DNA of 64,000 nt from a candidate division WOR-3 bacterium (GTDB lineage: Bacteria; Hydrothermota; Tepidihabitantia; Tepidihabitantales; Tepidihabitantaceae). The notes beneath the pieces are model-generated. The model was not told the origin of the DNA. It saw only the letters and a list, made by a program, of their open reading frames with translations, and made no database searches. The stretch is taken from NCBI GenBank assembly GCA_039801085.1, contig JBDRTY010000001.1, forward strand, positions 695,538 to 759,537, given 5' to 3'. The position numbers and the translations under genes are program-made. Shown in pieces: positions 1 to 64,000 of this stretch; within the stretch, counting starts at the first letter, position 1; every line of letters begins with the position of its first letter.

Positions 1-878
1 ATGATAGCTTGAATGATCTGCTATGGACCGGTTCCTATAACCCCAATCAGGATGAACTCAATGCCGATTTTGCGATTGAAATTGCTCATTCCGGCATTGC
101 CCGGGCATATCTTGATGAATTTAATCAGATGTGGGGTTCATCAGGCGGTCTGCCAGTCCGGGACAGTGCCCGGTTTCACAGCCGGAAGCAGGATGTTTTG
201 ACTGCCCACCGTTTTATGGTTGAAGGTTGCCCAGTATATGTCTATTTTGCACCTCAGGACCGGGTGGTTGATTCCATCACCGACTTAGTCCGACAAGCAC
301 GCCAGGAGGTCTTCTTTGCCATCTTTTCCTTTACCTATCAGTCATTGGGGACGGCGATGATTGAACGCCGGCAGAATGGGATTACGGTCCTAGGCGTCAT
401 TGACAAATCCGGGGCAAATGACCCTGCTTCTCAGTATCCGGTGCTCAAGAGCAGCGGTATCCCGGTACTGATTGATTCGGTGCCGTTCGGCAGCAAGGTC
501 CTGCACGAAAAGGTAATGATCCTTGACCGGTCACGAGTTGTTGCCGGTTCTGCCAACTGGTCCAATAACGCCAATTTCAACAATGACGAGAATGTGCTTT
601 TTATTTTCAGCTCGAATGTTGCCAAGCGGTTCTATCCCGAGCTGATAGTCCGGTATCGGGAAAGTGGGGGGGCACTGCCCCCAGGGATCAGGGAAGGAGA
701 GAAAGAAAGACCGGTGATTCGGTTCTGGCGGGCAAGGAGCAGATTCCGTTCTGCCCTCGGAGACGTTATTTATGATTCTGCAGGCAGAAGAATTGCGCCG
801 GGGGGGATCATGACTTCCGGTTTGTATTTTCAGCTGGCACCGGATAGTGGTAGTTTCCGGCTTGTCTTTCTACATTAG
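1..878 (+). CDS. Phospholipase D-like secreted protein, 5' truncated
   Basis: The frame is open to the left edge (reading from base 3), so the gene starts outside the window. The first visible residues (GSYN..., then an N.D/E region) look like the tail of a first PLD domain. A second PLD half follows, with an HxK(x4)D motif (HEKVMILD) and the usual GSANWS after it. Two such motifs form one active site in PLD-superfamily phosphodiesterases and nucleases. The last ~45 residues (VIYDSAGRRI...GLYFQL) resemble the C-terminal sorting domain of other secreted proteins in this window, so the product is probably exported. Its substrate (nucleic acid or phospholipid) cannot be told from this fragment. 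It ends with TAG. Confidence 0.8.
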   Translation, partial: DSLNDLLWTGSYNPNQDELNADFAIEIAHSGIARAYLDEFNQMWGSSGGLPVRDSARFHSRKQDVLTAHRFMVEGCPVYVYFAPQDRVVDSITDLVRQARQEVFFAIFSFTYQSLGTAMIERRQNGITVLGVIDKSGANDPASQYPVLKSSGIPVLIDSVPFGSKVLHEKVMILDRSRVVAGSANWSNNANFNNDENVLFIFSSNVAKRFYPELIVRYRESGGALPPGIREGEKERPVIRFWRARSRFRSALGDVIYDSAGRRIAPGGIMTSGLYFQLAPDSGSFRLVFLH

Positions 879-979
879 AGTTTGTTAATATTCCGAACAA
901 TTTTCTGCTAAAACTGCTCCGGCAGGACATAGAAAAACATGGTAAACACTGGACCCGAAATGAATGGGGCAAATTAAAT

Positions 980-1007
980 TTGACTTCTCTGCACCCGGAT
1001 ATATAAT
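980..1007 (+). promoter_or_regulatory. Sigma-70-type promoter of the M14 peptidase gene
   Basis: TTGACT at 980-985, a 16-nt spacer, and a perfect TATAAT at 1002-1007. The predicted transcript start near 1014 gives a leader of about 60 nt before the GTG at 1076. Confidence 0.75.
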
Positions 1008-1075
1008 TAATATCAATCTAAATTACGATGGCTCGGTCAAAGTCACCAAGTTTTATAACCAAAAAGGAGTTCAAG

Positions 1076-3334
1076 GTGAGAAATGTCCGTTATTTGATCA
1101 TTGCTGTCGTACTGCTGTCGGCGTTAATTTTTTTCACCCCGGCAGTGCAGGCACGGCAGATGATTGTCCGGGTCGATGTGCCGGACTATCCCACGCTTTA
1201 TCAGCATATTCCCTTCAAGGGAACTTCAGTTGAAATTGCCGGCGCCCAACCCGGTAAGTCCTATGACCTGCTGCTGGATGAAAGTGATCTGCCGCTGGTG
1301 CTCAATTCCGGGCTCAAGTCCACAGTTGTAGTGGCAGACCTTGAGGCACAGAAGCGGGAGGCGATGGCGTTCGGATTTTACTGCTCCTACGATTCGCTCG
1401 TATCGATTATGCGTAACTGGGCAGCAAATTATCCCTCGATCTGCCGGCTGGAGTCAATCGGTCAGACTTATCAGGGGCGCTGGATTTACGGAGTCAAAAT
1501 TTCAGATAATGTGCATCTGGATGAGGATGAGCCCGAGGTACTGCTGGAGGCGATGCACCATTCCCGGGAATGGGCAACACCGCAGGCGGCAAGGTATTTT
1601 GCTGATACGATTCTGCGAAACTACACAACCAATCCCGCTTTTCAGAATTTTGTGGACAATCACGAGCTTTGGGTTTTCCCGGTTATAAATGTTGACGGTT
1701 ATGTCTATGACTATCCCAGCCAGCGCAGCTGGCGCAAGAACCGTCAGCCCTACGGTTCGGCAATCGGCTGTGATCCGAACCGGGATTACAACGGTGCCTG
1801 CAATGGTTCCAGAATGGCAGACTGGGGAGCGCTAGTTCCTGGTTCACGGTCTTCACACCTGCCTTCGGATGAAACATTCATGGGCGGATATGGTGCTTGG
1901 GGTTATGAGGTGAATGCTTTGTGTAACTTCTTTAAACAGCGGACATTTCTGGCGGATATTTCTCTGCATTCATATTCTGAACTGGTGCTCTGGCCCTATG
2001 GAAATGGCGAGACACCACCGGACAATAATATCTTTGTCAGCCTTGGTCAGAGGATGGCACAGCAGATGCAGAAGCTCTCCGGAGGAACTTATACCCCCGA
2101 GCCTTCAAGTGAGCTTTACCCGACTGCCGGCGGTTCAATCGACTGGATGTATGGCTGGGCACGGCATATTGGCGGTTTTCCCTGTCTTTCCTATGTCTTT
2201 GAAATCGGGACAGCATTCTATCAGCAGACGAGCCAGCTGGATGCGATTCAGCGCGAGGTGTTCAAGGGTATCTGGTATCTCTTTACCCGTGCGGACTCAA
2301 TTGGTGAGGTGTTGGAAGGTATGGTGCCCAGACCGATTCTGGCGGTGATGGATTCAAATTCTACCGGCACATTTACTGTGCACTGGACTCCGATTCGACC
2401 TGAGCACAATCATCCGGAGAAGTGGGAGCTGGAGGAGCTGAGCGGTTTGAGTGTTGTGGCCGAGGATTTTGAGTCCGGTTCTGCCCGCTGGATCCTGCAG
2501 GGTGCTTCACTGTCAACAACACAGAAGCATGCTGGTAATTACAGTGTGTCACTGGGGACGGGAAACAACATTTCTAATTATGCGATGACCGCTGATCCTT
2601 ATCCGGTTCAGCCCGGTGACAGTGTGATTTACTGGATCTGGTATAATACCGAAGCAAACTATGATGTGGTGGTGACCGAAGTATCGCTGGAAGGCAAGGA
2701 GTGGATTCAGCTGCACAATCGTTATGACGGCAATTCCGGGGGGTGGCTACGTAAGGCTTATTCACTTGACCCATGGGCAGGAAAATCGGTCTACATCCGG
2801 TTCCGGTATATGACGGATGATAATACATTGGGCAGCGGGGTGTATGTTGACGATGTTTATCCGGTGCCGTCATTTGCCAGTCGCCGGCTGATTGCCAGTA
2901 ATATTACCGATACGATGTATGAGGTTACGGTTGCTGAACCCGGTCAATACTGGTATCGGGTACGGGGTTATAATTCCCCTTGGGGCTGGGGTGATTACGG
3001 ACCGCTGGAGGATATTATCGTCACCGGCACCGGTGTGACAAGCGAGCCGGGTAAATCTATGAAAACCAGTTTGATGGTCGTCGGGCCAAATCCCGCACGC
3101 AACGGAGTGTGGTTCGAAGTGACGCTGGCAAATACCAGCAGTGCTGAATTGACAGTATTTGATGCCACCGGTAGAGCGGTGAGAACTATCTTTACTGGTA
3201 ATATCCCTGCGGGTGAACATCGTTTTAGGTGGAATGAGACTGATGATCATGGTAAAAGGGTGCCGGCCGGAGTTTACTTCTGCCGGCTGAGTTCCGACCG
3301 GACGCTGACCCAGAGGGTAGTGCTCAGTCGATAA
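1076..3334 (+). CDS. Secreted M14-family zinc carboxypeptidase with C-terminal sorting domain
   Basis: This is an extracellular metallocarboxypeptidase of about 752 residues. The GTG at 1076 is chosen because AGGAG (1065-1069) sits 6 nt upstream and the protein then opens with a clean signal peptide (VRNVRYLI...VQA); an ATG at 1028 is in frame but lacks a site. Zinc ligands are H162 and E165 (HSRE) and H298 (SLHSY), with catalytic E376 (FEIG). A DPNRDY segment matches the substrate-binding Asn-Arg of the family. After the catalytic domain comes a jelly-roll domain like those in immune-inhibitor-A-type peptidases (VVAEDFESG... to VYVDDVYPV). The last ~70 residues (LTVFDATGRAVRTI...PAGVYFCRL) are a FlgD-Ig/type IX-like sorting domain. 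It stands alone between its own promoter and terminator. Confidence 0.93.
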   Translation: MRNVRYLIIAVVLLSALIFFTPAVQARQMIVRVDVPDYPTLYQHIPFKGTSVEIAGAQPGKSYDLLLDESDLPLVLNSGLKSTVVVADLEAQKREAMAFGFYCSYDSLVSIMRNWAANYPSICRLESIGQTYQGRWIYGVKISDNVHLDEDEPEVLLEAMHHSREWATPQAARYFADTILRNYTTNPAFQNFVDNHELWVFPVINVDGYVYDYPSQRSWRKNRQPYGSAIGCDPNRDYNGACNGSRMADWGALVPGSRSSHLPSDETFMGGYGAWGYEVNALCNFFKQRTFLADISLHSYSELVLWPYGNGETPPDNNIFVSLGQRMAQQMQKLSGGTYTPEPSSELYPTAGGSIDWMYGWARHIGGFPCLSYVFEIGTAFYQQTSQLDAIQREVFKGIWYLFTRADSIGEVLEGMVPRPILAVMDSNSTGTFTVHWTPIRPEHNHPEKWELEELSGLSVVAEDFESGSARWILQGASLSTTQKHAGNYSVSLGTGNNISNYAMTADPYPVQPGDSVIYWIWYNTEANYDVVVTEVSLEGKEWIQLHNRYDGNSGGWLRKAYSLDPWAGKSVYIRFRYMTDDNTLGSGVYVDDVYPVPSFASRRLIASNITDTMYEVTVAEPGQYWYRVRGYNSPWGWGDYGPLEDIIVTGTGVTSEPGKSMKTSLMVVGPNPARNGVWFEVTLANTSSAELTVFDATGRAVRTIFTGNIPAGEHRFRWNETDDHGKRVPAGVYFCRLSSDRTLTQRVVLSR

Positions 3335-3352
3335 ACAGCTGTTGAAAGTCCG

Positions 3353-3390
3353 GGGTGCTGCTGTAGTATCGGTGGCACCCTTTTATTTTA
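3353..3390 (+). terminator. Rho-independent terminator of the M14 gene
   Basis: GGGTGCTGC (3353-3361) pairs with GTGGCACCC (3372-3380), nine pairs including two G-T wobbles, around a 10-nt loop. TTTTATTTTA follows directly. It lies 18 nt after the peptidase stop. Confidence 0.75.
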
Positions 3391-3512
3391 ATCTCAATTG
3401 TATTTAATGTTGACTGGTCCAGTGCTATGCCGTGGAGGGAAGGAATACTGGTGACAAGTTCCCTGAGTGTACTGAAGTGAGCTGATTTAATTATTCACAC
3501 CCGGCCAAAGGG

Positions 3513-3725
3513 TTAGACACTACGTTCAGAGCGGAAGCAGTAGTCGCCATTGACATCAGGTCTAAATTTTCGCCGCGACTGCACGCTGGAATATCCGACT
3601 TTCCAGCCGGAAGGAACCTTCATTCCAAAGTTGATTTCGCGGACGACAATCTTATCCGGGTTGGCGGGATGCAAACAGATATTCACTGTGGCGGCAGGAT
3701 GCTGATCAGCAAAAATCGGCGGCAA
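3513..3725 (-). CDS. Small hypothetical protein (about 70 aa)
   Basis: This short open frame follows the TtcA-like gene on the same strand, 17 nt after its stop. I do not recognise it. The sequence looks protein-like (LHPANPDKIVVREINFGM, then PSGWKVGYSSV), with no membrane segment or signal peptide. The only in-frame start is TTG at 3725, behind a weak GAAGG. The frame is open a little further upstream, so a start inside the ttcA end is possible. It could be a downstream member of the ttcA transcript or a chance ORF. Confidence 0.35.
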   Translation of the reverse strand: MPPIFADQHPAATVNICLHPANPDKIVVREINFGMKVPSGWKVGYSSVQSRRKFRPDVNGDYCFRSERSV

Positions 3726-3742
3726 TTCACCTTCGCTTAAGT

Positions 3743-4480
3743 TTAATGCCGGGAAAGTTTGCCGTCAACAGCATTGTTCCCGGGTAAATATGCTGGTTTG
3801 ATGTTATTGATGCCCCAGAAAAGGTTGGTTTTAATACGGGGATTACGGCGGGCGAGTCGATTGAGAAAACGACGGATTACAATCCGGGTGCTCTTTTTCT
3901 GATAGGGACAATGGTTGCGGACCGGCCGGATGCCGGCGCTTTTCAGGCGGGCGTGAATCATTTCTTCAGTGAAGTAATAGAGTGGTCGGATAATGGTCAG
4001 CGCACCGCCGAAGAGTGGCTGGGCGGGGAGAATGGTGCTGGCAGATGCGGTAAAGAGCAGATTTAAGAGAAAGGTTTCATTCACATCCTCTAGGTGATGT
4101 CCCAGTGCAACTTTTGTGCAATTGAGTTCTGCCGCGGTCTGAAACAGCGCCTTGCGTCGTTCCCGGGCACAGAAGAAACAGGAGTCAGAGTGTGTCTGCC
4201 GGAGTTTCTGGGGCACATCAATCTGTTTAACTATGCAGTTAAGTCCAAGCCGGGTGCAGATTTTTTCGATTCTTGCGGTTTTCCAGTCCGGAAAGCCGGG
4301 GTGGATGTGAACCGGCAGAAGCTGCCAGTTCAACTGGTGGCGGCGATTGTAACCTACGAGTGTCAGGAGCAGACACAGGCTGTCTGCTCCTCCAGAAACT
4401 CCAATGACCACCCGTTCATTATCTTTGAGCAGCTGGTTGATGGGCAGAGCCCGGCGCAGAAGCCGTTCTGCCGGTTTCAT
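3743..4480 (-). CDS. ttcA: TtcA/TilS-family PP-loop tRNA-modifying protein
   Basis: The product is 245 residues. It has an N-type ATP pyrophosphatase loop SGGADS (29-34). It also has the iron-sulfur cysteines that define the TtcA group: CFFC (C101, C104) followed by RERR, and a third cysteine C191 in HCP. TtcA enzymes bind a [4Fe-4S] cluster and convert cytidine 32 of tRNA to 2-thiocytidine after adenylation. The RPL.Y..E segment after residue 165 is also typical. The start codon overlaps the stop of the upstream phosphohexomutase by 4 nt, so the two are translationally coupled. Other TtcA-like proteins thiolate other positions, so the target base is uncertain. Confidence 0.8.
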   Translation of the reverse strand: MKPAERLLRRALPINQLLKDNERVVIGVSGGADSLCLLLTLVGYNRRHQLNWQLLPVHIHPGFPDWKTARIEKICTRLGLNCIVKQIDVPQKLRQTHSDSCFFCARERRKALFQTAAELNCTKVALGHHLEDVNETFLLNLLFTASASTILPAQPLFGGALTIIRPLYYFTEEMIHARLKSAGIRPVRNHCPYQKKSTRIVIRRFLNRLARRNPRIKTNLFWGINNIKPAYLPGNNAVDGKLSRH

Positions 4481-5874
4481 CGTTGAGTATCAGATTTTTC
4501 GCACTCTGAGAGAGCTATTTCCGGAAACTGGCGAAGCTGTTCAAAGAAAAGTTCCTTAATCTGCTTTAGCCGTTCCGGCGTGCGGGCTTCAAATCTCAGC
4601 ACCAGAATTGGCTGAGTATTAGATGCACGTACTAAGCCCCAGCCGTCGTCAAATACCACCCGGGCACCATCAATATCAATTACCTGATAGTCCTTCCGGA
4701 AATGATCCTGCAATTTCTTGACGATCTGGAATTTGAGCCGGTCGGCATCCGGGCTCGCAATCCGGACCCGAATTTCCGGAGTGGCATAGTAATAAGGGAT
4801 TTCTGCTGTCAACTGGGAAAGAGATTTGCCTGTGGTGCTAAGAATCTGAAGGAGGCGGAGGGAGGCGAAGATGGCATCATCATAGCCGTAATACTCTTCG
4901 GCAAAGAACATGTGGCCTGACATTTCGCCAGCAATCAGTGCTCCCTCTTCCTTCATTTTCGCCTTGATCAGGGAGTGACCGGTTTTCCACATTACAGGAA
5001 TACCGCCAAGTGACTGTATATATTCCACCAGCCCCTGAGAGCATTTGACTTCAAACACGATTCTGGCACCAGGATGCCGGGTGAGAATGTCACGGGCAAA
5101 GATTGCCAGTAGCCGGTCGCCGTAGATCGTATTTCCTGTTTCATCAATTGCACCAATACGGTCAGCGTCACCGTCGTAGCCGAATCCGCAGTCGGCACCG
5201 GTTTTCCGCACTAGGCTGATCGCCTGTTCAAGATACTGGGGCACGGTCGGATCGGGAACATGGGCGGGAAATGCGCCATCCGGAGTCAGATTGATGAATA
5301 TCGGCTGAAGCGGATAGCCGCTGACCAGTCGTTCAAGCAGCACGCCGGCGGTACCGTTGCCCGGGTCAAATACCACCTTGAGAGGACGGGTAATTTTTAC
5401 CTTCTGGTGACACAGCTGGATATAGGCGGGAATGACATCGGTTTCGTCGATTTGTCCTCTGCCCGTGCGGAATCTGTCTGTTTCAATCAACCGGCGCAGC
5501 TCCTGGATTTCCTCGCCGTAAATCGTAGTCTTGTGCAGAGCAATTTTGAAGCCATTTTCATCCGGCGGATTATGGCTGGCGGTGATCATGATTCCTGCGT
5601 TGATGTTCAGATGGAAGCAGGAGAAGTAAAACACCGGGGTGGGCACAATACCGATTTTTACTACGTCTACCCCTGTAGCGGTCAGACCCGCAACCAGCGT
5701 TTTTTCAATTCGCGGACCCGAAAGTCGAACATCACGACCAATGATGCACTGATATACACCCTGGGACTGAATATAAGTGCCGTATGCCTGACCCAATCTG
5801 TAAACCACCTCATCGGTGAGGTCACGATCGGCAATACCACGGATGTCGTATTCCCGAAAAATTGCTGGGTTCAT
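4477..5874 (-). CDS. Phosphomannomutase/phosphoglucomutase
   Basis: This alpha-D-phosphohexomutase of 465 residues interconverts hexose 1- and 6-phosphates for sugar-nucleotide and polysaccharide synthesis. The phosphoserine loop TASHNPP is at S100. The metal loop DGDADR lies near residue 240, the sugar-binding GEMSGH near 315, and the phosphate-binding RASNTQP near the C-terminus. Length and N-terminus (FREYDIRG) match the bacterial AlgC/ManB type. The ATG at 5874 has no Shine-Dalgarno sequence; an AT-rich TATATT lies 5 nt upstream, so a leaderless start is possible, although no convincing -35 is visible. It is coupled to the TtcA-like gene by a 4-nt overlap. Which sugar is preferred cannot be decided here. 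Confidence 0.93.
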   Translation of the reverse strand: MNPAIFREYDIRGIADRDLTDEVVYRLGQAYGTYIQSQGVYQCIIGRDVRLSGPRIEKTLVAGLTATGVDVVKIGIVPTPVFYFSCFHLNINAGIMITASHNPPDENGFKIALHKTTIYGEEIQELRRLIETDRFRTGRGQIDETDVIPAYIQLCHQKVKITRPLKVVFDPGNGTAGVLLERLVSGYPLQPIFINLTPDGAFPAHVPDPTVPQYLEQAISLVRKTGADCGFGYDGDADRIGAIDETGNTIYGDRLLAIFARDILTRHPGARIVFEVKCSQGLVEYIQSLGGIPVMWKTGHSLIKAKMKEEGALIAGEMSGHMFFAEEYYGYDDAIFASLRLLQILSTTGKSLSQLTAEIPYYYATPEIRVRIASPDADRLKFQIVKKLQDHFRKDYQVIDIDGARVVFDDGWGLVRASNTQPILVLRFEARTPERLKQIKELFFEQLRQFPEIALSECEKSDTQR

Positions 5875-5912
5875 ACTATAATATAACTATAACTACAAAT
5901 CAGCCAGAGTGC

Positions 5913-5942
5913 AAAAAAAACAGGAGGCGGAACGCCTCCTGT
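5913..5942 (-). terminator. Rho-independent terminator after the TRL lipoprotein gene
   Basis: A perfect 10-bp stem, ACAGGAGGCG (5920-5929) with CGCCTCCTGT (5933-5942), encloses a 3-nt loop. Eight A residues on the plus strand (5913-5920) are a U-tract for leftward transcription. It separates the lipoprotein gene from the phosphohexomutase. Confidence 0.85.
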
Positions 5943-5963
5943 GAGAATGTATTAGGTAGCAGG

Positions 5964-6296
5964 TTACTCGCCGTAGACGATGATGGTGTAGGTTGACCAC
6001 AAACCAAGGATGCTCGTTACCTCCTGGTCAATATGGTGCACTTTGCTGATCCCGCCCTGCTTCATAGCTGCTTCAAGGCTGGCGTCACCGGTGGCAATTA
6101 TGCCAAGAATATTGGTCGCAGTAACCTTGCTGACCTTGGCAGCCTGAGTTGCGGTCGGTCCGTAGTAGGCAACCGCTTCCGCCGGGGTCCGTACCGAGGT
6201 GTAAAGAGTACCTACGGTGTAGAATCCCGGGATGCAGCCAGTAAGTATGGTCAGGCAGACAACCGGGATGATTCCCAGCAGTAACGCCTTTCTCAT
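5964..6296 (-). CDS. TRL-family small lipoprotein
   Basis: The ATG at 6296 is preceded by a near-perfect AAAAGGAGGT, so I choose it over an in-frame start at 6383. The 110-residue product has a lipoprotein signal peptide with LTGC and modified Cys21. The mature part carries the pattern of the TRL-like family (PF13146): AT..LGIIATGDAS, then A.KQGGISKVHHID, ending SILGLWSTYTIIVYG. Members are small envelope lipoproteins of unknown function. It has its own promoter and a strong terminator, so it is monocistronic and probably well expressed. Confidence 0.85.
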   Translation of the reverse strand: MRKALLLGIIPVVCLTILTGCIPGFYTVGTLYTSVRTPAEAVAYYGPTATQAAKVSKVTATNILGIIATGDASLEAAMKQGGISKVHHIDQEVTSILGLWSTYTIIVYGE

Positions 6297-6354
6297 AAGT
6301 ACCTCCTTTTGTTTTTCTGCCCCCGATGGCAGAGTTTGCCGCTGCATACGGCAA

Positions 6355-6383
6355 AGTTTAACAATCGGATGAATATATGTCAA
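6355..6383 (-). promoter_or_regulatory. Promoter of the TRL lipoprotein gene
   Basis: On the minus strand TTGACA (6383-6378), a 17-nt spacer, and TAAACT (6360-6355). It lies just beyond the fusA stop and gives a leader of about 50 nt that includes the strong ribosome-binding site. Confidence 0.7.
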
Positions 6384-6398
6384 GGAAAATCAGAGTTT

Positions 6399-8477
6399 TC
6401 AGGAAGGCTTAGTGCTGAAAAGAGGGTAGAGGCGGATGCGCGTTGCCTCGTCAACCGGGCTGAAGCGCTTGAACTGCATTGAGTGGCTTGCCCGGCCCTG
6501 AGTCAGGGAACGAAGCGTGGTAGCATAGCCAAAGGTATTGACAAGTGGAATTTCAGCGGTGATAATCTGGTGTCCTTTGACCGGTTCAAGATGAATGATT
6601 TTCCCGCCCCGGGCATTGATATCCCCCAGGACGTTGCCGAGATATGCCTCGGGAGTAACTACCTCCAGTTCCATTATCGGCTCCAGGAATGTAGGGTGAG
6701 CGAGGAGAAAGGCTTCGCGGAATGCCTGAGTAGCTGCCAGTTTGAAGTCGACATCAGTTGAATCCACCTCATGATAGGCGCCATCAATAATCCGCACACG
6801 GGTATTGATGATCGGATAGCCGGCAAGAACGCCGGATTCGAATGATTCTTCGATTGCCTGTTCAATTGCGGGAATAAACTGCTTGGGGATTGTTCCTTCG
6901 CGGATTTCGTTTACAATCCAGTTGCCATCCTTGGACGGTTCCAGTGTGAGTTTGACGACAGCAAAGTGCCCCCGGCCTCCGGTCTGGCGGATGAACCGGC
7001 TCTCGTAAGTGGCAACAGTAGTAATTGTTTCCCGGTAGGACACCTGAGGTTTACCGGAATGAACTTCAACGCGATAATCGCGGGCAAGCCGGTCGAGAAG
7101 AATTTCCAGATGAAGTTCGCCCATGCCGGACAGGATCAGCTGACCGGTTTCCTCATCGGTTTTGACTTTGAAGGTCGGATCTTCAAGCGACATCGTTTCC
7201 AGTGCAGCATGAAGTCGGTCCTCGTCGGCGCGGGTTTTGGGTTCGATAGCGAGGAAGACTACCGGTTCCGGCGATTTGATCGGTTCAAAGGCGATCGGAT
7301 GCGAGAGGTCGGCAAGTGTTTGGCCGGTTTTACTTTCTTTAAGACCGATCACGGCTCCAATTTCACCAGCAGCGAGGGAATTTACCTCTTCCACCCGGTT
7401 GGCGTGCATGACTGCCAGACGCAGAATCCGTACCCGCTTCATCTCTGGAATCATCATGACTACATCACCGGTTTCAACTCTGCCGGAATATACCCGTATA
7501 TATGAGAGCATTCCCCGCTGGGGGTCAAAGGTGAGTTTGAAAACCAGTGCCGAAAATGGTGCCGAGGGGTCGGCAGGACGGATTTCTTCTTTGTTCGTTT
7601 TGGGATTAATGCCCTTGGCAGGCGGTATGTCCAGGGGCGAAGGGAGATAATCGACGATGCCGTCAAGTAATTTCTGGATGCCCTTGTTCCGGAATGCGGT
7701 ACCACAGAATACGGGCACGATTTTCATTCCCAGAGTGCCTTTCCGGATTGCTGTCTTAATATCCTGCGGGGTGATTTCTTCACTGCGGAGATACTTGTCC
7801 AGAAGTGTTTCATCAAATGTTGTCAGGATATCAAGCAGTTGATGGCGGTATTCTTCCATTTCGGCAATACGTTCTAGAGGTACGGGAAATGTTTTGTAAG
7901 TTGCTCCGAGGTCATCACTCTGCCAGACACAGGCTTCCTGAGTGATGAGGTCAATCACACCGGTGAACTGATCTTCAATTCCGATTGGCAGCTGAACCGG
8001 TAGAGGAATCTGTTCAAATTTTTCTCTCATCATTTTCACTACGCGGTAAAAGTCAGCTCCGACCCGGTCAAGTTTGTTAACGAAGGCAATCCGGGGTACC
8101 CGATAGCGATCCGCTTGGCGCCATACAGTTTCGGTCTGAGGTTCTACACCACCAACGCCGCAGAGAATGATAATGGCGCCATCTAGGACTTTGAGTGAGC
8201 GTTCAACTTCAATCGTAAAATCTACATGGCCCGGGGTATCAATGATGTTGATCCGGTGGTCAAGCCAGTTGACACTGGTCGCTGCGGCTGTAATTGTGAT
8301 ACCCCGTTCCCGTTCCTGAATCATCCAGTCCATCTGAGTCGTGCCTTCGTCAATTTCGCCCATGCGGTGAATCCTGCCCGTATAATAAAGGATCCGTTCG
8401 GTCGTAGTTGTTTTGCCGGCATCGATATGTGCAGCGATTCCGATATTCCGGATGCGTTTCAGGTCGTAATGTGCCAT
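6399..8477 (-). CDS. fusA: Elongation factor G
   Basis: The translational GTPase that drives ribosome translocation, 692 residues, the normal length. G1 is HIDAGKTT (17-24), G3 DTPGH (80-84), and G4 NKLD (134-137). The switch region ERERGITI and the domain IV/V sequences near the end are intact. It is not next to rpsL, rpsG or tuf, unlike the classical str operon. The ATG at 8477 has no Shine-Dalgarno sequence and lies 8 nt from a candidate -10 box, so the mRNA may be leaderless. Whether this is the only EF-G or a paralog cannot be seen from one window. Confidence 0.97.
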
Positions 8478-8485
8478 AAATTATT

Positions 8486-8513
8486 ATGGTAATTCAATCT
8501 TACAACCGGTCAA
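8486..8513 (-). promoter_or_regulatory. Candidate promoter of fusA
   Basis: On the minus strand TTGACC (8513-8508), a 16-nt spacer, and TACCAT (8491-8486), then 8 nt to the ATG. The -10 matches the consensus at only four of six positions, but the spacing fits the other promoters in the window. Confidence 0.5.
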
Positions 8514-8560
8514 GCTTAAAAAGCTACGGTTAATGACAGCATGGCAGGTTAAATTGCGGT

Positions 8561-9205
8561 TTATTTTATGAGTCCGAGCCAGTCGCCGAGCAGGAACTGC
8601 AGTCTGCCGATAAATAGCGATATACGAGCCATGACCGTATAACCGAATGAAGCGCCGAATCCGATCATGATGAAGATGATGCCTGCATAAGTCAGAGGTT
8701 TTAGCAGTCCTTTGCGTTCAGTAGAAAAGAAGAAGTAACTGATGGTGGCGATGACACCCAGGAGAATGATAACTGCCCAGAGCCCGGATTGCCAGTTGGC
8801 AAAACTGGCACGGGTGATGATTGTTGCCTTCAGTTGTCGGATGATTTCTCCCGAGACGGCGCGCGGGATCGATGCTCCGCTGGCATAACCCAGCACAATG
8901 GCAATCGGAATTCGGACAAGCCAGGAGATACGGGGAATGAATCGGGTGAAGTAGAGTGCACCGATGATGGCAATGGCGATGAGCCAGATTTTAGTGGAGA
9001 GAGGGGTGGAGGATGATCCCACCCGGTCAAACAAGCTGGGAACAAGGATGCGGTGCCAATAAAATGTAATTGCATAACCATTGGCGATACCGACATAAAG
9101 ATGCTCGGCAAAACGGTAGAACGGATTTTCTCGGTAGAGGAATGAGAAAATCGCCAAGGTCAGAATGGCGGCAATCCAGACCCATGGATCGGTGCTGGGG
9201 GTCAT
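8561..9205 (-). CDS. Polytopic membrane protein of the four-gene operon (fourth gene)
   Basis: I do not recognise a family. The 214-residue product is very hydrophobic, with about six membrane segments: near residues 9-25, 70-90, 95-112, 142-160, 170-190 and around 195. A charged stretch (YRENPFYRFAEHLY) follows the first helix. There is no signal peptide cleavage site and no catalytic motif. Its start overlaps the stop of the preceding gene by 4 nt. It is the last gene of the cluster that begins at 11855. It is probably an integral subunit of a complex with the other three products. Confidence 0.8.
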   Translation of the reverse strand: MTPSTDPWVWIAAILTLAIFSFLYRENPFYRFAEHLYVGIANGYAITFYWHRILVPSLFDRVGSSSTPLSTKIWLIAIAIIGALYFTRFIPRISWLVRIPIAIVLGYASGASIPRAVSGEIIRQLKATIITRASFANWQSGLWAVIILLGVIATISYFFFSTERKGLLKPLTYAGIIFIMIGFGASFGYTVMARISLFIGRLQFLLGDWLGLIK

Positions 9206-10098
9206 TTCTTCCTCCTTCGTGAAGCGAAATAGGCAATATTGCCGACGACGATGAACGCCATGATAGCGAGGTGGGCAGCAGTCTGCGATGACATGGCTTC
9301 GGTGCCGGTGTTGCGCAACTCCCAGTCCATACCTTTATCCTTCATCCGTTTCTCAACCAGCTGTTCGTATTCAGCGGCACCTTTCATTCCGGCAAGCATG
9401 CCGATGAACTGTCCGGAGTTGACATAGGGATAGAAGTCGGCGGCAGAAACGGCGGTGATTCCACAGCTGAGGTTGACGCCGAACTGGACTTGGGCGAAGT
9501 TAATCCAGGACCGGGGCATTGCTGAAGCAGCAATGGACACAAGGATCCCGACATCATCGTAATTTTTGAGATCGCGCATAATTGGCAGACTTTCAGTCGG
9601 ATTGCCATAATAATCGACGGGGAAGACGCGCGTGATGCGTTCTCCCATACCAAGCATTACTGTCAAAAGCGGTGTGGTCCAGCCCCAGAAAACAAAGTCT
9701 TCTCCGTAAATCACAGAATCTTCGTGAGTCTGAGCCCGGGAGTTGAATTCATTTGTTACCTGCTGAATCGCTTCTTCTGCCAGACCCAGCCCATAAACCT
9801 GCATCGCCAAAATTCCCACCCGGCGTTTGATGGTGAATGCATGGCGGAGCAGCGCAATCACCATCGGCTGAAGCTCTGCTCGGGTATCAGGTGTGAAATC
9901 AACTGAAATAACCAGCGCTTTGTTTTCCGGCATGGTATCAATATAATTGAAGAGCTGTGCCACCGGTGTAGAAGCACGGGGCTGAATTCGGAACGGGAAT
10001 ATTAGCGGGACCATGATGACCAGCCAGAGAACAAGATAGATCCAGCGCCGGTCAATTCGCTGCAGGCGGATGAAGATGTTTTCGTGTGCTGAATTCAT
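9202..10098 (-). CDS. Membrane-anchored alpha/beta protein of the four-gene operon (third gene)
   Basis: The protein is 298 residues with one membrane segment near the N-terminus (about 20-37) and one near the C-terminus (about 272-290, followed by RRRKK). Between them lies a soluble domain of ~230 residues that reads as alternating strands and helices: KALVISVDFTPDTRAEL, RVGILAMQ, DVGILVSIAASA. The pattern looks Rossmann-like, but I see no classical nucleotide-binding loop. The positive C-terminal tail suggests that end is cytoplasmic, which would put the central domain outside the inner membrane. Both ends overlap neighbouring genes by 4 nt. The function is unknown. Confidence 0.8.
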   Translation of the reverse strand: MNSAHENIFIRLQRIDRRWIYLVLWLVIMVPLIFPFRIQPRASTPVAQLFNYIDTMPENKALVISVDFTPDTRAELQPMVIALLRHAFTIKRRVGILAMQVYGLGLAEEAIQQVTNEFNSRAQTHEDSVIYGEDFVFWGWTTPLLTVMLGMGERITRVFPVDYYGNPTESLPIMRDLKNYDDVGILVSIAASAMPRSWINFAQVQFGVNLSCGITAVSAADFYPYVNSGQFIGMLAGMKGAAEYEQLVEKRMKDKGMDWELRNTGTEAMSSQTAAHLAIMAFIVVGNIAYFASRRRKK

Positions 10099-10760
10099 TT
10101 ACCACCTCCCAGCCAGCCCCGTTCTATGCCTAGTATAATTTTCAGGGAAGTGGCAAAAATACCCAATTCCACACCGAATAGAATACCCCGTTTGGATGCG
10201 GTGTTTGGAACGGCAAGAATCCATTCGGCGAATGCCGGCAGCTGGTGATGAATGAGTCGTCCGAATGGTACTGCCCCCAGCATAACAATAAAAGCCGCTA
10301 AAAGCAAGAGAGTTGCTTCAAGATTACGGGCGCGGAAGGCACGGTAGGCAGCCGATGCCATAAAGAATGCCAGCAGCGAAAACATTGTGGCAGCAAGCGG
10401 TACCATCATATTGGAATAGAGTGTCTGGATGTGAATGGAAAAACTGCCGAACTTCGTTGGGAGAATACCCGGACGAGTTACATCAATGCCGCCGAACACG
10501 CCGATGATCGCCGTTATGATCAGGGCGATGATCGTAATGTAGCTGTAACCGTAATACTGTGCCCGGCGTTGAATTTTCAGTGTATGATGCTGAACTATTG
10601 ATCCTACCCCCAGTACGAGACTGAAAGCAGCGATGATGCGCTGAACATCATTACGCATGATTTCGTCGGCAGCACGGATCGTCGGATAGGGGACAAAGAA
10701 TGCTAGGGCGCCGAAGATACCCGTGATTAAAACGATTAGCAGGGGAAGGCGGCGTTTCAT
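10095..10760 (-). CDS. Polytopic membrane protein of the four-gene operon (second gene)
   Basis: The 221-residue protein starts with MKRRLP and a hydrophobic segment, followed by about five more membrane spans (roughly 42-60, 73-95, 115-140, 150-170 and 190-210). A basic loop (KIQRRAQYYGY) sits between spans. No family is recognised and there are no obvious catalytic residues. A GAGGA-type site precedes the ATG at 10760. It lies 9 nt after the first gene and overlaps the third by 4 nt, so the four genes are one transcript. Confidence 0.8.
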   Translation of the reverse strand: MKRRLPLLIVLITGIFGALAFFVPYPTIRAADEIMRNDVQRIIAAFSLVLGVGSIVQHHTLKIQRRAQYYGYSYITIIALIITAIIGVFGGIDVTRPGILPTKFGSFSIHIQTLYSNMMVPLAATMFSLLAFFMASAAYRAFRARNLEATLLLLAAFIVMLGAVPFGRLIHHQLPAFAEWILAVPNTASKRGILFGVELGIFATSLKIILGIERGWLGGGK

Positions 10761-10769
10761 GAGTTCCTC

Positions 10770-11855
10770 CTACAACCAGCTCAGGACGGGCAGGCTTAAA
10801 CTTAGGGCAAGAACCGAGAAGGCAAGAATCATCAATACGATCAGCGCCTTAGAATAATCTTGGGCTTTGATACCGCCGAGCAGGACCGGTTCGCGGGAAA
10901 TATAGGCGCTGGCGGCATACAATTCCTCGCCGATCAGGGTATAGTCGCAGGCAGTGATGAAAAAGGGAAGTTGGGCGACCGCATCGGTTCCGGCAATCTG
11001 GATCGCGCCAGTTGCCGCACCAGTTTCAGCAATAATCAGCGATTCAGCCCAGAACATGCCGATTAGAAAATTCGTCGCCGGTTTTTCTCGGGTCATAATG
11101 CCATCAACCGCTGCTGCAAAGGCAAACTGCTGATCCGTAACAAAAAATACGATGTCCTGATGAAAGGCATCGGGTCTGCCGGCAGTGGTATACGCCTCCT
11201 TGACCACCTCACGGGCAACGGTATAGACAATCGGGTCGGCAACAGGGACAATTAGCGGAGTACCAAACTGGGCGGTTTTTTTTGCCACTTCTCCCAATAT
11301 GTTCAGGGAGGCAATAGTTGCGACATCAGCCATTGTGGAAAGTCCGGGGACATATAATGTAGCTCGGCCCATTTCCGTTGCCCGGCCCAGAGCCTCCTCA
11401 ACCGCATCCAGTCCGGCAATACGCCGGATGAAAAGATTTCTATCTTTCTTGGCACGGTCAAAGAAGAAGATGAAAATCAGGCTCAGAATAATGGTGCCCA
11501 GCAATGCCGGCAGAGTGGAGGTGTCAAACCACTGGGGATAAGAATAGGCATAAGCTGAAGGTTGCGAAACTGCCTGTGCTGATTCAGCAACAGCGATAAT
11601 CTGATAGCGGTATTCAATCCGGTTGACTGCAGCATCGTCAATGTAGCGGTTGTTCAGTCTTCCGACGAAAGCGAGTGTATCCCATTTATCTGAATTTCTT
11701 TGCTGACGCAGTACGCGGTAACCGATCAATTCGGGGTCATTTGTATTATCCCAAGTGATGACAATTTTCCCCCCTTCATCGTTAGGAATGTCCCGAGCCT
11801 GCACGTGCTCCGGGGGTAAGATGGTAATTGCTAAAAGTAGTGTCAGGGATAACAT
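10770..11855 (-). CDS. Fibronectin III plus conserved membrane domain protein (first gene of the operon)
   Basis: The 361-residue protein starts with a signal-like helix ending at VQA. A fibronectin type III-like domain follows (about 25-108: KIVITWDN, GYRVLRQQ, YRYQIIAV). Then come a membrane segment (about 115-132), a ~190-residue domain beginning RRIAGLDAVEEALGRATEMGRATLYVPG, and a final membrane helix (about 338-358). The second domain recalls families annotated DUF6754, but that is from memory. Repeated alternation of hydrophobic and small residues (PLIVPVADPIVY, GAATGAIQIAGTDAVAQ) suggests an alpha/beta fold. The ATG lies 7 nt from a -10 box with no ribosome-binding site. It leads the operon. 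Confidence 0.8.
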   Translation of the reverse strand: MLSLTLLLAITILPPEHVQARDIPNDEGGKIVITWDNTNDPELIGYRVLRQQRNSDKWDTLAFVGRLNNRYIDDAAVNRIEYRYQIIAVAESAQAVSQPSAYAYSYPQWFDTSTLPALLGTIILSLIFIFFFDRAKKDRNLFIRRIAGLDAVEEALGRATEMGRATLYVPGLSTMADVATIASLNILGEVAKKTAQFGTPLIVPVADPIVYTVAREVVKEAYTTAGRPDAFHQDIVFFVTDQQFAFAAAVDGIMTREKPATNFLIGMFWAESLIIAETGAATGAIQIAGTDAVAQLPFFITACDYTLIGEELYAASAYISREPVLLGGIKAQDYSKALIVLMILAFSVLALSLSLPVLSWL

Positions 11856-11862
11856 ATACTAT

Positions 11863-11890
11863 ATATTATTTTTACTGGATGAAGAGTCAA
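11863..11890 (-). promoter_or_regulatory. Leaderless promoter of the four-gene membrane operon
   Basis: On the minus strand TTGACT (11890-11885), a 16-nt spacer, TAATAT (11868-11863), then exactly 7 nt to the ATG at 11855. The predicted transcript begins at or next to the A of the start codon. Confidence 0.75.
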
Positions 11891-11916
11891 TGTGGTATAA
11901 CAATTACCGGAATCTG

Positions 11917-12501
11917 TCATCTTGAGATGGGGTTGAGTTCTTGACCCCGTCGAAACGCCAAAATATTTGCTTCCACAAACTGGGGTTTTACCAGTTGTTT
12001 GATCGTCTGGCAATAGAGGTCATCTGGGAATTCCAAAAGCCGAGATACTGCACCGAGCATTACCGTATTCTGAACGCGCGGATTGCCCAAAGTGCAGGCA
12101 GTGTCAAATGCCCGGACAGATAGGGATTTTTGAATCCGGTTTTGAATCCGTTTCACAAGTTTCTGAGGGGCGATTTGCTCCACCAGTCCCAGCTGGACTG
12201 GCAGAGGAGCAATAGTAAGCGGATCGTATATCAGCCAGCCAGCAGGGGCGAGGAAATGAAGGTAACGCACTGCCTCAAGGAGTTCGAAGGCGACAATTAT
12301 ATCTGCCGTGCCTTCTTCAATTAATGGTGAGTGGATTTTTTTCCCCCAGCGGATATGGCTGGTAACACTGCCCCCCCGCTGCGCCATGCCATGAACTTCG
12401 CTTTTTTTGACATCCAGTCCGGCAGTAAGCGCCAGCTGGGCAAGAATATCCGAAAAAAGCAGTACACCTTGACCGCCTACGCCACATACCAGCAGGTTCA
12501 C
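11917..12501 (-). CDS. iorB: Indolepyruvate:ferredoxin oxidoreductase, beta subunit
   Basis: The 194-residue gamma-type domain of 2-oxoacid:ferredoxin oxidoreductases. It opens with GVGGQGVLLFSDIL and carries KKSEVHGMAQRGGSV, both hallmark segments of IorB. With IorA it oxidatively decarboxylates aryl pyruvates from aromatic amino acids to aryl-acetyl-CoA while reducing ferredoxin, and it can run in reverse. The ATG overlaps the iorA stop by 4 nt, so the two are made together in the cytoplasm. It indicates ferredoxin-based anaerobic amino-acid metabolism. Confidence 0.93.
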   Translation of the reverse strand: MNLLVCGVGGQGVLLFSDILAQLALTAGLDVKKSEVHGMAQRGGSVTSHIRWGKKIHSPLIEEGTADIIVAFELLEAVRYLHFLAPAGWLIYDPLTIAPLPVQLGLVEQIAPQKLVKRIQNRIQKSLSVRAFDTACTLGNPRVQNTVMLGAVSRLLEFPDDLYCQTIKQLVKPQFVEANILAFRRGQELNPISR

Positions 12502-14216
12502 AATATTGCTCCTTTAGGGCAGATTTCGGCGCACATGCCACATCCGATACACGCGGTGGAGATAATGAACGCTTTTTCCTTTTCAAAGGAGAGTGCCGGA
12601 CAGCCCAATGCCAAGCAGCTCCGGCAGCCGCTGCAGGTTTCAGCGTCAACCTTTTTAGGTGCTCCGGGGCGGGCGCTGATCAGGGCACAGCTGCGCTGGG
12701 ATATGATGACAGCAGGTTTTTTGATGTTAAGCAGCCGGCGGATAGTATTTCTGGTTTCTTTGATCAGGTAAGGGTCCACCCGTACGACTTCGTTTATTCC
12801 GCATGCCCGGCAGAATTGTTCAAGATCAATCGCTACGGTTTCCTTGCCCATTAGTGTTCTGCCGGTGCCAGGGTGGTCCTGATGTCCAGTCATGCCGGTA
12901 GTGCGATTGTCGGCAATGATAGTGATGACATTGGATTGATTGTACACGACATTCAAGAGTCCGGTGATGCCAGAGTGAAAGAATGTTGAATCGCCAATTA
13001 CTGCAATCCGGGAACGAGGGTCTTGGTTTGCAAGCACTTTGTCGACACCATGAGCGAAGGTAATTGAAGCACCCATATCAATACAGGTATCAAGTGCGTT
13101 GTGGGGGGAAAGTGCGCCTAAAGTGTAGCAGCCGATATCGCCACCTATAATAATATTTTGTCTCTGGAGGGCATAAAACAGACCGAGATGTGGACAGCCG
13201 GGACAGAGTGCCGGTGGACGGTTGGGAAGGTCAATTTCTGCCTTGTGTTCTGAACTTTGCTGGCCAAAAGCGGCACGGATAATAGCGGGTGTGAGTTCAC
13301 CGGTACGGGGCAGGGTATCTTTTCCGGTTACAGTTAGTCCCAGTGCCCGGACTTGAAGTTCAATGAAAGGGTCCACCTCTTCAATTACTGCCAGCTGGCG
13401 GACCCTTCCGGCAAACTGACGGACAAGTTCAGCTGGAAACGGATATACCATTCCCAGTTTAAGAAACGAGGCATCTGGAAATACTTCCCGAGCGTACTGA
13501 TAAGCAACACCATCGCAGACGATGCCCAGTTCCGGATTGCCCCATTCGATCCGGTTGAGAGGCGTCTTTTCAGTGAATGCCTGAAGACGGTCAAGCCGGA
13601 GAACCAATTCCCGATGCCGCAACCGGGCAAATGCAGGCAGTAGCACTGTTTTCTGCAGTTGTTTTTCATAATTCGGCGGGGCAGTTTCCGTGCGGTCTTC
13701 CAGCCCGACAACCGATGCGGAATGGGCAATTCGTGTAGTCAAGCGGAGCAGGACGGGAATATCAAATTGTTCTGATATGATGTAAGCAGCTTTAATGAAA
13801 TCTTTTGCTTCCTGACTGTCAGCGGGGCAGAGTACCGGTATCTTCGCCATCAATCCGTAGAAACGATTGTCCTGTTCGTTCTGCGAAGAATGCATTCCCG
13901 GATCATCGGCAGTAACGATCACCAGTCCTCCGCGAACGCCGATGTAGGCAGCAGAGAAAAGCGGGTCGGCAGCGACATTGAGTCCTACATGTTTCATTAC
14001 TGCCAGACTGCGGGCACCGGCAAGTGAGGCTCCTATGGCTGCTTCCAGCGCGACTTTTTCATTTACTGACCATTCACAGTAGACATCCGGATATGTAGCA
14101 AGTGACTCAAGAATTTCAGTGGATGGAGTACCCGGATAGGCAGCGGCAAAGCGGCAACCTGCTTCCCAGGCTCCACGAGCAACCGCTTCATCTCCGGTGA
14201 GTAATGCGCGATTCAT
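12498..14216 (-). CDS. iorA: Indolepyruvate:ferredoxin oxidoreductase, alpha subunit
   Basis: The 572-residue subunit has an N-terminal pyrimidine-binding domain (LLTGDEAVARGAWEAG, AYPGTPSTEI), a central TPP domain (CPGCPHLGLFYAL, GDIGCYTLG, IGDSTFFHSG), and a C-terminal ferredoxin module. The module has two [4Fe-4S] motifs: CSGCRSCLALGCP and CIGCGMCAEICP. The length is normal. It is the first gene of iorAB, with its ATG 12 nt past a -10 box and no ribosome-binding site. It is divergent from the lipoprotein/V-ATPase operon; the two -35 boxes are only 20 bp apart, so the units could be co-regulated. Confidence 0.95.
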   Translation of the reverse strand: MNRALLTGDEAVARGAWEAGCRFAAAYPGTPSTEILESLATYPDVYCEWSVNEKVALEAAIGASLAGARSLAVMKHVGLNVAADPLFSAAYIGVRGGLVIVTADDPGMHSSQNEQDNRFYGLMAKIPVLCPADSQEAKDFIKAAYIISEQFDIPVLLRLTTRIAHSASVVGLEDRTETAPPNYEKQLQKTVLLPAFARLRHRELVLRLDRLQAFTEKTPLNRIEWGNPELGIVCDGVAYQYAREVFPDASFLKLGMVYPFPAELVRQFAGRVRQLAVIEEVDPFIELQVRALGLTVTGKDTLPRTGELTPAIIRAAFGQQSSEHKAEIDLPNRPPALCPGCPHLGLFYALQRQNIIIGGDIGCYTLGALSPHNALDTCIDMGASITFAHGVDKVLANQDPRSRIAVIGDSTFFHSGITGLLNVVYNQSNVITIIADNRTTGMTGHQDHPGTGRTLMGKETVAIDLEQFCRACGINEVVRVDPYLIKETRNTIRRLLNIKKPAVIISQRSCALISARPGAPKKVDAETCSGCRSCLALGCPALSFEKEKAFIISTACIGCGMCAEICPKGAIL

Positions 14217-14228
14217 AATTAGTTATTC

Positions 14229-14256
14229 ACAATAAATGAAAGAATGCCGATGTCAA
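14229..14256 (-). promoter_or_regulatory. Promoter of iorAB
   Basis: On the minus strand TTGACA (14256-14251), a 16-nt spacer, TATTGT (14234-14229), then 12 nt to the ATG at 14216. The expected leader is only about 5 nt. Confidence 0.65.
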
Positions 14257-14276
14257 ATTAAATCAGTTTAAAAAAT

Positions 14277-14304
14277 TTGACACGAGAATGTACGGCAGTA
14301 TAAT
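14277..14304 (+). promoter_or_regulatory. Consensus promoter of the lipoprotein/V-ATPase operon
   Basis: TTGACA (14277-14282), a 16-nt spacer, TATAAT (14299-14304): both hexamers are perfect. The predicted start near 14311 leaves a leader of about 30 nt with AAAGGAG before the ATG at 14343. Confidence 0.85.
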
Positions 14305-14342
14305 TTTGCAAATTTTAATAATTTTCAGTAAAGGAGTACCCG

Positions 14343-14978
14343 ATGGAAGGAAAATTGAGAAGTCTGATTATTTTTGTAGTTGTTCTTCTTTTGTTTGGCT
14401 GCGGTAGTAGGAAGGAAAAGGTTACCGGCGGTTTCAGTGCCGATGTGGAGTCGCTTGTAGTGTTTAACAATGTTGCTGTTATGGAAAGAACCGGGCCATA
14501 CAAAGATATCGGTGGGGCAATAGCAGATTTGATGTCTCGGCTTCAACGGTACAATGTTCCTGTTGCCGGTAAACCCTTTGCAATCTACTATAACGATCCT
14601 ACAGAAGTATCTCCGGAGAGTCTGAGCTGGGCAGTTTGTGTGCCGTTGAATACAAATGCAAATGTCGATTCTGGCTCTGGGATAAAAACAGTTAATTTGC
14701 CGCGATCGCTCTTCGCATATACTATTCATTCGGGGGGATATGTAGATATAGCTCAAAAATATGATCGGCTGGCAGACTGGATTGAGGAACACGGATTAAT
14801 GATTGCCGGACCGGCACTGGAGTTCTGGCTTTCAGATGGTGACGTACCGACAGAATCCATGCGGATCAAGCTCGGTTTTATTGTTGCCGCTGCACCCGAA
14901 ATTGAGGAAGATGAGACCGAAGAACTTGAATATCAGGAAGAGGAAGATACTTCTGCAGAAACAATTCCAGGAAGGTGA
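14343..14978 (+). CDS. Lipoprotein with GyrI-like effector-binding domain
   Basis: The 211-residue product has a lipoprotein signal peptide (LLLFGC, Cys20). It is followed by a GyrI/AraC-effector-binding-like domain (about 30-185): VVFNNVAVMERTGPYKDIGGAIADL, AIYYNDP, AYTIHSGGY, YDRLADWIEEHGL. These are small-molecule-binding folds; an envelope-anchored form might sense or carry a ligand. The C-terminus is a very acidic tail (EIEEDETEELEYQEEED). AAAGGAG lies 6 nt before the ATG. It is followed 53 nt later by V-ATPase genes on the same strand with no visible terminator, so it is probably co-transcribed. The ligand is unknown. Confidence 0.8.
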   Translation: MEGKLRSLIIFVVVLLLFGCGSRKEKVTGGFSADVESLVVFNNVAVMERTGPYKDIGGAIADLMSRLQRYNVPVAGKPFAIYYNDPTEVSPESLSWAVCVPLNTNANVDSGSGIKTVNLPRSLFAYTIHSGGYVDIAQKYDRLADWIEEHGLMIAGPALEFWLSDGDVPTESMRIKLGFIVAAAPEIEEDETEELEYQEEEDTSAETIPGR

Positions 14979-15012
14979 TGTCCATAAACGCACCTGGTTC
15001 AGGTTGCAAACT

Positions 15013-15028
15013 GCTGTAATGTTACAGC
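15013..15028. promoter_or_regulatory. Perfect 16-bp palindrome before the V-ATPase genes
   Basis: GCTGTAA-TG-TTACAGC, 7-bp arms around 2 nt, ending 3 nt before the ATG of the H-like subunit. It occupies the place where a Shine-Dalgarno sequence would lie, and none is present. It could be an operator; chance is not excluded. Confidence 0.35.
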
Positions 15029-15031
15029 TGT

Positions 15032-15352
15032 ATGGCAACTGATTTCCTTATCGAACTGCAGCAGGCAGAAGCAGAGGCAAAAAAACTGATTGAGTTAGCA
15101 GAGACCGAAAAAAAGCAGATGGTGGAGACAGCAGAAGCGGATGCTCGACAACGTTTGAATGAATTTCGAGTTCATCTGCAGGGGAGGCTGGAACAGGCAG
15201 TTCAACAAGCAAAGGCAGAAGCACAGCACATTGTCGAGGCTGCAGTTACAGATGCCCAGAAGAAGTGCCAGGAATTTGATAATCTGCCGGCGGAACGGGT
15301 CCATCAGGCTGAGGAACTGCTTAAAAGAAAGTTTTTCGAGCAATGGCAATAG
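15032..15352 (+). CDS. V/A-type ATPase peripheral-stalk subunit, H/G-like
   Basis: The 106-residue product is predicted to be almost entirely coiled coil: long runs of Ala, Glu, Gln and Lys such as LQQAEAEAKKLIELAETEKKQ and AKAEAQHIVEAAVTDAQKK. Position directly before subunit I and this composition match the short H (AhaH/VatG) subunit, which pairs with subunit E to form the peripheral stalk. The ATG has no ribosome-binding site. Its end overlaps the subunit I start by 10 nt. Assignment rests mainly on gene order and coiled-coil character. Confidence 0.75.
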   Translation: MATDFLIELQQAEAEAKKLIELAETEKKQMVETAEADARQRLNEFRVHLQGRLEQAVQQAKAEAQHIVEAAVTDAQKKCQEFDNLPAERVHQAEELLKRKFFEQWQ

Positions 15353-17550
15353 ACCAAGTGAGTAAATTTGTCATTGCCGTTCATCAGAAGAATCAGGAGG
15401 AATTTCTTATCCGGTTGCAACGTCTTGGGGTATTCCACATCACCCGCCGTGATCAGATGGAAAGTCAGCAGCCGGATCGGGATCTTGTCCGGCTCCTAGG
15501 TACAATTGAGAACCTAAAGGCGGGTGCCGGGAAACGAGTTCCGGCGCGAATCAGCCTCTCACGTGAGGAATACGAACAGCTGGTTACCGCATATGATGTT
15601 CGTCCAACAATAGAGAAAATTGAATCATTAATTCAACGGAAAAGCGAACTGCTTGCCCGAGAGCGTATAATAGTGGAAGAGATCCGTCGGCTTTTGCCTT
15701 GGGTTAATCTTGAGTGCGCTCCTGCCGAACTGCTGAAATATGGCGATATCCGGTTTGTCTTCGCTCGGTTCTCGGACCGGGAAACTTTTGATGAGATTCA
15801 AAAAATAGTTTCTGATAAGCCGGTGGTATTTCAGATAATTAGTGAAGATGAATCCGGAATCTACGTCTTGGTTGCGTTTTCGGCAGATTATGAGCCAGAT
15901 CTGATGTCCGAGCTGGCAGGGGTCAACTGGCAGAGTGAGAATCTGAGTGGACTTGACCGCACCCCCGCTGAAGTTATTAAAGAGCTGCAGTCGGTTCAGA
16001 TTCAGCTTCAGAAAGAGCTGGAAAATATCCAGCAGGATCTGGAACGGCTGGCCACGGAATTGCCTAGATTGAAAGCCAAGGCAGATGCACTGATTAACGA
16101 GCTTAAACGCCGCGAGGTAGAGAATCAGATTCCTAAAACTGAGTGCACAATTCTCCTTTACGGCTGGCTCCGGAACCGGGATATTCCCAGACTTCAGAGA
16201 CTTGTGGAAGAATTTGGAGTGGCGGCAATGATACCAGTGGAACCGGAGCCGCAGGAGCAGCCACCCGTTGCACTGGTTAACCGGAGATTATGGCGGCCGT
16301 TTGAACTCGTGCTTGAAATGTATCAGCTGCCTCTGCCGGATGAGCTGGATCCAACTTGGCTCATTGCACCATTCTTCGGTATTTTCTTCGGTCTCTGTAT
16401 TACCGATGCGGGCTACGGTCTAGTACTGGCGGCGCTGACTCTTTTACTGATGCGCCGTTTGGGTTTCAGCAACAAGCTTCTGGGGATGATTCTGATTGGT
16501 GCCGTACTCACAATTCCCGCTGGAGCTATGGTGGGGGGATGGTTTGGTGATTTGCCAGATCGGTTGGGTGTAAGCTGGTTGGCAGCTTTCAAGAACCGGC
16601 TGATGTGGTTTGATCCAATGAAGGAACCCCTGAAGTTTTTTCTTATCTCAATTGCATTAGGTTATATTCAGTTGAATGCGGGTATTTTGTTTGAAATTGC
16701 TGACTGTCTGCGGCGGAAACAGTTTGGGGAAGGTTTCTTGGGACAGCTGCCATGGTTTGTGCTGCTGAATGGAATCGTAGTACGTCTGCTTGCGGGTAGA
16801 TCACTGCCCTCTTATTTAAACTCAATCTTGATGGTATTGATTCTGCTTGCAGTCGCCGCAATTATTGTTTTCACCCAGAGGGAGCGTGAGACGCTGATTT
16901 CGCAGTGGCTCTGGTATGGTTTGATCAGTGCTCTGCTGATATACTTCGCCCAGAGGCTTAACTGGTTGAGTGCAGAGTTTGCATGCGTACGCTGGGTCGT
17001 ATTGGGAATCTTTATCCTCGTGCTCGGTTATGCCGCTGCGACGGTATCTATGCACCGGTGCTGGAACTTGAAGCGCATACTTTTGGGTATACTTACTCTT
17101 ATTGGCCTGGCGATTTATCTTTTTAAAATCATGCCAGCTTTTGTCCCCGGGCTTTTGGGTTTGCTTTTTTATTTTGCTGCCCCCAGTGGTCAACGACTGC
17201 TGGCAAAGTTTGTCTGGGGTGGTTATGCGCTTTACAGCGCCACCAGTTACATCGGGGTAGTTCTTTCTTACATCCGCTTGATGGCTCTTGGTATGTGTAC
17301 AGGAGGTGTGGCAATGGCGATTAATGTCATCGCCTGGATGGTTCTGTCGATTCCGATAATTGGGCCGGTTCTGGCACTGATTGTGCTGTTAATCGGCCAT
17401 GGATACAATATTGCAGTCAATGTGCTGGGCGCATTTGTTCATTCCCTCCGTCTGCAGTATGTTGAGTTTTTTCCCCGTTTCTACACTGGCGGAGGAGAAC
17501 CCTTCAAGCCATTTCGTGAAGTCAATGAGTTTGTAGTGTTGAAATCATAA
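15343..17550 (+). CDS. ntpI: V/A-type ATPase subunit I (a-type membrane subunit)
   Basis: The 735-residue stator subunit provides the ion half-channels. The N-terminal ~330 residues are cytoplasmic with coiled coils (KELQSVQIQLQKELENIQQDLERL). The C-terminal half has seven to eight membrane segments beginning at WLIAPFFGIFFGLCITDAGYG. A conserved region near the end (LSYIRLMALGMCTGGVAMAINVIAW) contains the arginine expected to face the rotor carboxylate. The C-terminal RLQYVEFFPRFYTGGGEPFKPF is a family signature. It overlaps the H-like gene by 10 nt and is followed by K after a strong AAGGAGG. Confidence 0.93.
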   Translation: MAIDQVSKFVIAVHQKNQEEFLIRLQRLGVFHITRRDQMESQQPDRDLVRLLGTIENLKAGAGKRVPARISLSREEYEQLVTAYDVRPTIEKIESLIQRKSELLARERIIVEEIRRLLPWVNLECAPAELLKYGDIRFVFARFSDRETFDEIQKIVSDKPVVFQIISEDESGIYVLVAFSADYEPDLMSELAGVNWQSENLSGLDRTPAEVIKELQSVQIQLQKELENIQQDLERLATELPRLKAKADALINELKRREVENQIPKTECTILLYGWLRNRDIPRLQRLVEEFGVAAMIPVEPEPQEQPPVALVNRRLWRPFELVLEMYQLPLPDELDPTWLIAPFFGIFFGLCITDAGYGLVLAALTLLLMRRLGFSNKLLGMILIGAVLTIPAGAMVGGWFGDLPDRLGVSWLAAFKNRLMWFDPMKEPLKFFLISIALGYIQLNAGILFEIADCLRRKQFGEGFLGQLPWFVLLNGIVVRLLAGRSLPSYLNSILMVLILLAVAAIIVFTQRERETLISQWLWYGLISALLIYFAQRLNWLSAEFACVRWVVLGIFILVLGYAAATVSMHRCWNLKRILLGILTLIGLAIYLFKIMPAFVPGLLGLLFYFAAPSGQRLLAKFVWGGYALYSATSYIGVVLSYIRLMALGMCTGGVAMAINVIAWMVLSIPIIGPVLALIVLLIGHGYNIAVNVLGAFVHSLRLQYVEFFPRFYTGGGEPFKPFREVNEFVVLKS

Positions 17551-17560
17551 GGAGGAGTCA

Positions 17561-18040
17561 ATGGTTGATCCATTTGGTCTGGCAATTGCTCTGTTAGGAT
17601 GCGTAGTGGCAGCGTTGCCAGCTGGTATCGGTTCGGCAATGGGCATCCGCTTGGTTGCCGAAGTGGCAAGCGGAGTCATGGCTGAGGATCCGAAGAAATT
17701 CGGAAATCTCTTCATTCTTGTGGCACTTCCCGGGACTCAGGGGTTTTATGGATTTCTAGGAGCATTTCTGGCAATAATGAAACTTGGATTACTCGGGAAT
17801 ATAATGCCGATAACCTTGGGTCAGGGAATTCAGATGTTTGCTGCCTGCCTGCCGGTTGGTATTGCCGGGTGGTTGACTGCTATCTGGCAGGGTAAGGTTT
17901 GCGCTGCCGGTGCCGAGTTGGTTGCTAAGCGTCCGAGTGAGTCGACGAAAGCGGTGATCTTCGGAGCTCTTGTCGAGACCTATGCGGTGCTCGGTCTGCT
18001 TGCGACGATATTTCTGCAGATGGGTGTCAAGCTGGGATAA
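17561..18040 (+). CDS. ntpK: V/A-type ATPase rotor subunit K, Na+-binding type
   Basis: The 159-residue proteolipid has two fused hairpins (four membrane helices) that form the rotor ring. The first hairpin has LPGTQGFYGF and the second VETYAVLG, with the ion-carrying glutamate E139. The side chains that bind Na+ in the Enterococcus hirae NtpK ring, as I recall them (Leu61, Thr64, Gln65, Gln110, Glu139), have counterparts here in L56, T59, Q60, Q110 and E139. That predicts a sodium-translocating enzyme. AAGGAGG precedes the ATG closely. Confidence 0.93.
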   Translation: MVDPFGLAIALLGCVVAALPAGIGSAMGIRLVAEVASGVMAEDPKKFGNLFILVALPGTQGFYGFLGAFLAIMKLGLLGNIMPITLGQGIQMFAACLPVGIAGWLTAIWQGKVCAAGAELVAKRPSESTKAVIFGALVETYAVLGLLATIFLQMGVKLG

Positions 18041-18042
18041 CT

Positions 18043-18582
18043 GTGGGGAAAAAAGAGCTGATCGAAAAAATTCTCAGCGATGCCCGCCTTCGTGCAGCTG
18101 CCATCAGGGCGGAGGCGATAAACGAGGTTCGCCAGATTGAACAACGGGAACGGGAGGCAGAAGAAAGACTTCAGGCTGAAAACGAGATGTTGATTCGCTA
18201 TCGGGTAAACATGATTCTGGAAAATGCCCGCAGCCAGGCACAACTGGAAGTCAAAAAAATGATTCTGTCAGCAAGATGGGGGGTAATTGAACGAATCAAG
18301 GAACGAACAAAGTATGCGGTCATGAACAGTCCGGAATATCCGGAGTTGCTTAAGCGCCTAGTAGAGAAGTATGCAGGCCCAAAGGCAAAAGTCCATCTTT
18401 CTCCTGAAGATACAGATCGCTATGGTAAGCACCTTAGGGTTGAACTTGGCGAGCCCGTACCAATTTCCGGCGGAATGCTTATCAGACGTGAACGGGAGGA
18501 AATTGACCTGTCGCTCGACAGTATATTGACTCAAGTCCTTGAAGAGAACATCACCGCACTGGCTGAAGTCTTATTCCCGTAG
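18043..18582 (+). CDS. ntpE: V/A-type ATPase peripheral-stalk subunit E
   Basis: The 179-residue protein has a long N-terminal coiled coil (KELIEKILSDARLRAAAIRAEA; QREREAEERLQAENEM). A C-terminal globular domain follows, with the family-like GG.L.R.....ID.SLDS.L segment (GGMLIRREREEIDLSLDSIL). It starts at GTG two bases after the K stop. It is the last V-ATPase gene of this cluster: no C, F, A, B or D gene follows, so the catalytic head must be encoded elsewhere. Confidence 0.9.
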   Translation: MGKKELIEKILSDARLRAAAIRAEAINEVRQIEQREREAEERLQAENEMLIRYRVNMILENARSQAQLEVKKMILSARWGVIERIKERTKYAVMNSPEYPELLKRLVEKYAGPKAKVHLSPEDTDRYGKHLRVELGEPVPISGGMLIRREREEIDLSLDSILTQVLEENITALAEVLFP

Positions 18583-18673
18583 ATTTTACAGCTTACTTCT
18601 AATATATATCTCTATATATGGAAATGCTTTTTAAGTTTTGGATAAAAAGTTGTCCAGCCGAGAGAGGAATCAC

Positions 18674-18702
18674 TTGACTTCAATGTTTTTGTGGGATAAA
18701 AT
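18674..18702 (+). promoter_or_regulatory. Promoter of the first secreted propeller gene
   Basis: TTGACT (18674-18679), a 17-nt spacer, TAAAAT (18697-18702). The leader is about 100 nt. It includes a perfect 14-bp palindrome (ATTCCGGCCGGAAT, 18723-18736) of unknown meaning. The rest of the 228-bp gap after the subunit E gene holds only an AT-only inverted repeat (18602-18619). Confidence 0.7.
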
Positions 18703-18810
18703 TTGATTGATTTAAGGGTTACATTCCGGCCGGAATTCCTGAATTTTCACCGCTATTTTATTTGTTTAACTAAAGGGCTTAAACCAGAATTAAACAGGAG
18801 GCTTTATAAA

Positions 18811-21800
18811 ATGAGGACTGTACTGTGTGGTCTAATGCTAACTGGGGCAGTTGTATTTGCGCTGGTCGGCGGTTCTGATTTTACGCTCCCAGAGGACGGC
18901 TGGAGCGGAATTTTCAACCTTTCAGATGATGGAGTTGCCCAGTATATGGGTTACGGTTACCAGCACACAGTGGCGACCGATACCGGAGGTAACGTTCACG
19001 TCGTCTGGTATGATAACCGAACCGGAACTAATCAGGTGTTCTATCGGAAATGGTCCAAATCAACTGGCACATGGGGTTCGGTCGTTCAAATAACCAATCA
19101 GGTGGCTCCAGTTTATCGTCCGGCAGTCGCCTGTGACTATTCAGGTAATGTGCATATTGTATGGTACCACTCCACTGCTAATTACTACGGTATCTGGTAT
19201 AAAAAATGGGATGTGGCGACCGGAGTATGGGGCGATTCGGTCCGGCTGTTTGATCCAGGAGGAAATTACCTCAATTATTATCCTTCCATTGCCTGCCGAC
19301 CAGGCGGTGACAACATTCATGTAGTCTGGTACGGGAGAGATGCTGCCAATCCGAGTTATTACCGGGTGCGGCATATGGAATATGTTCCGGGTTCCGGTTG
19401 GAGCACGATTACGATTGTTGACACGATGGCGATTGGTACAACGGAAATTGCCTCGGTGGCGGTGGACAAATGGGACAGTGTCTATGTCGTCTGGCGAACC
19501 CAAGTTGCCGGGAACTATCAGGTATTTTATCGCTGGAGAAGTGGCAACGGTATCTGGCGGGGTATCGAGCAGGTTTCCAATGTAAATCCCAATGCCCCGA
19601 TGTATGCCTGTGCGGTTGCGGTTGATACTGCCGGTTCAGTGGTGCACGTGGTCTGGAATGGGGATGTTCCCGGCAATTCCAATGACCGGATTTTTTGTCG
19701 TTCCCGAACCGGTTCCGGCTGGGATACAACCGAGACGGTCAGTGCCTATAATGACGGTTCTCAGTATGATCCGGTAGTAGCTATTGGTTCGGATGGCGCG
19801 GTTCATGTTAGTTGGCGGGGGTATACTGAAGTATCAACCGCACGACAGGAAATTCTTTACCGCACAAAGCGGAATGGCATATGGGGTCAGGTAATCCAGC
19901 TGACCAACCGCAGTTCCGGTTCCAGCGTGCTGACACCCGCGCTTGCTGCCGGTCGGTTTGATGATCTCCATTTCGCTTGGTATGATAATACCGATGGTGA
20001 TAATGATGTTTATTATATTCGTGGAGAACTGGTGGATCCGGGTGTAGCACAAATTTTAGAACCGACCGGAGGGATGGTCCCGGGGACTCAGGTCAATCCG
20101 AGGGCGGTCTGGCGGAATTACCGCCTGTACAATCAGACTGCATTAAGGGCGTACTGTTTTTTGATTAATCCTGCTGGGAGTCGTATATACCGAGAGTCAG
20201 TTGATGTACCCGTGCTTGAACCCAGTTCTGAGGATACGATTGTTTTTCCGAGTTTTATCGTAACCAATACCGGTAATTGGACGGTCCGGTGCTCAACCAG
20301 TGCCGAGTTGGATATTAACAGCAATAATGATGTTGCGGAAGCAAATTTCAGTGTCTATAACACTGATATTCAGATGTTCCAGATTCAAGCTCCGAGTGGA
20401 ACAGTGGATACGGGAACAGTCGTGACACCGCGTGGACGCTGGTGGAACCGCTCGGCAAATCCGGCAAGTTTTGTTGCCTATTTCCAGTTGTTTAATTCCT
20501 CAGCGGCTTTGGTCTACTTTGAATCACTTGCAGTCAATAATCTTGAAGGTCATCAGGACATTGTTCTTAATTTTCCTTCTTACCGGATTTCCGGAGCGCC
20601 TGGAATTTGGCAGGCACGGTGTTCCACTTTTTGTCTCAGTGATACATTTGCCGAAAATGATACATTACGCAGCTCTTTTACTGTTCGTGCCCTGCCTTAC
20701 TGGCCCTACGGCTGGAAAGAGGTTAAGTCCATGCCTTTAGCCCCTTCAAACAAGGGGCCAGGCGATGGAGCCTGGCTGACTCAGTTACGATTCGGTGGTA
20801 ACCGGTATATCTTCGGATTGAAGGGGAACAAGACCGGGGATTTCTATCTTTATGATCCACTCGCCGATACTTGGCACCAGCTGAAACCGATGCCTCTGGG
20901 GCGGGAGTTAAAACCACCACGCCGGGCTTCGGTTGGTGTTGCCGGGGGGGATTGTATCTATGCGACCAAAGGGAATAATACGCTGGGGTTCTGGCGGTAT
21001 ATTGTGGCATCGGATTCGTGGGAACAGCTAACGGATGTGCCGGAAGGCAGCGGGAAACGGGTAAAGGCCGGGACTGATATGGTATATATCAGACGGCCTC
21101 AGACGGATACCGGTTATGTCTATTTATTGAAAGGATATACCGACGAGTTTTACCGGTATAACACCCTCAGCGGTACTTGGGAGACACTAGCACCAGCGCC
21201 TTTGACTGCCACAGGAAGAAGATGGGATCGTGGTTCGTGGATGGTATATGCCAAAATGGGCCAAAATTTCTACATTTTTGCTCATAAATCAAAATACCAT
21301 GAGCTCTGGAAATATGATGTACTGGGTGATTCCTGGTTCAGTTTCCAGTTGCGGGGGATGCCGTATTCGAGCAGGCTCACCGGGAAATCAAAAAAGGCTA
21401 AGGATGGCAGTGCCGGTGCGTATTATGATGAGGCGATTTATGCGCTTAAAGGTGGTAATACCTGCGAGTTCTGGTGTTACGATGTGATGGGAGATTCTTG
21501 GATTGAGTTGGATACCATGCCCTCGGTTGGTTCTTTGGGGAAGAGAAAGCGGGTAAAAGGTGGCGGTGATATTGTCCTGTACGAGGATGGCGTATTTTTT
21601 GCTCTAAAAGGGGGAAAGTCGCCGGAGTTCTGGCGTTATTATCTTGCTGACACGCTCTTCGCTGAGAGACTGAGTCATTCACCACTTATGAATAGTTCTC
21701 AGACCGAAATGCCCAAGAGTCAGCTGTTCATAACTAATCCGATTACCAATGGGTTAATTAAACTGCAGCCGACCGAATCCCATTCTGTGTTCATTGAGAT

Positions 21801-21948
21801 TTTTGATGTTAGCGGCAGAATGGTGCTAGCGCGACAGGTGAACGGGAAAACGGGTGTGTTGGAGATCAGAGATTTTTCTCCTGGTGTGTATCTGTTTAAA
21901 GCTACATCTTGCGGGAAGGTTGCTTGCTGCAAACTGATAGTTAGGTAG
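18811..21948 (+). CDS. Large secreted beta-propeller protein with C-terminal sorting domain
   Basis: The 1045-residue secreted protein starts at the ATG at 18811, because AGGAGG (18796-18801) is 9 nt upstream and a signal peptide follows (MRTVLCGLMLTGAVVFAL). Domains in order: a BNR/sialidase-like propeller (about 35-410, repeated VHVVWYD or IHVVWYG motifs); two CARDB-like beta-sandwiches (about 415-630, W.VRCST and NP....Y); a six-bladed kelch-like propeller (about 640-950) whose blades carry a KG[NG]xT.[DE]F[WY]xY motif; and a C-terminal sorting domain (VFIEIFDVSGRMVLAR...PGVYLFKA). It is paralogous to the gene at 39836 over the last ~650 residues. No catalytic site is seen, so a binding or surface role is more likely. 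Confidence 0.88.
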   Translation: MRTVLCGLMLTGAVVFALVGGSDFTLPEDGWSGIFNLSDDGVAQYMGYGYQHTVATDTGGNVHVVWYDNRTGTNQVFYRKWSKSTGTWGSVVQITNQVAPVYRPAVACDYSGNVHIVWYHSTANYYGIWYKKWDVATGVWGDSVRLFDPGGNYLNYYPSIACRPGGDNIHVVWYGRDAANPSYYRVRHMEYVPGSGWSTITIVDTMAIGTTEIASVAVDKWDSVYVVWRTQVAGNYQVFYRWRSGNGIWRGIEQVSNVNPNAPMYACAVAVDTAGSVVHVVWNGDVPGNSNDRIFCRSRTGSGWDTTETVSAYNDGSQYDPVVAIGSDGAVHVSWRGYTEVSTARQEILYRTKRNGIWGQVIQLTNRSSGSSVLTPALAAGRFDDLHFAWYDNTDGDNDVYYIRGELVDPGVAQILEPTGGMVPGTQVNPRAVWRNYRLYNQTALRAYCFLINPAGSRIYRESVDVPVLEPSSEDTIVFPSFIVTNTGNWTVRCSTSAELDINSNNDVAEANFSVYNTDIQMFQIQAPSGTVDTGTVVTPRGRWWNRSANPASFVAYFQLFNSSAALVYFESLAVNNLEGHQDIVLNFPSYRISGAPGIWQARCSTFCLSDTFAENDTLRSSFTVRALPYWPYGWKEVKSMPLAPSNKGPGDGAWLTQLRFGGNRYIFGLKGNKTGDFYLYDPLADTWHQLKPMPLGRELKPPRRASVGVAGGDCIYATKGNNTLGFWRYIVASDSWEQLTDVPEGSGKRVKAGTDMVYIRRPQTDTGYVYLLKGYTDEFYRYNTLSGTWETLAPAPLTATGRRWDRGSWMVYAKMGQNFYIFAHKSKYHELWKYDVLGDSWFSFQLRGMPYSSRLTGKSKKAKDGSAGAYYDEAIYALKGGNTCEFWCYDVMGDSWIELDTMPSVGSLGKRKRVKGGGDIVLYEDGVFFALKGGKSPEFWRYYLADTLFAERLSHSPLMNSSQTEMPKSQLFITNPITNGLIKLQPTESHSVFIEIFDVSGRMVLARQVNGKTGVLEIRDFSPGVYLFKATSCGKVACCKLIVR

Positions 21949-21964
21949 CGTTAGCGAATGAGAC

Positions 21965-22004
21965 AGTCGGGGCGGATAAATCCGCCCCGACTTATTTTTA
22001 TTTT
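21965..22004 (+). terminator. Strong rho-independent terminator
   Basis: A perfect 12-bp stem AGTCGGGGCGGA/TCCGCCCCGACT (21965-21976 with 21981-21992), TAAA loop, followed by TATTTTTATTTT. It ends the propeller-protein transcript. Confidence 0.9.
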
Positions 22005-22016
22005 GGGGGAATGATA

Positions 22017-22454
22017 TCAGGGTTGAGCGTTTCTGATTTCTTCGGCAATAGCGTCCAGCTCTGCAGCTGTGAACTGCGGCTGGAGTCGTGCCTGACAGAA
22101 GTGATGGAAATTGAGAGTTTTGTCCAGAAGGTTTTCTTCTCCTTTAATAGTGGGAATGATTAGCATGTGTAGGTGAGGAACGCGTGTCCCACGGATGAGC
22201 ATCGTAATATATTCACAATTAAATGCGTTCTTGATTTTGCGCGCGACAAGGTAACAGGTACGGAAAAAAGGCCCGGCGATGTTATCTTGAGGTTCGATAT
22301 CGGTAATGAGCGGGATGTGTCTTTTGGGAATGACGAGACAATGACCGCGCGAAATCGGGTAGAGGTCGAGAAAAGCAAGTGTTTGTTCGTCTTCATAGAC
22401 CTTTCGGCAGTGTGCTCTACCGGCGATGATTTGGCAAAAAGGACAATCATTCAT
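22017..22454 (-). CDS. HIT-family protein with altered histidine triad
   Basis: The 145-residue protein begins NDCPFCQIIAGR with the CxxC found in many HIT nucleotide hydrolases, then KVYEDEQTLAFLDLYPISRGHCLVIPKRH. The triad region reads VPHLHMLIIP: the first histidine (H94) and the presumed nucleophile (H96) are present, but the third position is Leu98. HIT enzymes hydrolyse or transfer nucleotides; loss of the third His may lower or change activity. AAGGAGG precedes the ATG. It is the last gene of a four-gene unit starting with the thiolase-like gene. Confidence 0.85.
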   Translation of the reverse strand: MNDCPFCQIIAGRAHCRKVYEDEQTLAFLDLYPISRGHCLVIPKRHIPLITDIEPQDNIAGPFFRTCYLVARKIKNAFNCEYITMLIRGTRVPHLHMLIIPTIKGEENLLDKTLNFHHFCQARLQPQFTAAELDAIAEEIRNAQP

Positions 22455-22469
22455 AATATCCTCCTTAAG

Positions 22470-23033
22470 TTAAACCGGTTTGCAAATGATCTGTTTGATT
22501 TTTGTATCGAAGAAATGATGGGAATGGGCGGGGCGAATAACTATCGCAGTATCCGCCCCAGAGCCAGTTCCCCCAATGCTGATGATGTCTTTACCATAGG
22601 GTATCAGACCGGCATCCAATGTCATAACCGCTATTTCTACTGCTACTTTGAATCCCTCTCCTAAAGTACGATATGTGTGGGCGACGATTTCTGCTGGGCT
22701 GATGCCACCGAATTTCAGACGCAGCGCGCGATCAACGCCAGCAAATAAATGGGTAGTTCTCAGCACGGGAATTCCGATGGCGTTTAACCTTCGTTCAGCT
22801 GCTGATGACATTTCCCGCATACCGGGTTGAGTGAAACCGGCGTGATGAGTTACACAGATAATTGATAAATCTTTCGGTATCATACGCAACAGTTGAAGTA
22901 CTGTTTTCCCAGTAGTAGAGGCGACAACAAGATGTTTGATTTTGTTCTTCCGGGAAAACTCAAGAACCAGTTTAAAAGTTGAGGTTGTATTAACACTGCC
23001 AGGGTATTTGAAATATTTGATGGAGGATAACAT
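22470..23033 (-). CDS. Stand-alone pyruvate-kinase C-terminal-domain protein
   Basis: The ~187-residue product matches the alpha/beta pyruvate kinase C-terminal domain as a free-standing protein: a YFKYPGSVNT start, IKHLVVASTTGKTVLQLLRM, ICVTHHAGF, and a C-terminal GTGSGADTAIVI. The catalytic TIM barrel is absent, so it is not a pyruvate kinase. Similar stand-alone proteins are conserved but uncharacterised in thermophiles and archaea. I use the ATG at 23033; an in-frame TTG at 23045 is possible, and neither has a clear ribosome-binding site. It lies between the DUF35 and HIT genes with gaps of about 15 nt. Confidence 0.75.
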   Translation of the reverse strand: MLSSIKYFKYPGSVNTTSTFKLVLEFSRKNKIKHLVVASTTGKTVLQLLRMIPKDLSIICVTHHAGFTQPGMREMSSAAERRLNAIGIPVLRTTHLFAGVDRALRLKFGGISPAEIVAHTYRTLGEGFKVAVEIAVMTLDAGLIPYGKDIISIGGTGSGADTAIVIRPAHSHHFFDTKIKQIICKPV

Positions 23034-23057
23034 CGAACTCAACAAGGTGTATATGTT

Positions 23058-23624
23058 TTATTCCAGAGGTTCCCAATATAGATCGAGAATTGTATTTGTA
23101 GGTTTTCTCATTCTGAAACCTGCCTTAACTTTCATGCCGATCTTTGCTTCTCCGCGAATGAGGTAACCTTTCATAATCGTGCAACACCCAGGTATCTTGA
23201 CATCAATCTGATAATATGGATAAGAAAGTTCAATACCAAATCCAGGATACTCAACGCGTGTGAATGTAAAAATTTCACCGATTACCGGGTTGTGTAAATC
23301 AACCCATTCCATCCTAGCATGGCAATCCGGGCAATCGGCTCGTGGAGGAAGCCACAGGCCCTTTTCGCAACCAGGTGTAGGACAGCGTGTTGCACGTAAA
23401 ATGCCTTTTTTCAACCCTTCGAAAAAGGGGGTCAGTAAGCCATAGGTATGGTGATGAATCAGAGTTCGCGGCCATTGAATAACCATAGCAGGGTCGGTTT
23501 TTTCTACGAGCATCGGTTTACCGATAAACTTTATTTCGGCTTTTTTCGTTCCCCTGCGACCTGTTGAAGCACGCGGTTTTTTTATTTTTTTGATTTCTTT
23601 TTTGTTCTTTTTGGTTGCTTTCAT
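23058..23624 (-). CDS. DUF35-type zinc ribbon/OB-fold protein
   Basis: The 188-residue protein has a lysine-rich N-terminus (MKATKKNKKEIKKIKKPRAS), then a rubredoxin-like zinc ribbon (C81, C86, C98, C101), then an OB-fold (IGEIFTFTRVEYPGFG...PYYQIDVKIPG). DUF35 proteins partner thiolases and HMG-CoA synthases and can channel acyl-CoA between them. The thiolase-like gene is immediately upstream (14-nt gap), so a stable complex of the two is likely. The basic N-terminal tail of ~30 residues is longer than I would expect. Confidence 0.88.
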   Translation of the reverse strand: MKATKKNKKEIKKIKKPRASTGRRGTKKAEIKFIGKPMLVEKTDPAMVIQWPRTLIHHHTYGLLTPFFEGLKKGILRATRCPTPGCEKGLWLPPRADCPDCHARMEWVDLHNPVIGEIFTFTRVEYPGFGIELSYPYYQIDVKIPGCCTIMKGYLIRGEAKIGMKVKAGFRMRKPTNTILDLYWEPLE

Positions 23625-23638
23625 GCTTTCTCCTTATT

Positions 23639-25018
23639 TCACACTTCTTCGGGGTTTACCAGAATACCACAAGTCACATGGGAGCCTACTCCAGCATGTG
23701 AGATCCACATTGCCCGACGACGCCGGGGAATTTGAAGTGATTTCCAATCGGCAGGTTTTTTCTTTCCATAACGTTCCCACATTTTGGGGTCTCCATGAAA
23801 TTTATCATACTTCCCCTGAAGCTGCCAGAGACATTCTATACCTTGGAAAATGCCAGTTGCTCCCACTGCATGCATAGTTCCTAATAATCCTCCCGAAAGA
23901 TTGGAGGGGCAGCGTCCTCCATAATATGCATCTCCAGAAGTAATGTACTCTTCTTCGCGCCCGTAAGGTCGAAGTCCGACATCTCCATATGTTTGCAGAT
24001 CTGAAATTGTAAACGCGTCATGGAGTTCCACCAGGTCGAATTCTTCACAAGGTTCTTTCGTTATGCCCGCCATCCGATAAGCCATATACGCAGCAAAACG
24101 GGATGCCAAGAAACTTTGGAAGCCGGGGTAGGGTTCGTTTAACTCTTTTTCCATCCAGTCATACATTCCTGGGGTTTCATGGGGAAGAAGAGGGATTTCC
24201 ATATTCCGGCGGTCGGCAACCCGTAGAGTATGAGTGCCTCCCGCGATATATAGTCGCATGGGATTGTCCGAAAGTTTGTAGGCTGTTTCTTCATCACACA
24301 GCAGCATACATGCAGCTCCGACTGACATTGCGCAACATTCGTGCATTCGTAATGGATCGCAAGCAATGCGGCCAGCAAGAACTTCCTCCACTGTTAATTT
24401 TGCCGGTTGCTGGGCAAACGGTGACATCCAAGCATAACCTTTATTTTTAACGGCAATTGCAGCCCGGATTTCCTCCTTTACTTTGAAAATGTGAGCAAAA
24501 CGACGTGCCATGGGGGCATAGTATGCAGCATACATCCGAGCAAGACGAGTTTCAAAATCCTTGCATGCAGCAGTCGAGATGTAATAATTACCAGTTCTGG
24601 TATCAACCTCATCCATCCGTTCCCATCCCATTACCAGTACACAGTTAGCATAGCCGGAAGCGACCATATTTGCTCCGACCAGTGTAGTATAACCTCCAGT
24701 GGCCCCGCCGGTTTTAATGCCTACATTAGGCAGCGGATCGAGTCCGAGGTAGTCATGAACCTTTGCTTCACATAGTAGCTGATCCTGAAAATGGTCAGCG
24801 AATTCTCCATAGCATGCCATGTTGATCATTCCTTTTACTTCCAGTGGTTCTAGTTTGAGGTCATTTTCTTCGAGCAACATCCGGAACGCCATCATACAAA
24901 GTTCTTCCAGTTTGTATTCAGGATAGTATTTACGGTAATCTGTTGTACCACCGGCGACAACATAAACCGGACGCTGAAACTGCGGAACCCTTAGGTTCCC
25001 GGGTTTGAATTTAATCAT
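23639..25018 (-). CDS. SCP2/archaeal-type thiolase-like protein lacking the nucleophilic cysteine
   Basis: The 459-residue thiolase-fold protein begins after a good AAGGAGG. The segment that normally reads ...CA[ST]GG carries GGATGG (104-109), so Gly105 replaces the acyl-accepting cysteine; the DNA reads GGC GGG GCC ACT there. The downstream histidines are retained (LHDAF and MHAVGATG). It is therefore a thiolase homolog that cannot form the usual acyl-enzyme. It may be a structural partner of the DUF35 protein, or a relative with a different reaction, as with lipid-transfer-protein-like members. It heads the unit thiolase-like, DUF35, pyruvate-kinase C-domain, HIT. Confidence 0.85.
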   Translation of the reverse strand: MIKFKPGNLRVPQFQRPVYVVAGGTTDYRKYYPEYKLEELCMMAFRMLLEENDLKLEPLEVKGMINMACYGEFADHFQDQLLCEAKVHDYLGLDPLPNVGIKTGGATGGYTTLVGANMVASGYANCVLVMGWERMDEVDTRTGNYYISTAACKDFETRLARMYAAYYAPMARRFAHIFKVKEEIRAAIAVKNKGYAWMSPFAQQPAKLTVEEVLAGRIACDPLRMHECCAMSVGAACMLLCDEETAYKLSDNPMRLYIAGGTHTLRVADRRNMEIPLLPHETPGMYDWMEKELNEPYPGFQSFLASRFAAYMAYRMAGITKEPCEEFDLVELHDAFTISDLQTYGDVGLRPYGREEEYITSGDAYYGGRCPSNLSGGLLGTMHAVGATGIFQGIECLWQLQGKYDKFHGDPKMWERYGKKKPADWKSLQIPRRRRAMWISHAGVGSHVTCGILVNPEEV

Positions 25019-25179
25019 CGCATTCCTCCTTGATTATCAATCTTGTAAACTTCGCGGGGTATTGTATTCATTAACTCCGTTATGATAACAAAACTTTTTT
25101 ATGAATCAAATGAAATTAATGTTTGCCGTCGCGTCCATATTACCATGGGGAAATGCATAAACAATAGCATTTGTAACAA

Positions 25180-25207
25180 TTGACTGTTAAAAAGCATAAT
25201 ATAGTAT
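25180..25207 (+). promoter_or_regulatory. Leaderless promoter of the 157-aa unknown gene
   Basis: TTGACT (25180-25185), a 16-nt spacer, TAGTAT (25202-25207), then 6 nt to the ATG at 25214. No ribosome-binding site. The 195-bp divergent gap otherwise shows nothing I can name. Confidence 0.65.
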
Positions 25208-25213
25208 TAATAT

Positions 25214-25687
25214 ATGCTTTATATTCAGACACTTGAATTACGGGACTATATTGACAAAACACGCATTTTTTTTGGCGAAGGACGTGGTGAGTGTGGAATT
25301 GCACTGCATTTGCCGATTAAGAACTACATGGCTGGCAGTGCACCAGCGACCGATTATGCGTTAATGATTACTGTTGCCAATCACCTGATTGAATTTCTGC
25401 TTTATAAGCGACTGAATCGCGGACCACAGCAGTGGGATTATAATCCGGAGAAAGCAGCTGAGATTTATACAGTATGCGGAGATAATGTCTCCACCAGCGG
25501 AATTATCATTGAGGATCGTAATTATCCATCCGGCGCCAAGCTCCAGGTATTTCTTGACAAGACCTTCGGGGTGAATGAGGTGGCAATTCGTTGGAAAGGG
25601 CAGATGGTTGGTGATGAGCGGCTCCTCGCTGACTATGAGGAGTATTTAAAAGAATATTTAAGCGATAACACTTTGGGTAACTTATAA
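25214..25687 (+). CDS. Conserved-looking hypothetical protein, 157 aa
   Basis: I do not recognise it. The product appears to be a soluble, compact alpha/beta protein with no signal peptide or membrane span. Notable segments are FFGEGRGECGIALHLPIKNYM, DYALMITVANHLIEFLLYKRL, and YPSGAKLQVFLDKTFGVNEVAIRWKGQMVGDE. There are two cysteines and no obvious metal site. The start codon directly follows a promoter (6 nt past the -10), so the mRNA should be leaderless. The HD-domain gene follows after 44 nt on the same strand. Confidence 0.7.
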   Translation: MLYIQTLELRDYIDKTRIFFGEGRGECGIALHLPIKNYMAGSAPATDYALMITVANHLIEFLLYKRLNRGPQQWDYNPEKAAEIYTVCGDNVSTSGIIIEDRNYPSGAKLQVFLDKTFGVNEVAIRWKGQMVGDERLLADYEEYLKEYLSDNTLGNL

Positions 25688-25731
25688 AGTATAAATTAAT
25701 AAGTCGATTCCAAAAGTCGCTTGAGGTCGCA

Positions 25732-26409
25732 ATGATGCCACTTTTTCAAACTTTAAATTTGAATCGGATTATAAAAGACGCGGAAGTCAAGGCACTCATT
25801 ACTCAAGCTGACCACCAACTTGAAGTTTTGGGGTACACCGAACACGGAACGAGACATGCCCGGCTGGTAGCTAAGAACAGTCGCCGGATTCTAATTCAGC
25901 TGGGCTATGACGAAAGAGTAGCGGAGTTAAGCGCAATTGCAGGGTATTTACATGATATTGGAAATGTTGTTAACCGTGAAGCCCATGAGCGGACCAGCGC
26001 TATTCTGGCGCGCAGTATACTGTTGCGGCTCGGTATGAATTATGGTGATGTTGCTAAAATTATGACGGCAATTGGTAATCATCACGAAGAGAGTGGAAAT
26101 CCAGTGTCAGAAGTTGCAGCAGCACTAATCCTTGCGGATAAAGCTGATGTTCACCGCAGTCGGGTCCGCAACCCAGCACTTGTCAAGTTTGACATCCATG
26201 ACCGGGTAAACTACGCAGTGCGGAGTTCAACACTATCGGTTGACAGCGTCAACCGGCGAATTGTATTTGATTTAACAATTGATGTGGGCATTGCTTCCGT
26301 CATGGAATATTTTGAAATTTTTTTGAGTCGAATGCTTATTTCCCGCCGTGCGGCTGATTTTCTAAAATGTCGCTTCGAAATGCTAATTAACAATACGCGC
26401 TTAGTCTGA
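25732..26409 (+). CDS. HD-domain phosphohydrolase
   Basis: The 225-residue protein has the HD metal-binding set: an early His in HGTRHARLVAKNSRRI, the HD pair in GYLHDIGNV, a further histidine pair in GNHHEESG, and an Asp in ALILADKADVHRSR. HD proteins hydrolyse phosphomonoesters or phosphodiesters, often nucleotides. There is no RelA/SpoT synthetase or HD-GYP signature. The start is ATG at 25732, or the adjacent ATG at 25735. The C-terminal ~60 residues (VNRRIVFDLTIDVGIASVMEYF) may be a small regulatory or dimer domain. The substrate is unknown. Confidence 0.85.
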   Translation: MMPLFQTLNLNRIIKDAEVKALITQADHQLEVLGYTEHGTRHARLVAKNSRRILIQLGYDERVAELSAIAGYLHDIGNVVNREAHERTSAILARSILLRLGMNYGDVAKIMTAIGNHHEESGNPVSEVAAALILADKADVHRSRVRNPALVKFDIHDRVNYAVRSSTLSVDSVNRRIVFDLTIDVGIASVMEYFEIFLSRMLISRRAADFLKCRFEMLINNTRLV

Positions 26410-26424
26410 TCTCGTGTTACTTTA

Positions 26425-26453
26425 TTGACTTTATTTCTATTCCAATTTATGCT
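26425..26453 (+). promoter_or_regulatory. Candidate promoter of the MBL-mutL-miaA unit
   Basis: TTGACT (26425-26430), a 17-nt spacer, TATGCT (26448-26453), 3 nt before the ATG at 26457. A start 6-7 nt past the -10 would fall at or after that ATG, so the true start codon may be the TTG at 26460. Confidence 0.5.
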
Positions 26454-26456
26454 AAC

Positions 26457-27272
26457 ATGTTGCAGGAGAAAAAAGATAGCGATAGACTTATATTTCTGGG
26501 ATCCGGCGGTGCAAGAATTGTGATTGCCAGGCAGGTGCGTGCATCAGGGGGTATGTGGTTTTCCCTAAGCGGGCTTCAGTTTCATGTTGACCCCGGACCT
26601 GGCGCTTTGGTACGCGCATTATCCAGCCGGCACATCCTTGATCCTACCAAGTTATCGGCACTTCTACTTTCTCATCGGCACCTTGATCATTCTGCTGATA
26701 TTAATGTGATGATAGAGGCAATGACTATGGGGGGGACAGAAAGGAGGGGAAGGCTCTATGCGCCGGCCGATGCGCTGGAAGGTGATGATCCAGTTGTATT
26801 TCGTTATCTCAGGGCTTTCCTTGAAGAGATTATAGTTCTGAGGGAGAAGGGTATTTACAACCTGGGAAAGATCAACTTTACCTGTCCGGTAAGACATCGT
26901 CATCGGGGTGAGGTGTATGGTTTCAAATTTGAGAGTCCTGGACTGGAAATTTCTTATATTGCCGATACCGCCTATTTCCCGGAGTTGGCAGATTATTATC
27001 AGGCAGATATTGTAATTTTCAATGTTGCTCGCTACAAACCTTCGGACCTCGATCATCTTCACTTCCCGGAGGTTGAACAGTTAATAAAAGCAATGAAACC
27101 GAAACTGGCGATCATGAGTCATTTCGGCATGACGATGATTAAAGCAAAACCTTGGTTGCTGGCGCGTGAATTGAGCCAGAGAACCGGATGCGAAGTAATT
27201 GCAGCCAGTGACGGGTTGGCAATATCATTAGAACGATATAAAAAAGATGAGACAGGAAAGAAAACCGGTTAG
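26457..27272 (+). CDS. Metallo-beta-lactamase-fold hydrolase
   Basis: The 271-residue cytoplasmic hydrolase has the binuclear metal motif HxHxDH (H73, H75, D77, H78) in LLSHRHLDHSAD. Later ligands are plausible in CPVRHRHRG, YIADTAYF and IMSHFGM. The start DRLIFLGSGGARIVIARQ resembles the beta-CASP-less MBL subgroup related to RNase Z and phosphodiesterases. Its end overlaps the mutL start by 26 nt, so they are coupled. The substrate (nucleic acid or small ester) is unknown. Confidence 0.85.
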   Translation: MLQEKKDSDRLIFLGSGGARIVIARQVRASGGMWFSLSGLQFHVDPGPGALVRALSSRHILDPTKLSALLLSHRHLDHSADINVMIEAMTMGGTERRGRLYAPADALEGDDPVVFRYLRAFLEEIIVLREKGIYNLGKINFTCPVRHRHRGEVYGFKFESPGLEISYIADTAYFPELADYYQADIVIFNVARYKPSDLDHLHFPEVEQLIKAMKPKLAIMSHFGMTMIKAKPWLLARELSQRTGCEVIAASDGLAISLERYKKDETGKKTG

Positions 27273-28863
27273 ACTGCTTCCTGAGGATACTGCCCGACGG
27301 ATTGCTGCGGGCGAAGTGATTGTTCGTCCGGCGTCAGTCGTCAAGGAATTGATTGAGAATGCCCTTGATGCGGCTGCCCACAAAATTACAGTTGAGGTGA
27401 AATCCGGCGGCAAGGATTTTATTCGAGTCGTTGATGATGGATTGGGAATGACCCGAAATGATGTCCGATTGGCAGTATTTCGACACGCTACAAGTAAAAT
27501 TGAAAGCATTGAAGACCTCGCAAAGATTTACAGCTATGGTTTTCGTGGTGAAGCACTGGCAGCAATAGCGGCGGTAAGTCGTATGACAATCGAAACCAAC
27601 GCTGCAGACGGAGAGGTTGGAACGAAGCTTGAGGTTGAGGGAGGGGATATTAGAGCGATTTCTGACATCGCGCGCACACCCGGAACGACTGTTACCGTAC
27701 GGATGTTGTTTTACAATCTTCCGGTTCGAAGGGCTTTTCTGAAATCAGATAATTATGAATTACGCTTAATTTGGGAACAATTGAGAAACTATGCTCTGGC
27801 ATTTCCTGATGTTGCATTTGAGCTAATCAGCAATGAAAGATCTGTGATTAAAATGCCGGCGGTGAATTCCCTCCGGGATCGAATGCTGCAGCTTTATCCA
27901 CGCCAGACTGTCGAGTCGCTGATCGAACTGCGCGTGCAGAATCCCATTCTTAATGTTTATGGTTTTATAACTGAACCATCACAATTGAAGAATTTTACAG
28001 AGGTGCAAGCAATATATTTTAACCGTCGTCCGGTACGCTGTCAGCCGGTAGTGAAGGCAGTTTATGATGGATACAGTCCATTACTGAGTGGGAAACATCC
28101 TGATTTTATTATTTTTCTGGAAACCGATCCCAGCCAGCTCGATGTCAATATCCACCCGACAAAACAGGAAGTCAAGTTTGCTGATGAACGGTTTTTGTTT
28201 GACTTTATCTCGGAGGCAGTGAACAGTGTGCTTGTTACCAGCAGGCGGCACCAAATTTCAGCGGAGGATGTATTAGTTCATGATAGTTTGATAGATAATA
28301 CGAGGACTATGAACGATTTCTGGCAGTTACACAATAGTTACATTTTTGCCCAAATCGCCTCCGGATATGTAATTATTGATCAACATGCAGCCCATGAACG
28401 TATTCTTTATGAGGAAGTGAAGAAAAGCAGACAAAGAAATTCAGTTACACAAGGGTTGCTTTTCCCCATAACTCTGGAGCTTAAACCGGAGGAGCTAGAT
28501 ACACTAGAACGCCTTCAAAAACGTTTGTTTGAGATGGGTTTAGAAATAAAAGTATTCAGCGGGCGTACTGTAGTTGTGGAAACAATTCCTGCAGGTTCCT
28601 ATATGGGCAAGGATGAATTACGGGAACTATTCAGTGAACTTGTTCACATCCGTTCCGATAGAACCTTACTTGAAGAGGAACTGGCAAAGCTTGTCGCCTG
28701 CAAGGGTGCAATAAAGGCTGGACAGCGGTTGACACCTGAAGAGATGCAATCTCTTATCAACCGGTTGTTTCTCTGCACCGAACCATATTTCTGTCCACAT
28801 GGACGACCAGTAATTATTAAGATTTCTTTTGAGGAATTGGAACGGAGATTCGGACGAAGTTGA
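27247..28863 (+). CDS. mutL: DNA mismatch repair protein MutL (endonuclease type)
   Basis: The 538-residue mismatch-repair ATPase has GHKL motifs ELIENALDA (34-42), DDGLGM (63-68), HATSKI and GFRGEAL. The C-terminal domain carries the endonuclease set: DQHA-x2-E-x4-E (D378 to E389), ACKGAIKAG (484 onward), and CPHGRP. This means MutL itself nicks DNA, as in bacteria without MutH. MutS is not in the window. An unusual neighbour is the MBL hydrolase just upstream. miaA follows with overlapping stop and start, an arrangement common in bacteria. Confidence 0.96.
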   Translation: MRQERKPVRLLPEDTARRIAAGEVIVRPASVVKELIENALDAAAHKITVEVKSGGKDFIRVVDDGLGMTRNDVRLAVFRHATSKIESIEDLAKIYSYGFRGEALAAIAAVSRMTIETNAADGEVGTKLEVEGGDIRAISDIARTPGTTVTVRMLFYNLPVRRAFLKSDNYELRLIWEQLRNYALAFPDVAFELISNERSVIKMPAVNSLRDRMLQLYPRQTVESLIELRVQNPILNVYGFITEPSQLKNFTEVQAIYFNRRPVRCQPVVKAVYDGYSPLLSGKHPDFIIFLETDPSQLDVNIHPTKQEVKFADERFLFDFISEAVNSVLVTSRRHQISAEDVLVHDSLIDNTRTMNDFWQLHNSYIFAQIASGYVIIDQHAAHERILYEEVKKSRQRNSVTQGLLFPITLELKPEELDTLERLQKRLFEMGLEIKVFSGRTVVVETIPAGSYMGKDELRELFSELVHIRSDRTLLEEELAKLVACKGAIKAGQRLTPEEMQSLINRLFLCTEPYFCPHGRPVIIKISFEELERRFGRS

Positions 28864-29798
28864 AGATTTTCGTGCTCACCGGTCCAACAGGAGTTGGGAA
28901 GACCGAGGTGGCTGTTGAGCTTGCGCAGCGATATGATCTGGACATCATATCTGCTGATTCGAGGCAGATATACCGTTATTTTGACATTGGAACCGCGAAA
29001 CCGGATCGAAGACTGCGGGAGCTGGTAAAGTTCTATCTCATTGATTTCGTTGAGCCGGATCATACTTATTCGGCAGCCCAGTTTGCACGCGATGCACTTG
29101 AGATTATTAATCGACTAAACAGCGAAAGGCGGAAATTCATAATCGTCGGTGGGTCCAATTTCTATCTTCGAGCATTATTTAAGCCTTTTTTCAAAGTTCC
29201 GCCGACTAATCTGATGTTACGAAGGCATTTGATGGCTCAGAGCGGTCAGGAATTGTACCGGCGTTTGCAGACAATTGACCCTGAACGCGCAGCACAGCTC
29301 CATCCTAACGACCGGCAGCGGATAGTAAGGGCGCTCGAAATCTATGGGTTGACCGGAAAGACATTTACCCAATTAACAGCTGAACAGAATACTCAGCCAT
29401 TGCTGCAACCATTTTATGTGGTTCTTTCGATGCCCAAGGATCAGTTGTATCAAAGGATTAATCAGCGGTTTGATCAGATGATCAAGGATGGATTGATAGA
29501 CGAAATAAAGCAGTTGCGTAGCAGAGGTTGGAATGTTGATTGTCCAGCCTTCCAGAGTTATGGTTATCGAGAGCTCCTTCTCTATCTTGAGGGGAAGATC
29601 GATTTAGAGACAGCGGTTCAACTGGCAAAAAAGAGAACTCGCGATTTCGCACGGAGGCAGTTGACTTGGTTGCGCTCGCTGTCCGATGTTTTTTGGGTGG
29701 AGGTGCACAACTTATCAAAAGCCTTCAGAAAAGTTGAGTTTATATTTAGTTATAAGTATAATATAAACCAAGGAGCGAGTGAAAGGAGTGCAAAGTGA
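28860..29798 (+). CDS. miaA: tRNA dimethylallyltransferase MiaA
   Basis: The 312-residue enzyme adds a dimethylallyl group to A37 of tRNAs that read UNN codons. The P-loop GPTGVGKTE is at the N-terminus, then [18 protein letters not shown] (the DSRQ-Y motif) and the DPERA...[15 protein letters not shown] motif. The C-terminal [13 protein letters not shown] matches the family end. It starts at TTG (28860), overlapping the mutL stop by 4 nt, a coupled junction. The length is normal. Confidence 0.95.
29734..29762 (+). promoter_or_regulatory. Internal promoter for metK-ahcY
   Basis: TTGAGT (29734-29739), a 17-nt spacer, perfect TATAAT (29757-29762), inside the end of miaA and 32 nt before the metK GTG. 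It would allow metK-ahcY expression apart from mutL-miaA. Confidence 0.6.
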
Positions 29799-30991
29799 CA
29801 TTAACGAGATTTACATCCGAATCAGTAACCGAAGGGCATCCGGATAAAGTTTGTGACCGGATTTCCGATGCAGTTTTGGATGAAGTGCTCCGTCAGGATC
29901 CAATGGGACGGGTAGCATGTGAGACATTTATCACGGTTGGCATGGTACTGGTGGGGGGGGAAATTACTACCAAGGCTTGGGTAGACCTGGAACGTCTTGT
30001 GCGCAAGGTTCTCAATGAAATTGGGTATGTTAACACCGAATCCGGTTTAAGTGCGGATTCCTGTGCGATTCTTAATGTGATTGGCCGCCAATCTCCTGAT
30101 ATTGCGCAAGGCGTTGATGCTGGAGGCGCTGGTGATCAGGGAATGATGATTGGATACGCCTGCCGTCAAACCGATGAGTTGATGCCGCTTCCCATTGTCT
30201 TGGCGCATAAAATAACCCGCCGACTTGCCGAAGTCAGAAAAAAGGGAATTTTGCCTTATTTGAGACCGGATGGTAAGGCGCAGGTTACCGTAGAATATGA
30301 AGACGGCAGACCGATCAGGGTTGATAGTGTTGTAATTGCTGCTCAGCATGATGAAACGGTTCTTGACCGGAGCGGGAAAAAAATTACAAAGACTGCCCGT
30401 GAGGAAATTATTGCCACAGTGGCAAAGGCAGTTATCCCTGAGTATTATATTGACCGGCAGACAAAGTTTTTTGTAAATGAAACCGGCAAGTTCGTAATCG
30501 GCGGACCTCAATCTGATACGGGTATGACGGGAAGAAAAATTATTGTGGATACATATGGCGGCTGGGTACGGCACGGAGGCGGTGCCTTTTCAGGTAAAGA
30601 TCCCACAAAAGTTGATCGTTCAGCAAGTTACATGGCACGGTACATTGCTAAAAATCTTGTTGCAGCAGGACTCTGTGATGAAGTAGAGGTAAGGTTGGCA
30701 TACGCGATCGGAAGGGCCGAACCAGTTGATGTTTCGATTGAGACTTACGGGACGCATCAAATTGATATTGTTAAACTGGAGCATATCATCCGGGACTACT
30801 TTCCCCTAAAACCTAAGGCAATGATTGATTATTTGAAGCTCCGGAGTCCAATTTATCAACCGACAGCAGCCTACGGTCATTTTGGGCGTAAACCGCACAC
30901 ATGTCGCGATCGGGAGTTGAAACGGGAGATGGAATTCTTTACATGGGAAAAGACCGACTTGGCAGAAGAACTGAAGAATCTGTTAAAATAA
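29795..30991 (+). CDS. metK: S-adenosylmethionine synthetase
   Basis: The 398-residue enzyme makes SAM from methionine and ATP. Motifs: [70 protein letters not shown]. The length is right. It starts at GTG behind AAAGGAG and overlaps miaA by 4 nt. ahcY follows 11 nt downstream, so the pair make SAM and recycle S-adenosylhomocysteine; adjacent MiaA and other tRNA methylation would consume SAM indirectly. Confidence 0.97.
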
Positions 30992-31002
30992 AGAGGCAAA
31001 GT

Positions 31003-32274
31003 ATGAGAAACATAAAGATTGATTATGAAATCAAAGACCTTGCAATGGCAAATCATGGTGTCCGCCGGATCGAATGGGCTGGACGGTTCATGCCGGTTCT
31101 GAAACGAATCCGCGAGCGGTTCGAAAAAGAAAAACCGCTTAAAGGCGTAAGGATGAGTTGCTGTCTTCATGTTACATCGGAAACGGCCAATTTAGTCAAA
31201 ACATTAAAAGCAGGCGGAGCTGATCTAAGATTGTGTGCCTCCAACCCCCTTTCAACTCAGGATGATGTTGCAGCTGCGCTGGTAAAGTTTGATAAAATTT
31301 CAGTGTTTGCAATCAACGGTATCGATCGCCATGGCTATTACCGCCATATTGAAAAAGCTCTGCAGCACGGGCCCCACATTACCACCGATGATGGTGCGGA
31401 CTTGGTAACGACATTGCATAAAAAAGGGGGTGTTCTGCTTTCTGGTGTTATCGGAGGAACCGAAGAAACAACAACTGGTGTGCTGCGACTGAAGAGTATG
31501 GAGCAGGCAGGTGTACTGGCTTATCCAATTATCGCCGTTAATGATTCATTAACGAAATACCTTTTTGATAATCGCTATGGCACCGGACAGTCGACTTTGG
31601 ACGGAATACTGCGTGCTACAAATATTCTCTTTGCGGGGTCAATAGTTGTAGTGTGTGGATATGGATGGTGCGGGCGGGGTGTCGCACTGCGAGCGCGGGG
31701 AATGGGAGCGGAAGTCATTGTTACAGAAGTTAATCCAATAAGAGCACTGGAAGCGCGAATGGACGGGTTCCGGGTAATGAGACTTGTCGATGCTGCTCCT
31801 GTCGGGGATATTTTTATAACCGTGACAGGTAATATTAATGTAATTGACCGCCACCATTTACTTAAAATGAAAGACGGAGCTATTATCTGTAATGCCGGGC
31901 ATTTCGATGTTGAAATTAACTGCCGCGCGCTGAAGGAAATCAGCAGGAAAGAGCGAGAACTGCGGGATGGTTGTGTTGAATACTTGCTCAAAAATGACAG
32001 GAGGATTATACTTTTGGCAAAGGGAAGGCTTGTTAATCTATCTGCGGCTGAAGGACATCCGGCAATGGTTATGGATCTTTCATTTGCCAACCAAGCAATG
32101 GCTGCCGAATTTTTACTTAATAATCGAGGCAAGCTTGCTCCAAAAGTCTACAAGCTACCGGAGGCGATTGATGAAGGGATTGCGCGTCTAAAACTGGAGA
32201 CCCTAAGTATCAAAATTGATTTTCTAACGGCGGAACAGAAAAAATATATCGAGGATTGGCAAACTGGTACCTAA
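31003..32274 (+). CDS. ahcY: Adenosylhomocysteinase
   Basis: The ATG at 31003 is chosen over an upstream in-frame ATG because the protein then starts where the family does (IDYEIKDLAMANHGVRRIEWA) and follows AAGAGG. The product is 424 residues and uses NAD+ to split S-adenosylhomocysteine into adenosine and homocysteine. The Rossmann loop is GYGWCGRGVALRARGMGA, and the family NAEGHP region appears as SAAEGHPAMVMDLSFANQ. It is the shorter form that lacks the eukaryotic-type insertion, as in Thermotoga and archaea. It converges with bamA. Confidence 0.96.
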   Translation: MRNIKIDYEIKDLAMANHGVRRIEWAGRFMPVLKRIRERFEKEKPLKGVRMSCCLHVTSETANLVKTLKAGGADLRLCASNPLSTQDDVAAALVKFDKISVFAINGIDRHGYYRHIEKALQHGPHITTDDGADLVTTLHKKGGVLLSGVIGGTEETTTGVLRLKSMEQAGVLAYPIIAVNDSLTKYLFDNRYGTGQSTLDGILRATNILFAGSIVVVCGYGWCGRGVALRARGMGAEVIVTEVNPIRALEARMDGFRVMRLVDAAPVGDIFITVTGNINVIDRHHLLKMKDGAIICNAGHFDVEINCRALKEISRKERELRDGCVEYLLKNDRRIILLAKGRLVNLSAAEGHPAMVMDLSFANQAMAAEFLLNNRGKLAPKVYKLPEAIDEGIARLKLETLSIKIDFLTAEQKKYIEDWQTGT

Positions 32275-32294
32275 GTCTGTGATGCAGGTCGGGG

Positions 32295-34535
32295 TTAAAA
32301 CGTGGTTCCTAACTGAAAATGAGGTTCCCAGCCGGGTTGAGGTTTATCGAATCCGTATCCCAAGTCGAAACCGATCAGTCCAAGCATTGGGATTTCGAGC
32401 CGAACCCCTAATCCGGCGCCCCGTTTAAGGTCGGAAAAGCTGAACTGTTCAGGTTGATTCCAAGTGTTTCCAGCGTCAAAGAAAGCAAGAAAGGTAACCT
32501 GCGGATTGAGGCGCAAACGATACTCAAAGGAAAATATGTTCAGCATAGTACCACCGATCGGGAATCCGGCATCGTAAGGCCCGATTGAGCTTTCTCCATA
32601 TCCCCGGATGCCGTCGACTCCGGTTCCTCCGGGGTAAAACCGTTCAGAAAGCGGAATAGTATCACGAGTGCTAAATCCTGAAATATAGCCCAATCGGGCT
32701 CTACCTTTAATACCGAATTTCCAAAAGAGCGGCAAGTACTGCGTCAGATCAATTGTGTGACGGTGAAAATGAATATCCCAGAAGGAAAGATCAAGTGAAT
32801 AAGTGGCTACAGACCCAGTTAATGGATTGAAGATGTAATCGCGTGAGTCCCGGGTGAGCGTAATAGATGGAAGAAATGAAGTTTTATGAACAGTATCGCG
32901 ATAGATGTTGAATGTTTTCGAGGGCTTGTATCCACTGCTTATTGATGCTGGTGGGACATACCCGTCGCTGAGGCGCAATAAGAAATAAATTCGTGAATAA
33001 TCAAGTGGCAGGGGACGAGAGAAGGAAATACCTCCGCTCATAATCTGTTTACTATAATAGTTGTAATCTCTTGTCAGATAGGAGATATCAAAACCAGCAG
33101 ATACTGGAGTGTCAAATAGCCAGGGTTCTGTAAAACTTAATTGGAAGTCAGTCTTTTTACCACCCTTTTCTAATCTCAGAGATGAACGCCAGCCTCTGCC
33201 GAGAAGGTTGGGCTGTTGGAGTTCTACATAACCAGCAAGTTTATCCTGTGCCGAATATGTTATTCCAGCGCCAATAGTTCCAAAGAAACTCTTCTCTTTA
33301 ACTTTATAAATCAAATCAATTGTGCCGGCTGTATCTACCTGCCGATAGTCAATGGCGACATCATCGAAGAAACCCAGATTGAAGATATCTCTCTGACTGC
33401 GCATAATTTCGGAGCGTTTGAAAACATATCCAGGCAGGGAGGATATTTCACGCCGGATAACTTTATCCCGGGTTTGTTGGTTACCTTCGATTTTCACAAG
33501 TCTAATCGTTGCCGGGGCTCCTTCTTTGATATCGTAATTGATATATACGGTATCGGCGTTAATCTTTTCAATCGGGATGATTTGGGCATATATATAACCT
33601 TTTTCAGCATAAATATTGTAAATTTCAGCAAGTGTTGCCTGAGCTAGTTTGATATTATATACAGAGCCGGAATGGTAGCGAATCAGTGAGTAAAGACGAG
33701 CTGAATCAACAATCGTATTGCCGGTAATCTTGACTGCCCCGAAGTAATATCGTTTTCCTTCGGTTAGATAGATATTAATATCCACCCAACCTCGGTCGAA
33801 TTTCACATCATAATCAATTATTCGGGCATCGATGAATCCTTGTTGTTTATAGAAGTCAACAATCCGCTCCAGGTCTCTGGGAAGTTCTTCCTCTTTAAGA
33901 GTTCCTTTGCGATACCAGGTTTTCTGGCGATTGACCAGTTTAATTTCAATCTGGGGGTCAGTAAAGTGTTCATTACCATATATTTCAATATTACGAATTT
34001 TCACCGGTTCGCCCTCGTCGATCTGAAAAGTCAGAATGACCTCACCAGAACTATTCGGTCTGCTCTGAATTGATTGGATATTAACCAGCAAAAACCCTTT
34101 CTGTTTATAAAGTTTCAACAGCTCTTGTTGCCAGTCAAATACTTTTTTTGCCGAAAGAATTTCGCCGGTCTTTGTTTTTATCTTTGCTTGGAGGTCCTTT
34201 TTTTTGATGCGCCGATAACCTTCAAATTCAACATATTTGAGTTTAGGATATTCTTGAACTACGAAATTAAGATAAATACCATCTGCAACTCTTGTGGTTT
34301 CGGCTGTTACTTGAGAAAATAATCCGAGATCATAGATTTTTCGAATGGCATCCGCCAAGGAAGAGCGGAAGTTGCTATGAGTATAAATCTGTTGTTCGCC
34401 AAGACCGGAGGTGCGTATAACCAAAGCCGGGTCGCACCGGGTGGTAGAAGCGGTTATTTTCAGGAGTGCGATCCGGTCCGTGTCAGCACTCGACAGTTGA
34501 TTCAAAAGAAGAACAGTTAGAAATAATGAATTCAT
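32295..34535 (-). CDS. bamA: Outer membrane assembly factor BamA
   Basis: The 746-residue outer-membrane insertase has a signal peptide, then POTRA repeats (about 20-400; typical VEG...T K..I...L piece KYVEFEGYRRIKKKDLQAKI), then a C-terminal beta-barrel whose last residue is Phe (QLGTTF). The barrel contains GVDGIRGYGE, matching the VRGY/F loop motif of the Omp85 family. Its start overlaps the clpC stop by 4 nt. It proves a diderm envelope. Homologs TamA and Sam50 are alternatives; length and POTRA number favour BamA. Confidence 0.92.
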   Translation of the reverse strand: MNSLFLTVLLLNQLSSADTDRIALLKITASTTRCDPALVIRTSGLGEQQIYTHSNFRSSLADAIRKIYDLGLFSQVTAETTRVADGIYLNFVVQEYPKLKYVEFEGYRRIKKKDLQAKIKTKTGEILSAKKVFDWQQELLKLYKQKGFLLVNIQSIQSRPNSSGEVILTFQIDEGEPVKIRNIEIYGNEHFTDPQIEIKLVNRQKTWYRKGTLKEEELPRDLERIVDFYKQQGFIDARIIDYDVKFDRGWVDINIYLTEGKRYYFGAVKITGNTIVDSARLYSLIRYHSGSVYNIKLAQATLAEIYNIYAEKGYIYAQIIPIEKINADTVYINYDIKEGAPATIRLVKIEGNQQTRDKVIRREISSLPGYVFKRSEIMRSQRDIFNLGFFDDVAIDYRQVDTAGTIDLIYKVKEKSFFGTIGAGITYSAQDKLAGYVELQQPNLLGRGWRSSLRLEKGGKKTDFQLSFTEPWLFDTPVSAGFDISYLTRDYNYYSKQIMSGGISFSRPLPLDYSRIYFLLRLSDGYVPPASISSGYKPSKTFNIYRDTVHKTSFLPSITLTRDSRDYIFNPLTGSVATYSLDLSFWDIHFHRHTIDLTQYLPLFWKFGIKGRARLGYISGFSTRDTIPLSERFYPGGTGVDGIRGYGESSIGPYDAGFPIGGTMLNIFSFEYRLRLNPQVTFLAFFDAGNTWNQPEQFSFSDLKRGAGLGVRLEIPMLGLIGFDLGYGFDKPQPGWEPHFQLGTTF

Positions 34536-36970
34536 TCCTGGACCGGCGCTTCTGCTTCGGACGGAGCCTCCCTGAATATCAGGCGATTTCCATCCCGGTC
34601 CACGACAATATGTGGCTGTTCAGAAAATCCACCCTTCAGCAGCTCTTCAGCTAAGGGGTCTTCAAGCAGACGGCGGAGTGCCCTTTTTATCGGACGGGCA
34701 CCATATTGTGGATCAAAGCCTTCTTGGACGAGCAGTTCTTTCGCAGCGGGGGTCAGTTCAATCGTGATTTTCTTTTCCTTTAAACGAGCGGCAATTTCTC
34801 GGATTTGGATGTCGACGATAGCCTCCATTTGAGGGCGGTCAAGGGGATGAAAGACAATGACTTCGTCAACCCGGTTAAGAAATTCCGGACGGAATACTCT
34901 TTTGACCTCAGTCATTACCTTATTTCTGATATTTTCATAATTTACCTCAGGGGTGGGTGATGTAAAACCGACACTCGCGACACCCCTGATTTCGGTAGAA
35001 GCGATATTGGAAGTCATTATGATCACAGTATTTTTGAAGTTGATCTTGCGGCCCAAGGAATCGGTAATTTGACCGTCATCGAGAATCTGCAGCAGAATAT
35101 TAAAAACATCCGGGTGTGCCTTTTCGATTTCATCAAAAAGAACGACCGAATAAGGTTTGTGTCGGACTTTTTCTGTCAGCTGTCCGCCTTCTTCATAGCC
35201 GACATAGCCTGGAGGCGCACCCACTAATCGGGATACATTGAATTTTTCCATATATTCCGACATATCGAACCGAAGCAACGCTTCTTCATTTCCGAAAAGG
35301 AAACGGGCAAGAACGCGGGCAAGTTCAGTTTTGCCGACACCAGTCGGTCCGAGAAATATAAATGAACCAATAGGCCTTCTGGGGTCTTTGATGCCGGCGC
35401 GGGAGCGGCGAATGGCCTTGGCTACTGCTGTAATTGCCTCATCCTGCCCGACGATCCACTGTTTTAGTTCTTCTTCCATCCGCAATAATCGTGACGATTC
35501 TTTTTCTTCCAGTTTTGCCAGAGGTACCGAAGTCCATGAGGACACTACATATGCAATGTCTTCTTCAGTAACTACCGGGAAACTGCCTTTTTTCTCCCAT
35601 TCTTTGCGCTTACGTTTAAGGTATTCTGTGAGTTTTTTCTGTTCATCACGCAGTTCAGCTGCCTTCTCAAATTCCTGCCGGCGAACCGCATCCTCCTTAG
35701 CCCGGGTTATTTTTTCAATCCGCCGTTCAATCTCATCCAGTTCGGGATTTATGACGGGGCGCATCAGTTTCACTCTTGAACCGGCTTCATCAATTACATC
35801 TATCGCCTTATCAGGCAGGAAGCGATCAGTTATATAGCGGTCAGCAAGATAAGCTGCAGCATAAAGCGCAGCATCTTCATAGGTTACGTTGTGGTGAAGT
35901 TCGTATTTTTCTTTTAAACCTTGGAGAATTTGCACGGTTTCAGACACAGTGGGAGGATCTACCATGATCTTCTGGAAACGGCGTTCCAATGCCGAATGTT
36001 TTTCGATGTACCGGCGATATTCTTCAGGGGTGGTAGCACCGATGACTTGGATTTCACCTCTTGCGAGTGCTGGTTTGAGAATACTAGAAGCGTCAATAGC
36101 CCCCTCAGCTGCACCTGCGCCAACAATTGTATGAATTTCATCAATAAAGATGATACAATCACCAGAATGCTGGATTTCGTTGAGAATTGATTTTAACCGT
36201 TCCTCAAACTGGCCACGATATTTGGTACCGGCAACGATTGCTGCCATATCAAGCGCTAGCACCCGTTTATTTTTTAGAACATTCGGAACCCGGCCCGCAA
36301 TAATCCGCTGTGCCAAACCTTCGACAATGGCAGTTTTGCCGACGCCGGCTTCTCCGATTAGCACCGGGTTGTTCTTTTTGCGCCGGGCAAGAATTTGAAT
36401 TATCCGTTCGATCTCTTTTTCGCGCCCGATAATCGGGTCCAGTTTTTCCTCGCGAGCCAATTGTGTTAAATCCCTTGAGAAGTAATCAAGGGCTGGTGTG
36501 CGGGATTTACCTTTGGTTCCGGTGGAATTTTTGTCTCCGGATAATAACCGGATTGTTTCTTGACGAACCAGTTCGATGTCTACGCCCAGTGATTGGAGTA
36601 CCTGGCAGGCAATACCGTGTTCTTCGCGCAGCAAGCCGAGCAAGAGATGTTCGGTTCCGACATATGTATGATTCATTTTTCTGGCTTCGTCAACCGCATA
36701 ATTCAAAGCTGACTTTGCTTCTTGGTTCAGGGGGACATCCCCCAGGACCAGAGTTTCAAAACCTGCGGGAACAGCATTTTCTACCGCCCGGCGTAAATCG
36801 TCGAGATTGATGCCTAAGTTAGTCAGGACAACTGCAGCAACACCTTCTCCTTCCTTTACAATACCGAGCAGTATATGCTCAGTGCCGATATAATCGTGAT
36901 GAAGTCTAATAGCTTCTTGGCGCGCATAATTCATTACTTTGCGCACGCGGTCAGTAAATCTTTCCTGCAT
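34532..36970 (-). CDS. clpC: ClpC-type AAA+ unfoldase
   Basis: The 812-residue protein has an N-terminal Clp repeat domain (1-145, [11 protein letters not shown] and [11 protein letters not shown]), D1 with GEAGVGKT, a UVR/M-domain coiled coil (about 420-470, REQ-like [18 protein letters not shown]), and D2 with GPTGVGKTE. It delivers substrates to the ClpP protease. No McsB or CtsR is adjacent. The start codon has no ribosome-binding site and lies 10 nt past a -10 box. The bamA link by a 4-nt overlap couples a cytoplasmic unfoldase to outer-membrane biogenesis. Confidence 0.96.
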
Positions 36971-36980
36971 ATCTATAAAT

Positions 36981-37008
36981 AATTTATTTGAATTCCTTCA
37001 AAAGTCAA
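36981..37008 (-). promoter_or_regulatory. Promoter of clpC-bamA
   Basis: On the minus strand TTGACT (37008-37003), a 16-nt spacer, TAAATT (36986-36981), then 10 nt to the ATG at 36970. No Shine-Dalgarno sequence is visible. Confidence 0.65.
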
Positions 37009-37063
37009 TCTATAAACTTCTGTATTTTTGACTCCTTTTTTGTTACTTAGGGTTCCCGTCTAA

Positions 37064-39639
37064 TTAAGGTGAAATTTTTATTACCCGAGTATTGGGAGAT
37101 TTAACACCCTTTATGATGTATATTCCCGTAGGGAGTTGTGGTAGATGCTAAATTGTCATTTTATCGGGCATTGTTGTCGTCTGAGATACGATTCTTCCAG
37201 TAATATCAAACATCTGCAACTCTTCAGATTGAGATGTTGTGATGAATAGTTCATTTTTAAACACCAGTGGATAAATATGCAGTTTATGGGATTCAATGGT
37301 AGGCAGGTTGGGTTTTTCTTCGATGCCGGTTCCAGTAATCAGCCAGTTGAGCATCAACTCCATCAGTTGAACCCGGGTGAGATAATCGGGGCGGGAAGGA
37401 GGACGATTAACCGCTTCAAAACCGAAACCGAGGAAGATAATTCTCCCCCCGTGAATAATTTGGCGTCTGATGCCAGCCCCTGTATTGCCGGCTGTGTCAT
37501 AAACCAGAAATTTGCTGGAGTTGAGCAGAGGGGAAATAACGTCTCTTGATGTTTGGTTATTAGCTCCGTTTCCTCCGGCAGTTGCGGTTCCCCTGATATA
37601 GCGGCCGATAGAATCGTTAGGCATACCCACAACCATAAAACCGCTCCAACCTGATGAGTCAAATCGGCAGCCGATGAACTCTTCTAAAAAACGCGTTTGG
37701 GTAAGTTCCTCGGCAATATTCTGTCCGGTAATGAGCAAATTACCCCCCTGTTCTCCAAACAGAATTAAGCTATCCTGATCTTGAGCAGGTATGGTCCGCG
37801 TTACAGCATTTCCTGAGAACCAGATAATTGTCCGCTGCTGAAGCCTCTCGGTTATGTGATAAGGGACCGGTCCGTTTCTTGGTATTGACCAGTAACACCA
37901 GCTGGTATTCAGACTGTCAAGGGTTGTGGTGTAATAAAAAGCCAGTGTATCAAGAGTGTCACTGTTTACGATCAGAACTTGAGCGGGGTTAGCCAATAAT
38001 ACAATATCTGTATCATGTGGAACTGCAAGACAAAAGTATCGCCGGTAATAAGGAACAGCCGGTTTGATTGTTAAGGTGAACAGGGAATCAATGAGGTTCA
38101 GGGAGAAGTTACCGGAGGAATCGGTTACACAGGAGTCCCATATCGTCGGGTGATTAAACAGGCGGGCGATAATTTGAGCGGTAACCGGCTGTGAACTAAC
38201 CGAATCCATTAGTATGCCGCTGACACGGCATTGTCGGTGGATTCTATGCGAAAAATAGGCAGTATCATTGTAAGGGTTATCGTCCCCGGATAAGGCGGCG
38301 ACGAGGGTGATTACTTGAGCAGTTTCGGGAATAGGCAGACGAAGATGTAAAGTATCGAGTTCCAGAAATGGTATCGGGTCGAGTATTACATAAGTGAAGA
38401 GTTGTCCGGAAACAAAGATCCTGAGGGTTTCAGTTGGTGATATGGTTCTACCGGTATTAGCAATTTGAATTGTCAGATTCAGTGTATCTCCCGGGAAGTA
38501 TATTGTGTTAGGTTCAGGAATGGTAAGGTCCAGCAGGCAAGGTCATGCACATAAACCGGGATAGTGCTGGGGTCCATACCCATAAAGTCCAAGTAGCTTG
38601 AAACCCAAGTGTGGTCTTGGGTAGATGGGTCCGTCCAAGTAGCGGGAATTCCTCCATCAGAATCTGTATCGAGCATAAGCAGGGTGTCGGTGATATAACG
38701 GTGCGCGATTAGACAGCTGGAAGAATGGTTGATTGCATTGGCAGCATGGTAGGCATTGGCAAGCCAGAGGTTATGGGAACAATTCCATGTTCCCTGAGGG
38801 TAGAAACTAGGAAGTGATTCGGAGAATGTGTTTACCCAGATTTTTCCAGAGAGAGTATCAAATCGACAATATGTCTGACAGACACCCCAGAAGGCGGTGG
38901 CGCCGGACATTGCCCAGCTCTGGTAACTGAGCCGACTGCGCGGTGCGGCTTCAATCCAGTTCTTTACCCTTATACCGCGGGCGAGTGCTGTGTCCAGCAG
39001 CTCTCGGTCATTAGAGAAGATAGCAAATTCATACGCCATGCCGGATGACTGAGTGATGACGAAATTCTCCAGATAGTTGGCAGGGTTCAACGGATTATTC
39101 AGATAAAATCGGCGACAGGAATCAGAGTAGTATTTGAAGCTGGAATCCTGGTATACCTGGCGGTAAAGCATTTCCATCCACATTCCCAGTCCGCAGTTCC
39201 AGACTGCATACCAGACATTGGCCGGATTTCCGCCATGCTCATAATAGGCAGGGTGGCGTAACAGGTAAATCCAGGCACGTTCGATGTTTTCTTGGTAATC
39301 ATTGCGTCCGGTAAGCTGATGCCACCGCGTCCAGATCCAGATGGCTTCCTGAGTGTTATCAGTTTCGATGATCGCGGGCAGATGCTCAGCTTCAATCACA
39401 CCACCATAATCAGTAGAAGTTGAATCTGTAACTTGGTAACGGGATACAAAATCACATACCCACCTTATTCGCTGAAGGTAGAAAAATCTCCTTGACAGAA
39501 TTTTGAGGCTATCATAATGATGATACAATACCGGATGCGGTCTTTTTTCGTAGCTATTTATATCCTCGTGGTTCCAGATTGTGCTGGCAGTTGCCAAAGA
39601 TAGTGCAAATATAGAACTGACAATCAGTCTGAGCGTCAC
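37064..39639 (-). pseudogene. Secreted alpha-toroid/GATase-like protein gene with a frameshift and an in-frame amber codon
   Basis: The gene begins at GTG 39639 with a signal peptide (MTLRLIVSS...LATAS) and a helical-toroid-like domain. That frame ends at 38479. Coding continues without interruption in the -1 frame from about 38535 (DLTIPEPNTIYFPGDTLNLT, a CARDB-like domain) to a GATase/ThuA-like domain (GGNLLITGQN, GGRIIFLGFG) and a sorting domain. That second frame meets TAG at 37148-37150, and the same frame continues HLPQLPTGIYIIKG...VIKISP to a TAA at 37064, exactly what a sorting domain should contain. So two lesions break one gene. No slippery heptamer is seen at the shift. Decay or assembly error are the choices. 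Confidence 0.8.
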
Positions 39640-39646
39640 TTACACG

Positions 39647-39674
39647 AAAATAATATATTTTGTTTTTAAGTCAA
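39647..39674 (-). promoter_or_regulatory. Leaderless promoter of the broken secreted-protein gene
   Basis: On the minus strand TTGACT (39674-39669), a 16-nt spacer, TATTTT (39652-39647), then 7 nt to the GTG at 39639. It is divergent from the promoter at 39705. Confidence 0.55.
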
Positions 39675-39704
39675 GATCAAAAATAGGCAAAGTACAGATT
39701 CTGC

Positions 39705-39732
39705 TTGACTTAATCAGAAATTTCATTATACT
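39705..39732 (+). promoter_or_regulatory. Promoter of the second propeller gene
   Basis: TTGACT (39705-39710), a 16-nt spacer, TATACT (39727-39732). The predicted start, near 39739, is the first base of the leader stem described next. Confidence 0.7.
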
Positions 39733-39738
39733 AAAATA

Positions 39739-39823
39739 CACTCGGTAATGGGGTGGCGCCGGGTTTGGAATGTGGAGTGCAGTGGCTTCAAGCCACGGGC
39801 ATTGGATTAAAAGTACCCGAGTG
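39739..39823 (+). promoter_or_regulatory. Structured 5' leader of unknown type
   Basis: CACTCGG (39739-39745) pairs perfectly with CCGAGTG (39817-39823) and can extend by two pairs past a bulged C. Inside are a GTGGC-TTCAA-GCCAC hairpin (39782-39796) and a surrounding helix AGTGC/GCATT (39776-39780 with 39799-39803). The closing stem ends 3 nt before the AAGGAGG site. It matches no riboswitch consensus I know. It may be a regulatory leader or a stabilising 5' structure. Confidence 0.45.
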
Positions 39824-39835
39824 AAAGGAGGCGAA

Positions 39836-42484
39836 ATGGCAGGCAAGGTAGGTGTAGTAATAAAAAACGGCGTATTCCTCGCCATTTTAGGCGTTAATTT
39901 CCTCCCTAGTTCAGCGTTTGCTCAAACTTGGAAAATTGGCGATAACAAATATCTTACTCGAATTTATTCCGTTCCAGTTTTCTTCAATTCGACCAAAGGA
40001 GAATCTCTCAAACTTATGTCCGACTCAGTCAAACGCTGCTATCCGGATGACAATACGTACTGGACAGGGTCTTTGGCAAAAAAGGGCAATCAGTATTCCA
40101 AATCATCCGGTACGGTAAGAGTAAGCAGTGAGCCATCCGGCGGATCTGACTGGTGGTATCAGGGCTGGTTCAAGTTCAACCTCTCTGCTATTCCCGACAG
40201 TTCAACAATTGATACCGTTGCATTAAACTTTTATTGTTCCAACCGTTCCTCCCAGATTCCCTATGCATATGTTCGCCTTCTGCCCGGTGATCCTGCTTCA
40301 GCCAGTGATCCAACCTTATGGACTTGGTTAACTACAGGTGCGATCGTAAGCCCAGCACGAAGTATTGATTTGAATTGGCAGACGCGCGGTTTGAATGCAA
40401 CTGGGAAGGCAGCGGTGGAATCCTGCCTTGGTCAGAACTGGATAGCATTCGGGTTGCATGAATTCACTTACCGCACCGGTGCTTGGGCGGAAGTAAAAGG
40501 TCATGGAAGCGGGGAAAATACTCCATATCTAGAGATTGCATATACCTTGCCCGCCCGATCAGATATATCGATGGAGGAGATTCTCGAACCTGGATTTGTA
40601 TTGCCAGTCGGAACGATAGTAACGCCTACCGGACGGTGGCGCAATCGTCAGCCTCACCCGGATAATTATTATGCCTGGTTTATTTTTATAAATCCTGCGG
40701 GGCAAAGAACAACTTTGCCCGCAATTCAGGTTTTGGGACAGCGCGGTGAGAGCGATACGGTGCTTTTCTTTACCCCGTTTCCTCTTAATGATACTGGTCT
40801 CTGGACGGTCAGGTGTTCTACTTATACTGAGAATGATATCGACCCGAACAATGATATCCGAGAGCGTTATTTCCGGGTCGTTCAGAATTCCGGAGGCAAC
40901 CGGTTTGACGTGGCAATTACGGAGATCACCTCGCCTGTCGGTGTGATTGATACCGGTACAGTTGTTGTACCAAGAGCCCGCTGGCGCAATCAGTCCGTTA
41001 ATCCCGCGACATTTTTTGCTTACTGTGCACTGATTAACCCTGAAGGGGTAAGGATATACACCAATTCGGTCCTGCTCAGTGATTTTCCACCATCGGCTGA
41101 TACAACCATTGAATTTACACCTTATAATGTCGGGTACCAGACAGGACAGTGGGCGGTTGTCTGTTCCACTGTGGCTCTGGGCGACACAAATCCAGATAAT
41201 GACTGGCGGTGGGGCAGTTTCAGTGTGGCTGCAGGCGGGGGGTCTCCGAAAGGCTGGCATGAAGTTTCGTCAGTCCCGCTACCTCCATCCAGCAAAGCAG
41301 TTAAAGATGGGGGGTGGCTGACTTACGACCAGGGCAGCGGTTTGTTCTTCATCGTCAAAGGAAATAAGACTGGTGATTTTTATTCCTATGATCCGGTAGC
41401 AGATACTTGGCGGGAACTGTGTCTATGGCCCGGCGGAATTGAAAATAAAGGACCGGCGAAAGGGGCAACTGGCGCGGCAGATGGCACAGGTCATGTTTTT
41501 GCAGTTAAGGGGAACAATACACTGGGATTTTGGTGCTATTATATCGACGGGGATTCTTGGCATCAGCTTCGTGATGTGCCGGCAGGACCTTCGGGAAAGA
41601 AAGTCAAGGGCGGTTCAGATATGGTGGTCATAAATCAGAGTGGAAATCAGTACGTGTATCTGCTGAAGGGTTATAAGAACGAGTTTTACCGTTATCACTG
41701 TAATGGCGACAGCTGGGAACAGTTGCCCGATGCACCACAGGCACTACATCCGAAATGGGACAAGGGTTCTTGGCTTGCATACGACGGTAACCGGTATATT
41801 TATGCCCATAAAGCCAAATATCACGAATTCTGGCGGTTTGATCTCTATACCGCCGCTTGGGATACCCATCGCCTTAAGGGTATGCCGTTTCTCAGTCGCA
41901 CCGGTAAAAATAAAAAGGCAAAGGATGGTTCAAGCGGTGCTTATTTGAACGGAGGCGTTTTTGCGTTAAAAGGTGGCAACACCTGTGAGTTTTACCGGTA
42001 TGAACCCGAGGGCGATACCTGGACTGAACTGGAGCCGATGCCGGAGGTGGGATCTGCAGGAAAGAGAAAAAGGGTTAAAGGTGGAGGAGATCTGGTGGCC
42101 GTTGGAGAAAATATCCTATATGCTCTCAAGGGTAACAAGACCCGTGAGTTGTGGTACTATTGCTATGTTCCCGAAGCAGAGGTGTCTAGGAATGGCGTTC
42201 AATCTGAAATTACGACGCCTGTCTTCACAGAAGAACGGTTCCGAATTTTCCCTAGTCCGGCGACAGAGGGTGTGCTTGTGCTTGAATTTGAGGATGGAAT
42301 GCGTCTCCCGCTTCCACTGAAGGGTGTGCTTTATGACAATGCGGGCAAGCTGGTCCAGACCTTTACAATCAATTCTCATAGTGTCAGTTTTAATTTTGCC
42401 CAATTACCTGCAGGGATTTACTGGGTGGCACTTGAAAACCGGTCCGGATCACGGTTCCTCCGGAAGATCATAATTGCTCGGTAG
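39836..42484 (+). CDS. Secreted kelch-like propeller protein with C-terminal sorting domain (paralog)
   Basis: The start is ATG 39836, behind AAAGGAGG and followed by a signal peptide (MAGKVGVV...SSAFAQ); an upstream in-frame ATG at 39770 lies inside the leader. The 882-residue product has a jelly-roll/DNRLRE-like domain (about 55-230), two CARDB-like domains (about 235-460), and a six-bladed kelch-like propeller (about 470-795). Blade motifs include VKGNKTGDFYSYDP and LKGGNTCEFYRYEP, separated by lysine-rich loops (GKNKKAKDGS, GKRKRVKGGGD). A sorting domain ends it (GVLYDNAGKLVQ...LPAGIYWVAL). It is a clear paralog of the gene at 18811 in the CARDB and propeller parts, with a different N-terminal domain: a modular surface protein. 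Confidence 0.88.
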   Translation: MAGKVGVVIKNGVFLAILGVNFLPSSAFAQTWKIGDNKYLTRIYSVPVFFNSTKGESLKLMSDSVKRCYPDDNTYWTGSLAKKGNQYSKSSGTVRVSSEPSGGSDWWYQGWFKFNLSAIPDSSTIDTVALNFYCSNRSSQIPYAYVRLLPGDPASASDPTLWTWLTTGAIVSPARSIDLNWQTRGLNATGKAAVESCLGQNWIAFGLHEFTYRTGAWAEVKGHGSGENTPYLEIAYTLPARSDISMEEILEPGFVLPVGTIVTPTGRWRNRQPHPDNYYAWFIFINPAGQRTTLPAIQVLGQRGESDTVLFFTPFPLNDTGLWTVRCSTYTENDIDPNNDIRERYFRVVQNSGGNRFDVAITEITSPVGVIDTGTVVVPRARWRNQSVNPATFFAYCALINPEGVRIYTNSVLLSDFPPSADTTIEFTPYNVGYQTGQWAVVCSTVALGDTNPDNDWRWGSFSVAAGGGSPKGWHEVSSVPLPPSSKAVKDGGWLTYDQGSGLFFIVKGNKTGDFYSYDPVADTWRELCLWPGGIENKGPAKGATGAADGTGHVFAVKGNNTLGFWCYYIDGDSWHQLRDVPAGPSGKKVKGGSDMVVINQSGNQYVYLLKGYKNEFYRYHCNGDSWEQLPDAPQALHPKWDKGSWLAYDGNRYIYAHKAKYHEFWRFDLYTAAWDTHRLKGMPFLSRTGKNKKAKDGSSGAYLNGGVFALKGGNTCEFYRYEPEGDTWTELEPMPEVGSAGKRKRVKGGGDLVAVGENILYALKGNKTRELWYYCYVPEAEVSRNGVQSEITTPVFTEERFRIFPSPATEGVLVLEFEDGMRLPLPLKGVLYDNAGKLVQTFTINSHSVSFNFAQLPAGIYWVALENRSGSRFLRKIIIAR

Positions 42485-42524
42485 GGTAGAATTATTCCGG
42501 ATTGATTGGGATCTAAATACTTAA

Positions 42525-42553
42525 TTGCCAAACAGGTAACTATGTGTTAAAAT
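42525..42553 (+). promoter_or_regulatory. Promoter of the TPR protein gene
   Basis: TTGCCA (42525-42530), a 17-nt spacer, TAAAAT (42548-42553), then 9 nt to the ATG at 42563, with no ribosome-binding site. Confidence 0.55.
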
Positions 42554-42562
42554 AACTCTGAT

Positions 42563-44533
42563 ATGTTTTTTTTCATTATTCTCATTTTGCTGATGGCAGT
42601 TGCGGTATTAACATTTTTGCTCATACGGTCGGAACGTAGAAATCGCAGATCTCAGTTGAAGACTGGACAGCTTGAGCAGGTTATTGAGCGGCTGATGCCG
42701 CTGGCATATTCCAGATATTATACTCGGCTGGGACAGCTTCAGCGGCGTTTAGGCATAGTCTTCATTGATCATCTGCCGATGACGAGGGATTCAGATGTAA
42801 AGAAGTTGTTCGAAACCGGTCTGAAGTTTGCGGAGCAGAATTACTGGGATCGGGCTTGTCAGATTTGGAACGAAGGAAAGGGGAAGGCACGGGAAGATGA
42901 ATTGGCAGCACTGCACTTTCTTTGTGCAGGATGCCTGGTTATGAAAGGACAGATGGTCCAAGCACGCGCAGATTTGGAACAGGCAGCTAGGATATTACGG
43001 CACACCGGTAATAAAAACGGTTTGGCTGCGGTGCTCTATCTTCTGGCAACATTTAACAGTGAAGAACAAAATCGGTCATTAGTCAAAAGGCAACTTGCTG
43101 AGGTAATTGCGCTTTGCCACAAGACAGGTGACGATGATCTGCGGGTTAAGGCGCTGGTTCGCCTGGCGGAAATATACCAACATGATGGTCTGGATGAGCA
43201 GGCAATTGATTGTCACCGACAGGCTTTGAGAGTGTTTGAGCTCAAAAGGAATTTCAGTGCTGCAAGTGGTCAATACCGGTCGATCGGAGACATTCATTTG
43301 GCAAGAGGGGAACTCGATAAAGCACGGGCGGCTTATGAAGACAGTCTGCATCTGGCAAGAGAGAGCCGCAGTCGAATGGCAGAGGCAGAAGGTCTTCTGG
43401 CGATTGGCATTGTCCATCGCCTGCAACGTGATTACAAGAGGGCAATTGATGTTTTTGACCGGGCGATGCATATTTTTCAGGACATCAATTATTTCAAGGG
43501 TCAGGCCCGAGTCTTGCACGAACTGGCGCTGGCACATGAGAAGTATAATGAACCTGATATCGCCCGGGAGTTTTTTGAACAGGCACTGACATTTGCCCGG
43601 AGACTAAGGGATACGAAATTAATCATTGACAATTTGTTAGGTTTGGGGATGAATGCAATACTGCAGTATCATTTGGAAGAGGCACAGAGGTTGATTGAGG
43701 AAGCGCAGGTTGCCGCAAACGAGTGCGGACGGACTCAGGAAGTCGTGCGGGTAAAAATTGTCCGTGCAAGATTTTTTATCGCCACTCGTAAATTTGAGCA
43801 GGCAGTACAGTTATTAAACGAAATCGTTGAACTGCCGGCGTCAGTGCTTGACCGCAAGCACAGGACAAGGGCATATCTGGAATTGATACGCGCACTAATA
43901 CGAAGTGGCAGAATTTCAGCGGCAGAAAGGGCATTGAAACAATTCTGGCATCTACTGAGAGGAATTCAAGATGAGGAGTTGACAGCAGATGGGTGGTTTG
44001 AAACCGGACTACTTAAATTTGTAAGCAAGGACACGGCCTCTGCCCGCCGGTATTTTGAGCAGGCATATATATTTCACCAGAAAGTGAATGCAAGTCGAGC
44101 GATGGCGATCGATTTGTTTTATCTGGGTAAGTTGATGTATCAAGAGCAGATGCCGACAGAAGCACAAATCCGGCTGACTGAAGCGTTACAGATTGCTAAA
44201 GAATCGAATGATATCAGTATTCAGGCTGAGATAATTACGCTTTTGGGAGATATCAAACACGGTCTGCATGATATCAGTGCAGTCAGTAATTATAGTCAGG
44301 CGCTGGAGCTCTACCGAACGATTGGCGATGAACAACAGCAGGCTCAAGTTCTGATGAAACTGGGCATGGTGTTCTACCAAGATGGTGTTTGGGATAAGGC
44401 AAGACCAAGCCTGGAACAGGCTTTAATGATTTTTCAACGGTTGAATGCCCGGGAAAATGCTGAGTCAGTTCTGTCACTGCTGAATAAGATGCCGGCAGAT
44501 GATATCGGTTTGAAGTTAGCAACCGGTTCCTAA
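42563..44533 (+). CDS. Membrane-anchored tetratricopeptide-repeat protein
   Basis: The 656-residue protein has an N-terminal membrane helix (MFFFIILILLMAVAVLTFLLI) and a short basic linker (RSERRNRR). Then come about twelve TPR-like helix pairs from residue ~75 to the end (for example ALVRLAEIYQHDGLDEQAIDCHRQAL and ARVLHELALAHEKYNEPDIAREFFEQAL). TPRs are protein-binding scaffolds. No enzymatic domain is seen. The helix and following charges suggest an N-terminal anchor in the inner membrane with a cytoplasmic superhelix. Partners are unknown; it lies between a surface-protein gene and a tRNA gene. Confidence 0.88.
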   Translation: MFFFIILILLMAVAVLTFLLIRSERRNRRSQLKTGQLEQVIERLMPLAYSRYYTRLGQLQRRLGIVFIDHLPMTRDSDVKKLFETGLKFAEQNYWDRACQIWNEGKGKAREDELAALHFLCAGCLVMKGQMVQARADLEQAARILRHTGNKNGLAAVLYLLATFNSEEQNRSLVKRQLAEVIALCHKTGDDDLRVKALVRLAEIYQHDGLDEQAIDCHRQALRVFELKRNFSAASGQYRSIGDIHLARGELDKARAAYEDSLHLARESRSRMAEAEGLLAIGIVHRLQRDYKRAIDVFDRAMHIFQDINYFKGQARVLHELALAHEKYNEPDIAREFFEQALTFARRLRDTKLIIDNLLGLGMNAILQYHLEEAQRLIEEAQVAANECGRTQEVVRVKIVRARFFIATRKFEQAVQLLNEIVELPASVLDRKHRTRAYLELIRALIRSGRISAAERALKQFWHLLRGIQDEELTADGWFETGLLKFVSKDTASARRYFEQAYIFHQKVNASRAMAIDLFYLGKLMYQEQMPTEAQIRLTEALQIAKESNDISIQAEIITLLGDIKHGLHDISAVSNYSQALELYRTIGDEQQQAQVLMKLGMVFYQDGVWDKARPSLEQALMIFQRLNARENAESVLSLLNKMPADDIGLKLATGS

Positions 44534-44534
44534 C

Positions 44535-44562
44535 TTGACTGATAAATTTCTATTGTTATGAT
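44535..44562 (+). promoter_or_regulatory. Promoter of tRNA-Val, tRNA begins 7 nt past the -10
   Basis: TTGACT (44535-44540), a 16-nt spacer, TATGAT (44557-44562), then 7 nt to base 44570, the first G of the tRNA. Confidence 0.75.
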
Positions 44563-44569
44563 TTTAAAA

Positions 44570-44643
44570 GGGCGATTAGCTCAGTTGGTTAGAGCGCTGG
44601 TCTCACATACCAGAGGTCACACGTTCGAATCGTGTATCGCCCA
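44570..44643 (+). tRNA. tRNA-Val, anticodon CAC
   Basis: A complete cloverleaf: acceptor GGGCGAT/ATCGCCC, D arm GCTC...GAGC, anticodon stem CTGGT/ACCAG with loop CTCACAT (CAC, reads GUG), T arm ACACG-TTCGAAT-CGTGT, discriminator A. CCA is not encoded. A T-rich run follows. The gene's 3' end is 3 bp from the end of the convergent HTH gene. Confidence 0.97.
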
Positions 44644-44645
44644 GT

Positions 44646-45026
44646 TTATTTTTTCTTACGGGGACGCCCCCGACCTCGAGGGATATTAAGTTCAATCCGA
44701 GTCAGCCGGATTGCTTCGCGAACATGGTATTCGCTTACCCCGTATTTCTTGGCAATTGCGATCAGTGGGGTTCCATTTTCGTGCATTTTCAACATAGCCA
44801 GTCGCTGTGCCTTTGAAACCGTCCGATGCCAGGCGACAATTCTCTTGCCTGGTTTGATCTTCATTCGCGGGACCAGCTGGCGGATTCTTTCGCGGGATAC
44901 TCCGATTGCCCGTGCCAGCTCCGCCTGAGTCATGGTAGCAACCTTTTTCCCCAGTTTTTCGATTTTCTGAATGGCGGTAAGGGGTTGATTCTTGGTCTGA
45001 GTTTGCGATGGTTTTGGTGCTTTCAT
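44646..45026 (-). CDS. Small DNA-binding protein with helix-turn-helix regions and AT-hook-like tail
   Basis: The 126-residue basic protein has two candidate HTH regions: TQAELARAIGVSRERIRQLVPRM (about 33-56) and GTPLIAIAKKYGVSEYHVREAIRL (about 85-108). It ends in an AT-hook-like PRGRGRPRKKK. GGGAGG lies 7 nt before the ATG. The combination suggests a transcription regulator or nucleoid-associated protein. Its last codons run up to the tRNA-Val gene, so the two transcripts converge with no spacer. Its regulon is unknown. Confidence 0.75.
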   Translation of the reverse strand: MKAPKPSQTQTKNQPLTAIQKIEKLGKKVATMTQAELARAIGVSRERIRQLVPRMKIKPGKRIVAWHRTVSKAQRLAMLKMHENGTPLIAIAKKYGVSEYHVREAIRLTRIELNIPRGRGRPRKKK

Positions 45027-45091
45027 TTTTTATCCTCCCTTTCTAATTCTTTTTACTGTCATTTTCATTAATTTCCCGGTAAAGCATTTAT

Positions 45092-45937
45092 CTATTGATT
45101 GGTAACAAGTTTGGTTACAAGCGGCGGTCTGCCAGAACATCTGGCGATCGCAAAAGCGACCCCGGATGTGAGTTCATTGGTTTCGACTGTGAACAAATTG
45201 ATGCCGGCAGGCAGTTCACCCGAAAACAGCTTCTTCTGTTGTCTGCCGGTCAGGTCGAAAATAGTGAGAATGGTATAAGCCGGAGCGTCCAGTTGTAACC
45301 TGATGGTGTGATATTTCGAGCCGGCAGGCAGGGCACTGATACTATACTGCAACGGAATATTACCATGCACCTCATTAAGGCCTCCGCTGCCGGCGACAAA
45401 TTCGGCGTCGTCAATATAGATTACACCTCCTGCCGGCCCCCCGGTAAAACCGTAAATCCGAAGTAGACAGCGGGCAAAAACAGCACTGTCGGGAGCAGTG
45501 TCGGTTTTACTCAGTTGCTGCCAGGTGTGAACTGCGGAGTCGGTATAAACCACCGATGTGCTTCTGATTGCTGAAGTATCCTGACGGCACCAAGTGATAA
45601 GAAGCCCACCACGAGCATTGACATCGTCATCATAGAACCAGGTTCTGAATGTGTAGACATTTGCGGGGATAATATTGACATACTGTCTCAGACCATAGTT
45701 ATTTCCCGTTCCTGTTACTAGGCGGGTTATTTTACAGGAATATGGCGATGAGTGAATTGTGCCTGATTCCTGTTCAATCTTTGCCTTGGTAGTATCTTCA
45801 ACTATCCAGCCGGATGGTTGTCGAGGGCTTTCCCAGTTACTGAAGTCGCCGTTGACCAGCAGATTGCCGGTGACAATATTGGTTGCCGTTATAGTAATGA
45901 CTGACAACTGCAAAAACTGCCGGAGAAGGAAATTCAT
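45092..45937 (-). CDS. Secreted carbohydrate-binding-like protein with C-terminal sorting domain
   Basis: The 281-residue protein has a signal peptide, then a jelly-roll like a carbohydrate-binding module (about 25-190): NLLVNGDFSNWESPRQPSGW, YTFRTWFYDDD, VIYIDDAEF. A sorting domain follows (LTIFDLTGRQQKKLFSGELPAGINLF). No catalytic residues are evident. It starts after AGAGAGG and lies 13 nt after rplU, an unusual place for a surface protein. The ligand is not known. Confidence 0.85.
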   Translation of the reverse strand: MNFLLRQFLQLSVITITATNIVTGNLLVNGDFSNWESPRQPSGWIVEDTTKAKIEQESGTIHSSPYSCKITRLVTGTGNNYGLRQYVNIIPANVYTFRTWFYDDDVNARGGLLITWCRQDTSAIRSTSVVYTDSAVHTWQQLSKTDTAPDSAVFARCLLRIYGFTGGPAGGVIYIDDAEFVAGSGGLNEVHGNIPLQYSISALPAGSKYHTIRLQLDAPAYTILTIFDLTGRQQKKLFSGELPAGINLFTVETNELTSGVAFAIARCSGRPPLVTKLVTNQ

Positions 45938-45950
45938 TTCGATCCTCTCT

Positions 45951-46268
45951 TTACACCTCGTACCCGATTTTGGTAATTTGAATTCGAGTTAAAGGTTGTT
46001 TGTGCCCCTTTTTCCGTCGATAGTTTTCCCGGCGGATGAATTTGAAAGTGGTAACCTTCTTTGCCCGGGTGTGTTCAATGATATTTGCTTCGACATAAGC
46101 ATTGGGGACAGTTGGTGTCCCCACAATTGCTTGATCATCAGTCCGTAACATCAGGACATTATGGAAACGCATGGCTGTGCCCGGTTCGCCTGCAAGCCGG
46201 GGTACGGTTATTTGCTCCCCGGGTTTGACCAGATACTGAAAGCCAGCAATATTAACTACTGCGTACAT
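45951..46268 (-). CDS. rplU: Ribosomal protein bL21
   Basis: The 105-residue large-subunit ribosomal protein begins MYAVVNIAGFQYLVKPGEQITVPRL and ends GHKQPLTRIQITKI, both diagnostic. The length is normal. It overlaps the end of secG by 17 nt. The usual next gene, rpmA (bL27), is absent; a secreted-protein gene follows instead. Confidence 0.95.
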   Translation of the reverse strand: MYAVVNIAGFQYLVKPGEQITVPRLAGEPGTAMRFHNVLMLRTDDQAIVGTPTVPNAYVEANIIEHTRAKKVTTFKFIRRENYRRKKGHKQPLTRIQITKIGYEV

Positions 46269-46572
46269 TGTCTATCCCCCTGTCAATTACAGAGACGGTA
46301 TTAACATCAGACCTGACTGAACTGCCAGCTGGCGCAGCCGAACGGCTCCGATGGGCGGACATGAGCACCAGTCCCAATGAGGTAAGCATAAATGCCACCG
46401 CCAAGGCTGATGTAATTTTTGCCATCAGTGGTGCTGCGCCGCCGCCGCCGAAGATGGACTCACCGCCCCCTAAAATTGTGCCGAGTCCGCCCTTCTGTGG
46501 TTGCTGTATCAGTACCACCAGAACCAGCAGAATTGATATCAAGAGATGCAGAAATATCAGTATTGCGTACAT
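46252..46572 (-). CDS. secG: Preprotein translocase subunit SecG
   Basis: The 106-residue protein has two membrane helices (about 4-22 and 52-70) flanking the conserved cytoplasmic loop (QQPQKGGLGTILGGGESIFGGGG). It is part of the SecYEG channel that exports the many signal-peptide proteins of this window. It has AAAGGAG and its own promoter, with a leader of ~16 nt. Its end overlaps rplU. Confidence 0.93.
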   Translation of the reverse strand: MYAILIFLHLLISILLVLVVLIQQPQKGGLGTILGGGESIFGGGGAAPLMAKITSALAVAFMLTSLGLVLMSAHRSRSAAPAGSSVRSDVNTVSVIDRGIDNVRSS

Positions 46573-46594
46573 ATATTAGCTCCTTTACAATTTA

Positions 46595-46622
46595 AATTTA
46601 ACATTTTTTAATGTAAAGTCAA
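46595..46622 (-). promoter_or_regulatory. Promoter of secG-rplU
   Basis: On the minus strand TTGACT (46622-46617), a 16-nt spacer, TAAATT (46600-46595). The predicted start near 46588 is just before the AAAGGAG at 46586-46580. Confidence 0.65.
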
Positions 46623-46639
46623 GAGAAGACCGATTGACC

Positions 46640-47389
46640 TTACTTAAAGGAGTTGACGATGATGCTGAAGGCATTGACATCAAGGCTTGCGCCGCCGACC
46701 AGCAGCCCGTCGACTCCGGTTTGGCGGATTAGTGCCATTGCATTTTCCGGTTTGACGCTGCCTCCATAGAGCACACGGATCCGATCCGCAGCATCGCCAA
46801 AACGGTTTCGCAACCAGAGATGAATCCAGTTGTGAATTTCCGCGGCCTGATCTGGCGTGGCAGTGTGTCCCGTGCCGATCGCCCAGACCGGTTCATAGGC
46901 AATATCAAGACTGGTGCTGGTTATGCCATTCAGCCCCTTTTCCAGCTGGCGCCGCAGGATTTCAATTGTCTGATGGGCGTTGCGTTCCTCAAGAGTTTCG
47001 CCGCAGCAGAGAATCGGTCTAAGATCTGCCGACTGAGCTGCTTTTATCTTGCGATTACAGATTTCATCAGTCTCGCCAAACAGAAGGCGCCGTTCCGAAT
47101 GGCCAATAATGCAGTAGCGACAGCCGAGTTCGACCAGAAACAGCGGTGAGATTTCACCGGTAAAGGCACCGGCCGGTTCCCAGTGGACATTCTGAGCGCC
47201 CAAGGCAATCGCGGAATCGGTCAGTATTTCAGCTGCCGCTGGGAGAGAGGTGAACGGCGGGAATATCGCGACTTCACAGGGCAAGGGGTGGCGCAGCAGT
47301 TTAATCAGAGAGTGAAGGAACTCCCGGGTTTCACGAATGTTCTTGTGCATTTTCCAGTTGCCGGCAACAAGTGGTTGATGAATGGTCAT
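46640..47389 (-). CDS. tpiA: Triosephosphate isomerase
   Basis: The 249-residue glycolytic enzyme has GNWKMHKN, the electrophile His in IIGHSERR, and the catalytic Glu in AYEPVWAIGTG. The C-terminal phosphate loop is GGSVKPEN and VGGASL. Its start overlaps pgk by 4 nt. It is the third gene of gapA-pgk-tpiA. Confidence 0.97.
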   Translation of the reverse strand: MTIHQPLVAGNWKMHKNIRETREFLHSLIKLLRHPLPCEVAIFPPFTSLPAAAEILTDSAIALGAQNVHWEPAGAFTGEISPLFLVELGCRYCIIGHSERRLLFGETDEICNRKIKAAQSADLRPILCCGETLEERNAHQTIEILRRQLEKGLNGITSTSLDIAYEPVWAIGTGHTATPDQAAEIHNWIHLWLRNRFGDAADRIRVLYGGSVKPENAMALIRQTGVDGLLVGGASLDVNAFSIIVNSFK

Positions 47390-48567
47390 GGTGCGTCGGC
47401 GAGCGCGGCTATTCCGGGTAAATTCCGGCCTTCAAGGAATTCCAGAGTGGCGCTTCCGCCGGTTGAGAGATGGCTGATTCGGTCTGCCACTTCTGCCTGT
47501 TTGAGTGCTGCCCCGGTATCACCACCGCCGGCAATGGTTATGGCGCCCCGAACAGTGGCCTGTGCCAGTGCCCGGGCAATGGCGATACTACCGTGGCTGA
47601 ACGTCTGGTTCTCAAACATGCCCATCGGACCTGCCCAGACTATGGTTCGGGCAGTGGCGATGAGCTCACAAAACATTTCAATTGTGCGGGGGCCGATATC
47701 AAATCCGGCTTCGTCGTTTTCAATCTGTTCTACCGGAACAATACGAGTGCCGGCACCATCGGGATTTGCTGCCGTTACAACATCAACTGGCAGAACCAGC
47801 TTCGGACTGTCCTTGAGTTTCTCAACTTCAGCCATCAGTTCCGGCTCCCAGCGGGATTTTCCGATCGGAATTCCCCGTGCTTTCAGAAAGCTGAAGGCAA
47901 CCGCACCACCAAGAAGCAAATGGTCAACGCGGGGCAGAAGATTTTTAATTACTCCTGCTTTATCAGCCACTTTGGCGCCGCCGATTATCACCAAGAAAGG
48001 CCGTACCGGTGTCTGCAGCAGGGGTTCTAGGTATTGAAGTTCCCTTTCCAACAGGAAGCCGGCTGCGGGCTGGGCAAAGAATACCGTCATACCGGCAGTG
48101 GAGGCATGAGCACGGTGCGCGGTACCGAAGGCATCGTTGACATAGAAGTCCCCCAGTGTTGCCAGTGCCCGGGCGAAGTCCGGGTCGTTTTTTTCTTCGC
48201 CATGATGAAAACGCAGATTTTCGAGCAGGGTGACCGAATTAGGCGGAACCTGCTGGAGGAAACGGATCACATCAATACCAGTGCAGTCAGGGGCAAAGTG
48301 CAGATTGCCGTTTAACATTTGTTTCAGGTGTTCGGCGACCGGTCTGAGGCTGTAATTCGGATCCGGCTTCCCCTTGGGTTTGCCCAGATGAGAACCAAGA
48401 ATTACGGTTGCACCTTGTTCCAGAAGATATTGAATTGTCGGTAAGGCGGAGCGAATGCGGGTGTCATCAGTAATGACGCCATTTTCACCCATGGGAACAT
48501 TGAAATCAACGCGGACAAACACCCGTCGGTCTCGAACGGGTAGGCTGCGGACAGATAGCTTTGGCAT
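47386..48567 (-). CDS. pgk: Phosphoglycerate kinase
   Basis: The 393-residue kinase shows RVDFNVPMG, GSHLGKPKG, LLENLRFHHGEEKN and the C-terminal GGGDTGAALKQAEVADRISHLSTGGGA-like end (here STGGSA, with Ser in place of the usual third Gly). It makes ATP from 1,3-bisphosphoglycerate. It lies 3 nt after gapA and overlaps tpiA by 4 nt. Confidence 0.97.
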   Translation of the reverse strand: MPKLSVRSLPVRDRRVFVRVDFNVPMGENGVITDDTRIRSALPTIQYLLEQGATVILGSHLGKPKGKPDPNYSLRPVAEHLKQMLNGNLHFAPDCTGIDVIRFLQQVPPNSVTLLENLRFHHGEEKNDPDFARALATLGDFYVNDAFGTAHRAHASTAGMTVFFAQPAAGFLLERELQYLEPLLQTPVRPFLVIIGGAKVADKAGVIKNLLPRVDHLLLGGAVAFSFLKARGIPIGKSRWEPELMAEVEKLKDSPKLVLPVDVVTAANPDGAGTRIVPVEQIENDEAGFDIGPRTIEMFCELIATARTIVWAGPMGMFENQTFSHGSIAIARALAQATVRGAITIAGGGDTGAALKQAEVADRISHLSTGGSATLEFLEGRNLPGIAALADAP

Positions 48568-48570
48568 CGC

Positions 48571-49584
48571 TTAGAGCCTTTCGGCGATATAGTCAATCAG
48601 GTCCACAAGCCGGCAGGCGTAACCGTATTCATTGTCGTACCAGGCATATACTTTCACCAGATTGCCGTCGACCACGGAGGTGAGACTGGCATCAAATATC
48701 GCCGAATGGGGATTCCCCACTAGGTCAACTGAGACCAGAGGAGCAGTCAGGTACTCAATTATGCCCTTGAGATTGCCTTCCGCTGCGGTCCGGAACGCAG
48801 CATTTACTTCTTCAATCGAGGTTTTTTTCTCCACAACGCAGGCAAGGTCGACAATCGAGACATCGGGGGTCGGTACACGAATTGCCATGCCGTCAATTTT
48901 GCCCTTGAGTTCCGGGAAGATAACTCCGATCAATTTGGCAGCCCCGGTGCTGGTGGGAATCATCGACATGGCCGCAGCCCGGGCACGGCGCAGATCTGAG
49001 TGGGGGAGATCGAGAATTCGTTGGTCGTTAGTGTAAGCGTGGACAGTGGTCATATAGCCATGACGGATCCGGAAGTTCTCATGCAGCACTTTGGCTACCG
49101 GTACGACACAGTTGGTTGTGCAGGAGGCATTAGAGATGATATGGTCTGATGCCGGGTCATAAATATTATGATTTATTCCCATGACAATGGATTTAATTCC
49201 TTCACCTTTGGGAGGGGCGGAGATCACTACCTTGCGAGCACCGGCCGTGAGGTGACCGCCTGCCTTTTCCAGACTTCGGAACAGTCCGGTTGATTCAAGG
49301 ACAATATCAACGCCCAGCGCGCCCCAGTTGATTTCTGCGGGATTTTTTACCATGAGGACATTTGCCGGTCTGCCGGCGATAATCAGGTTTTGGCCTTCAG
49401 TCCGGACTTCCTCACGGAATATGCCGTGAACCGAGTCATACTTCATCAGATGGGCCAGGGTCGGTGCGTCAGTGACATCATTAATCGCCGCAAGCTCAAT
49501 TCGCGGATGGCGGCTGACCAGTCTGCCTACCAGTCTGCCAATTCTTCCAAAGCCGTTGATACCCAGTTTTACTTTTTCAGCCAT
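48571..49584 (-). CDS. gapA: Glyceraldehyde-3-phosphate dehydrogenase
   Basis: The 337-residue enzyme has the NAD(P) motif NGFGRIGR, active-site Cys in SNASCTTNC, and a downstream catalytic His (HAYTNDQ). An AAGGAAGGT site precedes the ATG. The residue after the second beta strand is Asp (AINDV), favouring NAD+. It heads the gapA-pgk-tpiA operon from its own promoter. Confidence 0.97.
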   Translation of the reverse strand: MAEKVKLGINGFGRIGRLVGRLVSRHPRIELAAINDVTDAPTLAHLMKYDSVHGIFREEVRTEGQNLIIAGRPANVLMVKNPAEINWGALGVDIVLESTGLFRSLEKAGGHLTAGARKVVISAPPKGEGIKSIVMGINHNIYDPASDHIISNASCTTNCVVPVAKVLHENFRIRHGYMTTVHAYTNDQRILDLPHSDLRRARAAAMSMIPTSTGAAKLIGVIFPELKGKIDGMAIRVPTPDVSIVDLACVVEKKTSIEEVNAAFRTAAEGNLKGIIEYLTAPLVSVDLVGNPHSAIFDASLTSVVDGNLVKVYAWYDNEYGYACRLVDLIDYIAERL

Positions 49585-49614
49585 GTACCTTCCTTTCTTT
49601 GTAATTTTAAGTAA

Positions 49615-49642
49615 ATATTATTAATTGAATTACTGTCGTCAA
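49615..49642 (-). promoter_or_regulatory. Promoter of gapA-pgk-tpiA
   Basis: On the minus strand TTGACG (49642-49637), a 16-nt spacer, TAATAT (49620-49615). It leaves a leader of about 24 nt with a ribosome-binding site. Confidence 0.7.
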
Positions 49643-49888
49643 GTATATATTTTGATAGAGTTAAATAAGAAGGTTGTATGAGGAGTAACAAGGGGTCCCC
49701 CGGGGCGAGTCTTCATATAAAGGGGAAATATTTATCTTCAGAAAAATAAATATGTTAATATAATGATGGTATAAAGATTATATGTGTAAACATATGCACG
49801 TGTCTTGTTGTAATTTTAGGTGGGGGAAGGGCGGTAATCGAGACCATAGCTGGACAACCGGTCTGGATTATATTACTCTTAGTAAGGT
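49643..49888. other. Intergenic stretch with an inverted repeat
   Basis: Together with the gapA promoter this is a ~300-bp gap. It is AT-rich and contains ATATGT-GTAA-ACATAT (49780-49795), a 6-4-6 inverted repeat that could be an operator. No gene or RNA is recognised. Confidence 0.3.
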
Positions 49889-51092
49889 ATGGGCAAGCGG
49901 TTTATCTTGCTTTTAATGGTAGTATTTCTGGCGTGTAACCCGGCAGTCGGATGGGGAAAATCGGGCGCCAACGATAGTAATAACGCGGGCGGAGACTGAT
50001 ATCGTTGACAGTGATTCTGCCCGGTTTGAATGGCAGGGAGCGGACCGGGATGGCTGGGTCACTCATTATCTTTACTGGCTTGATGATTCAGCAAAGAAAT
50101 GCACTACACAGGCAACCTCAGTGACATTGCGCCGTCTGTCATATGGAGCCCATCTATTCGGGATGCAGGCAGTTGATGATGCCGGTGCGGTTTCTCTGAC
50201 TGCACTGGCGCCGTTTTCTGTTTCCAATGATGAGGTAATCCCCAGAATCGGAACTGATACAGGACTGGAAATAATTACCTGGAATGTTCAGAATTTTCCC
50301 AAGGCGGGTGAATCAACACTGGCGCGGCTCAGGCTGGTTGTTTCCCGCCTGGATGCGGATCTGTACTGCATTCAAGAGATAGAGGATACGCTGGCATTTC
50401 TGCGTCTGCTGCAGGGTGCAGGGGGTTATGCGGGCTTTTTCTCGCAGGATAACTACGGCAGTTTTTATAAGAAGACCGGGCTAATCTATAAACGGGATAT
50501 CATTCAGTTCCGGAATGTCAGGCAGATTTTCTGGGATAATGATTCGTTCCCCCGTCCTCCGCTGGTAGCCATGGGTACTGCCAGTCCTAATGGACGAAAT
50601 TTTGATTTCTGCCTGATAGTGTTACATCTGAAAGCCGGGTCCGATTATGTCGACCGGTTGCGTCGTGCGGGTGCCTGCCGGCAGCTCAAGTATTGCCTTG
50701 ACAGCGTGCTCATTACTGGCGGGGGGATAAATTTCATCGTTGTCGGAGACTGGAATGACCGGTTGGATGCTCCTTCAGACAGTAATGTATTACGCCCTTT
50801 TCTGGAGGATTCATTGGATTATTTCTTCCTTACGCGCGAGCTCACTGGTAACGGATATAACAGTTCTCTGATAGGGGGTAACGTAATTTTTGATCATATA
50901 CTGATTACCAGAAGTGTGCTGCCGTATTATGCTGGCGGTAGCACGGTTATTCTACGACTCGATGACTATATCAGCGGTTATGAAAATCTTATTTCCGATC
51001 ACCGACCGGTGATGGCGACATTTCCGGTCTTCGGACAACTGCCGAAGGTGGGAGTTGAACCCACAAGCCCATCGCTGGGCGGCGGATTTTGA
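49889..51092 (+). pseudogene. Secreted endonuclease/exonuclease/phosphatase protein with a +1 frameshift near the signal peptide
   Basis: From ATG 49889 a lipoprotein-like signal peptide (MGKRFILLLMVVFLACN) runs until TGA at 49997. In the +1 frame, coding sequence continues from about 49955 (ENRAPTIVITRAETDIVDSD) into a full EEP nuclease domain. The frames meet at a G4A4 run (49953-49960), a likely indel site. The EEP motifs are all present: WNVQNF, QEIED, LHLKAG, GDWND, FDHILIT, SDHRP. No better start restores a signal peptide in the second frame. The last ~17 residues are read through the antisense of tRNA-Leu. It would be an exported phosphodiesterase or nuclease if the frame were intact. 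Confidence 0.75.
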
Positions 51093-51125
51093 GTCCGCTG
51101 CGTCTGCCATTTCCGCCACTTCGGC
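51040..51125 (-). tRNA. tRNA-Leu, anticodon CAA
   Basis: A class II tRNA of 86 nt: acceptor GCCGAAG/CTTCGGC, anticodon stem GCGGA/TCCGC with loop CTCAAAA (CAA, reads UUG), long variable arm (GCCCA-GCGA-TGGGC), T arm GTGGG-TTCAACT-CCCAC, discriminator A, no encoded CCA. It overlaps the nuclease gene end by 53 bp on the opposite strand. Confidence 0.97.
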
Positions 51126-51133
51126 GCAGGTGA

Positions 51134-51161
51134 ATTTTAGAGCAACCGCGGTTAAAGTCAA
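51134..51161 (-). promoter_or_regulatory. Promoter of tRNA-Leu, tRNA begins 8 nt past the -10
   Basis: On the minus strand TTGACT (51161-51156), a 16-nt spacer, TAAAAT (51139-51134), then 8 nt to base 51125, the first base of the tRNA. Confidence 0.75.
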
Positions 51162-51175
51162 GTATCTGGCAGGTT

Positions 51176-51203
51176 TTGACAGCAGAATTCGCTGTGTTAT
51201 GCT
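51176..51203 (+). promoter_or_regulatory. Leaderless promoter of the transglutaminase gene
   Basis: TTGACA (51176-51181), a 16-nt spacer, TATGCT (51198-51203), then 6 nt to the ATG at 51210. The -35 is 14 bp from the divergent tRNA-Leu -35. Confidence 0.75.
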
Positions 51204-51209
51204 GAACAG

Positions 51210-52625
51210 ATGAGGCGGCTAACGGTTGTTATTTTTTACCTTGCTTTCCTGTTCTGCAGTAACCGGCCGGTGTCCAGCATGTCCGGTCAGGCAGTAACTG
51301 GCACAGACTATGGGGAGGTGTGGTTAGCTACTTATCTTGCCGGAATGAAGATCGGTTATGGTGTGCTTAAATATAATCGAAGTAATGGCGGTTTTAATTT
51401 TGATTATGCCACCCGAATGACCGTGGGTATGCTGGGGAAAAAGCAGACGGTTAATGTCCATTCCCACGTCGCTACTGATGAAAATCTGGCACTGCGGTCG
51501 TTTGAATTCAGGATGAGTTCACAGGATGGTTCTTTTACGGCACGGGGCAGGTGTGAAGACGGCAGATTTGTGCTTGAAACTGGCAATGGAACGAGGGTAA
51601 TTCACCCGACGAGAAAGTTGTATCCGATCGAAGCGTTAGGGATAATAGTGACAAGAAGCCAGCCTGAACCCGGCACGCGTTTGAATTATCTGACATTCGA
51701 TGGTGCGGTGCTTGATACGATGGGGACGGAAGTGGAGGTGCTGGGAAAGGAAATGTTCAAAATCGGTGAGACAGCGGTTCCGGCGCTGAAAATGAAGGTA
51801 AGGCGGGCAAAGTTTGATATGACAGTTTGGGTGGATGAAAATGGTATGACTCTGAAGGAGGATTCGCCGATGGGTATCAGTTCAGTCCGGGTGGGCAGTG
51901 AGCAGGCGCTTGCTGGCGAGGCGGGGTATCCTTTAGATCTTCTGAGAATCTTTGCCGTGCGGGTAGATACAATAATACCGGAGGGAAGAAGGTGGCGCCG
52001 GATGGTCTTAACAGTTTCAGAAATTGATACTGCACTTTTACCAGCCAGTGACGAAAATCAGCGGATCATCACTGTAGAAGGGGGAGATGTCCGGATGGAA
52101 ATAAAAATTGCTCTGCCCGATTCTACCGTGAAGTTGCCGGTTGACACTTGCCGGGAGTTTCTGAAGCCGACGGTAACCATTCAATCCACAGCTCCGGAAA
52201 TTGTCCGGACTGCAAGACAGATTGTGAATGGAACTGACAATGCTGCTGCTGCGGTACAGGAGATCACCGACTGGGTTTTTCGGTCATTGCAGAAGGAGGC
52301 GGTGGCATCGCTCCCCAATGCGGTTGATGTGCTGAAAAACATGAAGGGTGATTGCAATGAGCATGCAGTGCTTTTTGCCGCCCTTTCCCGTGCTGCCGGC
52401 ATACCGGCAAAGGTAGCTGTCGGATTGGTCTACCTTCGGGATGGATTTTATTATCATGCCTGGAATGAGGTTTATCTCGGGAAATGGGTTCCAGTGGATG
52501 CCACTTTTGGTGAGTTCCCGGCGAGTGCAGTCCGGTTAAAACTTGCTGAAGGGGAGCTGAGTGAACAGGCTCAGGTGTTGGGCGTGGTCAGCAGGATAAA
52601 AATTCGGGTGCTGGAATTTGAATAA
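51210..52625 (+). CDS. Exported transglutaminase-like protein
   Basis: The 471-residue protein has an N-terminal hydrophobic segment (VVIFYLAFLFC) that could be a lipoprotein signal, though SNRP after the Cys is unusual. The C-terminal third is a transglutaminase-like domain with an intact triad: Cys382 (GDCNEHA), His416 (YHAWNEV), Asp430 (VDATFG). The N-terminal two thirds show repeated beta-strands and no known family. Such proteins act as proteases or crosslinkers in the envelope. It starts leaderless. Confidence 0.87.
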   Translation: MRRLTVVIFYLAFLFCSNRPVSSMSGQAVTGTDYGEVWLATYLAGMKIGYGVLKYNRSNGGFNFDYATRMTVGMLGKKQTVNVHSHVATDENLALRSFEFRMSSQDGSFTARGRCEDGRFVLETGNGTRVIHPTRKLYPIEALGIIVTRSQPEPGTRLNYLTFDGAVLDTMGTEVEVLGKEMFKIGETAVPALKMKVRRAKFDMTVWVDENGMTLKEDSPMGISSVRVGSEQALAGEAGYPLDLLRIFAVRVDTIIPEGRRWRRMVLTVSEIDTALLPASDENQRIITVEGGDVRMEIKIALPDSTVKLPVDTCREFLKPTVTIQSTAPEIVRTARQIVNGTDNAAAAVQEITDWVFRSLQKEAVASLPNAVDVLKNMKGDCNEHAVLFAALSRAAGIPAKVAVGLVYLRDGFYYHAWNEVYLGKWVPVDATFGEFPASAVRLKLAEGELSEQAQVLGVVSRIKIRVLEFE

Positions 52626-52635
52626 GCGGCAGCGA

Positions 52636-52663
52636 TTGACCGGCGCTCGGTGCCGGATATAAT
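52636..52663 (+). promoter_or_regulatory. Leaderless promoter that fixes the fabH start
   Basis: TTGACC (52636-52641), a 16-nt spacer, perfect TATAAT (52658-52663), then 7 nt to an in-frame GTG at 52671. It lies inside the reading frame that would begin at GTG 52650. Confidence 0.8.
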
Positions 52664-52670
52664 TAACATT

Positions 52671-53723
52671 GTGAATTATCTAAATTCGATATGGAAGCCG
52701 CAGGAACACCAGGACGGGGAGAACAGGTTAACGAATATCGGATATTCTGCAGTCATTGCCGGTACCGGGTTTGACGTTCCGGAAAGGGTTCTGACCAATG
52801 AGGACCTGGAGAAGATTCTGGATACATCCGATGAATGGATTACCGAGCGGACCGGAATGAAGGAACGCAGGATTGCAGGTCCCACTGAAGCCGCATCCGA
52901 TTTTGCCTGCCGGGCAGCGCAACGGGCATTGGAGGAAGCAGGTGTCCGGTCCGAAGATCTGGATCTGATTATTGTTGCTACTGTGACCGGCGATATGCCA
53001 TTTCCTTCAACTGCCTGTATTGTCCAGGATCGGTTGGGTGCCCGGAATGCCGCGGCGATGGATTTGGGTGCCGGATGTTCCGGTTTCATCTATGGTTTGA
53101 CTACCGCCCGCCAGTTCATTGCTACAGGCACTTACCGGACCATTCTGGTTATCGGAGTTGAGGTTCTTTCCAAAATCACCGACTGGACCGACCGCAGTAC
53201 CGCAGTACTGCTCGCTGATGGCGCGGGTGCCGTCGTGTTGCGTGCTGATCAAAATCAGGGGCGGGGAATCATTGCTACTTATCTGGCAGCAGACGGTTCC
53301 CATGGAAATGACTTATATATGCCAGCGGGGGGGTCGCGGATTCCGGCATCGATAGAATCGGTACAGCAACGGCTTCATTACCTGAAGATGAATGGCAGTG
53401 CTATTTTCAAGGTTGCGGTGCGTTCAATGGCGGATGTGGTGAGGCGGCTTCTGGACCAGGCAAGACTCCGGGCGGAAGACATAAAACTGGTCATTCCCCA
53501 TCAGGCTAATCTCCGGATAATTGAGGCGATGGCAAAGTTGCTGAATTTTCCGATGGAGCGGGTATTCGTTAATATCCAGAAGTATGCGAATACATCATCG
53601 GCATCAACAATTATTGCTCTGGATGAGGCACGGAAATCGGGTCGGGTCCGGCAGAATGATCTGATAATCATGGTGGCTTTTGGCGCCGGCCTCACTTGGG
53701 GCGGAGTTTTAATCCGTCTGTAA
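52671..53723 (+). CDS. fabH: 3-oxoacyl-[ACP] synthase III
   Basis: The 350-residue condensing enzyme starts fatty acid synthesis from acyl-CoA and malonyl-ACP. The triad is Cys136 (GAGCSGF), His277 (PHQANLR) and Asn307 (YANTSSAST). I start it at GTG 52671 because a consensus promoter places the transcript start there; GTG 52650 lies upstream of that start. The N-terminal ~25 residues before YSAVIAGTGFDVPERVL are longer than usual for FabH, so an internal start is possible. The DMT transporter gene follows after 9 nt. Confidence 0.93.
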   Translation: MNYLNSIWKPQEHQDGENRLTNIGYSAVIAGTGFDVPERVLTNEDLEKILDTSDEWITERTGMKERRIAGPTEAASDFACRAAQRALEEAGVRSEDLDLIIVATVTGDMPFPSTACIVQDRLGARNAAAMDLGAGCSGFIYGLTTARQFIATGTYRTILVIGVEVLSKITDWTDRSTAVLLADGAGAVVLRADQNQGRGIIATYLAADGSHGNDLYMPAGGSRIPASIESVQQRLHYLKMNGSAIFKVAVRSMADVVRRLLDQARLRAEDIKLVIPHQANLRIIEAMAKLLNFPMERVFVNIQKYANTSSASTIIALDEARKSGRVRQNDLIIMVAFGAGLTWGGVLIRL

Positions 53724-53732
53724 TATCTGAAG

Positions 53733-54134
53733 ATGGATTACCGGTTACTTTCGTTTCTGACGTTTCTGCTTTGGGGGATATGGGGATTTATGACCAAAAT
53801 TCTCACAAGAGATATCGCAGCCGAAACCGTAGCCTTCTGGTCAACGCTGGCAAGTGTGATTCCCATTCTGCTTTATACGCTGGCCGCGGGCACGATGCAG
53901 TGGGTCAGATCTGCGCCGCTGGCAGTGCTGTCCGGGCTGGCTGCCGGTATTGCAACGGTATGTTTTTACATGGCGCTGAAGAGCGGGCCGGCATCGGTAG
54001 TTTTACCATTGACCGGGATGTATATTATCATTCCTGCAGTTCTGGGATATATTCTGTTGAAGGAACCGGTAACTGTAAGACACATCGTTGGTCTGGGATT
54101 TGCTGTGCTGGCAGTTATTTTTCTTTCCCGTTAG
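53733..54134 (+). CDS. Half-size DMT/EamA-type membrane transporter
   Basis: The 133-residue protein has four to five membrane segments (about 5-22, 33-52, 62-80, 88-108 and 115-131). Sequence features of the EamA half-domain are FLTFLLWGIWGF, AAGIATVCFYMALKSGPASVVLPLTGMY, and LGYILLKEPVTVRHIVGLG. Full EamA proteins have two such halves; a single half acts as a dimer, like the SMR and half-size EamA groups. It lies 9 nt after fabH. Its end overlaps the convergent MFS reading frame. The substrate is unknown. Confidence 0.85.
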   Translation: MDYRLLSFLTFLLWGIWGFMTKILTRDIAAETVAFWSTLASVIPILLYTLAAGTMQWVRSAPLAVLSGLAAGIATVCFYMALKSGPASVVLPLTGMYIIIPAVLGYILLKEPVTVRHIVGLGFAVLAVIFLSR

Positions 54135-55198
54135 TTGGTTTCCGTTTTTGGCGCAAGAAAATAAAGCATGGTGCCCAGCAGGGCGACTCCAGCTGCAGCA
54201 AACATGATTGCCTAGTAGCCGAATTTTCCGGTTACCCCCTCAAGCAGTGCGCCACAGACCGCTGCCAAGCTCAATACTGATTGCAGCATTCCGGAAGCAG
54301 TTGATTTTTCTTCGTTCTGTCGCAGAAGTTGCTTAAGTGTTCCGAGATAAAGACAGGACCAGGAAAGTGCCAGTGCCAGTTGAACCGGAATAACCTGGGA
54401 AAAATGCCGTGCCAGTCCGAAGGCTACAAATACAATCACCGAGAGAAGAAGCCCGGTCCGGATGAGAATGGCGTCACGGACCAGTTCAAGTATATTCATA
54501 AACAGAAACTGCGCAAGCGGATTAAGAGCGTAAATAACCCCAACCCAGAATCGATTGGCACCGAGGTCAGCGAGGTAGAGTGGAAAGATGGTCCAGATGC
54601 TGAAGGCGCCAAGGTGACGGAGGAGAAAGGTGAGATAGATAAGCCAGTTACGGGAGAACACTTTCAAATTAAAGAACGACTGGTGGAGTACCGCTGGTTG
54701 CGGTTTTAATCTTAATTGTGCGAGTGCCGCTGTCAAAAGCAGCATCAGGGCAGCAACCAAAAAGAGATGCCGGTCGGTAATGAAGTCGACGATTAAAGCC
54801 CCCGCAGCCCAACCCAGCGAGCCGAATCCGCTGAACCTTCCAAGATTACAGTTGTCGGAATAGAAATAGGCTACGAGTGCTGCTGGGAAGATGCCGGCTG
54901 AAATTCCGATCAGGGCACGGATTAAGAAGAGTACACTGGGAGTGACTGCAAGACAGTGCAATGCCATTACCATGGAAGAAAGTCCGAGTCCGGTGACGAC
55001 AAATTTCTTCCGGTCGCTGAGGTCTGCCCAGCGGCCAAAGAGCAGATTGGAGAAAAACATCGAACCCTGGTAGGTGGCAACCAGAAGACCAATATTTGAG
55101 TGTGTGAAACCAAGGTTACTCGCCCAGAAGGGGATAAAAACGACCGCTGCGGTCAACCCGGCGTTGGCAAGCAGTTGAATGAAGTAGGGGGTATTCAC
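54131..55198 (-). pseudogene. Major facilitator superfamily transporter interrupted by an in-frame amber codon before the last helix
   Basis: From ATG 55198 a transporter of about 328 residues runs to TAG at 54212. The first half has the MFS loop GRWADLSDRKK. The reading frame continues past the TAG with AIMFAAAGVALLGTMLYFLAPKTETN to a TAA at 54131, a typical final membrane helix and short tail. So the stop cuts off the last helix. A single base change in CAG or TGG would give TAG. Its start overlaps the DUF2723 gene by 4 nt, suggesting it is the end of the liv operon. Whether the truncated protein folds is uncertain. Confidence 0.75.
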
Positions 55199-56955
55199 TG
55201 GAAATTAGCGAACTGCTTACGATACCATTCTTTGAGTGCGTGCGCTTCATCATAGCGACTGTTGTTTTCCAGCAGGCGGAGGCGTTCCTGAACAAAGATT
55301 TGATAACGTGCAAGATTAAGCCGGGTGCGTTCATTCAGGCCGTAGCGTGGTATGCGAACCCGAAGTCGATGGTAGTCAAATTCCGGAAGGAGCGAATCGT
55401 CTTGCAATCGGAACAGAATGCCATGAGGGAAGACATAGAATCCTTTTACCAGCTGTTGAGCATCTGGGCTGGATGTTGCCGGGAATGTTATGTAAGTCGA
55501 TCTGCCCGGGTTATTAAGGAAAAAACTCCGCAGGAGTTTGATGTAGCTTGCCTGAATTGCTGCCGGGTCATAGGGTTGACCGTGTTCAAACCTCTGGAGA
55601 TGAGGAAGAAATTCTTTAACTTCGGGCTGCGAGTTGCTGATGAGCCAGGGGTATTTCTTCTCAAGATAATTAAAATACCAGGACCGTCGGACCAATTCTT
55701 TGTCAACAATACAGATATCAGTGCGGATTTTTTCTATCTCCTGAAGATAGAAGGCGGGCGCGTAAACATCCCACCAGTCAGTGATGATTATTGCGCCGGT
55801 ATCGGCTGATTCCAGGGTATTCACCGCTTGGTCATAAGCTACCCAGTTCTGATTCTGATTTTGATACTGATAATTCACAATGAGCATTGCCAGGGGAATA
55901 ACGCAGACGATATAGCAGATTTTCCCGAAATGGCGGAAGAGAGCATCAAGCCCGGTTGCAGCAAATATTGACAGGGCTGTAATAGCCGGCAGATAATAGG
56001 CAGCGATATCTGGAATTCCGTAGTTGACAGCGTAGAGGACACAAAGCGTGATGGTAACCATCAGTCCGGTTGCGAGCGGTCTTTTTTTCTGGAAGAGTCT
56101 AATCATACCGTAAATTACAATCGGAATTAGAAGATACCCGAAGGTTTGAGTAATCAGCATCAGTCCCTGACCGGTATTGTGCGCAACAGCACCGGGTGAT
56201 GATGCAAACATCCAGACTCGATACTGTCTGCCACTGATATGCCACCAGAACTGCTCAAAATTGACCGGGTTGCCCCAGGCGAGCAGCGGTTGAGCCTGGG
56301 CTCGTAGTATGAGAAATAGATACGGTGACAAACCCAAAATAAAAAGTAATAGCAGCACCGGCAGCAAATGCATAATTTTGCGACGCCGGGAGAGGACAAG
56401 GGTAGTAATTATACCAGTAACGGTCCATAGTCCGGTAAGATGGTTTGTTAGTGTTAATCCGGCGAAATAGGAAAGTGCCGGCAAGTAGCCGGTATTTTCA
56501 CCATCTTTTACTAATTCTACCAACAGCCAGAGAAGAAAGCTTAACAAGAAGGTTAAACTGTAAACCTCAACGTCAGTACTGACGCTCCAGAGAGGCGGTG
56601 AGGTTGCGAGTAGTGAGGCAATGATAATTGTGACAATCGGAGTGATTTTTTCCCGCAGACAGATCAGCAGGAAGAAAATGATCCCGGTAGAAGAGCAACA
56701 GATACTCAAATAGGTTAGCCGGTGAACTACGCTTGAGAACGGCAACAGGGAGAAGAGCCGTCCTAGAATTATATAAAGGGGATACCCAGTGGGGTGGAGG
56801 ATGTTAAGAAGATAGCAACCGGCTGCTAGCTCTCCAGAGTCAATCAGGCCAACTGCCGGTACCTTGGTATGGAAATAGAGAAACAGAGAAGCTGCCGGAA
56901 CAGTTAACAAATAAAGTAGATGCGGTATATTTTGGTTGTTTCGGAAACCGGTCAT
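55195..56955 (-). CDS. DUF2723-type polytopic membrane protein (putative glycosyltransferase)
   Basis: The 586-residue protein has about ten membrane helices in its first 370 residues, then a soluble C-terminal domain. The N-terminal signature DSGELAAGCYLLNILHPTGYPLY is the DUF2723 motif; this family is related to the membrane O-mannosyltransferases and uses an acidic residue in the first loop (here D in LIDSGEL). It might transfer sugars from lipid carriers to exported proteins or glycans. It overlaps livF and the MFS gene by 4 nt each, so it is cotranscribed with the liv genes. Confidence 0.85.
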   Translation of the reverse strand: MTGFRNNQNIPHLLYLLTVPAASLFLYFHTKVPAVGLIDSGELAAGCYLLNILHPTGYPLYIILGRLFSLLPFSSVVHRLTYLSICCSSTGIIFFLLICLREKITPIVTIIIASLLATSPPLWSVSTDVEVYSLTFLLSFLLWLLVELVKDGENTGYLPALSYFAGLTLTNHLTGLWTVTGIITTLVLSRRRKIMHLLPVLLLLFILGLSPYLFLILRAQAQPLLAWGNPVNFEQFWWHISGRQYRVWMFASSPGAVAHNTGQGLMLITQTFGYLLIPIVIYGMIRLFQKKRPLATGLMVTITLCVLYAVNYGIPDIAAYYLPAITALSIFAATGLDALFRHFGKICYIVCVIPLAMLIVNYQYQNQNQNWVAYDQAVNTLESADTGAIIITDWWDVYAPAFYLQEIEKIRTDICIVDKELVRRSWYFNYLEKKYPWLISNSQPEVKEFLPHLQRFEHGQPYDPAAIQASYIKLLRSFFLNNPGRSTYITFPATSSPDAQQLVKGFYVFPHGILFRLQDDSLLPEFDYHRLRVRIPRYGLNERTRLNLARYQIFVQERLRLLENNSRYDEAHALKEWYRKQFANFQ

Positions 56956-57653
56956 TCACCGAGATAGGCGGCTTTGACCTTGGGGTGTTTGATTAAGTCT
57001 GAAGCTGTGCCGGAGAGAACAATCCTGCCGGTTTCAAGAACATACGCACGGTGGGCTACTTCAAGTGCCATAAAGGCGTTCTGTTCAACCAGCAGAATTG
57101 AAGTTCCCCCTTGGTTGATTTCTCTGATAATTGAGAAAATTTCCCGAACCAGTAAAGGAGAAAGCCCCATTGAGGGTTCATCGAGCATCAGCAATTTTGG
57201 GTTGGCGATCAACCCTCGTGCCATTGCCATCATCTGCAGTTCGCCGCCAGAAAGGGTACCGGCACGCTGGTGGAGTCGCTCTCTGAGTCGCGGGAATGAA
57301 GTAAAGATGCGCTCAAGAGCAACGGGGATTTCGTTCTTCGGCCGGTTGAAGGCACCAAGCAACAGGTTTTCCCGAACTGTGAGATCAACGAAAGGTCTTC
57401 TTCCCTCTGGGACCTGCACTATTCCCATTTTAGTGATTTGATGCGCTGGCAGCCGATCAATTTTTTCCCCTTCAAACAGTATTTCTCCTCGGCGTGGTTT
57501 GATCAGTCCGGAGATGCATTTCAAAGTTGTAGTTTTCCCTGCACCGTTAGCACCGATTAAGGTTACGATTTCACCTTTTTCTACAGTAAATGTAATTTCA
57601 CGAAGTACGCTGATTGCTCCGTAAGCTACCGTGAGGTTACTAACAGTTAACAT
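56952..57653 (-). CDS. livF: Branched-chain amino acid ABC transporter ATPase LivF
   Basis: The 233-residue ATPase has Walker A GANGAGKTT (34-42), the signature LSGGELQMMAMARGL, Walker B LLMLDEPSMGLSP, and a LivF-like tail (AHRAYVLETGRIVLSGTA). It lies immediately downstream of livG. Confidence 0.95.
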   Translation of the reverse strand: MLTVSNLTVAYGAISVLREITFTVEKGEIVTLIGANGAGKTTTLKCISGLIKPRRGEILFEGEKIDRLPAHQITKMGIVQVPEGRRPFVDLTVRENLLLGAFNRPKNEIPVALERIFTSFPRLRERLHQRAGTLSGGELQMMAMARGLIANPKLLMLDEPSMGLSPLLVREIFSIIREINQGGTSILLVEQNAFMALEVAHRAYVLETGRIVLSGTASDLIKHPKVKAAYLGE

Positions 57654-58427
57654 CTAAGGTCCCGCTTTCCCGAGATACGCTTCGATTACTTTCGGGTCGT
57701 TCTGTACGTCCTGCGGTTTCCCCCGGGCAATTATCTCCCCGAAGTCCATTACGACGATCTCTTCACAGATACTCATTACTACGCGCATCTGATGTTCAAT
57801 CAGGAGAATTGTCAGGGCGAACTTCTCCCGGATGAAATGGATAAGGTCCATCAGGCGAATTACTTCTGCCGGATTCATTCCGGCTGCCGGCTCATCCAAT
57901 AGTAACAATTTCGGCTCAGCGATCAGGGCGCGGGCGATTTCGAGCCGGCGCTGTTCGCCATAGGGAAGGTTGCGTGCAAATTCATATTTCCGGTTTTCCA
58001 GTCCCACCAGAGTCAGGAGGGTGAGGGATTTATCGGTGAGCTTTTTTTCTTCTTGATGGAAGGTGGTCGTTCGGAAAATCGAACCAAATAATCCTGCTTT
58101 TGTGCAGTAGTGGCAGGCAACCCGGACATTATCAAGCACGGTCAGATTAGGGAAAAGACGGATGTTCTGAAATGTGCGGGTAATACCGAGACGGTAAACC
58201 TCAAATGGTTTCATGCCGACTATATTGCGGTTTTGAAATAGAATTTTCCCGCTGGTAGGTGTTATCATGCCGGTAATCAAGTTGAATACAGTTGTTTTTC
58301 CGGCTCCATTAGGACCGATAATTCCGGTCAATGAATTAGATTTGAGTGATAAACTGAAATCCTTTACTGCAACCAAGCCGCCAAACTTTTTCGTAAGTTC
58401 AGTGATCTGGAGCAGGCATTCGTTCAT
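57654..58427 (-). CDS. livG: Branched-chain amino acid ABC transporter ATPase LivG
   Basis: The 257-residue ATPase has Walker A GPNGAGKTT (38-46), the LivG-specific RTFQNIRLF, the signature LPYGEQRRLEIARAL, and Walker B LLLLDEPAAGMNP. Its start overlaps livM by 4 nt. Confidence 0.95.
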   Translation of the reverse strand: MNECLLQITELTKKFGGLVAVKDFSLSLKSNSLTGIIGPNGAGKTTVFNLITGMITPTSGKILFQNRNIVGMKPFEVYRLGITRTFQNIRLFPNLTVLDNVRVACHYCTKAGLFGSIFRTTTFHQEEKKLTDKSLTLLTLVGLENRKYEFARNLPYGEQRRLEIARALIAEPKLLLLDEPAAGMNPAEVIRLMDLIHFIREKFALTILLIEHQMRVVMSICEEIVVMDFGEIIARGKPQDVQNDPKVIEAYLGKAGP

Positions 58428-59410
58428 CGCCGGTATTCTTCCGGTTTGAGAAAATTGAATTCGGTCCCTCCCATTGCACCTGAGGGTCTAACGAGCATGA
58501 ATATAATTAGCAACAGGGGATAGACGACCATTCGCCATTCTTGGATTCCGGAAGGAAGAATAATTCGCAGTCCTTCCAGTAACAGCGCCCAGCCAATTGC
58601 TGCCAGTACCGTTCCCGAGATTGATCCCATTCCTCCGATGACGACGATCAGTAAAACATCAATTGATTTCAGAAAATCAAAATTGTCCGGATTAAGATAA
58701 CTATACAGATGAGCATATAGTCCGCCGGCAAGACCGGCAAGCATACAGCCGATGACAAAACTGATGGTCTTGTATTTTGTAGCGTTTATTCCGACTGATT
58801 CGGAGGCCAGTTCATCTTCCCGTATTGATAGCAGAGCCCGGCCAAAACCCGAGTAAACAAGATTGCGCAAGAGGATTACCGCCAGCAACAGAAAACAGAA
58901 AACCCAGGGGAAGGATGTTAATTTGGCAATCCCGCGCATTCCCGAGGCGCCTCCCATAATCGCAATTACCTTGTGGGAATTTTTAAACAGTACATTCATA
59001 ATCATCCCGAAACCGAGGGTGGCAATTCCCAGATAATCGGATTTCAGGCGCAATATGGGGAGACCGATTAATAAAGCAATTATCCCGCTGGTGATAACAC
59101 CGGCAGCTAACCCCAGCAGGAAAATCAACAATCCGGTTTTAGGGATTAAACAAGTTACAAGCGCTGAGGTGTAGGCACCGATGCCGTAAAATGCTGCATG
59201 TCCCAGAGAAAACTGCCCCGAATATCCGTAGATGAGGTTGAGGCCAAGGGCAGAAATTGCCACGATACCGGCAAGTGACAGAATTGTTTGAATGTAGGGG
59301 TTGATTACACGTGTGATAATAAGTGCTTCTATGATTGTGAATATGATTAGCGACAGGATGAGTGCGGTGCTCTCGGGTTTAAATAAATAGAAGAAATTAG
59401 ACCTTTTCAT
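58424..59410 (-). CDS. livM: Branched-chain amino acid ABC transporter permease LivM
   Basis: The permease has about ten membrane helices with the BPD_transp_2 features GYSGQFSLGHAAFYGIGAYTSA and LTSFPW..., then SVGINATKYKTISFVIGCMLAGLAGGLY. I start at ATG 59410 (AAAGAG nearby, 14-nt overlap with livH); an ATG at 59434 would overlap livH by 38 nt. Confidence 0.93.
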   Translation of the reverse strand: MKRSNFFYLFKPESTALILSLIIFTIIEALIITRVINPYIQTILSLAGIVAISALGLNLIYGYSGQFSLGHAAFYGIGAYTSALVTCLIPKTGLLIFLLGLAAGVITSGIIALLIGLPILRLKSDYLGIATLGFGMIMNVLFKNSHKVIAIMGGASGMRGIAKLTSFPWVFCFLLLAVILLRNLVYSGFGRALLSIREDELASESVGINATKYKTISFVIGCMLAGLAGGLYAHLYSYLNPDNFDFLKSIDVLLIVVIGGMGSISGTVLAAIGWALLLEGLRIILPSGIQEWRMVVYPLLLIIFMLVRPSGAMGGTEFNFLKPEEYRR

Positions 59411-60281
59411 CTCTTTTCTTACCCAAGATTCCACTTGGACGGATCAAAAGAACCAGTATCAGGATACCAAATGCCGCTGCATCACGGAGGGTTGAGGAAA
59501 TGTAAACTTCGGTCAACTTCTCCACTATTCCCATAATAATTGCACCAAGCAAGGCACCGGGAATGATTCCGATTCCCCCGAGTACTGCGGCAACAAATGC
59601 CTTGAGACCCGGCATGATGCCCATAAATGGATGAATTTGGGGATAGGCGATGCCATAAAGTACACCTCCGGCGCCGGCAAGCGCTGCACCGATTCCGAAT
59701 GTAATGGAAATAATGTTGTCGACATTTATCCCCATAAGTCGGGCGGTATCATGGTCAAATGACACTGCTCTCATTGCCAGTCCGGTTTTTGTCCGATTAA
59801 CAAAGATGGTAAGCCCGATCATTAACAAAAGTGCTACGGCAAGAACAATAATCTGCATATTGGAAATTGTGATACCGGCAATTGTAAAAGTACGAATGGG
59901 AAAGGGGCGGGGGTAGGCGCGAAAATACGGTCCGAAGACAAACCTCAGGCTGGAGAAGTATTCCAGGAAAAGCGATACACCAATTGCGGTAATAAGGGCT
60001 GATATACGGGCAGCACGGCGAAGTGGTTTATAGGCAACTCGTTCGATAAAGATGCCTAGGAGTGCACACCCAACCATTGCCACAATAATTGCAACAGGGA
60101 AGGGCAAATGCCAGGAGGTAAGTGCAAAGAATCCCAGATAGGCACCAACCATGAATACATCACCGTGGGCGAAATTTATCAGGCGGACAATGCCGTATAC
60201 CATGGTGTAACCAAGTGCGATCAGGGCATATACGAAGCCGAGCTGAATTCCGTTTATCAGCTGTTGCAAAAAATATGACAA
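59397..60281 (-). CDS. livH: Branched-chain amino acid ABC transporter permease LivH
   Basis: The 294-residue permease matches the LivH start (FLQQLINGIQLGFVYALIALGYTMVYGIVRLINFAHGDVFMVGAY). It heads livHMGF. The start codon is TTG, 9 nt past a -10 box and without a ribosome-binding site. No periplasmic binding protein (livK) is in the window, so it must be encoded elsewhere. Confidence 0.95.
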   Translation of the reverse strand: MSYFLQQLINGIQLGFVYALIALGYTMVYGIVRLINFAHGDVFMVGAYLGFFALTSWHLPFPVAIIVAMVGCALLGIFIERVAYKPLRRAARISALITAIGVSLFLEYFSSLRFVFGPYFRAYPRPFPIRTFTIAGITISNMQIIVLAVALLLMIGLTIFVNRTKTGLAMRAVSFDHDTARLMGINVDNIISITFGIGAALAGAGGVLYGIAYPQIHPFMGIMPGLKAFVAAVLGGIGIIPGALLGAIIMGIVEKLTEVYISSTLRDAAAFGILILVLLIRPSGILGKKRDEKV

Positions 60282-60290
60282 CGGATTGAT

Positions 60291-60318
60291 TTTATAGAAA
60301 AATTTTTATTAAAGTCAA
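60291..60318 (-). promoter_or_regulatory. Promoter of the liv operon
   Basis: On the minus strand TTGACT (60318-60313), a 16-nt spacer, TATAAA (60296-60291), then 9 nt to the TTG at 60281. Its -35 box is 12 bp from the divergent -35 at 60331. Confidence 0.7.
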
Positions 60319-60330
60319 GGAAGTCAGATA

Positions 60331-60358
60331 TTGACATTATATTGGATAGGATGATAAT
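60331..60358 (+). promoter_or_regulatory. Promoter of the secreted-protein gene at 60386
   Basis: TTGACA (60331-60336), a 16-nt spacer, GATAAT (60353-60358). AAAGGAG (60373-60379) precedes the ATG by 6 nt. Confidence 0.65.
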
Positions 60359-60385
60359 TTGGTATTGAAACCAAAGGAGTAAAAG

Positions 60386-61834
60386 ATGACGAGGCGATGG
60401 TATTCGTTTATTGCCGGGGCTTTTACCCTGATGTCTTTATCTTTGGCTCACAACATCAGGATTGATTCGCATGAGGTTCCGCTTGTAATTGACACTTATG
60501 CGCGCTATCGTCAGAACCAGTCGATATTCAACTGGTCACCATTTGACTCTACCCGCCAAGTATGGGATTTGACAATCTACCCCGGACAGTTGCGGGCAAA
60601 AACCGGTCTACGACACTATACTGAGGGACGTTATCCCGCGCCTGATACCATGAGTAACGATCCGCCCGCACCAACAGTGTGTGAATTTGATACACTGGGG
60701 GACGGTTCAGAGAGTGAATCATATTTCTACACTGATAATTATGGTCTCTATGCCGATGGAATAGATTTCTCTCAGGGCGGGTTTCGTTTTTTGGGCAACT
60801 ATCGTCCGGATGGGGTGGTCTATAATTTCCCAATATATTATGGTGCCAGCTGGATATCTGCCTGGTCTTGGCAGTACGAAATCATCCCTGGTATACCTTA
60901 TCAGGCAACAGAACAGCATCAGAAATCCGTAGTAGCCAGAGGTAAAGTAAAAGTTCCGATGTCCGGCGATTACTTCTGGCCGTGTCTTGTAATCAAGGAC
61001 TATATGGTTTACTCAGATAATATGGGGACATTAGACCGCCGGTGGATTTATGAATGGGTTGTTCCCGGACATTTTGCTGGTGGGAATGGGGTGGCGGCAG
61101 CTATGAGTGATAACGGTGCTCCCCCCGACTTTATTACCGTGCGTACGCTTATGCAGGTTGAAACCTGTTCTATTCCCGGGTGGGATTTAAGACCCCCGGT
61201 CTTTGCCAACACAAGGGTCTGGACTGATACCATTTATTCAGGTCCTTTTATCGTGTGGTCAACTATTACTGATAATGATGTTGTGGGAACAGAATCTTTA
61301 TTTTATCGCATCAATCAGGGTTCTTGGAATTCAGTCAGTCCCGATTCTCAGCGTGGTTCAGTTTATTACTTTACTATTCCGCAGATTACACCTCCAGCGA
61401 GAATTGATTATTATCTCTGGGCGATGGACGAATTTTCTCTCAGTCGACAGATAGATTTCTGGACAACCTGGCCAGTTTGTTCCCCCGAAAGCACAATGAT
61501 CACTTTTTACATTAATCCAACTGGAGTCGATGATTTCCAGTGTTTTCCCCCAGCTTTAGGTTTCAAAATATATCCCAATCCATCGGTCAGGGGGAGATTT
61601 GCCATCAGCCTCGATGGGTTTGGAGCACAGAATGTCCGACTGGAATTTTACCAGCCTGACGGCACACCGTTAAAAATATTTAATTTACATCCGAACGGCT
61701 CGGGAAGTTGGAAAGCAAACTTGGATTTAAATGGGGCTCCAGCCGGTGTATATTTTTACCGTTGTTCTGCCGGGGTTTTCTCCGCTACTGGAAAATTGAC
61801 AATCCTGCATGGGGAGGGGAGAAATGGAGATTAA
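60386..61834 (+). CDS. Secreted protein with C-terminal sorting domain, unknown function
   Basis: The 482-residue protein has a signal peptide (MTRRWYSFIAGAFTLMSLSLAHN). I do not recognise the ~300-residue central region, which is rich in aromatic residues (YFYTDNYGLYADGIDF, YGASWISAWSWQYEI). A beta-sandwich follows near 290-400 (YYFTIPQITPPARIDYYLWAMDE). The end is a sorting domain (VRLEFYQPDGTPLKIFNLH...PAGVYFYRCSAG). The start is supported by AAAGGAG 6 nt upstream. Its last 11 nt overlap the next gene. Confidence 0.85.
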   Translation: MTRRWYSFIAGAFTLMSLSLAHNIRIDSHEVPLVIDTYARYRQNQSIFNWSPFDSTRQVWDLTIYPGQLRAKTGLRHYTEGRYPAPDTMSNDPPAPTVCEFDTLGDGSESESYFYTDNYGLYADGIDFSQGGFRFLGNYRPDGVVYNFPIYYGASWISAWSWQYEIIPGIPYQATEQHQKSVVARGKVKVPMSGDYFWPCLVIKDYMVYSDNMGTLDRRWIYEWVVPGHFAGGNGVAAAMSDNGAPPDFITVRTLMQVETCSIPGWDLRPPVFANTRVWTDTIYSGPFIVWSTITDNDVVGTESLFYRINQGSWNSVSPDSQRGSVYYFTIPQITPPARIDYYLWAMDEFSLSRQIDFWTTWPVCSPESTMITFYINPTGVDDFQCFPPALGFKIYPNPSVRGRFAISLDGFGAQNVRLEFYQPDGTPLKIFNLHPNGSGSWKANLDLNGAPAGVYFYRCSAGVFSATGKLTILHGEGRNGD

Positions 61835-62306
61835 GGCTGTATCCATTGAGAAGCCCGCTGAGGCGAATGTGATCATCGGGCAGGCCCATTTCATTAAAAC
61901 AGTAGAAGATCTTTACGAATGTCTTGTAACGGCGGTCCCGAGCATAAAATTTGGGCTGGCTTTTTGTGAAGCATCAGGGCCCTGTTTAATCCGGCATGCG
62001 GGAACAGATGCAGAATTGGAGGCTATGGCGATTAAAAATGCACTTTCGATTGGTGCGGGGCACGCTTTTATTCTGATTCTTGGCAATGCTTTTCCGGTAA
62101 ATGTTCTTAATGCACTGAAACAAGTTCAGGAAGTTTGTACAGTTTTCTGTGCAACCGCGAATCCGGTTAAGGTTATTATTGCTGAAGATGAATCGGGTGC
62201 CGGGATTCTGGGGATAATCGATGGTGCAAGACCTCGTGGGGTGGAAGGAGAACAGGAGACAATGGAACGGAAGAGTTTTCTTCGGAGGATCGGTTACAAG
62301 ATGTGA
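61824..62306 (+). CDS. Adenosine-specific kinase family protein (PF04008)
   Basis: The 160-residue cytoplasmic protein starts at ATG 61824 (GGAGGGGAG just upstream); an upstream in-frame ATG at 61809 lies inside the previous gene. The sequence (VSIEKPAEANVIIGQAHFIKTVEDLYE, GLAFCEASGPCLIRHAGTDAELEAMAIKNA, GHAFILILGNAFPVNVLNAL, DESGAGILGIIDG) matches the small archaeal and bacterial family that binds adenosine and AMP. The true reaction is poorly established. Its start overlaps the preceding secreted-protein gene. Confidence 0.88.
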   Translation: MEIKAVSIEKPAEANVIIGQAHFIKTVEDLYECLVTAVPSIKFGLAFCEASGPCLIRHAGTDAELEAMAIKNALSIGAGHAFILILGNAFPVNVLNALKQVQEVCTVFCATANPVKVIIAEDESGAGILGIIDGARPRGVEGEQETMERKSFLRRIGYKM

Positions 62307-62375
62307 TTCGGGACATGATATCCGTTCCCTGGTTGTAGGTGAAATTTAGGGGATAGATATTCAGGAGGCATACTT

Positions 62376-63212
62376 ATTAGAGGCAGTTATAATCTTTATC
62401 GGGGTCTTTATCACTTACAGATTTTAACACTCGTTCTGTTAATATCCCAGTGCCGAACGGTGATTCCAGAAAGATCGAGCGGCGCTCAACGGGTTGAGAC
62501 AATCAGACCAATAAAAACAATCTTTTTAAGTACCGAGGTACAGGATTTCTGCCGCGATGGGAACAATTTCTTGCTGCTTGAACAATCGGGGGCAAGAATT
62601 AGAGCCTATGATTCGGAATTTACTGTAGCCGAAACAATTCCAGTAAGCATTTTGTCCCCCAAGGGAATTTACGCCGACCGTTTCTATATTTATTTATACA
62701 ACGAACAAACTATCTATCGTCTGTCTAAAGATTCACGGCTGATCCAACCTTTGGTAAACAATGTGCGGGTTTCTGGACTTATCCAATATGCTCCCGGAGA
62801 GCTGCTGATCAGTGACAAGGAACGAAAACAGGTTTGGTTGAAGACCCTTTTTGGTGAAAGCAGGGTTTTTCTTGATCGTTCGGATGTTAAAAACCCTGGG
62901 GCTTTGACACTATTTTCCGATGGGAGTTATGGTCTTATTGCTAATGGCGAGAGGTTACTAAGGATCAATCGTGCAGGTATCATCACTGGGGATTGGAGAA
63001 TTCCCCAGTCGGTTGATTTGCTGACATCCGACTTCAAGGACAGAGCGTTGCTGATGCGAAGAGGAAAAAGTATGCTATTGGTTCTTTCCGGTAGTCTGGT
63101 CGAGTATTCGCTTCATGATGTTTCCAATCCAGTTCAAATTCAATGCTTGGGCAACCGGATATTTGTTTTGGACAATTACCGACAGATAGTGGTTTATCCT
63201 TTACCTGATTAA
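62376..63212 (+). CDS. Probable lipoprotein with a beta-propeller fold, likely AUU start
   Basis: The frame from ATT 62376 encodes a hydrophobic stretch (LYHLQILTLVLLISQC) followed by a ~250-residue six-bladed-propeller-like region (ARIRAYDSEFTVAETIPV, GIYADRFYIYLYNEQTIYRLS). No ATG, GTG or TTG lies in frame before GTG 62460, which would leave out the signal. AGGAGG (62363-62368) is exactly 7 nt before the ATT, so AUU initiation is likely. ISQC is a poor lipobox (Gln at -1). The next ORF begins 3 nt after its stop. Confidence 0.65.
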   Translation: MRGSYNLYRGLYHLQILTLVLLISQCRTVIPERSSGAQRVETIRPIKTIFLSTEVQDFCRDGNNFLLLEQSGARIRAYDSEFTVAETIPVSILSPKGIYADRFYIYLYNEQTIYRLSKDSRLIQPLVNNVRVSGLIQYAPGELLISDKERKQVWLKTLFGESRVFLDRSDVKNPGALTLFSDGSYGLIANGERLLRINRAGIITGDWRIPQSVDLLTSDFKDRALLMRRGKSMLLVLSGSLVEYSLHDVSNPVQIQCLGNRIFVLDNYRQIVVYPLPD

Positions 63213-63215
63213 CTG

Positions 63216-64000
63216 ATGCTGGTAAGCTGCCAGCCGTTAATTGTTTTTTTCCTGTTAGCAGGCGGAATTGGGGAGAGGTATAACTCGGTTCTTGTAGCCG
63301 AGAACTGGAAACTTAAATACCAACTAGAACCAGTGGAGGAGATGGTTGATACTCGATTTGCAAGAATATTTATTCACAATAGTGATTCAGTATGGGTAGA
63401 CGGCATTCTGCTCAACAGAACTGCATATACAGTTGAACCCAATCGGCGCGAAATAATTTTTTTTCAGCCCCTGCCCGAGTTTGCTGTTATCCGAGTAATT
63501 TACTCAACTCTGGTAATGAGTCCGCTTCAGTTTAATGGCAGAACAGCTGAAGCGGAGTCGGTTCAGTTATCGAAGAGAGACACTATCCAGGTGATAGCGC
63601 GGTTTGATTCAACACAGGACGTTTCTCGAGATGATTGGCAAATTTCCGGAGCTAAGTCGGTAGGATTTTCCTTGAACAATGAAGCGGGATTAGGGATTAA
63701 TCAAACTACGAGGCTGTCGCTCAAGGGTCAGGTTGAGAATTTGGAGATTGAAGGCGAACTTTCTGACCAGAGATTACCGATTCCTGCTACGGGGACAACT
63801 CTGGAACTTGAGGAAATTGATAAGATATCAATAACCGTTAAGGGAAGAAGCTGGAGTGGTCAGTTCGGCGATGTGGGACTGACAGTAGATGCAGGCGGGT
63901 TTGGTACTTTTCCCAGAGAAGCAAGCGGAGGGATTTTGAAGACAGAAAATAAAGTTATCCGGGGTTCTTTCACATATGCTCGTTCTAGGGGAGAGTTCGG
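63216..64000 (+). CDS. N-terminal part of a large envelope protein, cut by the window edge
   Basis: ATG 63216 begins 3 nt after the preceding stop. The first ~20 residues look like a signal or lipoprotein leader (LVSCQPLIVFFLLAGG). The 261 visible codons include IEGELSDQRLPIPATGTTLELEEIDKI and a following GQFGDVGL. This recalls a repeated motif (…LSDQ.LPIQP.GTTQ.L.E.D…GD) I associate with large outer-membrane beta-barrel proteins of Bacteroidota-like and WOR-3-like bacteria; that link is from memory. The frame is open at the right edge. Confidence 0.75.
   Translation, partial: MLVSCQPLIVFFLLAGGIGERYNSVLVAENWKLKYQLEPVEEMVDTRFARIFIHNSDSVWVDGILLNRTAYTVEPNRREIIFFQPLPEFAVIRVIYSTLVMSPLQFNGRTAEAESVQLSKRDTIQVIARFDSTQDVSRDDWQISGAKSVGFSLNNEAGLGINQTTRLSLKGQVENLEIEGELSDQRLPIPATGTTLELEEIDKISITVKGRSWSGQFGDVGLTVDAGGFGTFPREASGGILKTENKVIRGSFTYARSRGEF

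Follow-up and report, generated by a model that had tools for sequence, protein, structure and literature searches.

Predicted leaderless genes adjoining TTGACN-16-TANNNT promoters in a candidate division WOR-3 bacterium, and a second promoter architecture within the phylum

Leaderless genes in other lineages and the WOR-3 host

A -10 box lying next to a leaderless gene is already an established arrangement in the literature (PMC3160421, PMC12340547, PMC4633059, PMC9581028). In Deinococcus-Thermus, leaderless genes carry a -10 motif adjoining the open reading frame, and they account for about 1/3 of the genes of D. radiodurans (Zhong et al. 2025, PMC12340547). In mycobacteria, a 5'-terminal ATG or GTG suffices for initiation, GTG being equal to ATG (Shell et al. 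2015, PMC4633059); leaderless initiation has been shown experimentally there and is supported in Deinococcus (PMC4633059, PMC12340547). Predicted leaderless genes, both those termed 'TA-led' (Zheng et al. 2011, PMC3160421) and those of the GeneMarkS-2 leaderless model (cited in PMC9581028), have been defined by a -10-like signal some 10 bp ahead of the start, and leaderless transcription is predicted for 21.6% of bacterial species.

The window analysed here, a stretch of 64,000 nt, belongs to a metagenome-assembled genome of 1.91 Mb in 7 contigs. Its FabH shares 97% identity with the protein of candidate division WOR-3 isolate SKW181, the next best relatives being mostly WOR-3 MAGs; in current NCBI naming the WOR-3 phylum is Caldifarciminota. 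The first-pass annotation of this DNA had pointed to leaderless initiation in Deinococcota, actinobacteria and haloarchaea, where it is known, but the host belongs to none of these groups. WOR-3 does not figure in the published group lists consulted. No literature pairing WOR-3 with leaderless genes or with Shine-Dalgarno (SD) was found among the papers searched, and likewise none for the newer phylum names among the top matches.

The WOR-3 layout resembles that of Deinococcus-Thermus in that TANNNT precedes the start by about 6-7 bp, without an SD site, beside a class of genes with an RBS motif, the comparison covering the -10 box and the SD site. However, the phylum is unrelated, and the WOR-3 layout includes a strong TTGAC at a preferred distance of 16 nt. 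As in mycobacteria, both ATG and GTG are found at the starts of the 83 genes that we predict to be leaderless (56 ATG, 19 GTG and 8 TTG), but here leaderlessness is deduced from sequence, in another phylum and with another promoter consensus. Several of the 8 TTG starts have an in-frame ATG close by, and some TTG calls are probably wrong starts, since mycobacteria use only ATG and GTG in this position (PMC4633059). With its -10-like signal upstream of the start, the layout also resembles the class described by the 'TA-led' and GeneMarkS-2 models.

Promoters and predicted transcription starts in the window

The window holds 17 matches to TTGACN-16-TANNNT where 1.69 would be expected, and none of 100 dinucleotide shuffles reached 17. 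Read by position, 8 matches lie 6-12 nt before a gene start without an SD site, 2 lie before tRNA genes (gaps of 7 and 8 nt), 5 lie 22-103 nt ahead of the starts of SD genes (1076, 14343, 39836, 46572 and 49584), and 2 fall within genes. Ten sites had been listed beforehand as having this motif with a start 6-12 nt further on; eight of them, including those at 51210 and 52671, are exact, while 60281 and 42563 deviate from it (Table 1), the former having TTGACT-16-TATAAA-9-TTG as an alternative reading. For the seven genes listed with longer leaders, AGGAG-like sites were confirmed by direct reading. In addition, window positions 26425-26460 hold TTGACT-17-TATGCT with an ATG 3 nt and a TTG 6 nt past the -10 box, both in the same frame and either of them a candidate start.

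Table 1. Promoters, predicted leaderless starts and associated genes in the window (positions in the 64,000-nt stretch; gaps counted from the -10 box).
Feature	Position	Strand	Remarks
Promoter TTGACA-16-TATGCT	51176..51203	+	gap 6 nt to ATG 51210; direct reading; boxes unchanged in SKW181
Transglutaminase-like gene	51210-52625	+	Transglut_core E 2e-22
ATG, predicted +1 of leaderless mRNA	51210..51212	+	6 nt past -10 box; without SD
fabH promoter TTGACC-16-TATAAT	52636..52663	+	gap 7 nt to GTG; direct reading; layout also in WOR-3 orthologs
fabH GTG, predicted +1 of leaderless mRNA	52671..52673	+	gene 52671-53723; ACP_syn_III domains
Promoter TTGACT-16-TAATAT	11863..11890	-	gap 7 to ATG 11855 (DUF6754 protein); boxes conserved in SKW181, gap there 6
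Promoter TTGACT-16-TAGTAT	25180..25207	+	gap 6 to ATG 25214; upstream region not found in syntenic part of SKW181
Promoter TTGACT-16-TATTTT	39647..39674	-	gap 7 to GTG 39639; weaker case, with 3 extra bases between boxes in SKW181
Promoter TTGACC-16-TACCAT	8486..8513	-	gap 8 to ATG 8477 (EF-G-like GTPase)
Promoter, best reading TTGACT-18-TAAAAT	60289..60318	-	gap 7 to TTG 60281 (ABC permease); departs from strict motif
TTGCCA-17-TAAAAT	42525..42553	+	gap 9 to ATG 42563 (TPR protein); departs from strict motif
Promoter TTGACT-16-TAAATT	36981..37008	-	gap 10 to ATG 36970 (ClpC-like); predicted leader ~3 nt
Promoter TTGACA-16-TATTGT	14229..14256	-	gap 12 to ATG 14216 (2-oxoacid:ferredoxin oxidoreductase-like); predicted leader ~5 nt
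Further predicted leaderless promoter TTGACA-17-TAAACT	6355..6383	-	gap 7 to ATG 6347; absent from the earlier list
Promoter TTGACT-16-TATGAT	44535..44562	+	7 nt ahead of tRNA-Val 5' end (44570)
Promoter TTGACT-16-TAAAAT	51134..51161	-	8 nt ahead of tRNA-Leu 5' end (51125); back to back with 51176 promoter

Leaderless mRNAs are very likely at these starts. In the explanation that we favour, with a probability of about 0.9 for the whole, TTGACN-16(17)-TANNNT would be the housekeeping sigma-70 promoter, and at about a quarter of the genes leading a transcription unit its -10 box would lie 5-9 nt before the start codon, making these genes leaderless. As to where transcription starts and how ribosomes engage, we infer that RNA polymerase starts about 6-8 nt past the -10 box, so that the first base of the mRNA would be the start codon's own A or G, and that 70S ribosomes, or 30S subunits with IF2 and initiator tRNA, presumably bind the 5'-terminal AUG or GUG. 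Ordinary SD sites would serve the operon-internal genes and those with longer leaders; the 16S tail of this genome keeps CCTCCT, the intact anti-SD, and thus SD pairing is possible. Minor upstream promoters giving longer leaders may also exist at the genes that we predict to be leaderless.

The tRNA promoters offer a ruler for the start point. Since tRNA-Val begins 7 nt past its -10 box, transcription must start at most 8 nt past the box, and both tRNA genes of the window have little or no 5' leader. A loss of RNase P accompanying tRNAs without 5' leaders, as in RNase-P-free 'leaderless tRNA' organisms, was considered and rejected, as RNase P RNA is encoded (L148, E 1.5e-92) and other tRNAs have longer leaders. 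The promoters of tRNA-Leu and of the transglutaminase-like gene are separated by 14 nt between their -35 boxes.

Alternatively, the transcripts could carry very short leaders of 1-6 nt and be recognised as short-leader rather than strictly leaderless mRNAs. Gaps of 9-12 nt occur, as at 36970 and 14216, and the start point is a prediction from sequence, but the mode is at a gap of 6 nt and the tRNA-Val promoter limits initiation to 8 nt past the box. We consider this alternative unlikely, and the two mechanisms overlap in practice.

Genome-wide gaps, Shine-Dalgarno sites and conservation

Gene-level statistics were obtained from an 864-kb sample (45% of the genome), the remainder being covered by pattern searches, and gene starts were taken as longest-ORF calls, some of which are uncertain. 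In the whole genome, TTGACN-16-TANNNT-6-ATG occurs 35 times, against 2 occurrences of the reversed pattern; the same layout is found 22 times with a gap of 7 nt and 6 times with a gap of 15 nt. At sites with 16-nt spacers in the sample, in-frame start codons lie at gaps of 5, 6, 7, 8 and 9 nt in 6, 20, 11, 13 and 8 cases, respectively, and out-of-frame start-like codons in the same sample show no peak at these gaps. The first-pass annotation had staked the leaderless interpretation on a genome-wide peak of distances at 6-8 nt, and such a peak is present, at 5-9 nt only. A promoter model returned 83 genes with a gap of 5-9 nt, compared to about 19 (3%) when the gap was shifted to 22-26 nt. Genes positive in the model are strongly concentrated at the heads of transcription units, with 19 of 384 operon-internal genes against 64 of 238 leading ones (p 1e-14), or 27%, a figure that misses promoters with a weak -35 box and includes a few percent of chance matches, the weight matrix being almost invariant in TTGAC. 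As the excess of -10 boxes alone at gaps of 5-9 nt amounts to 23% of leading genes, the leaderless layout appears to be present at roughly a quarter (23-27%) of them.

Genes with this layout are almost devoid of SD sites. An SD match at the start was found in 1 of the 83 genes and in 250 of the 539 others (Fisher 4e-19), the former rate being below even the chance rate at internal ATGs (10%). SD sites accompany about 34% of leading and about 44% of operon-internal genes. The leaderless interpretation of the first-pass annotation is therefore supported by the gap peak, the absence of SD sites, the conservation and the single start of FabH, but its wording that leaderless promoters are "the rule" has to be abandoned, because the majority of leading genes are not leaderless and SD starts are at least as common.

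In regard to the spacer, TTGAC and TANNNT are separated by 15, 16, 17 and 18 nt at 15, 160, 74 and 30 sites of the 864-kb sample, respectively. The preference for 16 nt is thus real, about 2:1 over 17 nt, although the claim that it holds "at nearly every promoter" was too strong. In the class, at a gap of 6 nt, spacers of 16 and 17 nt were matched 3307 and 836 times among 61 genomes, and in one genome only is the 17-nt spacer at least as common. In E. coli, the 17-nt spacer is the commonest (44%; Mitchell 2003, as cited in PMC10911233), and this modal spacer of the standard sigma-70 promoter is not the mode in the window's genome. A start at 5-9 nt follows 58 of the 160 sites with 16-nt spacers and 26 of the 74 with 17-nt spacers; with such similar shares, the preference for 16 nt is not tied to leaderlessness.

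The boxes are conserved where the surrounding sequence is not. Compared to the congener SKW181, none of 121 positions in TTGAC, T-A---T and the start codon changed, against 89 of 707 in the spacer, discriminator and upstream sequence (p 6e-7). As the sites were picked from one genome only, the comparison is free of bias from selection in the second. Downstream of the starts, differences at codon positions 1, 2 and 3 number 24, 18 and 93, and the stretch from the leaderless start to the next possible start scores as coding while the stretch upstream does not. That both coding bias and conservation set in at the start codon is consistent with translation of a 5'-terminal AUG or GUG.

FabH is the best candidate for a leaderless gene, being deeply conserved and without an alternative start. 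Its TTGACN-16-TANNNT-7-GTG is kept in WOR-3 orthologs across genera (L021-L025 and L027), with diverged spacer sequences, and in three of these, from three genera (L023, L024 and L025), the GTG is the sole possible start ahead of the conserved FabH core. Another ortholog (L026) has an 8-ATG version of the layout, the strict layout is not present in L028, and in a Zixibacteria ortholog (L029) the ATG instead follows a purine-rich GAGAGGGAAGAA stretch. The gene thus supplies a conserved, predicted leaderless GUG gene without an alternative start. Gene finders that expect SD sites would misplace starts such as this one, and the rule combining promoter and start codon could be used for annotating WOR-3 genomes.

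These data also bear on the possibility that the promoters are real but the starts mis-assigned, with translation beginning at a downstream codon that has its own SD site and the apparent start forming part of the leader. Gene starts were indeed assigned from sequence, and 5 of the 83 genes have a strong SD site at some start codon within the next 90 nt. On the other hand, a second start is lacking within 30 nt in 59 of the 83 and within 90 nt in 20, and the coding score of the stretch before the next start, the substitution bias by codon position and those FabH orthologs in which just one start is possible all argue against it, making this explanation very unlikely. Least probable of all as a source of the -10-like boxes is chance A+T richness upstream of genes, with the real promoters lying further upstream. 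Intergenic regions do have a high A+T content, and a TANNNT on its own turns up at about 5% of positions, but paired boxes with a fixed spacer exceed shuffles tenfold in the window, peak at gaps of 5-9 nt only and are selectively conserved. We therefore retain the explanation by leaderless mRNAs, for which the motif, its spacing, the gap peak, the exclusion of SD sites and the conservation can be read in the DNA itself. Divergent pairs in which both genes have the leaderless layout were also observed, with starts 83-119 nt apart (L110 17333/17417, L120 3706/3797, L005 3502/3618, L013 6437/6555 and L009 6303/6423).

Distribution in the phylum and a second promoter architecture

Each of the 61 genomes examined from the class level downwards has the layout, with 3307 matches at a gap of 6 nt, 746 at a gap of 15 nt and 43 to the reversed pattern. 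By this distribution, an uncultured phylum would be added to the few lineages in which leaderless genes abound. At the scale of the phylum (147 genomes, gap of 7 nt), the layout was found in families f1-f11, f15 and f28-f34; in f12-f14, f16-f27 and f35-f37 it was weak or lacking. Absence of TTGAC-16-TANNNT-ATG as a sign that leaderless genes were lost was considered and rejected, because genomes G127 (f23) and G119 (f22) have strong -10 boxes 6-8 nt before their starts; it follows that there the -35 box changed and the leaderless layout did not. These are two of four genomes sampled, the other two, G136 and G140, having few leaderless genes. Measured as the excess of -10 boxes at gaps of 5-9 nt, the layout reaches 54% of 134 leading genes in G127 and 35% in G119, compared to 4% in G136, 13% in G140 and 23% in the window's genome by the same measure. 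As the -35 box can change alone, low counts of the TTGAC pattern in other phyla are uninformative on leaderlessness.

In family f23, the promoter takes the form TnCnnCcKTADAAT and is mostly leaderless (L136-L140 and L149-L168, from G127), and it is found in all 8 genomes of the family. With the -10 hexamer numbered -12 to -7, the 74 promoters aligned in G127 have C at -18 in 91%, at -15 in 64% and at -14 in 50%, followed by G or T at -13, and their -35 region holds about 0.1 bit or less per position. The pattern CNNCNKTADAAT-7-ATG has 48-77 matches in each of the 8 genomes, against 0-5 for the reversed pattern and at most 16 in the rest of the phylum. In a scan that ignores gene calls, C at -18 was found in 81% of boxes 6-8 nt before RTG and in 38-47% of those at other distances. 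Furthermore, 9 of 9 tRNA genes sampled in G127 have an upstream box of the f23 form, in a scan scored for that form.

The sigma factor of the family differs as well. Region 4.2 of RpoD reads TRERVRQLE(I/T)(S/Q)A(I/L)EKL in 7 of 7 f23 genomes with a complete gene (L178 and L227-L232). In E. coli numbering, this represents the replacement of K593 by S or Q and of K/R596 by E in the helix that reads the -35 box. In the four genomes examined that use TTGAC, both basic residues are retained. The RpoD proteins of f22 (L173, L222, L224 and L226) and f23 also share Q446H, near the extended -10 contact. Family f22 is intermediate, with C at -15 and Q446H, and without C at -18. The match between promoter change and RpoD substitutions in f23 is a correlation and as such suggestive.

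Taken with the RpoD match and the intermediate state of f22, the lack of a -35 signal in f23, where more than half of the leading genes would be leaderless, makes it probable that the housekeeping promoter was rebuilt within the phylum while the fusion of -10 box and start codon was kept. If so, f23 would have a new type of bacterial housekeeping promoter that does not depend on a -35 box, and two promoter architectures for one leaderless layout within a phylum would allow the evolution of -35 recognition and of leaderlessness to be compared side by side. In E. coli, extended -10 (TGn) promoters function without a -35 box (reviewed in PMC10911233). As in these, the -35 box would be replaced in f23 by an element immediately ahead of the -10 box, but the element consists of C-18 (91%) and C-15 (64%) rather than T-15 G-14. 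A third promoter type, similar to TTGAN-17-TANNNT, was observed in G136 of family f26 (L131-L135 and L201-L210), together with few leaderless genes.
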